Positions 1-35,912 of a stretch of DNA of 35,912 nucleotides are shown here, one piece after another. Under the pieces are notes generated by a model. It was given only the letters and a program-made list of their open reading frames with translations, was not told the DNA's origin and ran no database searches. The translations under genes and the position numbers were made by a program. The stretch covers positions 1 through 35,912 of the IMG/VR virus record IMGVR_UViG_3300047994_000427; one strand, 5' to 3'. The DNA comes from a virus. Position 1 is the stretch's first letter, and every line of letters starts with the position of its first letter.

Positions 1-233
1 CAAATGAAAAAGAAGCTCACAAAGAGAAGGTAAAGAAGGTGATGGTCGATCACCTAACTGAGCTGGGATATCCAAACCTCTCCAGAGAGCAAATCCTTAA
101 AGAGCTTAAGCCCATGTGGATTAAACTTGAGGAAGCCGGTTTGATCATAGAGGGAATGAGCTATACGGGCTATTGCGCAATGGCTGACGATGCAAACCTA
201 TTTGCGCAAATTCATGAGATCATGGGAATCTAA
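1..233 (+). CDS. Hypothetical protein, 5' end outside window
   Basis: The reading frame is open from base 3 with no stop, so the gene begins upstream of the window. The visible 77 residues are charged and helical, ending ...FAQIHEIMGI. A GTG-ATG pair at 39-44 could be an internal start, but no good ribosome binding site precedes it. I do not recognise a family. It converges on the minus-strand gene that ends at 230, overlapping by 4 nt. Confidence 0.55.
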   Translation, partial: NEKEAHKEKVKKVMVDHLTELGYPNLSREQILKELKPMWIKLEEAGLIIEGMSYTGYCAMADDANLFAQIHEIMGI

Positions 234-715
234 AAGCCGCCGCCCTGATCTTCTCTTTCCAGATAAGATAGGTCGATGAAGCCACCCTGTTTCTTTTGAT
301 CTACTTCAGGATTAAGCTGAGGCTCTTCTGTGAAGAGTTTGGTCTCCTCGTTCAGATCCTTATGGATAGGCTTACCTGCACTAATACGCTCTTCTTCTTT
401 TCGTTCCGATTCTTCAATGAAGCTATCGAGATCTTTTCTGCGCTGAACTTCGTAAGTAGGATCCTCAAGGATGTAGATCTCTTCTAGCAGGTTTTCCAAC
501 TGATCGTCCGATTCCATAGAAGCAAGCTGATCTTCCATCTCGGCTAACAGGATATCTTCAGCTGGAATGGTACCATCAAGGCAAAGGTGAAGCGGCGTGG
601 AAAACTTCTTTGAATAGCTGCGACAGACATCGCGCCAAACGGAAAGCTCCGAGGGGCTCAAGTGATTTAGAATGGCTTGAGCTTTACAATAGTCTAAAAG
701 GTCTTTGAAGTTCAT
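230..715 (-). CDS. Hypothetical acidic protein
   Basis: This is a 161-residue protein rich in Glu, Asp and Lys, with a cysteine pair near residues 31 and 45 and a glycine-rich tail. Its start codon overlaps the stop of the upstream gene in an ATGA arrangement, so it is probably translationally coupled as the third gene of a minus-strand operon (1405 to 230). No family is recognised. Its place after a run of virion genes suggests a phage structural or assembly role, which is inference only. Confidence 0.7.
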   Translation of the reverse strand: MNFKDLLDYCKAQAILNHLSPSELSVWRDVCRSYSKKFSTPLHLCLDGTIPAEDILLAEMEDQLASMESDDQLENLLEEIYILEDPTYEVQRRKDLDSFIEESERKEEERISAGKPIHKDLNEETKLFTEEPQLNPEVDQKKQGGFIDLSYLEREDQGGGF

Positions 716-927
716 TGGATTTTCTTAAACAACGCTTCAAGTTGTGGCGAGATTTCAGAGGTTACATCGACTTCAGGGAATGACTCGTGTTCAACGAACA
801 GATGAAGTATTTGAGTAATAGGGTCAATCGTAAAACCACGCATGCGCGCGCCTTTTGGGATCCCCTTGGTAACTCTCCAAGCCGTGTCTGTTTCCATGAT
901 ATGGAACAGCATCTCTGGGTTAATCAT
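712..927 (-). CDS. Small hypothetical protein
   Basis: A protein of about 71 residues starting MINPEM. I chose the ATG at 927 because it overlaps the TAA of the upstream gene (ATGATTAA), typical of coupled translation. An in-frame ATG at 957 would add ten basic residues but overlap the upstream gene by 38 nt. The stop overlaps the next start (ATGA). No domain is recognised. Confidence 0.6.
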   Translation of the reverse strand: MINPEMLFHIMETDTAWRVTKGIPKGARMRGFTIDPITQILHLFVEHESFPEVDVTSEISPQLEALFKKIQ

Positions 928-1405
928 TAACCGCTTGAGTCTTACCTTCATCTTCATCTCGTAGTTTTAGCATCTTTTCAGCAGCTAATTTTGCCTTCTC
1001 TATAGCATCGACCTTCTTCTTTTTAATTTGTGCGAGGTACTTAAACTCAGCAGCGATAGCAGCTTCAAGGACGGCATCAATCACGTTCTCGTCAGGAATA
1101 TCGCCACCGATCCCGTTTGAATTCCAAAACGGAGGAGCGGATACGATTCTGTACTTTAGCTGTGATAGAGAGAAAGCCAGGTTATCATCGTGCTCTTGAA
1201 CGAGCGCGGGATTGGGACCGATCAGCTCACGATGATCGCGGCCAGCCGCAAGTCTTTGAGAGGGAGTAAGAAAACAGCGAAAGCGAAACTGTCCAAAGTA
1301 GGTACCTTGAACAGCACCTTCCATTGACATGCTCCAAGTAGCCGTGTCGCCTTCGATGACAATGTCATTTCTGGACAGATACTCTTCGTACTTCTTTTCT
1401 TCCAT
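920..1405 (-). CDS. Hypothetical protein, first gene of leftmost minus operon
   Basis: The protein is 161 residues with a globular N-terminal two-thirds and a Lys/Ala/Glu-rich helical C-terminus (about residues 105-155). The ATG at 1405 is preferred because GAGG lies six bases upstream; the frame extends four codons further to a TTG, which is unlikely to be used. A TTATGATATAA motif on the minus strand lies about 34 nt upstream. Size and operon position would suit a tail assembly or chaperone-like protein, but no motif proves this. Confidence 0.7.
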   Translation of the reverse strand: MEEKKYEEYLSRNDIVIEGDTATWSMSMEGAVQGTYFGQFRFRCFLTPSQRLAAGRDHRELIGPNPALVQEHDDNLAFSLSQLKYRIVSAPPFWNSNGIGGDIPDENVIDAVLEAAIAAEFKYLAQIKKKKVDAIEKAKLAAEKMLKLRDEDEGKTQAVND

Positions 1406-1438
1406 ATGAATCCTCAAAACCTTTTTGGTCTTGCCTGG

Positions 1439-1455
1439 TTATATCATAAAGATTA
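1439..1455 (-). promoter_or_regulatory. Putative phage promoter motif pair
   Basis: On the minus strand TTATGATATAA (1449-1439) follows directly after TAATCTTTA (1455-1447). Both motifs recur upstream of other genes in this window in the sense orientation. They lie 34-50 nt upstream of the start at 1405. Confidence 0.5.
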
Positions 1456-1531
1456 TATGTGTAAGTACTTGATATTTTTACTCAATCCTATTCTGAAATG
1501 AACTGAAATGTAATGAACTAAACTCTCCGAG

Positions 1532-1542
1532 TTATATCATAA
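1532..1542 (-). promoter_or_regulatory. Putative phage promoter motif (second copy)
   Basis: A second exact TTATGATATAA on the minus strand, 127 nt upstream of the start at 1405. It may be a tandem promoter for the same operon. Confidence 0.35.
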
Positions 1543-1626
1543 CTATTTTCCAACTTATAAGAATAAAGAACCTAATTAGATAAGAAATCCTTTTCTTTTC
1601 ATTGGCTTAAAAAATAATAAAAAAAG

Positions 1627-1654
1627 TTGAAAGTCGCGTTTTTCGTGGTATTCT
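1627..1654 (+). promoter_or_regulatory. Sigma-70-like promoter
   Basis: TTGAAA (1627-1632) and TATTCT (1649-1654) are separated by 16 bp. They lie 32 bp upstream of the start at 1686, which has an AAGGAGA ribosome binding site. This looks like a host-type promoter for the small plus-strand genes 1686-2479. Confidence 0.55.
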
Positions 1655-1685
1655 GTACAAGGATAGTCGAATTAAGGAGAATACC

Positions 1686-1958
1686 ATGGATAAGGACATT
1701 AGCAGCTCAGGTTACGATCTCTATGAAATCACTCAAGACGAATGGATCTTGAAAGTGCGCGGCGGCGCCATGTGGGTAGGAACTTTCAGGAAAGTTACCA
1801 TTTATGCCGTTAAGAACTTGGGCTTTAAGCTTTCTGAAATCGAGATCGCAGCCAAAGAAATGATCGGTAAGGGTCATAACGCCGCACATTTCGGAATTTA
1901 CAAAGGTTTTATCAATACCTTTCAAAAGGATTTCAACCCAGCAAAGAAAGCTGGCTAA
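1686..1958 (+). CDS. Hypothetical protein
   Basis: A 90-residue mixed alpha/beta protein with no motif I recognise. The start is supported by AAGGAGA six bases upstream and by the -35/-10 pair just before it. It is followed after 9 bp by the next gene, so it is probably the first gene of a three-gene plus-strand operon. Confidence 0.7.
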   Translation: MDKDISSSGYDLYEITQDEWILKVRGGAMWVGTFRKVTIYAVKNLGFKLSEIEIAAKEMIGKGHNAAHFGIYKGFINTFQKDFNPAKKAG

Positions 1959-1967
1959 GGAGTTAAG

Positions 1968-2261
1968 ATGCTGAACGATACCGAGAAGAAGTTTCTAGAA
2001 ACGGCTAAGTACCTTGAACAACTCAGTGAAAAGAAGGAAGAAGTGCGTGCTGAGCTTGAAGGTCTTATGAAGACCATGGGTGAAGGCGCTTACGTGCAAG
2101 ACCCCGAAACCTTGGTGGTTTACAAGGTCATTAAGCCCAATGGCACGTTTATCTATTTTAGGGATCTGGACTACAAGCGCACGGCGCTGGAAGGTGAACG
2201 CGGTGGAACCGTTCTTTCTAAGAAAGAGGCGGAAGAGGCCGGCTTCGTTCTCAAGAAGTGA
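1968..2261 (+). CDS. Hypothetical protein with N-terminal coiled coil
   Basis: The protein has 97 residues; residues 1-38 are a Lys/Glu-rich amphipathic helix likely to form a coiled coil, followed by a small beta-rich part. GGAG lies at 1959-1962. Its TGA overlaps the ATG of the next gene (TGATG), indicating coupling. No family is recognised. Confidence 0.68.
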   Translation: MLNDTEKKFLETAKYLEQLSEKKEEVRAELEGLMKTMGEGAYVQDPETLVVYKVIKPNGTFIYFRDLDYKRTALEGERGGTVLSKKEAEEAGFVLKK

Positions 2262-2479
2262 TGCTTACCCTGGTTAAGACTGATAGCGGTCAGGTATGCG
2301 ATAGATGTGAATCTACGCATTTTGCTAAATCCCATATCGGGTGGCACTGCCTGGATTGTAAAACTTATTATCCAGATTCTGATGGATTTGCTAGTCTGAA
2401 AAAGAACTTAGAGAGGCTCCATCAGCTCCAAAGCCGACTAAAGTTCATGCGACAGGACTTAGAGAAGCTTAGGACTTAG
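2261..2479 (+). CDS. Small zinc-ribbon protein
   Basis: About 72 residues. Two CxxC knuckles (CDRC and CLDC, near residues 13-16 and 30-33) form a probable zinc ribbon in the first half, and the C-terminal half is a coiled coil. The ATG at 2261 overlaps the upstream TGA; a GTG one codon earlier is less likely. Zinc ribbons of this size often bind nucleic acid or protein partners, but no specific role is visible. Confidence 0.65.
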   Translation: MLTLVKTDSGQVCDRCESTHFAKSHIGWHCLDCKTYYPDSDGFASLKKNLERLHQLQSRLKFMRQDLEKLRT

Positions 2480-2853
2480 CGATGCTTTTTGATCATTTCG
2501 GTCAAAAGCTGAACCAGTTGACCGTGTTGATTCTTGAGATCTGAGCGCAGCTCTTCGATTTTCTCGCCAAGGACTCGGATCTCACCGTTGTAGGTTTCTT
2601 TCAAGTGATCCATATCTTTCTCGACGTTCATTTCGAGATTATGGAGTTCCATTTTCAGGGCTTCTAGTTGGCTTTCGAATTCAACTTTCAGCTTGGCATC
2701 GGCTTCTTTGGCCGCATGGAGGATTTCGGCAGATTGCTCTTTCTTTTGCCTAGCAGCGTCTTTAGCGACTTTACGGATGGTAAGCCATGCAGTCCCGATT
2801 ACGGAAACGGCACTGGCCATAGGAATTACGGTGTGAAAATCAGTCATGTCCAT
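2476..2853 (-). CDS. Membrane-anchored coiled-coil protein
   Basis: The protein has 125 residues: an N-terminal hydrophobic segment at about residues 9-25 (a likely membrane anchor), then a continuous heptad-rich charged helix to the C-terminus. AGAGG lies nine bases upstream of the ATG at 2853. It faces the plus-strand lysis-like cassette across a 60 bp divergent spacer that carries a promoter motif in each direction. The topology is compatible with an inner-membrane spanin-like or lysis accessory protein, but it is not assignable to a family. Confidence 0.65.
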   Translation of the reverse strand: MDMTDFHTVIPMASAVSVIGTAWLTIRKVAKDAARQKKEQSAEILHAAKEADAKLKVEFESQLEALKMELHNLEMNVEKDMDHLKETYNGEIRVLGEKIEELRSDLKNQHGQLVQLLTEMIKKHR

Positions 2854-2871
2854 AACGGGAAGCCTCTTTTC

Positions 2872-2880
2872 TAAAGATTA
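2872..2880 (-). promoter_or_regulatory. TAATCTTTA motif
   Basis: An exact minus-strand TAATCTTTA about 20 nt upstream of the start at 2853. It is one of several gene-oriented copies in the window. Confidence 0.35.
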
Positions 2881-2887
2881 CCGTGAA

Positions 2888-2900
2888 TTATGATATATAG
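2888..2900 (+). promoter_or_regulatory. Putative phage promoter motif
   Basis: TTATGATATATAG on the plus strand, 14 bp upstream of the start at 2915. It matches the TTATGATATAA motif found upstream of minus-strand genes, here in plus orientation in front of a plus-strand gene. Confidence 0.5.
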
Positions 2901-2914
2901 GATTAGAGGTTTTT

Positions 2915-3214
2915 ATGAAGCAGAAGTTTATTGATTTCCTTAATGTTTTCCAAGGCTTGAGAAAAAGCATCATCATGCTTCTCCTTATGATCATTGGGGT
3001 TTGGTTTCGCCTGAAAGGCTACCTGAGTGGGGATAACTTTGTTGAGCTGTTTAAGGCTACCGTTATCAGCTATTTTGGCGCTAACAGCATCGAACACTTT
3101 ACGGCAATGGTCCAGCAGCATCTGGCTTCCAAAAGCGGCGCCACGGCAGTCGTAGCCGATCCTGAGGCCATTACGGTAGAGGCTGAGCCAGAAGGAGCTT
3201 CCAATGGGAAGTAA
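2915..3214 (+). CDS. Holin-like small membrane protein
   Basis: The protein has 99 residues, with a strong transmembrane segment at about residues 18-33 (IIMLLLMIIGVWF), a second amphipathic or weakly hydrophobic segment near 45-60, and a polar tail. The ribosome binding site is TTAGAGG. It overlaps the next gene by 11 nt. Small size, membrane segments and position before two further membrane or secreted proteins suggest a holin. No diagnostic holin motif exists, so this is context-based. Confidence 0.55.
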   Translation: MKQKFIDFLNVFQGLRKSIIMLLLMIIGVWFRLKGYLSGDNFVELFKATVISYFGANSIEHFTAMVQQHLASKSGATAVVADPEAITVEAEPEGASNGK

Positions 3215-3509
3215 GTTAAAGGCATTTTGGGATAAGCTAAAACAGCAGGCCGTCGATATCTGGGACAAGGATAAAGGGCTGTTCTTCCTAGTAGCCGTAG
3301 CCGCTTTAGTGGTTAAGTTCAGGGATATTCTTTTAGATATACTGATCAGCGGCGCTAAGCGCGAGGAGACTGCGGCCAAAAAGAAGGACCAAACGCTGGC
3401 TTCTCAGGAAAATGACCTGAAGGCTCAAGCCGATGACATGGTGAAAAAGGCCCAAGAAGAACCTTCGAACCAAAAGCCGGTTACAGATGACTGGTACAAG
3501 AATTCTTAA
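3204..3509 (+). CDS. Membrane protein with C-terminal coiled coil, spanin-like
   Basis: The protein has 101 residues, with a hydrophobic segment at about residues 28-40 (LFFLVAVAALVV), a second one near 45-51, and a charged Lys/Glu/Gln-rich C-terminal helix ending in a Pro-containing tail. This resembles inner-membrane spanin subunits (one anchor plus a periplasmic coiled coil). It overlaps both neighbours, and its 3' end contains the start of a small out-of-frame ORF, an arrangement common for spanin gene pairs. Function is inferred from architecture and context. Confidence 0.5.
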   Translation: MGSKLKAFWDKLKQQAVDIWDKDKGLFFLVAVAALVVKFRDILLDILISGAKREETAAKKKDQTLASQENDLKAQADDMVKKAQEEPSNQKPVTDDWYKNS

Positions 3510-3630
3510 AAAGCTCCTAATCATAGGAGCGGTTTTGCTCTGTTTAGGGAACGCGGCCAACAGGTTGGCTAAGATAAAACATCGTTTCCATTCCCTCAAG
3601 GAACTCATCAATTATGAAAAAACTCGCTAA
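3487..3630 (+). CDS. Small overlapping ORF, possible lysis peptide
   Basis: A 47-codon ORF starts at ATG 3487 inside the end of the preceding gene and ends at TAA 3628-3630, inside the next gene. The peptide has a basic start, a hydrophobic stretch (LLIIGAVLLCL) and a basic helical tail, like a very short anchored or secreted protein. The cysteine in VLLC is not in a good lipobox because Leu precedes it. The stretch also contains an inverted repeat (3513-3530) followed by GGTTTT, which could instead be a weak terminator. It is therefore a candidate only. Confidence 0.35.
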   Translation: MTGTRILKKLLIIGAVLLCLGNAANRLAKIKHRFHSLKELINYEKTR

Positions 3631-4003
3631 GATGATTGTCATTCTTGCCCTGATCCCAAATTTGGCTTTTGCCGACTGCGATTTCGCGAAAGGTATTACG
3701 CCTGGGCCAAATAACACTTTTGTGTACTCTCAGGAATGTCACCTGAAAGTAGGACAGCTCGTTCAAGACAATAAGACCAAGGATGCCCAGATAGCCGATC
3801 TGAATAAGGCAATCCAGCTTAAAGACCTTGCTCTTCTTAAAGCTGACGAACGCACTCAACTTTGGATGGATACCAGCGATAAGCTCATAAATCGTGTAAA
3901 TACGATTGATGAGACCTACAAGAAGAACGAATGGTTCTATTTTGGCCTGGGCGTTCTAACGACCTTCGCAGCTGGCTATGCCATCGCTAGAGGCGTAAAG
4001 TAG
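3614..4003 (+). CDS. Secreted protein with C-terminal membrane anchor, spanin-like
   Basis: The protein has 129 residues. Residues 1-20 are a clear signal peptide (MKKLAKMIVILALIPNLAFA) with likely signal peptidase I cleavage after AFA. There are two cysteines (about 22 and 42), a helical coiled-coil region at about 45-100, and a C-terminal hydrophobic segment (about 108-126). This two-ended topology would let it span the periplasm, as spanins do, though no lipobox is present. The last base abuts the end of the convergent minus-strand gene with no spacer. Confidence 0.6.
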   Translation: MKKLAKMIVILALIPNLAFADCDFAKGITPGPNNTFVYSQECHLKVGQLVQDNKTKDAQIADLNKAIQLKDLALLKADERTQLWMDTSDKLINRVNTIDETYKKNEWFYFGLGVLTTFAAGYAIARGVK

Positions 4004-4546
4004 TTAAAGTCTGACACTAGTAACTTTTTCAAAGTACTCAGGATGAGCTTTGAAAATGTTCTGAAGATCCTGCGGTGCAATAGAGCCATTGCCGTAGCCT
4101 GCAAACACATATTCTGGGATACTACAGGCTTTAAGATAAGCTACGCATAGCTGGGAGCAAATCATCCCATCGGTATTCCAGTTATTGTGGGATTTGATAT
4201 CTCTTCCGAAGAACAGATTGATCCTGCGCCAGATGAACCATGGGTATTCTAAGAAACCGTAGTGCGTCTCCAAATCATTGAAGAGGATTAGCAGAGCGGC
4301 GTCTTTAACACTTTGGTCCACTTTTACGTTCCAGACTTCGTATCCCTGAGATTGGTTATTGGTATAGCTTTCATCGAAGCGGGTGAAATCCACTCCGCCC
4401 TCGGCGGCCTCAATACACATTGGAGCGCCAAGTATGTCTGGTGTAGTAACCAGACTATGACTGAACTGGGACTGAGTAAACCACTTAATCCCGTTAGGTA
4501 CGAAACCCGATTTACTATCTGCTAAAACGACGTAACCGTAGCTCAT
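4004..4546 (-). CDS. Permuted papain-like (NlpC/P60, YiiX-type) hydrolase
   Basis: The 180-residue protein has a His in FSHSLV (about residue 30) ahead of a Cys in the motif MICSQLC (about residue 132). This His-before-Cys order is that of circularly permuted papain-fold enzymes (YiiX/YebB, LRAT-like). The aromatic-rich segment around 100-115 also fits that group. Such enzymes act on peptidoglycan peptides, lipids or amide bonds. Being the last gene of the fibre/virion operon and next to the lysis-like cassette, it could be a virion-associated or lysis hydrolase. The start overlaps the upstream stop (ATGA). Confidence 0.65.
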   Translation of the reverse strand: MSYGYVVLADSKSGFVPNGIKWFTQSQFSHSLVTTPDILGAPMCIEAAEGGVDFTRFDESYTNNQSQGYEVWNVKVDQSVKDAALLILFNDLETHYGFLEYPWFIWRRINLFFGRDIKSHNNWNTDGMICSQLCVAYLKACSIPEYVFAGYGNGSIAPQDLQNIFKAHPEYFEKVTSVRL

Positions 4547-5316
4547 TCTTTTTTACCCCAGAAGATATTGATGCGAGTCGTACCCGTTGGCACGTTTGGT
4601 CTGTTAACGACAATTTTCATGTATAGGCCAGATGGCAAGAAACCGTATCCACCGATAGGCTCAATATCCATGATACCGTATGGCTCTAAGGTTGAACCTT
4701 TGGCTTCAGCGTAGAAATACCATCCTTGATTGGCAGCATCTAATTCGTCATCAGTGTAACTTCTTACGACTGGATAGTTAGGCAATGCCCCAAATTCGGC
4801 GAGAGGGCCTGGAAGAACTCCCATCCCTTGAATGGTAGCATCGGCGGATCCATCGGTGGCCAACCCAAGAGCTGCGCAAATAACCCTATCTTTGTCTTCG
4901 ATGTAAATCATGGCGAAGTCGTCTGGATCATACGTATCGATGATGGCTTCCCCACCACCGACATATCTTCCTCCGCCATCTCCGAAAGTGCCAGGCACTT
5001 TGATAGCAAGGGTTCCAGTGTTATCGACTATGTCCACTTTTACGCGAGCAAGTTTAAGATCTTTATCGTTCAGTTCGTACTGAGTAGTGACGACCCCTGA
5101 GATGTTGGACGCGGTGCGTTGATTTGCAGTTGGTAAGAAATTGGTTACAAAATCTAAAGCATCTGCATTTCCTGTAGTATCGACGGGTAAGATGCATTCT
5201 AGCGCAAACACGCCGTCTACAGCTTTAACCCAATAATTAGAACCTACGATCACGCATTGTGCGGATAGACCTCTATTTACCAATACGCTTTTAAGTGATG
5301 CCCAATCGGCTTGCAT
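4543..5316 (-). CDS. Virion or fibre-associated protein
   Basis: The 257-residue beta-rich protein (many Gly, Asp, Thr and Tyr) is typical of phage baseplate or fibre components. It has no catalytic motif. It lies between two fibre-like genes and the papain-like hydrolase and is coupled to the latter by an ATGA overlap. The specific role is unknown. Confidence 0.55.
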   Translation of the reverse strand: MQADWASLKSVLVNRGLSAQCVIVGSNYWVKAVDGVFALECILPVDTTGNADALDFVTNFLPTANQRTASNISGVVTTQYELNDKDLKLARVKVDIVDNTGTLAIKVPGTFGDGGGRYVGGGEAIIDTYDPDDFAMIYIEDKDRVICAALGLATDGSADATIQGMGVLPGPLAEFGALPNYPVVRSYTDDELDAANQGWYFYAEAKGSTLEPYGIMDIEPIGGYGFLPSGLYMKIVVNRPNVPTGTTRINIFWGKKE

Positions 5317-5324
5317 AAAATTCC

Positions 5325-5753
5325 TTACTGAAGAACTTTGACCAAGAAAAGGTCAGCTCCAAGTTTAGTAGCGCTTAGGAGACCGCCGGTAGACACGTAG
5401 GTGATGCGAATATATAAGCCGCCAAGTAATTTAAATGGAGCAACGGATTCGTAATCGGCTTGAAGTTGTTGATCTGAAGAAATGTTGAAATTTAACACTG
5501 GTGAGCCCAATATCGTACCGGCTGGAGTGTATATTCCGTCAACATCTACTACCTTGACACTGACCGTATCTCCAAAAGTAGTATTCATGGCAATGAGCTT
5601 AATGCCTCTGAACAGTGAATCGTCTGCGATTCTAGTATCTATGTTCTGAGTTGTATTCGATGGAATGGATCCTTGAATACCAATGACGCTTGGCGCAACC
5701 ATTGCTGCCATGACTTCATTCCAAGTTTGAGGTGAGTACGTAGAGCCGACCAT
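5325..5753 (-). CDS. Virion-associated protein, fibre cluster
   Basis: A 142-residue beta-rich protein without a recognised domain. Its composition (Thr, Ser, Gly, Val, Ile) matches the adjacent fibre proteins. It is 9 bp from both neighbours, so it is co-transcribed with the 591-residue fibre gene upstream. It may be a small structural or fibre-attachment protein, which is an inference from context. Confidence 0.5.
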   Translation of the reverse strand: MVGSTYSPQTWNEVMAAMVAPSVIGIQGSIPSNTTQNIDTRIADDSLFRGIKLIAMNTTFGDTVSVKVVDVDGIYTPAGTILGSPVLNFNISSDQQLQADYESVAPFKLLGGLYIRITYVSTGGLLSATKLGADLFLVKVLQ

Positions 5754-5762
5754 AACAATTCC

Positions 5763-7538
5763 TTAATTATCGATATAATCGAAAGCAGCGTAGTTTGTGT
5801 AACTGGAAGTCGCTGCAGGCGTAACATAAGCTCTGACTCTGGCAGGACCCACTACTTGAATTGGAGAGTTGTAAATCCTAGCGACAGACGCAACCGCGCC
5901 AGGGCTTATGACAAAGTCGCTGACCTGAGTTTCTGGAGTGTTTGCAACGGTAGGTGTAGATGTTTTTAAAACAAAAGTACCTCCCTGCCCAGCAGCCGTT
6001 CCAGTAGTGCCAACAGAAAAACCGCTAATATAACAAGTTTTGCCCTGTGGAACGTAATGATGTGCCCATGCAGTTTCGTTATTTCCGACGGCAATAGTGC
6101 CGACTGTAGTCGCTCCAGATTTTAAGGTAAGTGTTCCAGCATTACCGCCACCGCTTCCCACGGTGGCAACAACCATCTTTTCTACGTAAGCCATGTTGTT
6201 GTTTGGCGAGGTTACAGCAGTGGTTCCATTCAAAGTAATGGTCACGACCTGTGGACCAGTCATGTTGTTATCGTAGTATGTGATTGCAACCGTTCTAGCG
6301 CCTGTTCCAGCAGACGTATCTAGAGCGCTAGATGAAACTAGAGTCATTGCGGCATTTGTGGTAACTTCTGTGTAGGCCGTTGCATTAACCGGAACTTGAC
6401 TAGTAGAAGCAGTAGTAACGCCGCCAAATGAGAACTTAGATCCGGTTGCAGGAAGAGGAGAAATGATAAGAGAAGCGCTGTTGGGGGAAATGGTAACGAC
6501 TAACGACGGATCAGTTGCAACGGGTGCAGTAGAGGCAGCTTTAACAGCTACAGGACCATTGGTACCATCGGTCAATTTAGTAGACCAGGCGTTGGCTAGT
6601 GTATTGGCTGTTCCCTGGTTAACCGCACCAATGGTATTGGGTCCAGCTGGTAGGGCGGAAGCAATAGAGCCGATCAAAAGCCTTGCGCTAGAATCCAATT
6701 GGATGCCGGCTTGCTGACCATTGGTCAGAGTGGGAAGAGCGGTATTGAAAACTCCACCTACAAGAGCAGATCCGGTTCCCGCCGTCCCAGCTCCAGGTCC
6801 CGATCCAACTATGTTGTCTAGAAGTTGAAGAGAAGTAATTTCGGTAGCTTGGTTAGCAGCTGTTGCAGCGCCAGTAGGAAGAGAGACCGTTCCAGACACG
6901 TTGTTAACGTTAAAGCTATCTACGCCTGTGGCAACTATCAGTGCGCCTCTTGCTGTAGACTGAGCTTCAACTGTTTGGCCGGTCGTGACCGTAGGCTGGG
7001 TTGTATTAAACACACCGCCGACCTGAACCGGATTACCCGCTTTACTTGCGCCGCTTGCCGAATCACCTTGAATGGTCCAAGGAGGAGTCCCTTGTTGCAC
7101 AGTCCATGTACCCGATTGAGAAACGGGAATGGCAGTTTGATCGGTAGGTAGAACTACTCTCAAGACTTGAGCGCCAGTAACACCTGCACCAAATGCAGCA
7201 GCGCCTGTCGCGTTACCAATCTGTGATGCAGTGCGCAAAGTGCTCGCGCCAACAGTACCGTAGTTGGTATCTACGGTAGTAGGAAAATTTGAAATAGAAG
7301 AAGTCCAAGAACCCGATTGGGTCACTGGAATGGCAGATTGGTTGGATGCAATAGCCACCGGGACCGAATTGGCCATAGTACTTTGGCCAAGGTTGATCGC
7401 GGATCCTGCACCGTCGTTTAGCTTAACGGTAAGCCTACCAGACGTATCGATATCGGCGTAGTTATCTTCTACACCTGACGAATTTGATCCGGTAAGTTTT
7501 ACGGTAAGCGCTGATTGTATATCAGTTAAGTCTGCCAT
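5763..7538 (-). CDS. Modular tail fibre or adhesin-type virion protein
   Basis: This 591-residue protein is almost wholly low-charge Gly/Ala/Thr/Ser/Val beta repeats (motifs such as IPVSQSGTWTVQQ, VGGVFNT, NTIGAVNQGT), as in phage fibre or capsid-decoration proteins. It shares several blocks with the upstream 403-residue protein, but in a different order. The region after about residue 400 is unique and ends in a beta-rich domain likely to face the receptor or the attachment site. A terminator and a promoter motif lie between it and the upstream paralogue, so it heads its own transcript. Confidence 0.65.
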   Translation of the reverse strand: MADLTDIQSALTVKLTGSNSSGVEDNYADIDTSGRLTVKLNDGAGSAINLGQSTMANSVPVAIASNQSAIPVTQSGSWTSSISNFPTTVDTNYGTVGASTLRTASQIGNATGAAAFGAGVTGAQVLRVVLPTDQTAIPVSQSGTWTVQQGTPPWTIQGDSASGASKAGNPVQVGGVFNTTQPTVTTGQTVEAQSTARGALIVATGVDSFNVNNVSGTVSLPTGAATAANQATEITSLQLLDNIVGSGPGAGTAGTGSALVGGVFNTALPTLTNGQQAGIQLDSSARLLIGSIASALPAGPNTIGAVNQGTANTLANAWSTKLTDGTNGPVAVKAASTAPVATDPSLVVTISPNSASLIISPLPATGSKFSFGGVTTASTSQVPVNATAYTEVTTNAAMTLVSSSALDTSAGTGARTVAITYYDNNMTGPQVVTITLNGTTAVTSPNNNMAYVEKMVVATVGSGGGNAGTLTLKSGATTVGTIAVGNNETAWAHHYVPQGKTCYISGFSVGTTGTAAGQGGTFVLKTSTPTVANTPETQVSDFVISPGAVASVARIYNSPIQVVGPARVRAYVTPAATSSYTNYAAFDYIDN

Positions 7539-7552
7539 TTATCTCTCTAAGC

Positions 7553-7591
7553 TAAAAAGGGGAACTGTACTTTTACGTACAACTCCCCTTT
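7553..7591 (-). terminator. Rho-independent terminator (minus strand)
   Basis: AAAGGGGA and TCCCCTTT arms (7556-7563, 7584-7591), with an inner TGTAC/GTACA extension, are followed on the minus strand by TTTTTAGC. It sits just after the stop at 7617. Confidence 0.7.
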
Positions 7592-7592
7592 C

Positions 7593-7603
7593 TTATATCA
7601 TGA
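7593..7603 (-). promoter_or_regulatory. Putative phage promoter motif
   Basis: TCATGATATAA on the minus strand, between the terminator of the 403-residue fibre gene and the start at 7538. The one mismatch to TTATGATATAA is at position 2. The terminator hairpin lies inside the predicted leader. Confidence 0.35.
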
Positions 7604-7616
7604 AGCTAACTAACTA

Positions 7617-8828
7617 TTAGTATTCGCTGCCGGAAATGGTGCTGTACACGTCTTGAGCTTGGTTATCCTTATTCGTCATGATGATACGAATTTTGGCGCC
7701 AGCTCCGCTATCGGTAATAGTCAGAATGTCAAGGTTGATAGAAATGTTCGGAGTTGCAGTTGAGTTGAATCCAACCCAATAAGTCGTGAACGTGGTGCCG
7801 TCTGGAGAAATCTGAACTTCTGCCTTCAGCTTGCCAGAAGCAGATGCCCAGAACATCTTACCTTTAAAGGTTTTAGATGCCGTAATGGTGTAGTCGTGGT
7901 TAACGCTAGAACCAGCCGCGACGCTTGCCGAGGTGTTGTACTTGTTAACCTCTGCGCCCAGCGTGGTGTTAACCACCGTGACTGGAACTGGATTAGTGCT
8001 TGTAACGTCTGCGCCGGCAACTGCCAGATTAGCGGCAACGCGCAGGGTTTGAGCGCCAGTTGCTCCGTTACCAAAGTTAGCAGCACCAGTGGCGTTACCG
8101 ATTTGGGAAGCAGTTCTGATCGTGCTTGCGCCAACAGCGCCATAGTTGGTGTCAACCGTGGTAGGGAAGTTGGAAACCGTAACAATGCTTGCGCTCGTAA
8201 GAGGCGCGATGATTAACCTACCGCTCGAATCCAATTGGATCGCGGATTGCTGACCATTCGTAAGCGTTGGGAAAGCAGTGTTATAAAGACCGCCAGCTAG
8301 AGACGAGAACGAAGCTGCCGTACCGCCAGATGCAGAGCCGTCAGATTGATCTTTAGTAATCCAAGGACTCGTACCTTGGTTCACAGAGCCGATTGTGTTA
8401 GAACCAGTTGGCAGTGGGCTATTTGGCGAAAGGGCAACGACGAACGAAGGGTCAGCAGCTGCCGCAGCAGTTGAAGCCGCTTTGATAGCAACGTTACTTG
8501 TTCCGTCAGTGACGCGAACGAACCAACCGTTAGCAGCCGTATTGGCAGTGCCTTGGTTAGCCGTAACCACATCAGCTGATGTCAGCGCGCGAATTTGGCG
8601 AGGGTCGATTTGCGTACCGGCAACGTTAATGCCGACGTCAAGAGCACGTTGTCCACCGCTTGCTTGAGAGGTGATCGCCGTACCTGCGCCGTCGAAAAGG
8701 TTACTGGAAACGTGACCCGCAGACGAAATGGCAAGTAACTGGCTAGGTGTTGTACCGTCAGCAAGAAACGCAACTACGTCGCCGTTAGTTTGTGTCCTTA
8801 CTGGTAATGAACTATTAAAATCAGCCAT
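7617..8828 (-). CDS. Modular tail fibre-type virion protein, paralogue of 5763-7538
   Basis: A 403-residue Gly/Ala/Thr/Ser-rich beta-repeat protein. Blocks NQGTAN...KAAST...SPNS, NTIGSVNQGT, GGLYNTAFPTLTNGQQ and SNFPTTVDTNYG...TASQIGNATGAA recur in the downstream protein with the order rearranged. The C-terminal 120 residues form a compact beta domain. The ribosome binding site is AAGGGG. It is followed by a strong terminator. Confidence 0.65.
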   Translation of the reverse strand: MADFNSSLPVRTQTNGDVVAFLADGTTPSQLLAISSAGHVSSNLFDGAGTAITSQASGGQRALDVGINVAGTQIDPRQIRALTSADVVTANQGTANTAANGWFVRVTDGTSNVAIKAASTAAAAADPSFVVALSPNSPLPTGSNTIGSVNQGTSPWITKDQSDGSASGGTAASFSSLAGGLYNTAFPTLTNGQQSAIQLDSSGRLIIAPLTSASIVTVSNFPTTVDTNYGAVGASTIRTASQIGNATGAANFGNGATGAQTLRVAANLAVAGADVTSTNPVPVTVVNTTLGAEVNKYNTSASVAAGSSVNHDYTITASKTFKGKMFWASASGKLKAEVQISPDGTTFTTYWVGFNSTATPNISINLDILTITDSGAGAKIRIIMTNKDNQAQDVYSTISGSEY

Positions 8829-8839
8829 GATCTATCCCC

Positions 8840-9034
8840 TTATTTCTTAAGCTCTTCCTGAGCTGCCTGAATTTTTGCCAAAAGTTCTTCTTCTTTGCTT
8901 TTGGAAATTTCAATACTCGACTCAATACGTGCGATCTGTTCTTGCATCTCAAGAATGCGCAATTCCTGCTCATCTCTGGCAGCGTTGACTCGTTTATATT
9001 CGTTTTGAAGCTTTCTAAGCTCTAAAATGGTCAT
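8840..9034 (-). CDS. Small coiled-coil protein
   Basis: A 64-residue, almost entirely heptad-patterned charged helix. AGGAGAG precedes the ATG. It lies between virion protein genes with short spacers. A fibre trimerisation or chaperone role is plausible but unproven. Confidence 0.65.
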   Translation of the reverse strand: MTILELRKLQNEYKRVNAARDEQELRILEMQEQIARIESSIEISKSKEEELLAKIQAAQEELKK

Positions 9035-9057
9035 AATATTCTCTCCTGATAAGATTG

Positions 9058-9930
9058 CTACAAATTGATTTCCAGGACTTGGATACGTGCCTCAAAAGCA
9101 CCTGGATCAGGCCTGTCGTGCCTGACCTGAATTTTCACTGTATCGCCTGCATTTAGGACTAATCCTGAGTCATTTCCACTAGTAAAATCAAACATTTGTG
9201 TAAGATCGCCGCCAAACATGGTTCGCACGGTATCTTGAACAACTCCGTTAATTAGGAGGTCGTACCTGGCAATGTTTTCGCCAGAAACAGGACATCTTTG
9301 CAGTACGGCCTGCTTACCCACCGGTACGGTGTAGGTATTAAGCTGCGTAATGGCACCAGAAGGTACTGCTAGGATTTCGTTGTATTTGCTTACAGTTAGG
9401 GTATTGGAGGCCGGCGCAGACGAGATAACGACGTTAATGGAGCCGTCTGGATTAGGCTCGATCGAATTACCGTTAGTGCCCTTTACGACGACATCGCCAA
9501 TAGCCACGGTGCCATCGAAAACGATGGGCATAGGATTATCAATGTCGTAATAATTCCCATACTTATCTACTTGAACGACTCGGTCAGCAACTACTGGATC
9601 TGATTCGTAAATAGCGCTATAATGGTCTTTATCTGGGATGTTGTTTTTAGGCTGCTGTTCAGCGCCAATAGCCGCGCCGTTTGCCGTAGTCCAGGCGGAC
9701 AGGTCTATGGGGATCCAGGATGCGATTTTATTGTCTACCGCACCTACGATCAGGAGGGTTTTGCTTAAAACGCGTTTGACTTGGACAGGAAGGGTATTGG
9801 AGTTGTCTTTTAGGTAAGCAACCTGCTTAATGCGAAACCCAGCAGTATCAGCTACTTGGAGCTGTCCAGTGGTCGTACCATTAGCGGTGAGGAGCTGCGG
9901 AGAGACCGCGTCCCATTTTTGCTCTAACAT
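9058..9930 (-). CDS. Virion structural protein of the fibre cluster
   Basis: A 290-residue beta-rich protein. Its C-terminal half (about 175-290) looks like a jelly-roll-type domain ending in VLEINL. The middle contains a short fibre-type linker (DGSINVVISSAPASN). It is the first gene after the tRNA array, with a TAATCTTTA motif 47 nt upstream. No specific family is recognised. Confidence 0.55.
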   Translation of the reverse strand: MLEQKWDAVSPQLLTANGTTTGQLQVADTAGFRIKQVAYLKDNSNTLPVQVKRVLSKTLLIVGAVDNKIASWIPIDLSAWTTANGAAIGAEQQPKNNIPDKDHYSAIYESDPVVADRVVQVDKYGNYYDIDNPMPIVFDGTVAIGDVVVKGTNGNSIEPNPDGSINVVISSAPASNTLTVSKYNEILAVPSGAITQLNTYTVPVGKQAVLQRCPVSGENIARYDLLINGVVQDTVRTMFGGDLTQMFDFTSGNDSGLVLNAGDTVKIQVRHDRPDPGAFEARIQVLEINL

Positions 9931-9976
9931 ACCTTTTCCTTAACCATTCGTCCTCAGGCCATCCTGGGGATATGGT

Positions 9977-9985
9977 TAAAGATTA
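9977..9985 (-). promoter_or_regulatory. TAATCTTTA motif
   Basis: An exact minus-strand copy between tRNA-Met and the virion gene starting at 9930, consistent with a promoter for the fibre operon. Confidence 0.35.
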
Positions 9986-9998
9986 GGATAATTTGAAG

Positions 9999-10076
9999 TG
10001 GTAGCGGGTGTTGGACTTGCACCAACCTACTGGGCGTATGAGACCCGGCAGGAACTATCTCCTGTCGAACCCGCTA
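9999..10076 (-). tRNA. tRNA-Met (CAT)
   Basis: The 7 bp acceptor stem TAGCGGG/CCCGCTA, encoded CCA and a seven-base loop CTCATAC give anticodon CAT. The T-loop is TGCAAGT (G at position 55 instead of T). The D-arm is unusual, with stem CAGGA/TCCTG and no GG pair in the loop. Whether it is elongator Met, initiator or a lysidine-modified Ile tRNA cannot be told here. Confidence 0.8.
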
Positions 10077-10082
10077 TTGAAA

Positions 10083-10185
10083 AATTGGCTGGTCAGTTTA
10101 TGCGCCCGGACTACTCATGCAGCGTTCACACTGCGACCATTTAACTTAGCCTAAAACCGCGTTCTGCGCTAAGCACACTTAAAAT
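10083..10185 (-). ncRNA. Structured non-tRNA segment in tRNA array
   Basis: This segment lies between two tRNAs and ends in GACCAGCCA, as if CCA-terminated. On the minus strand it has a hairpin CTTAGC/GCTAAG and a second stem TGGTC/GACCA enclosing a GCAG/CTGC hairpin. It has no TTCRANY T-loop or normal cloverleaf. It could be a degenerate tRNA, a tRNA-like RNA or a spacer RNA. Confidence 0.4.
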
Positions 10186-10278
10186 TGGCTGGGGAGGCAG
10201 GACTCGAACCTGCACAATCGCTTTCGCGAAGGAGACCGGTTAACAGCCGGCTGCAATACCAATTCTGCTCACTCCCCA
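10186..10278 (-). tRNA. tRNA-Asn (GTT) with long variable arm
   Basis: Acceptor TGGGGAG/CTCCCCA, discriminator G and encoded CCA. The anticodon loop is CTGTTAA on a GCCGG/CCGGT stem, giving GTT. The T-arm GCAGG-TTCGAGT-CCTGC is canonical. Between the anticodon and T stems lie about 21 nt containing the hairpin TCGC-GAAA-GCGA, a class II variable arm not expected for Asn. Confidence 0.75.
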
Positions 10279-10281
10279 ATA

Positions 10282-10292
10282 TTATATCATAA
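10282..10292 (-). promoter_or_regulatory. Putative phage promoter motif inside tRNA array
   Basis: An exact TTATGATATAA on the minus strand directly upstream of tRNA-Asn. It may start a transcript covering the last tRNAs of the array. Confidence 0.35.
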
Positions 10293-10293
10293 A

Positions 10294-10375
10294 TGGTATT
10301 CGAGGAGGGATTTGAACCCTCACGCTTTCGCACTGGTTTCTAAGACCAGCATGTCTGCCGTTCCATCACTCGAAT
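10294..10375 (-). tRNA. tRNA-Leu (TAG)
   Basis: Acceptor ATTCGAG/CTCGAAT, discriminator A and CCA. The anticodon arm CTGGT-CTTAGAA-ACCAG gives TAG. It has a short class II variable arm (GCGAAAGC) and T-loop TTCAAAT. Confidence 0.9.
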
Positions 10376-10450
10376 TGGTCAGGACCTGGAGAGCTGCCCT
10401 CCGTTCTCTACCGTCACAAGGTAGCGCTTTTCTAATTAAGCTAGGTCCTA
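10376..10450 (-). tRNA. tRNA-His (GTG), atypical T-arm
   Basis: Acceptor TAGGACC pairs with GGTCCTG, with a first T-G wobble. The D-arm is GCTT/AAGC. The anticodon arm CTACC-TTGTGAC-GGTAG gives GTG. The T-arm is GGAG-GGCAGCT-CTCC, lacking the TTC motif and one pair. CCA is encoded. Confidence 0.65.
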
Positions 10451-10452
10451 CT

Positions 10453-10529
10453 TGGCCGTGCCGCTCAGATTTGAACTGAGAACTTGAGTTTCGTAGACTC
10501 GCGTTTTAATCCGCTTAAACTACGGCACG
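10453..10529 (-). tRNA. tRNA-Arg (ACG)
   Basis: Acceptor CGTGCCG/CGGCACG, anticodon loop CTACGAA, T-arm CTCAG-TTCAAAT-CTGAG and encoded CCA. ACG would need A-to-I editing at the wobble base. Confidence 0.88.
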
Positions 10530-10536
10530 TATCTTT

Positions 10537-10610
10537 TGGCTGCGGATCTGAGAATCGAACTCAGGTTTTCGGCTTCAGAGACCGTGGTCCTACCATTGGA
10601 CGAATCCGCA
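10537..10610 (-). tRNA. tRNA-Gln (CTG)
   Basis: Acceptor TGCGGAT/ATCCGCA, D-arm GTCC/GGAC, anticodon loop CTCTGAA, T-arm CTGAG-TTCGATT-CTCAG and CCA. Confidence 0.9.
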
Positions 10611-10617
10611 ACAAACT

Positions 10618-10693
10618 TGGCTGGGGAACTGGGATTCGAACCCAGGTGAGCGGTTTCAAAGACCGCCATATTGGACCGCTATATGATCCCCCA
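10618..10693 (-). tRNA. tRNA-Gln (TTG)
   Basis: Acceptor TGGGGGA/TTCCCCA, D-stem ATAT/ATAT, anticodon arm GCGGT-CTTTGAA-ACCGC, T-arm CTGGG-TTCGAAT-CCCAG and CCA. Confidence 0.9.
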
Positions 10694-10704
10694 ATTTTAA
10701 AACT

Positions 10705-10779
10705 TGGTATTGCTTATGGGTATCGATCCCATTTTGTCCGGTTGAAAGCCGGGGGTCCTAGCCAGTAGACGAAAGCAAT
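10705..10779 (-). tRNA. tRNA-Glu (TTC)
   Basis: Acceptor ATTGCTT/AAGCAAT, anticodon arm CCGG-CTTTCAA-CCGG and T-arm ATGGG-ATCGATA-CCCAT. T54 is replaced by A. CCA is encoded. Confidence 0.88.
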
Positions 10780-10783
10780 ATTT

Positions 10784-10869
10784 TGGTCCCGCGACATGGA
10801 ATCGAACCACATCTGCCTTGCGACACTTGGTTTACAGCCAAGCCCCTTCCCATTCAGGTGCATCGCGGG
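10784..10869 (-). tRNA. tRNA-Tyr (GTA)
   Basis: Acceptor CCCGCGA/TCGCGGG, anticodon arm CTTGG-CTGTAAA-CCAAG, class II variable arm, T-loop TTCGATT, discriminator A and CCA. Confidence 0.88.
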
Positions 10870-10877
10870 AACTAATT

Positions 10878-10953
10878 TGGCAGTGCCAACGGGATTCGCA
10901 CCCGTGTTTTCCGCTGGACAGGCGGACGTACTAGACTTCTGTACGATGGCACT
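10878..10953 (-). tRNA. tRNA-Asp (GTC)
   Basis: Acceptor AGTGCCA/TGGCACT, D-stem GTAC/GTAC, anticodon arm TCCGC-CTGTCCA-GCGGA and CCA. T-arm ACGGG-TGCGAAT-CCCGT has G at position 55. Confidence 0.88.
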
Positions 10954-10960
10954 ACATAAA

Positions 10961-11038
10961 TGGTCTAAGTGGCTGGGATCGAACCAGCATCTTCCTGCCT
11001 CCAAAGCAGCACGGATTCCCTTTTCCCGTCACACCTAG
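10961..11038 (-). tRNA. tRNA-Pro (TGG), first copy
   Basis: Acceptor CTAGGTG/CACTTAG with one G-T pair, D-stem ACGG/CCGT, anticodon arm CTGC-TTTGGAG-GCAG, T-arm GCTGG-TTCGATC-CCAGC and CCA. Confidence 0.85.
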
Positions 11039-11040
11039 TC

Positions 11041-11115
11041 TGTCGGCGCGCTTTGCGCTGCCATAACCTCTTTTGACCAGGGCAGCCCTCTTTCGAGCCT
11101 CTTCACCGCCCTGGT
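11041..11115 (-). ncRNA. Structured leader segment upstream of tRNA-Pro
   Basis: On the minus strand a 9 bp stem GACCAGGGC/GCCCTGGTC encloses a CTC-GAAA-GAG hairpin. Nearer the tRNA there is a GCGC-AAA-GCGC hairpin. It is neither a tRNA nor a recognised riboswitch, and it lies just after a terminator. Confidence 0.4.
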
Positions 11116-11118
11116 CGT

Positions 11119-11157
11119 TAAAAATAAAAAAGCCCTCGGTCTTGCGACGGAGGGCTT
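11119..11157 (-). terminator. Rho-independent terminator (minus strand)
   Basis: AGCCCTC/GAGGGCT arms with an inner GTC/GAC pairing are followed on the minus strand by TTTTTTATTTTT. It separates the two halves of the tRNA array. Confidence 0.8.
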
Positions 11158-11332
11158 TAAACTCATCAAAATTTAGATAAATTATAGCCCTACGTGTTCA
11201 CGTCCTCTGGATTGCGATCGAGATGTTGAGGGTAATAATTCATTTTCATAAAATCACTATATCATAGATTAGGGCGCTGGCAAATTATATTTATTAAAAT
11301 TACCGATTTTTTCGGTTTTAAGTAATTTTAAT
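11158..11332 (-). promoter_or_regulatory. AT-rich spacer with promoter motif inside tRNA array
   Basis: CTATGATATAG at 11257-11267 (minus) resembles the phage promoter motif. A 19-codon minus ORF (MKMNYYPQHLD...) starts just after it, without a clear ribosome binding site. An ACCGA/TCGGT hairpin near 11302-11316 may end the upstream tRNA transcript. Nothing else is seen. Confidence 0.35.
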
Positions 11333-11407
11333 TGGAGCGGCATATCGGAATCGGACCGATGAATCCTGATTGGAAGTCAGGCATGTTACCACTAGCATCA
11401 ATGCCGC
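11333..11407 (-). tRNA. tRNA-Gly (TCC)
   Basis: Acceptor GCGGCAT/ATGCCGC, discriminator T, anticodon arm CCTGA-CTTCCAA-TCAGG, T-loop TCCGATT and CCA. Confidence 0.9.
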
Positions 11408-11415
11408 ACTCTAAT

Positions 11416-11502
11416 TGGAGCTGGTGGTAGGATTCGCACCTACGATGGGATTGCTCCGCTAGTTTACAAAACTAGTCCACTCGGCTTCTATGGGACACCA
11501 GC
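11416..11502 (-). tRNA. tRNA-Thr (TGT) with long variable arm
   Basis: Acceptor GCTGGTG/CACCAGC, discriminator T and CCA. Anticodon arm CTAGT-TTTGTAA-ACTAG gives TGT. About 15 nt with a GGA-GCAA-TCC hairpin form a class II variable arm, unusual for Thr. T-loop TGCGAAT has G at position 55. Confidence 0.78.
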
Positions 11503-11509
11503 ATTTAAA

Positions 11510-11599
11510 TGGCAGAGGGAAAGAGATTCGAACTCTTGAGCGAATTACTCCGCTTCTTCCTTAGCACGGAAGTGGTTTCAGCCACTCACCCATCCCTCT
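11510..11599 (-). tRNA. tRNA-Ser (GCT)
   Basis: Acceptor AGAGGGA/TCCCTCT, discriminator G, anticodon arm CTTCC-GTGCTAA-GGAAG, long variable arm, T-arm AAGAG-TTCGAAT-CTCTT and CCA. Confidence 0.9.
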
Positions 11600-11605
11600 A
11601 AAAAA

Positions 11606-11682
11606 TGGTCTCGTAGATAGGGTTCGAACCTATAGTCTTGGCCTTAGAAGTGCCCTGCTCTATCCATTTGAGCTACTACGAG
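11606..11682 (-). tRNA. tRNA-Arg (TCT)
   Basis: Acceptor CTCGTAG/CTACGAG, D-arm GCTC/GAGC, T-arm ATAGG-TTCGAAC-CCTAT and CCA. Anticodon loop CTTCTAA sits on a weak stem with only three central G-C pairs. Confidence 0.82.
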
Positions 11683-11685
11683 AAA

Positions 11686-11788
11686 AATCGGCGCAGGTAC
11701 TTGGCCAGACTGATTAGGCCCGACTGTTCCCTCGCCTAAGGTGTACCGCGATATTCCTTGGGAATCATCCAAGATAGGTACTCCGAAT
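11686..11788 (-). ncRNA. Structured non-tRNA segment in tRNA array
   Basis: On the minus strand it contains GTACC/GGTAC enclosing a CTTGG-ATGATTC-CCAAG hairpin, followed by TTAGGC/GCCTAA. GTACC occurs again near the 3' end and could compete for the same partner. The segment closes with TCGG/CCGA before a T-run. There is no T-arm, D-arm or CCA. The class is unknown. Confidence 0.4.
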
Positions 11789-11790
11789 AT

Positions 11791-11868
11791 TGGTCGGGCA
11801 TACTGGATTCGAACCAATGACCCCTTGCTCCCAAAGCAAGTGCTCTAGCCAGGCTGAGCTAATGCCCG
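11791..11868 (-). tRNA. tRNA-Pro (TGG), second copy
   Basis: Acceptor CGGGCAT/ATGCCCG, D-arm GCTC/GAGC, anticodon arm CTTGC-TTTGGGA-GCAAG, T-arm ATTGG-TTCGAAT-CCAGT, discriminator A and CCA. It is the first tRNA of the array. Confidence 0.9.
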
Positions 11869-11874
11869 AAAAAC

Positions 11875-11904
11875 ACTGTAACAGCTAAACTCCTTAAACG
11901 TCAA
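11875..11904 (-). promoter_or_regulatory. Sigma-70-like promoter for tRNA array
   Basis: On the minus strand TTGACG (11904-11899), an 18 bp spacer and TACAGT (11880-11875) lie just before tRNA-Pro. The -35 directly follows the T-run of the tail-tube terminator. Confidence 0.5.
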
Positions 11905-11942
11905 AAATAAAAAAGCCCCCTGACTTTGCAGTCAGAGGGCTT
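11905..11942 (-). terminator. Rho-independent terminator after tail tube gene
   Basis: AAGCCCTCTGAC/GTCAGGGGGCTT hairpin on the minus strand, followed by TTTTTATTTTTGA. It ends the sheath-tube transcript before the tRNA array. Confidence 0.8.
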
Positions 11943-11968
11943 CGAAATCATTAGACTTTTAGTCTAAA

Positions 11969-12421
11969 TTAAGGAAGGGAGACTGCGCCCGTTCCTTCAT
12001 CCTGGTCACCAGCTTCGTCACTGAGTCTAAGTCCCGTATAGTTGATCGTGATCTTAGAGGTCGCGCGACTGTTGTGGTTGCCGTTGTAACTGTTCGGCAC
12101 GCAACCGATAGCGGTCAGAATGGTTTTCCCAGACTGGCGATCGACAATAGCGAGCGTAACGCCATCAAGAGTCAGAAGATCTTGAAGCTTAGGAACAGCA
12201 GGAAGAACGTGAGGACCTTGTCCGACCACGCGGAAGCCAGCGCACGAAATCGTGACTGCTTCATACGAGGTAGGAGTGATCTCTGCTGGGCTATAGCGGC
12301 CAAGCAGATGAATGGGCTCAGTTCCGATATTCATATTGTAGGTTGCAGATTCGTAAATGCCAACCAACTGGTTGTTGACATAGACCTTTGCTCTTGCACC
12401 TGTTAAGACTTGCGATGGCAT
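11969..12421 (-). CDS. Tail tube protein
   Basis: A 150-residue beta-rich protein following the sheath gene, the standard position of the contractile tail tube. It shows the expected pattern: an N-terminal segment with VYVNNQLVGI, a central beta domain, and a C-terminal strand ending in a flexible acidic tail. AAGGAGA precedes the ATG. It would polymerise into the inner tube through which DNA passes. The call rests on size, fold character and adjacency to the sheath. Confidence 0.8.
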   Translation of the reverse strand: MPSQVLTGARAKVYVNNQLVGIYESATYNMNIGTEPIHLLGRYSPAEITPTSYEAVTISCAGFRVVGQGPHVLPAVPKLQDLLTLDGVTLAIVDRQSGKTILTAIGCVPNSYNGNHNSRATSKITINYTGLRLSDEAGDQDEGTGAVSLP

Positions 12422-12446
12422 ATGCTATCTCCTTATTTACCTTAGA

Positions 12447-14603
12447 TTAGGCTGCACTCTGGACTTGAGAGATGCTGATGTTGATTGGGATGAAATAGAT
12501 AGCCGTAGCCAACTTGATCTCAACTTGAACGTCCATCTCTGGTCCGTTGATTTGAATGCCCTGGTTTTTATAACCAAGTGGGGCATCCGTGCTTGCCGCA
12601 ATAAGCTTTTGCTTTTTGTACTGGTCCATCTTCTGAGCCAGATAAGCCAAGCCCGTAGCTGCATCGACGTCCGCCAGCGATTTACCGACGAATGCGATGA
12701 AGAAGCTTTGAGCAAGGTCAAGCGCGATCAGGTCAGATGCGTAAACGGCTTGAATGCTGTTGTACACGAAGTTCGTGTCAAAGCCGTAAGTCGTTTGGTC
12801 GCTGACCCAGTAGTCGCGGCTCGTATCCGCAGATAGGAACAGCAATCCGGCATCAAGAGCGTCACTGACACTTCCTGGATCGCCAGAATCGAATCCGACT
12901 GGATCCGTGAAGCTAATCACGTTAGCAGCCTTATTCAGAATGGACTTGTAGAAGCCACCTGCTTGCATGCCTGCCGCAGTAACGGCAGCCATCCAAGGCT
13001 GGAAGAGCGTGATCACGCCAACACTGTTGACTTGGCTGATCTGTTGCATCGTGAGCGAGCAACGATAGTTGCCGAGGCCTTGAGCAGCAGATTTAGCGTT
13101 ATTGTAAGTGTCGAGCAGCGACATGATTGCCGTTCTGTTGCGCTTGAGTTCAGGCGTGCTGAATTCGATGCAATGACTCTTGGTTGCAGCATTAATTGCG
13201 GCAATCGTGTAAGTCGAACTAGAATCGGTAAGCCCTGCAGCGATGTCGGACGAAGCATCTTGCGAGAACAGAGGAACGAGGATGTTCGCCTGAACCGTTG
13301 CAAGCTGACTAAGGACATTAACAATGTCTGCTGCGAGCGTTGCACCACGTTGTCCGCCAGACAGGAAGACTGCTGCGGCCATTGGGGCAGGAAGACCTGC
13401 ATGTCCATTGGTACCAGCAGCGAACGAAAGAGCAGAGTTATTTGCAGCAATGCTGAAATCGTTTGCAGCTTTCTTGATACGACCTGGCATCAAGCTGGCT
13501 CCGCTTGCGCAGATACCGATTGACGAAACTTCGTCAAGAGCGGTAGGCGAAACTTGATTTGCAGCTGGAGCACAAACAGCCGTATATCCGGTCTGGGACG
13601 AGATATAGGTTGCAAGGTCAGCACAAGTCTTGAACTGGCTGAGTGGGATGCTCAGGTTTCCGCCTGAACCACCAGCAACCGTCGTAGACAGCGTGGTAGC
13701 GTTGATCGTGCAAGTAGCCGTAGTTCCAGCGTAGCCGAGCTGAAGAGCAACGACTGCCGAGACGTCGATTGACTGGCTCAGACCAATGTCTGCGCGGTTG
13801 ACGTCAAGTTCAACGCCTGGCTCTTGAGACGAAACCGTCAGACCTGGAACCAGACCGAGGGAAGCGAGATCGCCAGGAGTAGAGTCGAGCAATTCAACAG
13901 CTTTACCCCAACCCTTGCCGTATGCAGCAGCGTCCACGTTGACCGAGAGTTCGATCGAACTTGGAGCCGATCCAGGAGCGGCAGTGATTGCAAGCGTTGC
14001 AGCGCTAAGTAGAGTGTTCAGCTCGGTAACAAGATGTGGGATCGTGTCATGCTGACCAGGGGTTGCACTCAAAGTGATAACCGAAGCGGCCAGACCGTTC
14101 AAACGAATGGTGAAGCTTGCGCCGTTAAGAGAGGCGCCCAGCGAAGGGATGGTTCCACCAGAAACAGCAGGAGCATCTTCAGCTGCAATCGAAGTGATCT
14201 GATACTTGTAGTTGTTACCAGGAGCGCCGTAGTTCTTATCTTTCAAAGTTCCATAGGTCGTTGGGATAACAGCAGATGCTTGTGAGCCCGTGTTCGTCTT
14301 AACGATGTAAATACGATTGGCTGAGCCAACGATATCCGCATCGCTAGAAGGAGCTGCGAGTTGCTGGAAGGCATCAACAATCTGTCCGCTCAGATACTGA
14401 GCTTTGACCTTGTTGAGCTGGTTAGGAGTGAAAAAGTTATTTTTCAGAGCAGCCTGGTTGTAGCTTGGGCCACCATCTGCTTCTCCGAAGATAACCAGAA
14501 CGCCAGAAGACGAAACGCCAACTGGGCTGCTGATCACGTTAATGAACGGATAAGCGCTAGGAATATTTGTATTAATAGCGCTAGTAGTTAATCTCTGTGC
14601 CAT
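12447..14603 (-). CDS. Contractile tail sheath protein
   Basis: A 718-residue protein. The N-terminal segment with NVISSPVGVSSSGVLVIFGEADGGP, followed by NRIYIVKTN, resembles the start of myovirus sheath proteins. The middle (about 150-420) is a Gly/Ala/Ser-rich variable insertion. The C-terminal part from about 430 carries the conserved sheath core, ending in a beta strand region (IYFIPINISISQV). It is larger than many sheaths (about 400-660 residues), with extra outer domains. It forms the contractile outer tube around the tail tube protein encoded 25 bp downstream. AAGGAG precedes the start. Confidence 0.88.
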   Translation of the reverse strand: MAQRLTTSAINTNIPSAYPFINVISSPVGVSSSGVLVIFGEADGGPSYNQAALKNNFFTPNQLNKVKAQYLSGQIVDAFQQLAAPSSDADIVGSANRIYIVKTNTGSQASAVIPTTYGTLKDKNYGAPGNNYKYQITSIAAEDAPAVSGGTIPSLGASLNGASFTIRLNGLAASVITLSATPGQHDTIPHLVTELNTLLSAATLAITAAPGSAPSSIELSVNVDAAAYGKGWGKAVELLDSTPGDLASLGLVPGLTVSSQEPGVELDVNRADIGLSQSIDVSAVVALQLGYAGTTATCTINATTLSTTVAGGSGGNLSIPLSQFKTCADLATYISSQTGYTAVCAPAANQVSPTALDEVSSIGICASGASLMPGRIKKAANDFSIAANNSALSFAAGTNGHAGLPAPMAAAVFLSGGQRGATLAADIVNVLSQLATVQANILVPLFSQDASSDIAAGLTDSSSTYTIAAINAATKSHCIEFSTPELKRNRTAIMSLLDTYNNAKSAAQGLGNYRCSLTMQQISQVNSVGVITLFQPWMAAVTAAGMQAGGFYKSILNKAANVISFTDPVGFDSGDPGSVSDALDAGLLFLSADTSRDYWVSDQTTYGFDTNFVYNSIQAVYASDLIALDLAQSFFIAFVGKSLADVDAATGLAYLAQKMDQYKKQKLIAASTDAPLGYKNQGIQINGPEMDVQVEIKLATAIYFIPINISISQVQSAA

Positions 14604-14615
14604 TTGTGTTTCTCC

Positions 14616-14903
14616 TTATCGTACTTTCTTTAGTCCGAAGTTTTTGATACCGTCTTCGAACTTGCTTGGATCGTCCATCTTTGCGGCTTTGAGATGGATC
14701 CAAAGAATCTCTTCTAAACTTTTTTTATTGCCGTAATTTTTTCTGTTATGAGCCCAGAAAACTCTGAAAGCTTCTCTTTTTTCATGCTCGTCAAGTGCCC
14801 TTTCTACAGGCTTGTGAAGTGATGCTCTATAGGCTCTAGCTTCTTCGACGGTCATTTCTTCTTTTTCCGCCACTTGATCTTCTCTAAAATCTTTTTTAGC
14901 CAT
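14616..14903 (-). CDS. Small helical protein before sheath
   Basis: A 95-residue, highly charged, helical protein without a known motif. Its ATG overlaps the TAA of the upstream gene (TAATG). It lies 12 bp before the sheath gene. It could be an assembly factor or a minor tail protein. Confidence 0.65.
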   Translation of the reverse strand: MAKKDFREDQVAEKEEMTVEEARAYRASLHKPVERALDEHEKREAFRVFWAHNRKNYGNKKSLEEILWIHLKAAKMDDPSKFEDGIKNFGLKKVR

Positions 14904-15331
14904 TAGACACCAACTCTCCCGCGCATCTTACGTTTTGCTTCCATATAGCCGCAAAACTTTGCGAGTTTAAGGTGACCTTTAATCTCGGCGCCACCTGGGA
15001 CGTTCTTGCCATCTTGGCCCACTTGAGTAGGCGTCGTGCCTGCTAATTCGTTATTACCTTCAGCTTGCTCTTTTGGATTGTTTCCAGGAGCTGGCTGAGC
15101 GGCCACGCCATCTTTTGGAGCAGCTTCTTTTTCAGCAGGCTTCATTTCACCAGCTGGAGCTTTACCTTGAGCGTGTTGGTCGGCATCTTTTGCATTGTGC
15201 TCAGAAGGCTTCGCATTTTCCTTTTTAGGATTTTCTGCTTTAGCAAATTCAGATTTTTGCAGCAATTCATGGGTTTTAGCCAATACTGCTTCAACGACCT
15301 GCCTTGCTGTGTAGCGCTTTTCAAATGCCAT
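14903..15331 (-). CDS. Low-complexity helical protein
   Basis: A 142-residue protein with a short helical N-terminus (MAFEKRYTARQVVEAVLAKT), a Lys/Glu/Ala/Pro/Gln-rich disordered middle, and a basic C-terminal motif (KFCGYMEAKRKMRGRVGV). The ATG at 15331 with AGAGG upstream is preferred to a GTG/ATT-type extension up to 15346. It resembles the scaffold and the CPYC protein in composition, so it may be a virion or assembly protein. Confidence 0.62.
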   Translation of the reverse strand: MAFEKRYTARQVVEAVLAKTHELLQKSEFAKAENPKKENAKPSEHNAKDADQHAQGKAPAGEMKPAEKEAAPKDGVAAQPAPGNNPKEQAEGNNELAGTTPTQVGQDGKNVPGGAEIKGHLKLAKFCGYMEAKRKMRGRVGV

Positions 15332-15354
15332 AAAAACCTCTATCAATAGAAAGA

Positions 15355-15561
15355 TTAGGTCTTCCTATGTCTCTTCAGTATAAAATCTCTTAATTTACAA
15401 AGGGTTGGATGTTTTACATCTGCAAATTGTTCAATTTCCGTCTTGAAGAAAACCGAGGGTTTAGCGGTTGCATCGGGCATTCGCTTAGGCTTGGGCATCT
15501 TTACCGACGTGCTCCCCATTTTAGCGGGATTAGGGATAGAGATACTTGGCTTCTTCAACAT
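15355..15561 (-). CDS. Small basic protein
   Basis: A 68-residue Lys/Pro-rich protein with one cysteine (PTLCKLRDF). A TAATCTTTA motif lies 5-13 nt before the ATG. It ends with TAA directly followed by TCTTTC. The function is unknown. Confidence 0.55.
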   Translation of the reverse strand: MLKKPSISIPNPAKMGSTSVKMPKPKRMPDATAKPSVFFKTEIEQFADVKHPTLCKLRDFILKRHRKT

Positions 15562-15565
15562 GGTA

Positions 15566-15574
15566 TAAAGATTA
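15566..15574 (-). promoter_or_regulatory. TAATCTTTA motif
   Basis: An exact minus-strand copy between the 340-residue gene and the small basic gene. It is so close to the ATG at 15561 that a transcript starting here would have almost no leader. Confidence 0.3.
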
Positions 15575-15576
15575 CC

Positions 15577-16599
15577 TTAAGTTTGATCCTCATCATTTGC
15601 AGCTTCGATTTCTTCTTCCGTATCGGTGTACCAAGTATTATCGCTCTTATCGATAATGGTAGGGTCGGTATTGGAAATAATGCTAATTCCTCCAATATAT
15701 CCATCACCTACCTTCTCTTTAAGGTTCATAACTTCGATAACCCTACGAGGGGATTTAACCCAAGTATTTTCGATTTGGCCGGAAAGGTTCATGAAGCGTG
15801 ACCATGCTTCTTCTCCACCATCTGTCTGAAAGGCTTCATCGAAATCAGGTCCAGCTGAAGAAAGTACGCTTTCGGCGAATCCATTGGCCTCTAGTAGACT
15901 TTCGCGGTATCGCAAGATCGAATACTTGACAATTGACCAAAGGAATAGAACGTTTTGGGGATCCCCGTGGGCATGGCATCCAATCACGTACTGTTCGTTA
16001 AAGAAGGCATGTTCTACCCTGGCCATGTAATATTGGTGCTGTGGAACGACCCCGAATTGGGTCGCGGAAATGTTTAAATTGGGTTCAATTTCAATAGATT
16101 GGCCAATAGTACCCTGAATGACGTAACCCTGTCCGTTAGCAGGATTAACCAAAACCATGCCTGGAGCGATCGATCCCAAATCAACCGTGTCTGGAACCGA
16201 TACTTCACCGCTATTTTCATCATAACCAACTGGAACAAATGGCTTGATGACGTAGGGGATGGGCTTATTGATCTGGCTAGGCATCAGAACCATGGTTTCC
16301 GTAGATTGGTCAGCCATAGTCTTCATTTCGGGCATTTCTTGGCTCTCACCCATTTGGATGGTCACGCACGGCAAGCGGTCTTTATCGTCGCGAGCGCGCA
16401 TGTAGACGTCGATCTGAGAGTTCCTAAACCACTCCCTGCAGGCGTCGATCTGTTTTTGTCCGTATTTGTCTTTGAAGTAGTTTATGTTGACCAAATCGCT
16501 CAACATATGGTTAATCAGCCAAGGATTTTTTCTCATATCCTCGATACCAAGTTCGATAGCGGTCTTAATTATGATGTCGCCTTGAAAAATGCCGGCCAT
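15577..16599 (-). CDS. Virion protein of neck/connector region
   Basis: The protein has 340 residues. The N-terminal helical segment (GDIIIKTAIELGIEDMRKNPWLINHML) and the remaining alpha/beta body match no family I can name with certainty. Position between a gp10-like tail completion protein and the sheath suggests a head-tail joining or tail-terminator-type protein. GGAG lies nine bases before the ATG. Its acidic C-terminus may be disordered. Confidence 0.6.
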   Translation of the reverse strand: MAGIFQGDIIIKTAIELGIEDMRKNPWLINHMLSDLVNINYFKDKYGQKQIDACREWFRNSQIDVYMRARDDKDRLPCVTIQMGESQEMPEMKTMADQSTETMVLMPSQINKPIPYVIKPFVPVGYDENSGEVSVPDTVDLGSIAPGMVLVNPANGQGYVIQGTIGQSIEIEPNLNISATQFGVVPQHQYYMARVEHAFFNEQYVIGCHAHGDPQNVLFLWSIVKYSILRYRESLLEANGFAESVLSSAGPDFDEAFQTDGGEEAWSRFMNLSGQIENTWVKSPRRVIEVMNLKEKVGDGYIGGISIISNTDPTIIDKSDNTWYTDTEEEIEAANDEDQT

Positions 16600-16601
16600 A
16601 C

Positions 16602-17549
16602 TTATTTACTCCACTTTCTCAAAATCTCTGGAAGGATAACGCTTTCCCACTGTTCATATCCCCACTTTTCAGCTTCCTCGAAAGCCTTGGCGCCTTCGTA
16701 GCCAGGATGAATGAACTTGTCCTTAGGACGAACGCCATCTGCATTAGGAACGACGCTATCGCTAGCCACACGGAAAGTAAGGAAGTCCCTTTTAATCTGT
16801 GGCTTACCGTATTTATCACGTAATACCTTACCGCGCTCATCCTTCTTTTCGCTTTGATACACGACCACTCTAGTCAGCGGGCTATCTGACCACTTAACGA
16901 TTCTCTGTTCACCCGTCTCAGGATCCGTAACTAACTTTGGAGGAAGTTTTGGTTCCTTAACGTTAAACTGATGGAGCTTACCTAGCTTTGCGTCACCGTT
17001 CTGATGGCGTTCAATTCTGCTCCAGTAAATTTTCTGAAATTTTTCTCGAACACTTTGATTGCGCTCGGACTTACGTTGATTAGAGGCTTCAATTTTTTTG
17101 TTAACTTGATCAATACGTTTCAAGTGTGCTTGAATTTTCTTTCTAAGCCCTTGTCCGTATCCGGTCTGCAAGGAAGGAGCTTTGCTTTGTTCGAAAGGAA
17201 TGATTCGGTATTTACCATTTTTTCCCTGCTTGACATCTTTTTTGAAAAGCCACTTATCGGTCTTCATGTCGGTGTTGGGCTTAATACCTTCTTCAACCCA
17301 GAAACCGTCTTGCTTAAGAGAAATGACCCAAACGCCAGGAGCCTGTTCTTTTGGCCTCTCTAGGTTTTTAGCAAAGGAAAGATACGCAGTCCTACCGCCC
17401 TTGTCGGACAGCACTTGCTGTAACATGTGGGCGTGAGTCTGCTTGGTCAGTTCGGCAACACCCTTGTTTAGGTCTTGCTGAACTTCTTTTTCGAGTTCTT
17501 TAAATTGTTTGGCGATACTGTCCGTATCGATTTTAATTTTTAGACTCAT
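16602..17549 (-). CDS. HK97 gp10-like tail completion or neck protein
   Basis: The protein has 315 residues. The N-terminal helix and the C-terminal block FIHPGYEGAKAFEEAEKWG are typical of the gp10-like group (an HPG loop followed by a long helix). The middle is a basic insertion (about 125-190), making it longer than usual. Such proteins sit at the head-tail interface. The start overlaps the end of the GGDE/CPYC gene by 17 nt. The assignment is by motif and context. Confidence 0.62.
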   Translation of the reverse strand: MSLKIKIDTDSIAKQFKELEKEVQQDLNKGVAELTKQTHAHMLQQVLSDKGGRTAYLSFAKNLERPKEQAPGVWVISLKQDGFWVEEGIKPNTDMKTDKWLFKKDVKQGKNGKYRIIPFEQSKAPSLQTGYGQGLRKKIQAHLKRIDQVNKKIEASNQRKSERNQSVREKFQKIYWSRIERHQNGDAKLGKLHQFNVKEPKLPPKLVTDPETGEQRIVKWSDSPLTRVVVYQSEKKDERGKVLRDKYGKPQIKRDFLTFRVASDSVVPNADGVRPKDKFIHPGYEGAKAFEEAEKWGYEQWESVILPEILRKWSK

Positions 17550-19293
17550 CGTCCCCTCGTCCTGGAGCTTTCACAGGTACGCCAGTGGTGCTTTGCACCA
17601 TCCCTTGTTTCCTGTCTATAAAGCGAACTTTTCCAGTCTTAGGATCGATGACTTTTTGCTGCCCTTTCGCATTGACTGCGCCGGGTGGCATTGGAGTACG
17701 AGCTACGTGTGTAGTCGCCTTACTTGGGAGCTTGCCAATGGGCTGACCCACTGGCGATTGGCCTTTTGGGTCTCCAGCACCTTCCTCCTTGGAAGGTGCG
17801 TGTCCAGGCTTGCGTTCGCCGCCATGGTCTGGGTGTTTAGGAAAAGGCTCTTGCCATTCAGCTTGGCTATCGTTAGGACCTGGCTGCGCTCCAGCTCCTG
17901 CAAGAGGATCCGCCGCATTCGCGTTACCGCTTAGACCAAGCATTTCTGCCATTTTGATCATAGCTGCAAGCATTGCAATGCTGGATTGATAGAAATCAGG
18001 AGCTTGCTCGCGAGCGCGTTCAAGAATCATTTTGGAAGCTTTGAAACCAGCAAGAGCCTGTCCGACCATGTCACGAACGCGATCTTTTTCGATATCGTTT
18101 GATTGACTGTCTAAGCCTTGCTTAAGTACGTCGGAAAGGTTTGGATCGTTTTCTTCTGTAGCGTGCTGTTCATCAAGTCCCATGTCGCCAGGCGTATTGT
18201 TTTCATATCCACCAGGACGACTAACGTTACCTTCCATGTCATTACCGATGACTTGAGTGTCATCGATCATGTCAGCTTGTTGCTTTTCGTCAGGCTTACC
18301 ATCAATGGTTTGGCTTTCCATCTGCTGAGCAATGGTTTGAAGATCTTCTTTAGAGTGAGCACCCTCTGGCATGAGACCATCACCAGCCGTTGCGGCAGCT
18401 GGAGCGCCAGACATATCAGCTGGGTTAGCCTGACCAATACCGCTTGGAGAACCACCGTCACCGACCTGTGGCTTTGGAATTCCTGGAGGATTCATATCCA
18501 TAGCAGCGTATTGAGCCGCTTCTTCCGGGGAACCTGGAGCTGCTTGAGAATTCTGAGAGTCTGGCGACTGAATGGCAGGAACTTGCTCTTGCTGATGACC
18601 GTCTTTGCAATATGGGCAATCGGATCCGGCAGGACCTGACTGATCTGATTTCTGGCAATAAGGGCAATCCGCGTGAGGATCTGCAGCGGCAGCGTCTGAT
18701 TGCGCGCAATAAGGGCAATCATCGTGGCCAGCGTCTGGCTGAGCATCATGGCAGTATTTACAATGATCTGGATCTACGCCATCAGTTTGTGCGCAATAAG
18801 GGCAATTGTCGTGGTTCATAGGATCACCTTCGTTTTTTTCAAGATAAGCTTCGGCGAGCTTGTACTCTTCCTGAGATGCTTTACCTTTCTTAACTTTCTT
18901 ACGAGCGCTCGCAATGTCTTTCTCTACGCCCTCATCATACCAAGCAACTTGATCCTTACCTCTGAACTTAGCAGCGAGCAGTGCGCGCCCAGCTTCAGAC
19001 AGGGTTCTGCCTATGCCGACAGAGATTGTGATTTTAGTGGCGTAGTAGTAGTCTTTGCGAAGTTGTTCAATATGATGGGCGACTTCGCCTGGCAGCTTAA
19101 AAGAACCTTCGTCTCCGCCGCCAGAAATGCGCTTACCGCCGTTTTCGGCTACCCAGTGATTGACGATCTCGTGCCCTAAGTCGATCTTCGCAGACCACTC
19201 ATGCAGAGCTGATTCGTCATTGGCCATAATAGCGCGTCCGACTTTTTTACCGCAGCCGTCGCCATCATATGCTAGGTAAACCATGTTATCCAC
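17533..19293 (-). CDS. GGDE palm-domain (mCpol/GGDEF-like) protein with CPYC zinc knuckles
   Basis: The protein has 586 residues. Residues 4-122 look like a nucleotidyl-cyclase/Cas10-type palm: YLAYDGDGCGKK (D10 and D12, metal-site position), ISGGGDEGSF (G59-G60-D61-E62), and a final ITISVGIGRT...AAKFRGKDQVAWYD unit as in GGDEF and minimal CRISPR polymerase (mCpol) domains. Residues 164-229 hold five CxxC pairs (CPYC x4, CKYC x1), probably zinc knuckles. The remainder is Pro/Gly/Gln-rich disorder, with a helical patch at about 385-450. It begins with GTG at 19293, six bases after GAGGA; ATG 19284 is too far from that site. It sits inside the virion gene block. Cyclase or polymerase activity is inferred from retained acidic residues and is not shown. 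Confidence 0.7.
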   Translation of the reverse strand: MDNMVYLAYDGDGCGKKVGRAIMANDESALHEWSAKIDLGHEIVNHWVAENGGKRISGGGDEGSFKLPGEVAHHIEQLRKDYYYATKITISVGIGRTLSEAGRALLAAKFRGKDQVAWYDEGVEKDIASARKKVKKGKASQEEYKLAEAYLEKNEGDPMNHDNCPYCAQTDGVDPDHCKYCHDAQPDAGHDDCPYCAQSDAAAADPHADCPYCQKSDQSGPAGSDCPYCKDGHQQEQVPAIQSPDSQNSQAAPGSPEEAAQYAAMDMNPPGIPKPQVGDGGSPSGIGQANPADMSGAPAAATAGDGLMPEGAHSKEDLQTIAQQMESQTIDGKPDEKQQADMIDDTQVIGNDMEGNVSRPGGYENNTPGDMGLDEQHATEENDPNLSDVLKQGLDSQSNDIEKDRVRDMVGQALAGFKASKMILERAREQAPDFYQSSIAMLAAMIKMAEMLGLSGNANAADPLAGAGAQPGPNDSQAEWQEPFPKHPDHGGERKPGHAPSKEEGAGDPKGQSPVGQPIGKLPSKATTHVARTPMPPGAVNAKGQQKVIDPKTGKVRFIDRKQGMVQSTTGVPVKAPGRGDDESKN

Positions 19294-20299
19294 GTTTCTT
19301 CCTCAAAACTTCCAAGAGCATTTCGATGTTTTCTTCATCCCAGCCACGGCTGAAACGGACTTTAATTCCATCTTGCTCTTTCTTAATAAAAACTTTTCTT
19401 TCCATGTCGTCGCCAAGGCAGATACATCCAGAGAAAACTTTACCGTCGAAAATATTCTTACTGCAATCCGGGCAGTTTACCTGCTCGCCCTTGGCCATTA
19501 CGACTTTGTATTCGTGCTTATTTTTGCGCTTATCAAGAAATTCAGCAAGAGGACGCTTTTTCTTTTCCGCGCTTTTATCCATTGGTGGCTCTACGAATTC
19601 GGGCTCTTTTTTATGCGCGGTTGCATTAGCAACCTCAAGCCCGTTAGCCATTCCTCGCATATACTCGTTTGCACCAGCATTCCCTGGATGCTTAGCAATT
19701 TTAGTAACATCGGCGATCTGCTCTTTGATCTTGTTGCCCTCGCCAACCATTTCAGTAAGCTTTCTAAGGACCAGCTGATGGACAGCATCTTTTTCCATGA
19801 TCTTTTTATCGACCACGCGACCAATAAGATCGTGCAGAGCAAGCCTTTCATCGATCAACTTTTGTACCTGGCTAGAAACATCATGATTTACTGGAGCTTC
19901 AGGAGCAGAATTGATCAAATTCTCCATATCGTAGAGTTCAAATGCACTCATGATAATCAAGCCAACGCCTGGAAGGGCGCGAAGCTTGAAATCTACGATA
20001 ACCTTGCTACCTTGGGTAATGTCGCCAGAATAAACGTCACGCTCTTGCTTGCTTACGTTTAGAACCGCGCCTCCTGGAACCGGCAGCTGCACTTTATGGT
20101 TATCCCCAATGTTCATAGGAGAAAGTTCTCTGATCAAGAGAGCCATGATAGTACGAGGCACGATCTGAAGAGCAGTTCTCAGCTCCTCGTGATCAATTGT
20201 CGATTTAGTGCCCGGTTTCCAGAGTTCAAACTTTTCGAGCGACTTAAGAAAGTCCTCTCCCAAAGTTTTCTCTAGAAAATAGGAAGCCTTTGAAGCCAT
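19286..20299 (-). CDS. Virion-region protein with C-terminal zinc ribbon
   Basis: The 337-residue, largely helical protein ends with a CPDC...CICLG pair (about 277-295) forming a probable zinc ribbon, followed by a basic C-terminus. AGAGG precedes the ATG. It overlaps the GGDE/CPYC gene by 8 nt, so the two are likely co-translated and may act together. No family is recognised. Confidence 0.6.
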   Translation of the reverse strand: MASKASYFLEKTLGEDFLKSLEKFELWKPGTKSTIDHEELRTALQIVPRTIMALLIRELSPMNIGDNHKVQLPVPGGAVLNVSKQERDVYSGDITQGSKVIVDFKLRALPGVGLIIMSAFELYDMENLINSAPEAPVNHDVSSQVQKLIDERLALHDLIGRVVDKKIMEKDAVHQLVLRKLTEMVGEGNKIKEQIADVTKIAKHPGNAGANEYMRGMANGLEVANATAHKKEPEFVEPPMDKSAEKKKRPLAEFLDKRKNKHEYKVVMAKGEQVNCPDCSKNIFDGKVFSGCICLGDDMERKVFIKKEQDGIKVRFSRGWDEENIEMLLEVLRKKRG

Positions 20300-20309
20300 G
20301 ACCTACCTC

Positions 20310-20759
20310 TTAGAAAGCGGCTTCTTGCTTAATGTTGGTTTCGTCGTCGATCAAGAACACGAGCAAAGTTGCAGCGCTAGAGATGACCCAATTCTTGTTA
20401 TTGCAGGCGATGTAAGTCCAGGCATTAGGAGCGCAAGGAATACCAACGTTACCATTAGCATCAGTAGCGCCAACACCCAAAGATGTAGGAGCAGAGTTGC
20501 CAGATCCAAGGGTAATGGATCCGACCGCGTTAGCATTGTTATAAACAGCTAAGCACTGTCCTGCAAAATCGAGTCGGCGAGCCGTCGAGGCATCGGTGGT
20601 GTATGTCACCGTACCACTATTAACGTACTTTAGCGGAAGGAGAGCGCGACCAACTTCAGATACCTTTTTGGATCCAGCAGCTGGATTGAATTGCAATGCA
20701 TCTATTGTAGATGGATCGTAAACATTTTGACCTTGTGTCTGACGGATATTTTTTGGCAT
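20310..20759 (-). CDS. Small virion or decoration-like protein
   Basis: The 149-residue protein is beta-rich in its second half and Gly/Ala/Asn/Thr-rich, resembling phage decoration or virion proteins. AAGGA lies 11 nt before the ATG. The gene upstream ends with TAA followed by TCTTTT. No specific family. Confidence 0.5.
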   Translation of the reverse strand: MPKNIRQTQGQNVYDPSTIDALQFNPAAGSKKVSEVGRALLPLKYVNSGTVTYTTDASTARRLDFAGQCLAVYNNANAVGSITLGSGNSAPTSLGVGATDANGNVGIPCAPNAWTYIACNNKNWVISSAATLLVFLIDDETNIKQEAAF

Positions 20760-20790
20760 ATACTTGATTTCCTTGTACTTTATGAAAAGA

Positions 20791-21717
20791 TTACGTGTCG
20801 TCTTCCGTGATAGTATTCATATCCACCGGAACCACGAATTTATTGGTGTTTAGTGATTCTTGGACAGGTTGCACGGTACGATTGTCTTCGGGCGGCTTGT
20901 TTTGATTGAGCTTATCGCCTCTATTGCGATTGTGAAAAATATATTCTCTCATGATTACGGCATGATAAGGCATGCGTTCTGGACCGCGAACTCCGCCAGT
21001 AGTCACGTTGGTGATTCGAACTTCTTTAGGGAGAGCGACCACATAATAAAAGGCTTTGTAGAGATACCTGACAGAATAAACTCTGCCTTTTCCAGTACTT
21101 GGATCGATTCCTGGATTTTTACCTCCAGGTATCCAACGGATATTGCCCATTTCGGTAATTTTGAAATCAACACCTTCAGCGTATTCGATATTTCTACTAT
21201 CGACGATTGGAACTTCAAGCTTACAGATCGGGAACATGGGTTCGTTATCGACAGCTGGGTCAAAGTCCATCTCATGAGCGTTCGAGACTCTGTCGTCCGC
21301 GTTTGGATCCGCCAAATAAATGCGATCTCCAGGCATCATGTAAATTCTAGCACCATCGGAAACGTCGTTTTTGTTATAAAAACGAGGCATTACCAGCCTG
21401 CTCTCAGCTGGATCGATGATTCCGCCCGCACTGCGCTTTTGTTCACGAGAGTTATCGGTCATCGTGGCAGTAAAAGTGCCAGCGCACGTATAGATCATGC
21501 CGTTGGAGGTAACGGTGTCCACTCCATCAGAGCGGCGATAGTCTCCCCTATCCTTCTTACCGATAGGGCTGGGCATGGCTTTGTAGTGCTTAAAATCAGC
21601 GCCCAGACCAGTAGACAGGCCGACCTCAAGACGACGCAGGTCAAACGACTGTTGCACCTGAGGCGCAAAGCGATTGATGGTATCTACTTGTGTTCCGTTT
21701 GGAGGTCTTTTCGACAT
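20791..21717 (-). CDS. Virion structural protein, unknown
   Basis: The 308-residue soluble mixed beta protein has an N-terminal Arg/Pro-rich segment and an Asn/Pro-rich C-terminal tail (about 265-308). Long beta stretches and the gene order (between connector-type and small virion genes) favour a neck or head-completion role. It has no catalytic motif. Confidence 0.55.
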   Translation of the reverse strand: MSKRPPNGTQVDTINRFAPQVQQSFDLRRLEVGLSTGLGADFKHYKAMPSPIGKKDRGDYRRSDGVDTVTSNGMIYTCAGTFTATMTDNSREQKRSAGGIIDPAESRLVMPRFYNKNDVSDGARIYMMPGDRIYLADPNADDRVSNAHEMDFDPAVDNEPMFPICKLEVPIVDSRNIEYAEGVDFKITEMGNIRWIPGGKNPGIDPSTGKGRVYSVRYLYKAFYYVVALPKEVRITNVTTGGVRGPERMPYHAVIMREYIFHNRNRGDKLNQNKPPEDNRTVQPVQESLNTNKFVVPVDMNTITEDDT

Positions 21718-21722
21718 ATACT

Positions 21723-22085
21723 CTATTTATCACAAGAACGCTTAAGGCAAAGCTCGGACATTTCTCCAAGCCTTCTATCCATTTCGTGTTGGGATGTAGC
21801 CAAAAGCTTAATGACGTTATTTAGGTCCATGTCCATGGATAGTTCGCTAACGCGCTTCTGGACCTTCTTTCCGTTCAGGTAGTTTTGATGATTGACTTCA
21901 ATAGTCAAGTTGGCCGTAACGCCGTTTTTGCACAGTTTCTCTATTTCCTGCAAAAAATGACCTAGCGACGGATCTTCAGGCTTATAGTTGATGACAATTT
22001 TCTTAGAACCCCTGATTTGTTCTTCAATCGGGGAATTTTGGTCGTACTCTGTTTCTTTTTTCAGCCTGACAATTTTAACGCACAT
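21723..22085 (-). CDS. Hypothetical protein
   Basis: A 120-residue alpha/beta protein with a charged N-terminus and a helical C-terminus (DMDLNNVIKLLATSQHEMDRRL). It lies 5 bp before the next gene. The ribosome binding site is weak. No family is recognised. Confidence 0.6.
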   Translation of the reverse strand: MCVKIVRLKKETEYDQNSPIEEQIRGSKKIVINYKPEDPSLGHFLQEIEKLCKNGVTANLTIEVNHQNYLNGKKVQKRVSELSMDMDLNNVIKLLATSQHEMDRRLGEMSELCLKRSCDK

Positions 22086-22087
22086 GG

Positions 22088-22591
22088 TTATTTTTTAAAT
22101 TTTAACCCCACGCTACAATTCATGGCTTTTTCAACGCTGGCGCCAGCCATTCCCCTACTGAACTCAGTAGGAATGTTAAGCTCCTTAATGATCAAAAAGT
22201 CTTTTTCCACGATTCCATTAACTACTGCAATTTTAGAATTGTGCCTGGTGATGTGAAAACTAACCGCTTCTCCATCCTGGACCGAATAGATATCGTGACC
22301 GCTCTTACGAAGGTCTTCGGACAAAAAGTGCGAATGCTTTTCGACAACCGTTGAATCGTTGAAGTTCTCAGACTTCATCATGGCTGGCTCGAATCCTGGG
22401 TATTGTTTTTCCAGATTGAACTTTACGATGGCAGGGTGACTACCAGCAGCGAGTGCTTCTTCGCGGAATTTGCCCTTAGGTTTACCAACGGCAATCCAGA
22501 ATCCGCCTTTAGTGCGAATCATTTTAACCGGCGTGCTATCTATGCTACCAGCTTCCTCAATGGAATGAATTTCGTTTGGAGTAATGTTCAT
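22088..22591 (-). CDS. Hypothetical protein
   Basis: A 167-residue protein with a compact beta-rich N-terminal half (MIRTKGGFWIAVGKPKGKF) and a C-terminal block (IVEKDFLIIKELNIPTEFSRGMAG). It is 1 bp from the 2H/transglycosylase gene upstream, so it is part of the same operon. No function is visible. Confidence 0.6.
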   Translation of the reverse strand: MNITPNEIHSIEEAGSIDSTPVKMIRTKGGFWIAVGKPKGKFREEALAAGSHPAIVKFNLEKQYPGFEPAMMKSENFNDSTVVEKHSHFLSEDLRKSGHDIYSVQDGEAVSFHITRHNSKIAVVNGIVEKDFLIIKELNIPTEFSRGMAGASVEKAMNCSVGLKFKK

Positions 22592-22592
22592 A

Positions 22593-23621
22593 TTATTTTA
22601 CCTTAGAATACGCATCGCTGACTTTCTTAGCATGCCAGTGACTTTTGATATCCTTGTTTTGCTTTTCTGCATCGTAGGTACCTTTGATACCTTCGAGCCA
22701 CGCATAGCCAAGCTTTGTTGGATTTTTACCAAAATGATGCTCAAGTCTTCCGAGATGAGTAGCAGCAATTTGATCTTCTAGTCCAGGGTTGTCCTGCATG
22801 TAATTGGCTAAGTCAGGACCTTTAAGACGAGTTGCCTTACTGTGCTTAGAAGCCAAGTTCCTATCCATCTTAATGGTCTCGCGAATGGTTTCTGGCATAA
22901 GTCCATACTTACCATAGGCGTGCTCGTTTCCATGAATGGGGCCACCACCGGCTGCGTGATTCTGATTTTTTCCGCCACTGCTCTCTACTTGAGAAATGGC
23001 ATTTAACATTTTTTGTCTAGAGTACTGCTCTTGCTGATGAATGGGAGCATTCGCACTGGTCATGTTAGCTAGGGCGCTAGTCATGACAGCTGCAGTGCCA
23101 AGGTTCCTGAACACGCTTTTCTCAAGGCTCTCTTCAAAACGATGAACGGTGTTACCTGCGCCTTTTTCAATAGTGAGAGAGTCGAACTCCACTTCTTCTG
23201 GCTTCAGACCGTCTTCGTTGATCTTGTCGTAAAGCCCTTTGTCAATCGTAACGTGTGACATGAAACGCTTATAAACGGTGCCGCAGTGCTTCATACTGTT
23301 ATAGAACTCTTCGTAAGCCTTGTCGCACCCATCTACCATAAGCATGTAATACTGCTTACCGTCTCTTTCAGAGGTAAAGATCTTAGTCCAAAACTTGAGC
23401 TTTTTTGGGTCTGGAGTGTGGATGTTAAACTCCTTAACCTTGGTCTTGATCTCATCCATGTTCATGTCTTTACTGTCTTCAAAGACCTTCAGAGACATGT
23501 GAAGAGGGATACCGTGAGCAAGCTCTTTTTGACCCTTGATCACAACGTGCCAAAGAACATCACCACCCTTTCGGGCGCGTTCCTTGTAGACGTCATGAAC
23601 TCCTTCACCAACCTTAGACAT
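22593..23621 (-). CDS. 2H phosphoesterase fused to lytic transglycosylase
   Basis: The protein has 342 residues. The N-terminal domain (about 20-165) shows the two H-x-[S/T] motifs of the 2H phosphoesterase superfamily: H41-M-S43 (LHMSLKVF) and H123-V-T125 (SHVTIDKG), each on a strand and about 80 residues apart, with a final strand LTIEKG. The family hydrolyses 2',3'- or 2',5'-phosphodiesters and cyclic nucleotides; phage Acb1 is a member. The C-terminal domain (about 200-340) looks like an SLT/goose-lysozyme-type transglycosylase: AISQVESSGGKN with candidate catalytic E213, then YGKYGLMPETI. Placed among virion genes, it may be a virion protein that cuts peptidoglycan on entry. The TAATG overlap couples it to the upstream gene. 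Confidence 0.68.
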   Translation of the reverse strand: MSKVGEGVHDVYKERARKGGDVLWHVVIKGQKELAHGIPLHMSLKVFEDSKDMNMDEIKTKVKEFNIHTPDPKKLKFWTKIFTSERDGKQYYMLMVDGCDKAYEEFYNSMKHCGTVYKRFMSHVTIDKGLYDKINEDGLKPEEVEFDSLTIEKGAGNTVHRFEESLEKSVFRNLGTAAVMTSALANMTSANAPIHQQEQYSRQKMLNAISQVESSGGKNQNHAAGGGPIHGNEHAYGKYGLMPETIRETIKMDRNLASKHSKATRLKGPDLANYMQDNPGLEDQIAATHLGRLEHHFGKNPTKLGYAWLEGIKGTYDAEKQNKDIKSHWHAKKVSDAYSKVK

Positions 23622-24451
23622 TAGAAATTACCGACGATAAATTTGTTACTGAAGATAGCTCTGAGTTGCACTTCAAGTCTCGTGCGCTTCTTCTCAAGCT
23701 CTTCAATTCTCAGCTTGTAGACTTGTGGACCGGGACCGCTGGAGGACTGAGAGATGCCGTCTTGGGATTGGCTTTGCGAAGTGTAGATAAAGCTAGTGGC
23801 GATTTCGCTCAGCATGTCAATTGCGGCCACGCACCCAATAAGCTCATTAACTGGGGTAGGAACCAAGCCTTCTTTGTTTGAAATACCAGCCGTGTATTTG
23901 ATCTGCCAATACGCCGGAACCCAATTCAAACCGTCGATGACTGTAAGAAACGCAATACCTGCATTTCCAACAGCGCCCTGAACAGAGTTAACTCCGTATG
24001 CAGCCAAAAGAGGAATGACGTTAATAATGCGCTTTTCAAAGTTGGAAGTTTCAATCCAGGTTGGAGGAATTTCAAAGATCGTATTCTTATCAGCGCTAAC
24101 GATGGCAAGTTGCTCGATACTGATGATCGGACCTTGCGTTGCAGTCAGGTTGATGTAGGCCTTGTAGTCTTCGTCCTTGAAAGGAAGTTTTTCCTGTCTC
24201 TGTTCACGCGTCAGCGTGGTTTTTAGATCTAGCTCTACTTGATTAGCAGCAAGATAAATACGGTCTTTAAAATCGTCGTCAGAGAACGTATCGCCGTTAG
24301 GGAAGGCAAGGGGGATGCCTTTCAGAAATCTGCTTTTCAACTGTTCTGGGTTTAGAATTGGCTCGCAACGCTTAAACAGATTTGAGGTCTGCAAAGCGTG
24401 AACGGGGTACATCGCTGTACCATAAGATTTACTATATTGAAGATCGGCCAT
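23621..24451 (-). CDS. Head-tail connector-type virion protein
   Basis: The 276-residue protein has an alpha/beta body with a membrane-like central stretch (IINVIPLLAAYGVNS), more likely a buried helix. A Ser/Gln-rich linker and a coiled-coil C-terminus (LRIEELEKKRTRLEVQLRAIF) follow. Size and order after the capsid genes suggest a neck or connector protein. The start overlaps the upstream stop (TAATG). Confidence 0.55.
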   Translation of the reverse strand: MADLQYSKSYGTAMYPVHALQTSNLFKRCEPILNPEQLKSRFLKGIPLAFPNGDTFSDDDFKDRIYLAANQVELDLKTTLTREQRQEKLPFKDEDYKAYINLTATQGPIISIEQLAIVSADKNTIFEIPPTWIETSNFEKRIINVIPLLAAYGVNSVQGAVGNAGIAFLTVIDGLNWVPAYWQIKYTAGISNKEGLVPTPVNELIGCVAAIDMLSEIATSFIYTSQSQSQDGISQSSSGPGPQVYKLRIEELEKKRTRLEVQLRAIFSNKFIVGNF

Positions 24452-24915
24452 TAGCAGCTCCCATCGTTCATTGGATCTTCCACTGCCAACATGTTCATCA
24501 CACTGAAGCGACGAATAGAGGAACCTTCTTGAACAGCAAACTGAACATTTCCGCCAGCCGGGATCTGAGAGGCAGGGAGCCTTACGTACCAGAGGGAAGA
24601 ATCATTTGGATCAGCTTGTTGAGCAGTATACTGCAAAATCTTCGTATTATCAATAGATGGGAAAGTTACAGTAATTCCATAGGGTTGGTTAGCACTGCCA
24701 ATTCCCAGTAAATATCTAAGTCCTGCTGTTGTCCCTACCGGCGTAATTCCGCTAAAGATTCCAAAGCCTTGGTCGTTACCCTGGATGGCCTGATCTTGGT
24801 CAACTATTTGAAAATAAAGAGTAAGCGGATCCCCTGAACGAACAATCCATTGATTGCCGAAAGCATACATGTTAACATTAGACCAATTAATAATGGGTTT
24901 CGCGGAAAGTCTCAT
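24451..24915 (-). CDS. Virion protein, unknown
   Basis: A 154-residue beta-rich protein starting MRLSAKPIINW. The frame is open further upstream to 25131, but that part lies opposite the thymidylate kinase gene. GGAG eight bases before the ATG at 24915 fixes the start. It ends overlapping the next gene. It may be a small head-completion or decoration protein. Confidence 0.6.
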   Translation of the reverse strand: MRLSAKPIINWSNVNMYAFGNQWIVRSGDPLTLYFQIVDQDQAIQGNDQGFGIFSGITPVGTTAGLRYLLGIGSANQPYGITVTFPSIDNTKILQYTAQQADPNDSSLWYVRLPASQIPAGGNVQFAVQEGSSIRRFSVMNMLAVEDPMNDGSC

Positions 24916-25003
24916 TGCTTTTACTCCAAAAACGGTATATCTTAGCATTAAGATTGGAACAATTAGTCTGTACGTATAACCCCTTGAAACAAAAGGAATT
25001 TTT

Positions 25004-25636
25004 ATGCTTAAAATTGAATTCGAAGGCACTGACGGTGCCGGTAAGACCACGGGAATGAAGTACTTTATCGACCAAGCCCGCACCAAGTATGGGAAGCGCG
25101 TGGCAGAAACCAGAGAGGTGGGTAACCCCAATGTCCCTGTGTGCGTAAAGCTTCGTGAGCTGGTCCTTAGCCCTGATAGCGGTCTTTGCGGTGAAGCTAT
25201 GGAATTGATTTTTTCCGCTATGCGCTACGAGAACGATCGTTGGTTGAAAAGCCAAGGTGAACAAGATTTCGTAGTTTCCGATCGTGGCTGGTTCAGTCAC
25301 TTGGCTTATACTGATCATAATGTGAACCCAGCGTTTACAGAGCGTTTGTATGAAGATCTGCTTGCCGAAGAGACCTCGCTGCCAGACGTGGTTATTTATT
25401 TTAGCGTGAGTACGGAAACTGCTCTAAAAAGACGCGTTAGCCGTGGTACTACAGATGTCATTGAGGCTAAAGGTGTAGGATTTCAAGAGTTGGTTCGGGG
25501 ATCGTTCGAAAAGTACATGGAACGCGAGGAAAATGTTCGAATTTACGAAGTGGATGCTAACGACACTATCGAAGGTGTTCGTTTTCAACTAGACGAAATT
25601 TTGGAAGATATCGATCGCGGCGGTCCCGTATTTTAA
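25004..25636 (+). CDS. tmk: Thymidylate (dTMP) kinase
   Basis: The 210-residue protein starts with the P-loop GTDGAGKTT (residues 8-16). It has the TMK-type DRGWFSHLAY segment (DR motif near residue 93) and a lid region with KRRVSRG. It phosphorylates dTMP to dTDP and would feed phage DNA synthesis. AAGGA precedes the ATG. It is a lone plus-strand gene within the minus-strand virion block, divergent from the gene at 24915. Length is normal for the family. Confidence 0.9.
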   Translation: MLKIEFEGTDGAGKTTGMKYFIDQARTKYGKRVAETREVGNPNVPVCVKLRELVLSPDSGLCGEAMELIFSAMRYENDRWLKSQGEQDFVVSDRGWFSHLAYTDHNVNPAFTERLYEDLLAEETSLPDVVIYFSVSTETALKRRVSRGTTDVIEAKGVGFQELVRGSFEKYMEREENVRIYEVDANDTIEGVRFQLDEILEDIDRGGPVF

Positions 25637-25669
25637 AATAAAAAAGGGCCTGGAGGAAACTCCAGGCCC
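25637..25669 (-). terminator. Rho-independent terminator (minus strand)
   Basis: A 10 bp hairpin GGGCCTGGAG/CTCCAGGCCC with a tetraloop is followed on the minus strand by TTTTTTATTTT. It ends the gene at 25696 and abuts the stop of the thymidylate kinase gene. Confidence 0.82.
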
Positions 25670-25695
25670 CACGATGTAATAGAATGGAATTCTGA

Positions 25696-25944
25696 TTACG
25701 AAGCTGCCATCAGGCCAGCTGCAATCAATGAAGCGATAAGTGCGTTGATAGCGACCTTATTTGCGTTAGCAAGAGCTTCAGCGGTTGCCAAGTCAGTTGC
25801 GTTTGCAGTAGCGACTGGGGCAACGTGAGCTGCCTGAACGTCAAATGCCGAAGCTGCATCGATAGCTGCGGAAATTTCGCCCGCTGCCGAACGACTAGCC
25901 ATCGCCACGATAAGAACATTTTTTGCGTGTTGTGATAGTGCCAT
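25696..25944 (-). CDS. Small alanine-rich protein
   Basis: An 82-residue protein starting MALSQHAKNVL. The ATG at 25944 has AAAGGAGA upstream; a longer frame to 25980 adds an unlikely leader. About one-third Ala, with a hydrophobic C-terminus (INALIASLIAAGLMAAS). It could be a minor virion or membrane-active peptide. Inverted repeat CGATAC/GTATCG (25971-25991) upstream may be regulatory. Confidence 0.6.
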   Translation of the reverse strand: MALSQHAKNVLIVAMASRSAAGEISAAIDAASAFDVQAAHVAPVATANATDLATAEALANANKVAINALIASLIAAGLMAAS

Positions 25945-26004
25945 GAACGTATCTCCTTTAAAGATCGTAACGATACACATTATTGGTATCGTACATTAGC
26001 TATG

Positions 26005-26013
26005 TAAAGATTA
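26005..26013 (-). promoter_or_regulatory. TAATCTTTA motif
   Basis: An exact copy on the minus strand overlapping the stop codon of the metallophosphoesterase gene and lying upstream of the alanine-rich gene. Confidence 0.3.
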
Positions 26014-26703
26014 GGTCGTTTCCGCTGGTTCTACGAAATATTCGCCAGCAATATCCCTGATAACATGGGTAAATCCAGGGGCATTGTAGCAGTACATACC
26101 ATCTAAGCTGGATGCGTTTACGTAAGTACGACCATCTTGGTATTTATATCCAGCGCCTTCGTGTATGTGCCCGAAAACATGGAGTTTTACCTTGGTTTGG
26201 AGTATTTTCCTGGCCAAATCGTAACAACCTACGTGGTTTGAATATCCGCGAGCATTAGCATCGTCTAGTATGTTAAGAGGAGGACCGTGGGTAACTAGAA
26301 TTTCAGTATCATCTGGAATTTGCTCCCAGATTTTAGCGATTTCGTCGCCTCTTTCGTAGTTGAATGCCCAATTGTGGAACCAAGGACTCGCGGGCGATCC
26401 CCACACCTTAATTCCTTCTATTTCGCATCCAGAATCGTTGAGCAGGATGATATTGCGATCTTTGCAGCACGCCGCCCAAAGCTCAGGGTTCTTTTCAAAC
26501 CCAAAATCGTGATTTCCAGGAATCAGGACAAGATGAGAGTAGTCTTGTTCGGCGTACCAATCCAGGAAGGGTAGGATTTCACCTTTTTCCCCTCTACCGG
26601 TCATGTCACCAGCGTGAATAAGAATATCCCCACCAGGCAGAATGATTTTCTTGTGCCTGTTATGGGTGTCAGAAATACAATCAATGGTAAGTTCGCTAAG
26701 CAT
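26011..26703 (-). CDS. Calcineurin-like metallophosphoesterase
   Basis: The 230-residue protein has the full motif set: SDTH (D12, H14), GDILIHAGD (D33), GNHD (N64-H65-D66), THGPP and FGHIHEG. Two metal ions are expected. Substrates in this family range from cyclic nucleotides to phosphoproteins and RNA ends, so the substrate here is unknown. The gene lies just after the capsid gene, behind its terminator. A TTATGATATAA motif ends 7 nt before the ATG and there is no Shine-Dalgarno site, hinting at a leaderless mRNA. Confidence 0.88.
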   Translation of the reverse strand: MLSELTIDCISDTHNRHKKIILPGGDILIHAGDMTGRGEKGEILPFLDWYAEQDYSHLVLIPGNHDFGFEKNPELWAACCKDRNIILLNDSGCEIEGIKVWGSPASPWFHNWAFNYERGDEIAKIWEQIPDDTEILVTHGPPLNILDDANARGYSNHVGCYDLARKILQTKVKLHVFGHIHEGAGYKYQDGRTYVNASSLDGMYCYNAPGFTHVIRDIAGEYFVEPAETT

Positions 26704-26710
26704 AATAAGC

Positions 26711-26721
26711 TTATATCATAA
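26711..26721 (-). promoter_or_regulatory. Putative phage promoter motif
   Basis: An exact TTATGATATAA on the minus strand. It overlaps the T-rich tail of the capsid terminator and ends 7 nt before the ATG at 26703. Confidence 0.45.
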
Positions 26722-26755
26722 AATAAAAAAGGGCCGGTAGCAGCGCTACCGGCCC
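26722..26755 (-). terminator. Rho-independent terminator after major capsid gene
   Basis: GGGCCGGTAG/CTACCGGCCC hairpin followed on the minus strand by TTTTTTATTTTA. It merges into the promoter motif for the next gene. Confidence 0.82.
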
Positions 26756-26781
26756 TTTCAATTTTTAACTAACTCTACTTA

Positions 26782-28179
26782 TTAGGTAGGGTTATTCAGG
26801 CTCAGCTGGCCAGTGATGTTCTCGATGAGAACATTCTTGCGAGGCTGATAAGCTGCCAAGCTCAGGAAGCGGAAGTGCGCTTCTGGGAGGCTGAGGTCAG
26901 AGACCGCAAGCTTCAGCTTGGAGTATGGGGCGAGCTGTGCAAGTCCCATGGTGTTGGCCTGGAGCAAGAATCCAGTGACGGATCCTGGCTGGCGGTTGCC
27001 AAGGTCAGCGAATGCTGCACCCGAACCAGCGGAGTTCACAGCGACCTTACCAATGAACTTGGCGGTAGCAGCGGATCCGTTGAGGTCCGAACGGTACACG
27101 TTGAAGTACTGACCTGCGCCAGTGATCGTCAACGAAGCCTTGTGTCCAGCGGTTGCCGCGAACGTCTGAGCTGCCGAAGGCATAGACTCACCACGGATCG
27201 AGCAAGACGTGACGTAGTAAACATAGTTACCAGTCTGGAGCAACGAACCAGCAGCGCCACCGTCAGCAACGGAGCACGAAGGAGCAGCAGGGCTGCCGCT
27301 ACGAGCGCGGGCTGGGCGGGTTTTGCCAGACAGGAAGCGCGAAGCTTCGAGGCTGACCACTGCCGAGGAGGTCCACTGGGTACGCAGATGCGCGCCAGTA
27401 GCTTCCTGAGCCGAACCTGCAAGCATGATGCGCTCTTTAGCGTGCGCGATCTTGTTGTAGGCCGAGAGGCTGATAGGATCGAGAACCAAACGATCAGCTG
27501 CGCCCATGTTCATGGCCGAGCGAACTGCCGAGTCTTCGATGATGGATTGCGTAAGCGTTCCACCTGCCGAGATGATGACGGTCTGGTCAGAGCCGTATTC
27601 AGCAAACATCAGGTCTTGAGTGTTTTGCTGACCATCAGACTGACGAACTTGTTGGTCGAGACCAATCATGTTAGGCAGTTTAGCAACGGCAAGAGGGTTA
27701 CCGTCGAAAACACCTGCGTTCGAGAAATCGGATTGACCACGGAAGCAGTCAAATTCGATATCGCCAGCAAGCTTCATAGCCGCATCTGCTGCAGCGCGAT
27801 CTTCGGCTTTAACGCCGTCGAATGCACCGATCATGTTAGCAGCAACTGTGACACGACGAGTCGTGCTGTAGTATGCCATAGGCACCACTGCACGGACGTA
27901 GTTCGACGTATCTTCTTCGCCGATTCCGCCTTCAAACTGGGCAGAACCCCCGAAGACACCGTAATCCAACTGGCGGTTGAATTGGTGAAGTTGCGACTTC
28001 ACATCTTTCGATGGAAGCATTTTCTGCAACTTAATGTGACTGTCGTCGTAGGTTACATTGTGCATGACAGGGGAAAGATCTTCCACCATCAAGGCAGCGC
28101 CTTGTACTAACTGACCTGGAGCAGCATTGTAACTGCCTGCTTCAAGTGCTTTCATAAGAGACTGAAGTTGTTCAATCAT
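26782..28179 (-). CDS. Major capsid protein with inserted Ig/FN3-like domain
   Basis: The 465-residue protein has HK97-type major capsid features: a helical N-arm, an E-loop/spine region around 60-130, and a final beta region (ISLSAYN through LSLAAYQPRKN). An insertion at about 290-390 contains YYVTSCSIRGESMP and QYFNVYRSD, like an Ig/fibronectin III domain that could project from the capsid. Residues 11-31 (ALEAGSYNAAPGQLVQGAAL) match a segment near the C-terminus of the prohead protease at 29839. The gene follows a scaffold-like gene and precedes a strong terminator, as expected for high expression. Confidence 0.75.
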   Translation of the reverse strand: MIEQLQSLMKALEAGSYNAAPGQLVQGAALMVEDLSPVMHNVTYDDSHIKLQKMLPSKDVKSQLHQFNRQLDYGVFGGSAQFEGGIGEEDTSNYVRAVVPMAYYSTTRRVTVAANMIGAFDGVKAEDRAAADAAMKLAGDIEFDCFRGQSDFSNAGVFDGNPLAVAKLPNMIGLDQQVRQSDGQQNTQDLMFAEYGSDQTVIISAGGTLTQSIIEDSAVRSAMNMGAADRLVLDPISLSAYNKIAHAKERIMLAGSAQEATGAHLRTQWTSSAVVSLEASRFLSGKTRPARARSGSPAAPSCSVADGGAAGSLLQTGNYVYYVTSCSIRGESMPSAAQTFAATAGHKASLTITGAGQYFNVYRSDLNGSAATAKFIGKVAVNSAGSGAAFADLGNRQPGSVTGFLLQANTMGLAQLAPYSKLKLAVSDLSLPEAHFRFLSLAAYQPRKNVLIENITGQLSLNNPT

Positions 28180-28207
28180 ATTATTTCTCCTTGGTTACAT
28201 TCACTGC

Positions 28208-29149
28208 TTACTTGAGCAGGTGACTGATACTGTTGATGCTTCCACTGTTAAGGTAGTAAGCGTTGATAAGATCTCGATCTGACTTTTCGAGCTTTGGGTC
28301 CTGAGATTTAGCCAGAAGCTTTGCATCGACTTCACCTTTGGTGAGTTCTTTGCTTTCACTGAAGCCTTCGCTTTTAGCGACGACATCGAGAGAAGTAATA
28401 GCTTTGCCTTGTGGTGCAGCCTTTTTCTCAACCATTTTGGTGAGAATTTGGGTTGCGAGATCCAGGCTCTTTTGAAGGTTTTCAACCTTTGCATTTGCAG
28501 CGGCGGTTTCAGCCTTCGCTAGCTCAAGTTCTGCTGTATTTTCCGACTTTTCCATTTGGACTCCTTCTACTTTACTTGCTGGCGATTTTGCGCCTGGCAC
28601 GGAATGAGGAACAGTTTCCTTAGAAATCTGTCCGCCATTGGCCTCATTGTGGCTAGCGATCTCAGCTTTACCCATAGGAGCGGCTGGAGCAGGAGCTTGC
28701 GCACCACACTTTTCCATTCCCTTGGAGTCGAGAGCAGCCCTACAAGCATCGTGATGAGCCATCAGCTCAGCTTTGCTCATAGACATATACATTTGCTGTA
28801 GATGTTGGAGGTCTTCCGCGTCGTAATCATGTGCCTCAGCTTCAGGAGCAGCAGGTGCAGCGGCAGCGTCGGGAGCAGGAGCAGCTTCAGCAGCGGGTGC
28901 TGGAGGAGCTTCCTTTCCTTCTGGAGCAGGAGCAGCTTCGCCTTCAGGCTTTTTATCGCCTTCTTCAGCTTCGGGTTTTTCCTTACCGTCTTCCTTTTTT
29001 GGCTCAGGCTTCTTTTCGCCATCTTCAGCTTTCGCCAAAGACTCAGCCGCTGGAGCTTCGGACTTACTCAGCTGAATTTCAGCCAAGTGAGCCGAGAATT
29101 CGCTCTCGACGGACTTGATGAGTTTTTCGAACTCTGTTTCGGTGTACAT
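28208..29149 (-). CDS. Scaffold/prohead core-type protein
   Basis: The 313-residue acidic protein has an Ala/Pro/Glu/Lys-rich disordered segment (about 30-110), a short helix-rich middle, a coiled coil at about 200-240 and a compact C-terminus. This composition, and its place just before the major capsid gene, fit an internal scaffold. No sequence motif proves it. Confidence 0.6.
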   Translation of the reverse strand: MYTETEFEKLIKSVESEFSAHLAEIQLSKSEAPAAESLAKAEDGEKKPEPKKEDGKEKPEAEEGDKKPEGEAAPAPEGKEAPPAPAAEAAPAPDAAAAPAAPEAEAHDYDAEDLQHLQQMYMSMSKAELMAHHDACRAALDSKGMEKCGAQAPAPAAPMGKAEIASHNEANGGQISKETVPHSVPGAKSPASKVEGVQMEKSENTAELELAKAETAAANAKVENLQKSLDLATQILTKMVEKKAAPQGKAITSLDVVAKSEGFSESKELTKGEVDAKLLAKSQDPKLEKSDRDLINAYYLNSGSINSISHLLK

Positions 29150-29172
29150 AGTATTCTCCTACGGACAACCGA

Positions 29173-29652
29173 TTAGACAGACTTAGTTGGCCAATAGAGT
29201 TCTTCGTTATCCGAGATTGCCGAAGCAGCATTGACGTTAGCAGCGGTAACAGCGGTTCCGTTTGCAATTTCTTTAACTTGAACGCGCGCGCCAACTTTCA
29301 CCAGCTCGAACATGCAAGCAGCGATGTCAGCGTGGGAAGGAAGGGTTTGATTACCAGCAGCGCCGAGTTCGTATCCGATCTGGGAGACGTGAGGAGCGTA
29401 GGCTTCGGTTTGATTTCCGAAGACGTCTTTCGAGATCATGTCTTGGCCAGAAATCTGAATATAGATAACAGGTTGGCCTTCAGCAACGTTTCCGTTCTGA
29501 GAGATAACCAGATTTGGCCACACTTGGCCACTGCCATCGGTCCAGGTTCCTTGGGCAACCGTATTCACACTGGTTCCAGAAAACGCGAGACGCTTGGAAA
29601 GCTTGTCGCCGAGATCGCGAACCAAAGCATTTGCTTTTGCATTGCTATACAT
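29173..29652 (-). CDS. Virion protein at start of capsid operon
   Basis: The 159-residue protein has a helical N-terminus and a beta-rich body. GGAG precedes the ATG. It heads the minus-strand capsid operon (29652 to 26782). It might be a decoration, head-completion or portal-associated protein. No family is recognised. Confidence 0.55.
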   Translation of the reverse strand: MYSNAKANALVRDLGDKLSKRLAFSGTSVNTVAQGTWTDGSGQVWPNLVISQNGNVAEGQPVIYIQISGQDMISKDVFGNQTEAYAPHVSQIGYELGAAGNQTLPSHADIAACMFELVKVGARVQVKEIANGTAVTAANVNAASAISDNEELYWPTKSV

Positions 29653-29838
29653 AGTAAATTCTCCTTGAAAATTTTGTGTTCAAACACCAGAGGGTTTCCA
29701 CTTGGATAACTCCTCGATATGTAAGGAAGAATAGGACGCTAAGCTTTTCTCTTTAAAAAACAGATAGTTATGCTATTCAAATTGCCAAGCTAATTACGCT
29801 GTATTTGTAAGGAAAGCAAAACATGCAATCTTTACGGT
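29653..29838. promoter_or_regulatory. Divergent spacer between capsid operon and protease
   Basis: 186 bp without a gene on either strand except a possible leader ORF at 29823-29849. No clear copy of TTATGATATAA is present. CAATCTTTA at 29827-29835 (plus) is one base off the TAATCTTTA motif. Confidence 0.3.
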
Positions 29839-29849
29839 ATGGCAAATAA
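29823..29849 (+). CDS. Possible eight-residue leader peptide
   Basis: An AAGGA site precedes ATG 29823, which opens an eight-codon ORF (MQSLRYGK, stop TAA 29847-29849). The protease start (29839) lies inside it in another frame and has no ribosome binding site of its own, so translation may be coupled through this leader. Confidence 0.3.
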   Translation: MQSLRYGK

Positions 29850-31059
29850 CTGTACCTATATTGACGGTATCGCTTCCTCTCAAGCTATTGATACTGCTGG
29901 AGAAATTGTCGATCTTAAGGGATTAGACTGTTCCAGTCTTCTGGGAGCCGCCTTCAATTGGGAACACAAAAGTGACGTTCCTGCCCAAATCGTTGGAAAA
30001 ATTCTCGATTTTAAAAAGATTTTCTCTGAAGAGGATTGTGAAACCGAGCGCCAGCGCCATTTTTGGCAAAAGATCCAAATGCCCTTCCTTTATGTCCTTG
30101 GGCGATTGCTTGATGATAAGAAAGAGTCTGCCAAGGAAGTTGCCGGCCTAATGCTGGACGACGCCCAGAACCCTCATGAACCCCAAATGCTCGGTTTCAG
30201 TATTGAGGGCGCCAAAATTCACAAAGAGGGTATGGTCATTAGTCGCTCTATCGCACGTAAGGTAACCATCACCAATATGCCTGCCAATAAGACGTGCGCG
30301 GCGGAAATGGTCCCTGCTGCTAAAAAGAGCGGACAGGTCGATCTTGAGTCCATTTTCAAGGGCGAGATCGAGTTTTTTAATCCTAACTCCAAGTATTTGG
30401 AATTCTTACAGAAAAAAGAGCAAGATATGGCCAAAGACGTTGGAACCGGCGGTGGCGCTTTTATTGGCGATTCGCTCGCAATGTCTGAACTTGAAAAATC
30501 AGCGCCTTCTTGGACTCATACTGGTGGCGGACATTTTTCTCATCCCGAACACGGCGTGGTCTCTGTCCAGAAACATCCTACCGGTGAATTTCACGTAAAG
30601 CACAACGGCGCACTTGCCAATATGGGCGGCAAAAAGGCCGTATTTGGATCTGCTCAAGAAGCTGGCGAACACGCTGGCCATTATATGAGGGGCGTTTCCT
30701 CAAAGACGATTGCTCCATATCCAATGCAGAACAGAACCTCTCCACAGATGCCCATTCACAAGTCGCTTGAAGCCGGCTCTGGAATGGCCGCTCCTAGCCA
30801 GTTGACGCAGGGCGCTGCACTTGCTCCTGAAAGCCTTGATGGTAAGATGAAAAAAGCCACATGGTTAAAGCGTGCTGAACAAGCTTATTCTACTTGGGAA
30901 AAACGTGAAGAATTCGAAAACTTCATGGCCAAAAGAATGCCTCATCTGACCAAAGGCGAGATCAAGGCGATCGGCCAAACGTTGGCTTTGAAGAAATCTG
31001 TTGAGGCAGAGAAAAAACTGTCTAAAATGTATACAAGCTACTTCGGGAAACAAGAATAG
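29839..31059 (+). CDS. Prohead maturation protease
   Basis: The 406-residue protein has an N-terminal protease domain (about 1-160) with FNWEH (H43), LGFSIEG (S121) and ITNMPANKTC, the pattern of phage prohead serine proteases. These cleave scaffold and capsid N-arms inside the prohead. A second region (222-283) is His/Gly-rich. Residues 308-335 (SLEAGSGMAAPSQLTQGAAL...ESLD) closely match the N-terminus of the major capsid protein. The C-terminus is a charged helix. It is encoded divergently from the capsid operon. Confidence 0.75.
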   Translation: MANNCTYIDGIASSQAIDTAGEIVDLKGLDCSSLLGAAFNWEHKSDVPAQIVGKILDFKKIFSEEDCETERQRHFWQKIQMPFLYVLGRLLDDKKESAKEVAGLMLDDAQNPHEPQMLGFSIEGAKIHKEGMVISRSIARKVTITNMPANKTCAAEMVPAAKKSGQVDLESIFKGEIEFFNPNSKYLEFLQKKEQDMAKDVGTGGGAFIGDSLAMSELEKSAPSWTHTGGGHFSHPEHGVVSVQKHPTGEFHVKHNGALANMGGKKAVFGSAQEAGEHAGHYMRGVSSKTIAPYPMQNRTSPQMPIHKSLEAGSGMAAPSQLTQGAALAPESLDGKMKKATWLKRAEQAYSTWEKREEFENFMAKRMPHLTKGEIKAIGQTLALKKSVEAEKKLSKMYTSYFGKQE

Positions 31060-31099
31060 TCTTTGTCATGGAAGACGTATAGAGCTGTTTTCAGTTCGG

Positions 31100-31126
31100 G
31101 GCGCCAAGAAGGCGCCTTTTTTATTT
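31100..31126 (+). terminator. Rho-independent terminator after protease
   Basis: GGCGCC-AAGAA-GGCGCC hairpin followed by TTTTTTATTT on the plus strand. Confidence 0.85.
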
Positions 31127-31143
31127 GCGCTATTCGCGTTAGT

Positions 31144-31159
31144 AGTGATATAATCTTTA
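31144..31159 (+). promoter_or_regulatory. Putative phage promoter for NAD-salvage/Ro region
   Basis: AGTGATATAATCTTTA combines the TGATATAA and TAATCTTTA elements seen elsewhere, on the plus strand between the terminator and the start at 31229 (leader of about 70 nt). Confidence 0.5.
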
Positions 31160-31228
31160 GTGTAAGGCAAGTTCTCTTGATAACCCTGAGTTTGATGTGG
31201 GTGTCAAGAAACTCGAAAGGAACGCCCA

Positions 31229-31993
31229 ATGCTATACTTAAATGGTCAACCGTTGAATGTTACGGTATTCCCAGACAAAACTTCTCAAGTTTGGAAACTT
31301 CCAGACTCTGTTCTCTACAAAACAAATTACATCGAGATCACTTGGCGCTTTGAACACGAAGGCGAGTTTCTGCAACTTGCTCAGCTCAAAGATCTCCTCG
31401 ATCTTCATGAACTAGGCGCCGAACTGCGCGTCACATATCTTCCCTACGGTCGTCAGGACAAAGAAGTTAGTAACACTGCTACCTTTGCTCTTCGCACTTT
31501 CGCCAGACTTCTCAATTCTCTTTCCTTCGACAGAGTTATCGTTCACGATCCCCACAGTGATGTGGCCTTGGAATTAATTAACTACTGTACGGCGATTTAT
31601 CCAAAAGTACAGTTGAACGAGATCATTAAAGGCACTGGTACGAATCTGCTCTGCTACCCAGACAAGGGCGCGCTTCGCAAGTACAGCGAGCAATACGAAT
31701 TCTATCGAGCCTTCATTTATGGTGAAAAAGTCCGCGATCAACTTACGGGTAATATCACAAGTTACAAAGTTATCGGAGATTGTGTCGGTAAGACCGTTCT
31801 CATCGTAGATGATATCTGCGATGGCGGCGCGACCTTCAAATTGTTGGCCAAAGACCTCTTGGCCGCAGGAGCTAAAGAGGTCAACCTCTTTGTTACTCAT
31901 GGGATCTTCTCAAAAGGAGTAAGAACCCTACTCGAATCAGGCATCAACCGCGTGTTTACCGAAGATGGTGAAGTGAGTAAGCACGCAAAATAA
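31229..31993 (+). CDS. prs: Ribose-phosphate pyrophosphokinase-like (Prs or ADPR-PP synthetase)
   Basis: The 254-residue protein is of type I phosphoribosyltransferase fold. It has the flexible-loop motif PYGRQD (72-77), VHDPHSD (105-111) and the PRPP/phosphate-binding motif VLIVDDICDGGATF (190-203). It is shorter than cellular Prs (about 310). Prs makes PRPP from ribose-5-phosphate. In phage NARP1 pathways a Prs homologue (Adps) instead pyrophosphorylates ADP-ribose. Being next to a NAMPT homologue, either activity would serve NAD+ rebuilding; sequence alone does not decide. AAAGGA lies eight bases before the ATG. Confidence 0.85.
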   Translation: MLYLNGQPLNVTVFPDKTSQVWKLPDSVLYKTNYIEITWRFEHEGEFLQLAQLKDLLDLHELGAELRVTYLPYGRQDKEVSNTATFALRTFARLLNSLSFDRVIVHDPHSDVALELINYCTAIYPKVQLNEIIKGTGTNLLCYPDKGALRKYSEQYEFYRAFIYGEKVRDQLTGNITSYKVIGDCVGKTVLIVDDICDGGATFKLLAKDLLAAGAKEVNLFVTHGIFSKGVRTLLESGINRVFTEDGEVSKHAK

Positions 31994-32010
31994 TTCATAT
32001 AGGAGATTAT

Positions 32011-33513
32011 ATGAAAAAGAATCTGAAGAAAAAAATATCCCTGTCTGCAATGCTTCTGTGCGATTTCTACAAAGTTTCGCACCGTGAAATGTACCCTGAA
32101 GGAACAGAAACCGTTTATAGCACTTGGACGCCTCGCGCTTCGCGCATGAAAGACGTCGATCAGGTCGTGGTTTTTGGTAACCAGGCTTTCGTCCGTAAAT
32201 ACCTCGTTGATTTTTTCAATGAGAATTTCTTTGGTCGCGAAAAAGAAGAAGTGGTCGCGGAATACGCTCGTTTCATCCGTTGCACTCTTGGTGTGGAAAA
32301 ACCTTCTACCCAACATATCGAGGACCTTCATGATCTTGGATATCTCCCGCTTCTCATCAAGGCCGTACCAGAAGGAACGGTCGTTCCACTTCGCGTACCC
32401 GCTTTGACCATCCAGAATACGAATCCTAAGTTTTTCTGGCTGACCAATTACATCGAAACCTTGGCTTCTTGTGAACTCTGGCCTTGTTACACGGCAGCTA
32501 CGATTGCTCGCGAGTACCGCAAGCTTCTGGGTAAGTACGCTACTGAAACGGTCGGAAATACCGATTTTGTTCCCTTCCAGGGGCATGACTTCGCTATGCG
32601 CGGTATGCTTGGTATGGAAGGTAGCCTTCTCACCGGCATGGGTCATATGACTGAATTTGCCGGTACCGACAACTGTCCAGCCATTACGGCCATCGAGTAC
32701 TACTACGATGCTAACATTGAAAAGGAGCTGATCGGCACGTCCGTTCCTGCTACCGAGCATTCGATTCAGTGCGCCTACGGCGATGACATGGTCTACTTGC
32801 GCAGAATGCTCAGCGAGGTTCATCCATCAGGCATCGTTTCAATCGTCTCGGACGGCTATGACTTCTGGGATGTCATTGCTCGCGTGGTTCCAGCTTTGAA
32901 AGCGGAAATTATGGCTCGTAAGGGTCATCCACTTGGGCTCGATAAGGTCGTTATCCGCCCTGACTCTGGAGATCCAGTTCTGATCGTCTGCGGCGATCCA
33001 TCGGCTCCTAAGGGTTCCTTGGAATATAAAGGTGCTGTTGAAGCCCTGTACGACATCTTCGGTGGAACTCTGACTGAAAAGGGCTATAAAATGCTCGATA
33101 GCCATATCGGTCTTATCTATGGAGACGCCATTACGTTGAATCGTGCCAAAGAGATCATGGAGCGCCTGAAAACCAAAGGGTTTGCCTCGACGAACGTGGT
33201 TTTTGGCATCGGATCATACACTTACCAGTACAACACTCGCGATACGTTTGGTTTCGCCCTGAAATCGACCGCTTGCGTGATCAACGGTAAGGAAAAGCAG
33301 ATCTTCAAATGTCCAAAGACTGATGATGGCATTAAGAAGTCTCAGCGCGGACGTGTTATCGTCTATAAGGACGGTAACGGACAGATCACTTTCAAGGACG
33401 GCTTCCCTCTTGGAACCGAACTGAATGCGGATCTCTTGCAGCCTATCTTTAAGGACGGCGAACTCCTTAATCAGGTTAATTTCGCTACTATTCGCGAAAG
33501 GCTGAAAAAATAG
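32011..33513 (+). CDS. nadV: Nicotinamide phosphoribosyltransferase-like (NadV or Namat)
   Basis: The 500-residue, full-length NAMPT-family protein has conserved blocks DFYKVSHREMYPEGTETVYSTW, GHDFAMRGM, PATEHS, SDGYDFWDV, VIRPDSGDP, and GIGSYTYQYNTRDTFGFALK near the C-terminus. It joins nicotinamide to PRPP to form NMN, or, in NARP1, to ADPR-PP to form NAD+ directly. It follows the Prs-like gene by 17 bp with AGGAGA, so the two form an operon. In phages such pairs restore NAD+ emptied by host defence NADases or supply phage growth. Confidence 0.9.
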   Translation: MKKNLKKKISLSAMLLCDFYKVSHREMYPEGTETVYSTWTPRASRMKDVDQVVVFGNQAFVRKYLVDFFNENFFGREKEEVVAEYARFIRCTLGVEKPSTQHIEDLHDLGYLPLLIKAVPEGTVVPLRVPALTIQNTNPKFFWLTNYIETLASCELWPCYTAATIAREYRKLLGKYATETVGNTDFVPFQGHDFAMRGMLGMEGSLLTGMGHMTEFAGTDNCPAITAIEYYYDANIEKELIGTSVPATEHSIQCAYGDDMVYLRRMLSEVHPSGIVSIVSDGYDFWDVIARVVPALKAEIMARKGHPLGLDKVVIRPDSGDPVLIVCGDPSAPKGSLEYKGAVEALYDIFGGTLTEKGYKMLDSHIGLIYGDAITLNRAKEIMERLKTKGFASTNVVFGIGSYTYQYNTRDTFGFALKSTACVINGKEKQIFKCPKTDDGIKKSQRGRVIVYKDGNGQITFKDGFPLGTELNADLLQPIFKDGELLNQVNFATIRERLKK

Positions 33514-33520
33514 TAAAAAA

Positions 33521-33552
33521 GTTCTTGCACACAAGAACTGCTGTGATAGAGT
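33521..33552 (+). promoter_or_regulatory. Inverted repeat and promoter-like region before Ro gene
   Basis: A perfect inverted repeat GTTCTTG-CACA-CAAGAAC (33521-33538) overlaps a TTGCAC -35-like hexamer, with TAGAGT 16 bp downstream as a weak -10. It may be an operator-controlled promoter for the Y RNA/Ro unit, or a hairpin ending the NAD operon, although no T-run follows. Confidence 0.4.
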
Positions 33553-33561
33553 AGAAATGGT

Positions 33562-33622
33562 CAGGGTCGAATGGTAAGGGTTATTCGTTTAAAATAAACC
33601 CCTTTCCAACACACTTATCCTG
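33562..33622 (+). ncRNA. Y-RNA-like hairpin in Ro 5' leader (Y0)
   Basis: About 61 nt. The base stem is CAGGGU/AUCCUG, followed by the conserved strand GGGUCGAAUGG with AAGGGUUAUU and, on the 3' side, CCAACACACUUAUCC. An inner GGGUU/AACCC stem closes a short A/U loop. It has no tRNA-like module. CCTTTT follows, and the Ro start codon is 20 nt downstream. Ro-binding consensus elements are shared with the downstream copies. Confidence 0.6.
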
Positions 33623-33641
33623 CCTTTTAATCGGAGATCAT

Positions 33642-35219
33642 ATGAAGAATTATTCGAGCGCTATTACTGGTCCTACTCCTCAAACTCAACCCCTTTTCGG
33701 TCGTACCGATCAGGTGAAGAATAACGCTGGCGGCTATGTTTTTGAAGTTACGCCAAAAGATCGTCTTGCACGCTTCCTTTTGATCGGATCTGAAGGTGGC
33801 ACGTACTACGTTAATGAGCAAAAGCTGACTCAGGACAATGCTACCAATATCATTTCCTTGATTAAAGCTGACGGTCTCGGTGTTGTCGCTACGGTGACCG
33901 ATTTTGCCGTCAACAATCGCGCTCCTAAGGCCGATCCAGGTCTTTTCGTCCTTGCTCTTTGCGCAACTTACGGTGATTCGGCTACGAAAACCGCTACGTA
34001 CAATGCGATCACCAAAGTGTGTAAGACTTCTACGCACCTCTTCACGTTCCTGGCAAACGTCCAGAACCTGCGCGGCTGGTCTCGTGGCCTTCGTAAGGGT
34101 GTTGCAAAGTTTTACACCGATAAGGAAGCTGGCCAAGTTGCCTATGCGGTCGTGAAGTATCGTAACCGTGCTGGTTTTACGCACCGCGATGCTCTGCGCC
34201 TTTCTCACGCCAAGGCCACTTCTCCTGAAATGAACGATATTTTTGCCTACGTTACGGCAAAAGATCTTGCCGAATTGGACCTTACTAAAGGTAACTCTTT
34301 GATCAATGCTTTTGAGACTGCTCAAAAGACCGAAAACACCAAAGAGCTGGTCGAACTGATCAGCGAGTATCGTCTGACTTGGGAAATGGTGCCTAATACG
34401 CAAATCAACAAGCCTGAAGTCCTCCAGGCCCTCCTTGAGAACATGCCTTTGACGGCGCTTCTTCGCAATTTGAACCGTTTTTCATATAACGGACTTACGG
34501 ACGGTAACACGGATACGGTGAAAACCATCGTTAAGCGTCTTAAGGATAAAGAATACGTTCAAAAGAGCGGTATTCACCCTCTGAACGTCGTTAATTCGAT
34601 GCGCACCTACTCTAATGGTCGCGGAGACAAGGGCGATAAGACCTGGACTCCTAACCAAAAGATCGTAGACGCCCTGAGCGATACTTACGAAGCTGCCGTT
34701 CAAGCTCTGCCTTCTACTGGCAAGAACATTCTTGTGGCCGTTGATGTGTCTGGATCCATGCGCAGCCCTGTCGCTGGTTATCAGATGAGCGCTGTCCAAG
34801 TCGGAAACGTTCTTGGCGTCACCATGCTTAAGGCTGAAGACGAAGCCGAACTGATTTGGTTTGACACTTCCATTCATACGCCTAAGATCGGTCGTCGCAC
34901 CGGTCTGGATACGGTCCTTAGCCAAGACACGCCTGGTGGCGGAACGGATTGTTCTCTCGCCTTCATGCATGCTCTTAACACTAAGATCAAGTACGATACT
35001 ATCATTATTTTGACTGATAATGAAACTTGGTCTGGTCGTGGCCATGGCTTGGAGCGCTTGAACGAATATCGTCGCAAGGTGAATAAGGACGTTAAGGTTA
35101 TTGAAGTAGCGATGGTTTCAAATCCTTATGGAAATCTTCCTGCTGATGATAAAAATTTGTTGCGCGTAGTTGGGTTCGATGCTAGTGTTATTGATGTGAT
35201 CCAGAGTTATCTGGAATAG
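33642..35219 (+). CDS. rsr: TROVE/Ro60 family protein (Rsr)
   Basis: The 525-residue protein has an N-terminal TROVE HEAT-repeat ring (about 1-350), including the segment FLLIGSEGGTYYV typical of Ro60. The C-terminal vWA domain (about 360-525) has an intact MIDAS: D368-V-S370-G-S372, T435 in GGGTDCS, and D459 in LTDNE. Ro proteins bind Y RNAs on the outer ring surface and free single-stranded 3' ends in the cavity. In bacteria Rsr, with a Y RNA and PNPase, takes part in RNA decay and rRNA maturation. GGAG precedes the ATG. Y-RNA-like elements flank it on both sides. Length matches Ro60. Confidence 0.93.
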   Translation: MKNYSSAITGPTPQTQPLFGRTDQVKNNAGGYVFEVTPKDRLARFLLIGSEGGTYYVNEQKLTQDNATNIISLIKADGLGVVATVTDFAVNNRAPKADPGLFVLALCATYGDSATKTATYNAITKVCKTSTHLFTFLANVQNLRGWSRGLRKGVAKFYTDKEAGQVAYAVVKYRNRAGFTHRDALRLSHAKATSPEMNDIFAYVTAKDLAELDLTKGNSLINAFETAQKTENTKELVELISEYRLTWEMVPNTQINKPEVLQALLENMPLTALLRNLNRFSYNGLTDGNTDTVKTIVKRLKDKEYVQKSGIHPLNVVNSMRTYSNGRGDKGDKTWTPNQKIVDALSDTYEAAVQALPSTGKNILVAVDVSGSMRSPVAGYQMSAVQVGNVLGVTMLKAEDEAELIWFDTSIHTPKIGRRTGLDTVLSQDTPGGGTDCSLAFMHALNTKIKYDTIIILTDNETWSGRGHGLERLNEYRRKVNKDVKVIEVAMVSNPYGNLPADDKNLLRVVGFDASVIDVIQSYLE

Positions 35220-35224
35220 TTTTA

Positions 35225-35353
35225 TTCGGGTCGCTGGTAAGTCGATTATTGCATTCGGAGCACGAAACGTGGGTTCGAATCCCACCCTGGCTTTCGGGCC
35301 AGGTCGTCTAGTGGTTAGGACGCGTAAAAACTCGACTCCAATATTTATCCGAA
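35225..35353 (+). ncRNA. Y RNA with permuted tRNA module (Y1)
   Basis: About 129 nt, starting 5 nt after the Ro stop. Base stem UUCGGGU/AUCCGAA, conserved CGCUGG, inner stem AGUCGA/UCGACU and 3' CCAAUAUUUAUCC. The distal module is T-arm GUGGG-UUCGAAU-CCCAC (35269-35285), then a 7 bp acceptor-like hairpin CCUGGCU-UUCG-GGCCAGG (35286-35303), then D-arm GUC-UAGUGGUUAG-GAC (35306-35321) with the G18-G19 pair. A small UUCG/CGAA hairpin sits where a variable arm would be. This is the layout of bacterial YrlA RNAs. Confidence 0.85.
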
Positions 35354-35372
35354 TTTGTTCTTTGAAATTTGT

Positions 35373-35504
35373 GTGGGTCGTAGATAGTAGGTTAATTACA
35401 GGAACTGCGGGTCGCTGGTGCAAATCCAGCCCTCTCGACATGTCGAGAGGTAGCTCAGTTAGTTAGAGCAGCAGTATAAAACCCTACTATCGCTTTTTAT
35501 CCAC
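35373..35504 (+). ncRNA. Y RNA with near-perfect permuted tRNA module (Y2)
   Basis: About 132 nt. Base stem GUGGGU/AUCCAC and 9 bp inner stem GAUAGUAGG/CCUACUAUC. The distal module reads, in order: ACUGC (half of an anticodon-like stem), five-base variable loop GGGUC, T-arm GCUGG-UGCAAAU-CCAGC (35414-35430), closed acceptor CCUCUCGA-CAUG-UCGAGAGG (35431-35450), UA, D-arm GCUC-AGUUAGUUA-GAGC (35453-35469), A, and GCAGU closing the anticodon-like stem. The anticodon end is opened into the Ro-binding stem. Confidence 0.87.
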
Positions 35505-35509
35505 CAATT

Positions 35510-35613
35510 ATCTGTCGCTGGCGACTGCAAGCTCGGCGGCAAGGATGTCGGAAACCACATCCTGTGAACCTGAGATGAATTCTTGCAGCTCTCAGGAGGA
35601 CCAAATTTCAGAT
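35510..35613 (+). ncRNA. Y-RNA-like element with pseudoknot candidate (Y3)
   Basis: About 104 nt. Base stem AUCUG/CAGAU with GUCGCUGG on the 5' side and CCAAAUUU on the 3' side, matching the shared Ro-binding pattern. Inside are hairpin GGAUGU/ACAUCC (35547-35566 region), CUGCAAG (35525-35531) complementary to CUUGCAG (35582-35588), and CCUGAGA/UCUCAGG around the latter, so a pseudoknot or switch is possible. There is no tRNA module. The last 3 nt overlap the next element. Confidence 0.55.
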
Positions 35614-35740
35614 GGGTCGAATGAAAACGGTTATTCTCTACCGTTGGGAACTTAGCATAACGGTTAATGCGCCTGGAGTCAGATCCAGGAGATGAGGGTT
35701 CGAATCCCCAGCACAAGTCGTTTTCAAATTATTATCCATC
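35611..35740 (+). ncRNA. Y RNA with tRNA-like module in normal order (Y4)
   Basis: About 130 nt. Base stem GAUGGGU/AUCCAUC, inner pairing GAAAACG/CGUUUUC and the conserved GGUUAUU. The distal module is UA-GCAU-AACGGUUA-AUGC (D-arm with GG), G, CCUGGA-GUCAGA-UCCAGG (anticodon-like arm with a six-base loop) and a T-loop UUCGAAU on a short GGG/CCC stem. The acceptor side is open and joins the Y stem through ACUU/AAGU. It is not a functional tRNA because no acceptor stem or CCA exists. Confidence 0.75.
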
Positions 35741-35753
35741 GTAATCTTGTTAT

Positions 35754-35824
35754 TGAGCGGGTCGCTTTCCCTAGGGTTATTTATCGAAACAAACAATCCC
35801 TTGGCTAACTCTTTATCACGCTCA
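35754..35824 (+). ncRNA. Minimal Y-RNA-like hairpin (Y5)
   Basis: About 71 nt. Base stem UGAGCG-GGU pairs with AUC-CGCUCA around one bulged A. CGCUUUCC replaces the usual CGNNGG. The inner stem CCUAGGG/CCCUUGG has a U-U mismatch, and GGGUUAUU is in the loop side. There is no tRNA module. It resembles Y0 in size and shape. Confidence 0.6.
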
Positions 35825-35834
35825 CTTTTATTTT

Positions 35835-35912
35835 ACGGGTCGAAGGTTATTCGTTAATCTACACTGGAACGCCCCATAAGGGCTTTGGTCACCAGCTAAG
35901 ACTGGTGAGGGG
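35835..35912 (+). ncRNA. Y RNA, 3' end outside window (Y6)
   Basis: It starts ACGGGUCGAAGGUUAUUCG, with all 5' consensus elements. It continues with hairpins GCCC/GGGC and CACCAG-CUAAGA-CUGGUG (six-base loop, like the anticodon-like arm of Y4). The window ends before any T-arm or the 3' strand, so it is partial. Confidence 0.6.

What the first reader, a model, noticed from the sequence alone, without database searches (positions are those of the whole stretch)
35225..35504. Two circularly permuted tRNA mimics with closed acceptor stems
In Y1 and Y2 the tRNA parts run T-arm, acceptor hairpin capped by a tetraloop (UUCG or CAUG), then D-arm, the reverse of gene order in a tRNA. Y2 keeps a five-base variable loop, an 8 bp acceptor, U8-A9, a 4 bp D-stem and an anticodon-like stem that opens into the Ro-binding stem. 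The anticodon end and CCA are absent, so they cannot be charged. They could be substrates or decoys for tRNA-modifying enzymes or tRNA-targeting defence nucleases.
Basis: partly seen in the sequence, partly recalled or inferred. Interest (0 to 1): 0.82.

Follow-up and report, generated by a model that had tools for sequence, protein, structure and literature searches.

The report
Phage Y RNAs wearing permuted tRNAs
Beside its Ro60 gene this phage encodes a row of small RNAs built on a Ro-binding stem, two of which carry a tRNA read in swapped order; this mimicry is a known trait of bacterial Y RNAs, but related loci show that many such RNAs keep an anticodon arm and that evolution has repeatedly opened the same tRNA-plus-Y circle at a different point.

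Summary
Y1 (35224-35354) and Y2 (35373-35504) follow a phage Ro60 gene. Each holds, in order, a T-arm, an acceptor stem closed by a tetraloop (7 bp + UUCG; 8 bp + CAUG), and a D-arm. A covariance model made only from real tRNAs permuted in silico ranks Y1 first of 104 kb (E 1.5e-20) and finds Y2 (E 5e-8). Rfam's YrlA model aligns end to end with both (E 1e-6, 4e-4), below its cut-off. So they are Y RNAs of the known YrlA class, whose solved structure (6CU1) is published as a circular permutation of tRNA. Anticodon-nuclease inhibition by YrlA has also been proposed in print.

New, as far as I can see: (1) the phage carries an array of at least six Y units, one (Y3) with a tRNA in normal order. 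(2) "Anticodon absent" is not general: 37 of 84 permuted modules keep an anticodon hairpin (6.4 expected), perhaps Y1 too. (3) Thirty other Ro60 loci hold the opposite isomer, a linear tRNA with a closed Y stem inserted before the anticodon arm, some with encoded CCA; no locus has both, and the Ro60 tree needs about 10 switches. I could not read the primary Y RNA papers, so priority is unproven.

The parts
33642..35219 (+). Ro60 orthologue (TROVE + Ro60 vWA domain, 525 aa)
   Evidence: Pfam TROVE E 5.8e-38, vWA_Ro60 E 2.8e-37; 30-39% identical to Ro-like proteins of actinophages
33561..33623 (+). Y0: minimal Y unit upstream of Ro (GGGTCG...GGTTATT...TTATCC, no tRNA head)
   Evidence: shared motif and fold; counterparts before Ro in L011 2119-2185 and L012 3416-3482
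35224..35354 (+). Y1: Y RNA with permuted tRNA head
   Evidence: Rfam YrlA 29.1 bits E 3.8e-4 full length; R1 63.8 bits E 1.5e-20; Y unit with 6 bp terminal stem
35250..35262 (+). Y1 candidate anticodon hairpin UGC-AUUCGGA-GCA (anticodon position UCG)
   Evidence: matches the class in which 37/84 modules keep such an arm; disfavoured by 3.5 kcal/mol in folding
35269..35285 (+). Y1 T-arm
   Evidence: GUGGG UUCGAAU CCCAC, pairing probability about 0.95
35286..35303 (+). Y1 acceptor stem closed by UUCG (7 bp)
   Evidence: pairing probability 0.85-0.99; tetraloop
35306..35321 (+). Y1 D-arm (GUCU AGUGGUUA GGAC)
   Evidence: pairing probability 0.84-0.90
35373..35504 (+). Y2: Y RNA with permuted tRNA head, YrlA-like with an opened anticodon stem
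   Evidence: Rfam YrlA 37.8 bits E 1.2e-6 full length; R1 28.3 bits E 5.1e-8
35404..35408 (+). Y2 anticodon-stem 3' strand ACUGC (pairs with 35471-35475)
   Evidence: pairing probability 0.85-0.95
35414..35430 (+). Y2 T-arm with loop UGCAAAU (no U55)
   Evidence: pairing 0.99; alone among 103 modules in lacking U55
35431..35450 (+). Y2 acceptor stem closed by CAUG (8 bp)
   Evidence: pairing 0.78-1.0
35453..35469 (+). Y2 D-arm (GCUC AGUUAGUUA GAGC)
   Evidence: pairing probability about 0.48
35611..35740 (+). Y3: Y unit whose head is a tRNA in normal (unpermuted) order, acceptor stem degenerate
   Evidence: tRNA part 35651-35711: Rfam tRNA 26.5 bits E 0.0032, R2 29.2 bits E 4.6e-6 in 716 kb; homologues L011 4231-4293 and L012 5461-5531 exceed Rfam's cut-off
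35755..35823 (+). Y4: minimal Y unit
   Evidence: GAGCGGGTCG...TTATCACGCTC fold and motif
35833..35912 (+). Y5: start of a long Y unit cut off by the contig end
   Evidence: aligns with 5' ends of roughly 220-265 nt units in L011-L014

Best explanation
Y1 and Y2 are phage-encoded Y RNAs of the YrlA class, partners of the Ro60 protein encoded just before them. The basal stem with the GGGUCG and GGUUAUU elements and the terminal UUAUCC strand is the Ro60-binding part. The head is a tRNA fold in which the Y stem occupies the anticodon side and the acceptor stem is sealed by a tetraloop. The most likely working is the one described for bacterial Y RNAs: the Y stem sits on the Ro60 ring while the tRNA-shaped head is a handle recognised by proteins that grip the tRNA elbow and acceptor stem (modification enzymes, or an effector such as PNPase). 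Shown here: sequence, folds, covariation, gene neighbourhood, family match. Inferred from studied relatives: Ro60 binding, modification, effector tethering. Not known: what benefit the phage gets.
For: Ro60 gene adjacent and on the same strand. End-to-end Rfam YrlA matches. Independent permuted-tRNA model. The same module lies beside Ro60 genes of known actinophages, in many of 80 viral Ro60 contigs and in many of 80 bacterial Ro60 loci. Covariation in all three helices. tRNA tertiary contacts kept in 103 modules: U8 103, A14 100, U54 103, U55 102, C56 103, A58 102, GG in the D-loop 96. Acceptor caps: 48 tetraloops, of which 27 are UNCG or GNRA (4.7% expected, p 1e-23). Literature: YrlA modified by TruB/DusA and tied to PNPase (PMC8394870); 6CU1 is a circular permutation of tRNA (PMC11472068).
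Against: Both Rfam scores are below the family's cut-off of 69, although the YrlA matches at actinophage Ro60 loci also fall below it. No expression or binding data. Y2's R1 score alone is within the range produced by tandem tRNA genes. Y2 lacks U55, so TruB could not act on it as on YrlA. No phage function is established.
Confidence: 0.8

Rival explanations
1. The array is a counter-defence device: Y RNAs displaying tRNA elbows and, in some, anticodon loops bind or distract anticodon nucleases and other tRNA-targeting defences.
For: Published suggestion that the YrlA tRNA-like domain competitively inhibits an anticodon nuclease (PMC7790460). 35 of 42 anticodon hairpins, not selected for it, have U33; 22 different anticodons occur among them. 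The phage's NAMPT-like and PRPP-synthetase-like genes lie next door and recur in L012; such a pair resembles phage NAD+ restoration genes (my recollection).
Against: Y2 has no anticodon loop and Y1's is weakly predicted. Bacterial genomes carry the same RNAs. Salmonella YrlA was not cut by the nuclease in question, although that does not exclude inhibition.
Confidence: 0.2
2. Y1/Y2 are permuted tRNA genes whose transcripts are circularised and cut at the acceptor loop to give working tRNAs, as in red algae.
For: The gene order equals that of permuted tRNA genes (PMC3978253). Sister RNAs exist in acceptor-open form, some with encoded CCA.
Against: Caps are mostly short and often very stable tetraloops. 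Y2 has no anticodon loop. The Y ends pair with each other and carry the Ro60 motif. Bacteria lack the splicing endonuclease used in algae and archaea (established knowledge).
Confidence: 0.04
3. Chance or decayed tRNA genes: T- and D-arms left over from tandem tRNA genes beside Ro60.
For: Tandem real tRNAs do give R1 scores up to 30.5 bits.
Against: Y1 scores 63.8 bits; acceptor hairpins covary and are capped by enriched tetraloops; each module sits inside a Y scaffold with its own terminal stem.
Confidence: 0.02

Closest known systems
YrlA (Rfam RF02553; Salmonella YrlA, PDB 6CU1)
   Same: Ro60-adjacent Y RNA; order T-arm, closed acceptor hairpin, D-arm; in Y2 the anticodon stem opens into the Y stem
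   Different: Scores below the Rfam cut-off; Y1 may keep an anticodon hairpin; Y2 lacks U55; part of an array of at least six units in a phage
Ro-like proteins and Y RNAs of mycobacteriophages and Streptomyces phages
   Same: Phage Ro60 plus permuted modules nearby
   Different: Ro60 only 30-39% identical; those examined hold one to three modules near Ro60; no linear-tRNA head seen in them
Circularly permuted tRNA genes of algae and archaea (PMC3978253)
   Same: 3' half precedes 5' half, joined at the acceptor end
   Different: Those are processed through a circle to mature tRNAs; here the acceptor is sealed and the other ends form a Ro60-binding stem
tmRNA, including permuted tmRNA genes
   Same: tRNA-like domain joined to another functional part, with permuted forms known
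   Different: No mRNA-like part or tag; partner is Ro60
Animal Y RNAs
   Same: Basal stem with a GGUCCGA-like element and UUAU after the stem (from memory)
   Different: No tRNA head

Membership tests
YrlA-class bacterial Y RNA | encoded next to a Ro60 orthologue | tested here: met
   Ro60 33642-35219, same strand
YrlA-class bacterial Y RNA | Y stem with conserved Ro60-binding sequence made by the RNA's two ends | tested here: met
   GGGUCG...GGUUAUU / UUAUCC with terminal stem; binding itself not testable
YrlA-class bacterial Y RNA | tRNA-like head with T-arm, closed acceptor stem and D-arm in that order | tested here: met
YrlA-class bacterial Y RNA | reaches the Rfam RF02553 gathering score (69 bits) | tested here: not met
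   37.8 and 29.1 bits; YrlA matches at actinophage Ro60 loci, 26-52 bits, also miss it
YrlA-class bacterial Y RNA | uridine at T-loop position 55 (TruB site) | tested here: inconclusive
   present in Y1, absent (G) in Y2
YrlA-class bacterial Y RNA | bound by Ro60, modified by tRNA enzymes, tethers an effector | not testable with these tools
   needs experiments
Permuted tRNA gene giving mature tRNA | anticodon loop and processable acceptor ends | tested here: not met
   Y2 has no anticodon loop; acceptor sealed in both
Ro60 (TROVE) protein | TROVE domain plus vWA domain with the DxSxS metal site | tested here: met
   VDVSGSM in the alignment

The most novel reading that the evidence does not exclude
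YrlA-class RNAs are, at root, whole tRNAs with a Ro60-binding hairpin inserted between the D-arm and the anticodon arm. The functional object is the circle: evolution has repeatedly opened it either at the Y end (acceptor sealed, as in Y1/Y2) or at the acceptor end (Y stem sealed, sometimes with encoded CCA). The acceptor-open form may be end-processed or even charged, and phages and bacteria may use the sets as tRNA-shaped, anticodon-bearing partners or decoys on Ro60 rings.
Probability: 0.35. Interest if true: 0.85.

Novelty: new variant of a known kind. Interest (0 to 1): 0.6.

Why it matters
That Y RNAs mimic tRNA by circular permutation is known; why they do so is an open question. Natural pairs of both isomers, switching about ten times on the Ro60 tree and never found together in one locus, say that the arrangement of tRNA body and Ro60 stem matters and the position of the ends does not. 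This makes the question testable: the two isomers from sister loci can be swapped. Retained anticodon arms and encoded CCA ends also make specific, cheap tests possible (charging, end processing, nuclease inhibition) and may explain some Y RNAs annotated as odd tRNAs in phage genomes.

Tried and rejected
Close DNA relatives in phage records: none. A single-protein scan of viral contigs found nothing; a Ro60 alignment found 345. Permuted-tRNA alignments A1-A3 misregistered and were replaced by length-normalised tRNAs (A4). Twister-sister, AS1726 and other Rfam hits in the region have E 0.03 or worse, taken as chance. Promoter and terminator scans at background. Several long acceptor-to-acceptor matches first looked like Y insertions in the anticodon loop; reading them showed that the insert lies before the anticodon arm, which follows intact in many. 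Some R1 matches are tandem joins of acceptor-open units (e.g. L076 361, L108 6693). They were removed before the loci were labelled, but are still among the 84 modules (at least two). L134 and L095 remain ambiguous. The primary Y RNA papers (Chen 2014, Wang 2018, Sim and Wolin 2018) are not held. No known family was found for the long Y5-type module.

Full report
WHAT IS THERE. The window is one IMG/VR virus fragment of 35,912 bases. Its major capsid protein is 53% identical to that of Myxococcus phage Mx1. It has 14 ordinary tRNA genes on the minus strand. At the right end, on the plus strand, lie a PRPP-synthetase-like gene, a NAMPT-like gene and a Ro60 orthologue with TROVE and vWA domains. 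Behind Ro60 runs a row of units that begin GGGTCG, continue with GGTTATT or a variant after the stem, and end TTATCC or TTATCA, each complete one closed by its own terminal stem: Y1, Y2, Y3, Y4 and the start of Y5, cut by the contig end. A further minimal unit, Y0, lies before Ro60. The finding concerns Y1 and Y2.

CHECK OF THE OBSERVATION. To test it without circularity I took genuine tRNAs from the window and from Ro60 phages, permuted them in silico (T-arm, acceptor stem joined by a random tetraloop, D-arm) and built covariance model R1. Over 104 kb Y1 is the best match (63.8 bits, E 1.5e-20); Y2 has 28.3 bits, E 5.1e-8. Because neighbouring real tRNA genes can imitate the pattern up to 30.5 bits, Y2 rests also on Rfam's YrlA model, which covers it end to end (37.8 bits, E 1.2e-6; Y1 29.1 bits, E 3.8e-4), and on its 8 bp sealed acceptor stem. 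ARAGORN and Rfam's tRNA family at its cut-off see nothing there, as expected for permuted order.

WHAT IT IS. R1 finds the same module at Ro60 loci of known actinophages, in many of 80 viral contigs and in many of 80 bacterial Ro60 loci. On 77 matches all three helices covary (alignment fitted to the structure, so this leans towards it, and a few of the 77 are tandem-tRNA joins). In 103 modules the tRNA elbow residues are almost invariant, and the acceptor caps are enriched in UNCG and GNRA tetraloops (27 of 48, p 1e-23). This is the YrlA class of bacterial Y RNA. Its permutation is known: PMC11472068 uses 6CU1 against tRNA as its main example of a circularly permuted superposition. Its modification by TruB and DusA and its link to PNPase are summarised in PMC8394870. 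The nuclease-decoy idea is in PMC7790460. Y1 and Y2 by themselves are therefore new members of a known kind.

BEYOND THE FINDING 1: ARRAYS AND A LINEAR HEAD. The closest relatives (L011, Ro60 77% identical; L012, 70%) carry seven or eight Y units each, with the minimal Y0 unit kept before Ro60. L083 carries at least eleven. A motif-and-stem scan over all loci fetched by then finds 71 units on the Ro60 strand against 14 on the other. In the window Y3, L011 4207-4323, L012 5438-5559 and L083 1679-1814 the Y scaffold bears a tRNA in normal order. Rfam's tRNA family scores 47.1 (L012) and 45.5 bits (L011), above its cut-off; model R2 of unpermuted tRNAs gives 29.2 bits for the window copy and 48.0 for L083. 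From the sequences, these copies have lost the anticodon loop signature or the acceptor stem in different combinations, so they are not evidently working tRNAs.

BEYOND THE FINDING 2: ANTICODON ARMS. Of 84 modules with a Y signature, 37 have a 7-nt-loop hairpin with U33 and a purine at 37 at the place of the anticodon arm, against 6.4 +/- 2.5 (maximum 16 of 500) in shuffles. At least two of the 37 (L076, L108) belong to acceptor-open units (see below), which does not change the picture. Without requiring U33, 42 hairpins show U33 in 35, a pyrimidine at 32 in 34, a purine at 37 in 36 and A38 in 32; stem pairs 29-41 to 31-39 use all Watson-Crick types, while 28-42 mostly does not pair. Y1 belongs here by position (UGC AUUCGGA GCA), but its nearest-neighbour fold prefers another hairpin by 3.5 kcal/mol, so this is a candidate only. 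Y2 is of the other sort, with the anticodon stem opened into the Y stem.

BEYOND THE FINDING 3: THE OTHER ISOMER. Searching the same loci with R2 gave tRNAs about 120 nt long. They are linear tRNAs with a perfect 7 bp acceptor, D-arm and T-arm, in which a closed Y hairpin (3' strand, short loop, 5' strand) is inserted after the D-arm; an anticodon arm often follows. A separate rule-based scan finds 38 on the Ro60 strand and none on the opposite strand in 1.33 Mb; 37 hold the Ro60 motif. In an alignment of 14, all seven acceptor pairs vary on both sides with every cell paired (acceptor pairing was part of how they were found). Desulfonema magnum has several in a row before Ro60, followed by ACCA or GCCA. 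The circular order of parts is the same as in the YrlA form; only the opening differs. Of 170 Ro60 loci, 71 carry the Y-open form, 30 the acceptor-open form, 69 neither by these rules, and none both. On a FastTree of the 101 labelled Ro60 proteins the state changes at least 10 times, 4 forced by well-supported branches. I read the Y-open members of three sister pairs by eye (L017 beside L036, L027 beside L023, L071 beside L073) and their terminal stems are genuine.

HOW IT MOST LIKELY WORKS. Shown: folds, covariation, neighbourhood, family. Inferred from studied relatives: the Y stem binds the Ro60 ring; the tRNA-shaped head is a handle for tRNA-binding proteins, among them modification enzymes and perhaps an exonuclease. 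That the position of the ends is free while the arrangement of parts is kept fits a handle whose shape matters. What a phage gains is open: effector capture, protection of RNA, or counter-defence. I place the counter-defence reading at about 0.2.

LIMITS. All evidence is computational. The primary Y RNA papers could not be read, so I cannot say that the acceptor-open isomer and the anticodon arms are undescribed, only that searches of 5.39 million open papers showed me no mention and that the introduction of a 2023 paper on natural RNA permutations does not list Y RNAs (PMC10085705). Loci were chosen by Ro60 similarity and flanks are limited to 3.5 kb, so counts are lower bounds. The tree is a quick one.

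Noticed in passing
L094 2066-2188, 2463-2591 (Desulfonema magnum), and about 2215-2357 and 2640-2760: Row of linear tRNAs with inserted Y hairpins and encoded ACCA/GCCA ends before Ro60; in the last one the Y hairpin seems to sit in the D-loop.
   Followed up: partly
L023 3081-3391, L076 270-527, L108 6461-6965, L119 5875-6131 and others: Acceptor-open Y-tRNA isomers next to Ro60 in phages, Myxococcota, Chloroflexota and Armatimonadota.
   Followed up: yes
35611-35740; L011 4207-4323; L012 5438-5559; L083 1679-1814: Y scaffold carrying an unpermuted tRNA.
   Followed up: partly
35833-35912; L011 4411-4629; L012 5782-6041; L013 5334-5552; L014 5061-5325: Long Y unit (about 220-265 nt) with a conserved unknown structured head (CTAGTACAATGRCCAACTARAA-GGTCAGGA); no Rfam match.
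   Followed up: partly
35507-35605: Hairpin-rich stretch between Y2 and Y3, possibly a diverged Y unit (ATCTGTCGCTGG ... CCAAATTTCAGAT); absent from L011.
   Followed up: no
31229-33513: PRPP-synthetase-like and NAMPT-like genes before Ro60, kept in L012; they recall phage NAD+ restoration pairs that counter NAD-depleting defences (from memory).
   Followed up: partly
L009 2217-2295; L003 5690-5778: Public phage records annotate tRNA-Thr and tRNA-Leu over stretches that match YrlA: probable Y RNAs mistaken for tRNAs.
   Followed up: no
L083 1147-3442: At least eleven Y units upstream of one phage Ro60 gene.
   Followed up: partly
35414-35469: Y2 has G at T-loop position 55 and AG in place of GG in the D-loop, so both partners of the usual 18-55 contact have changed.
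   Followed up: partly
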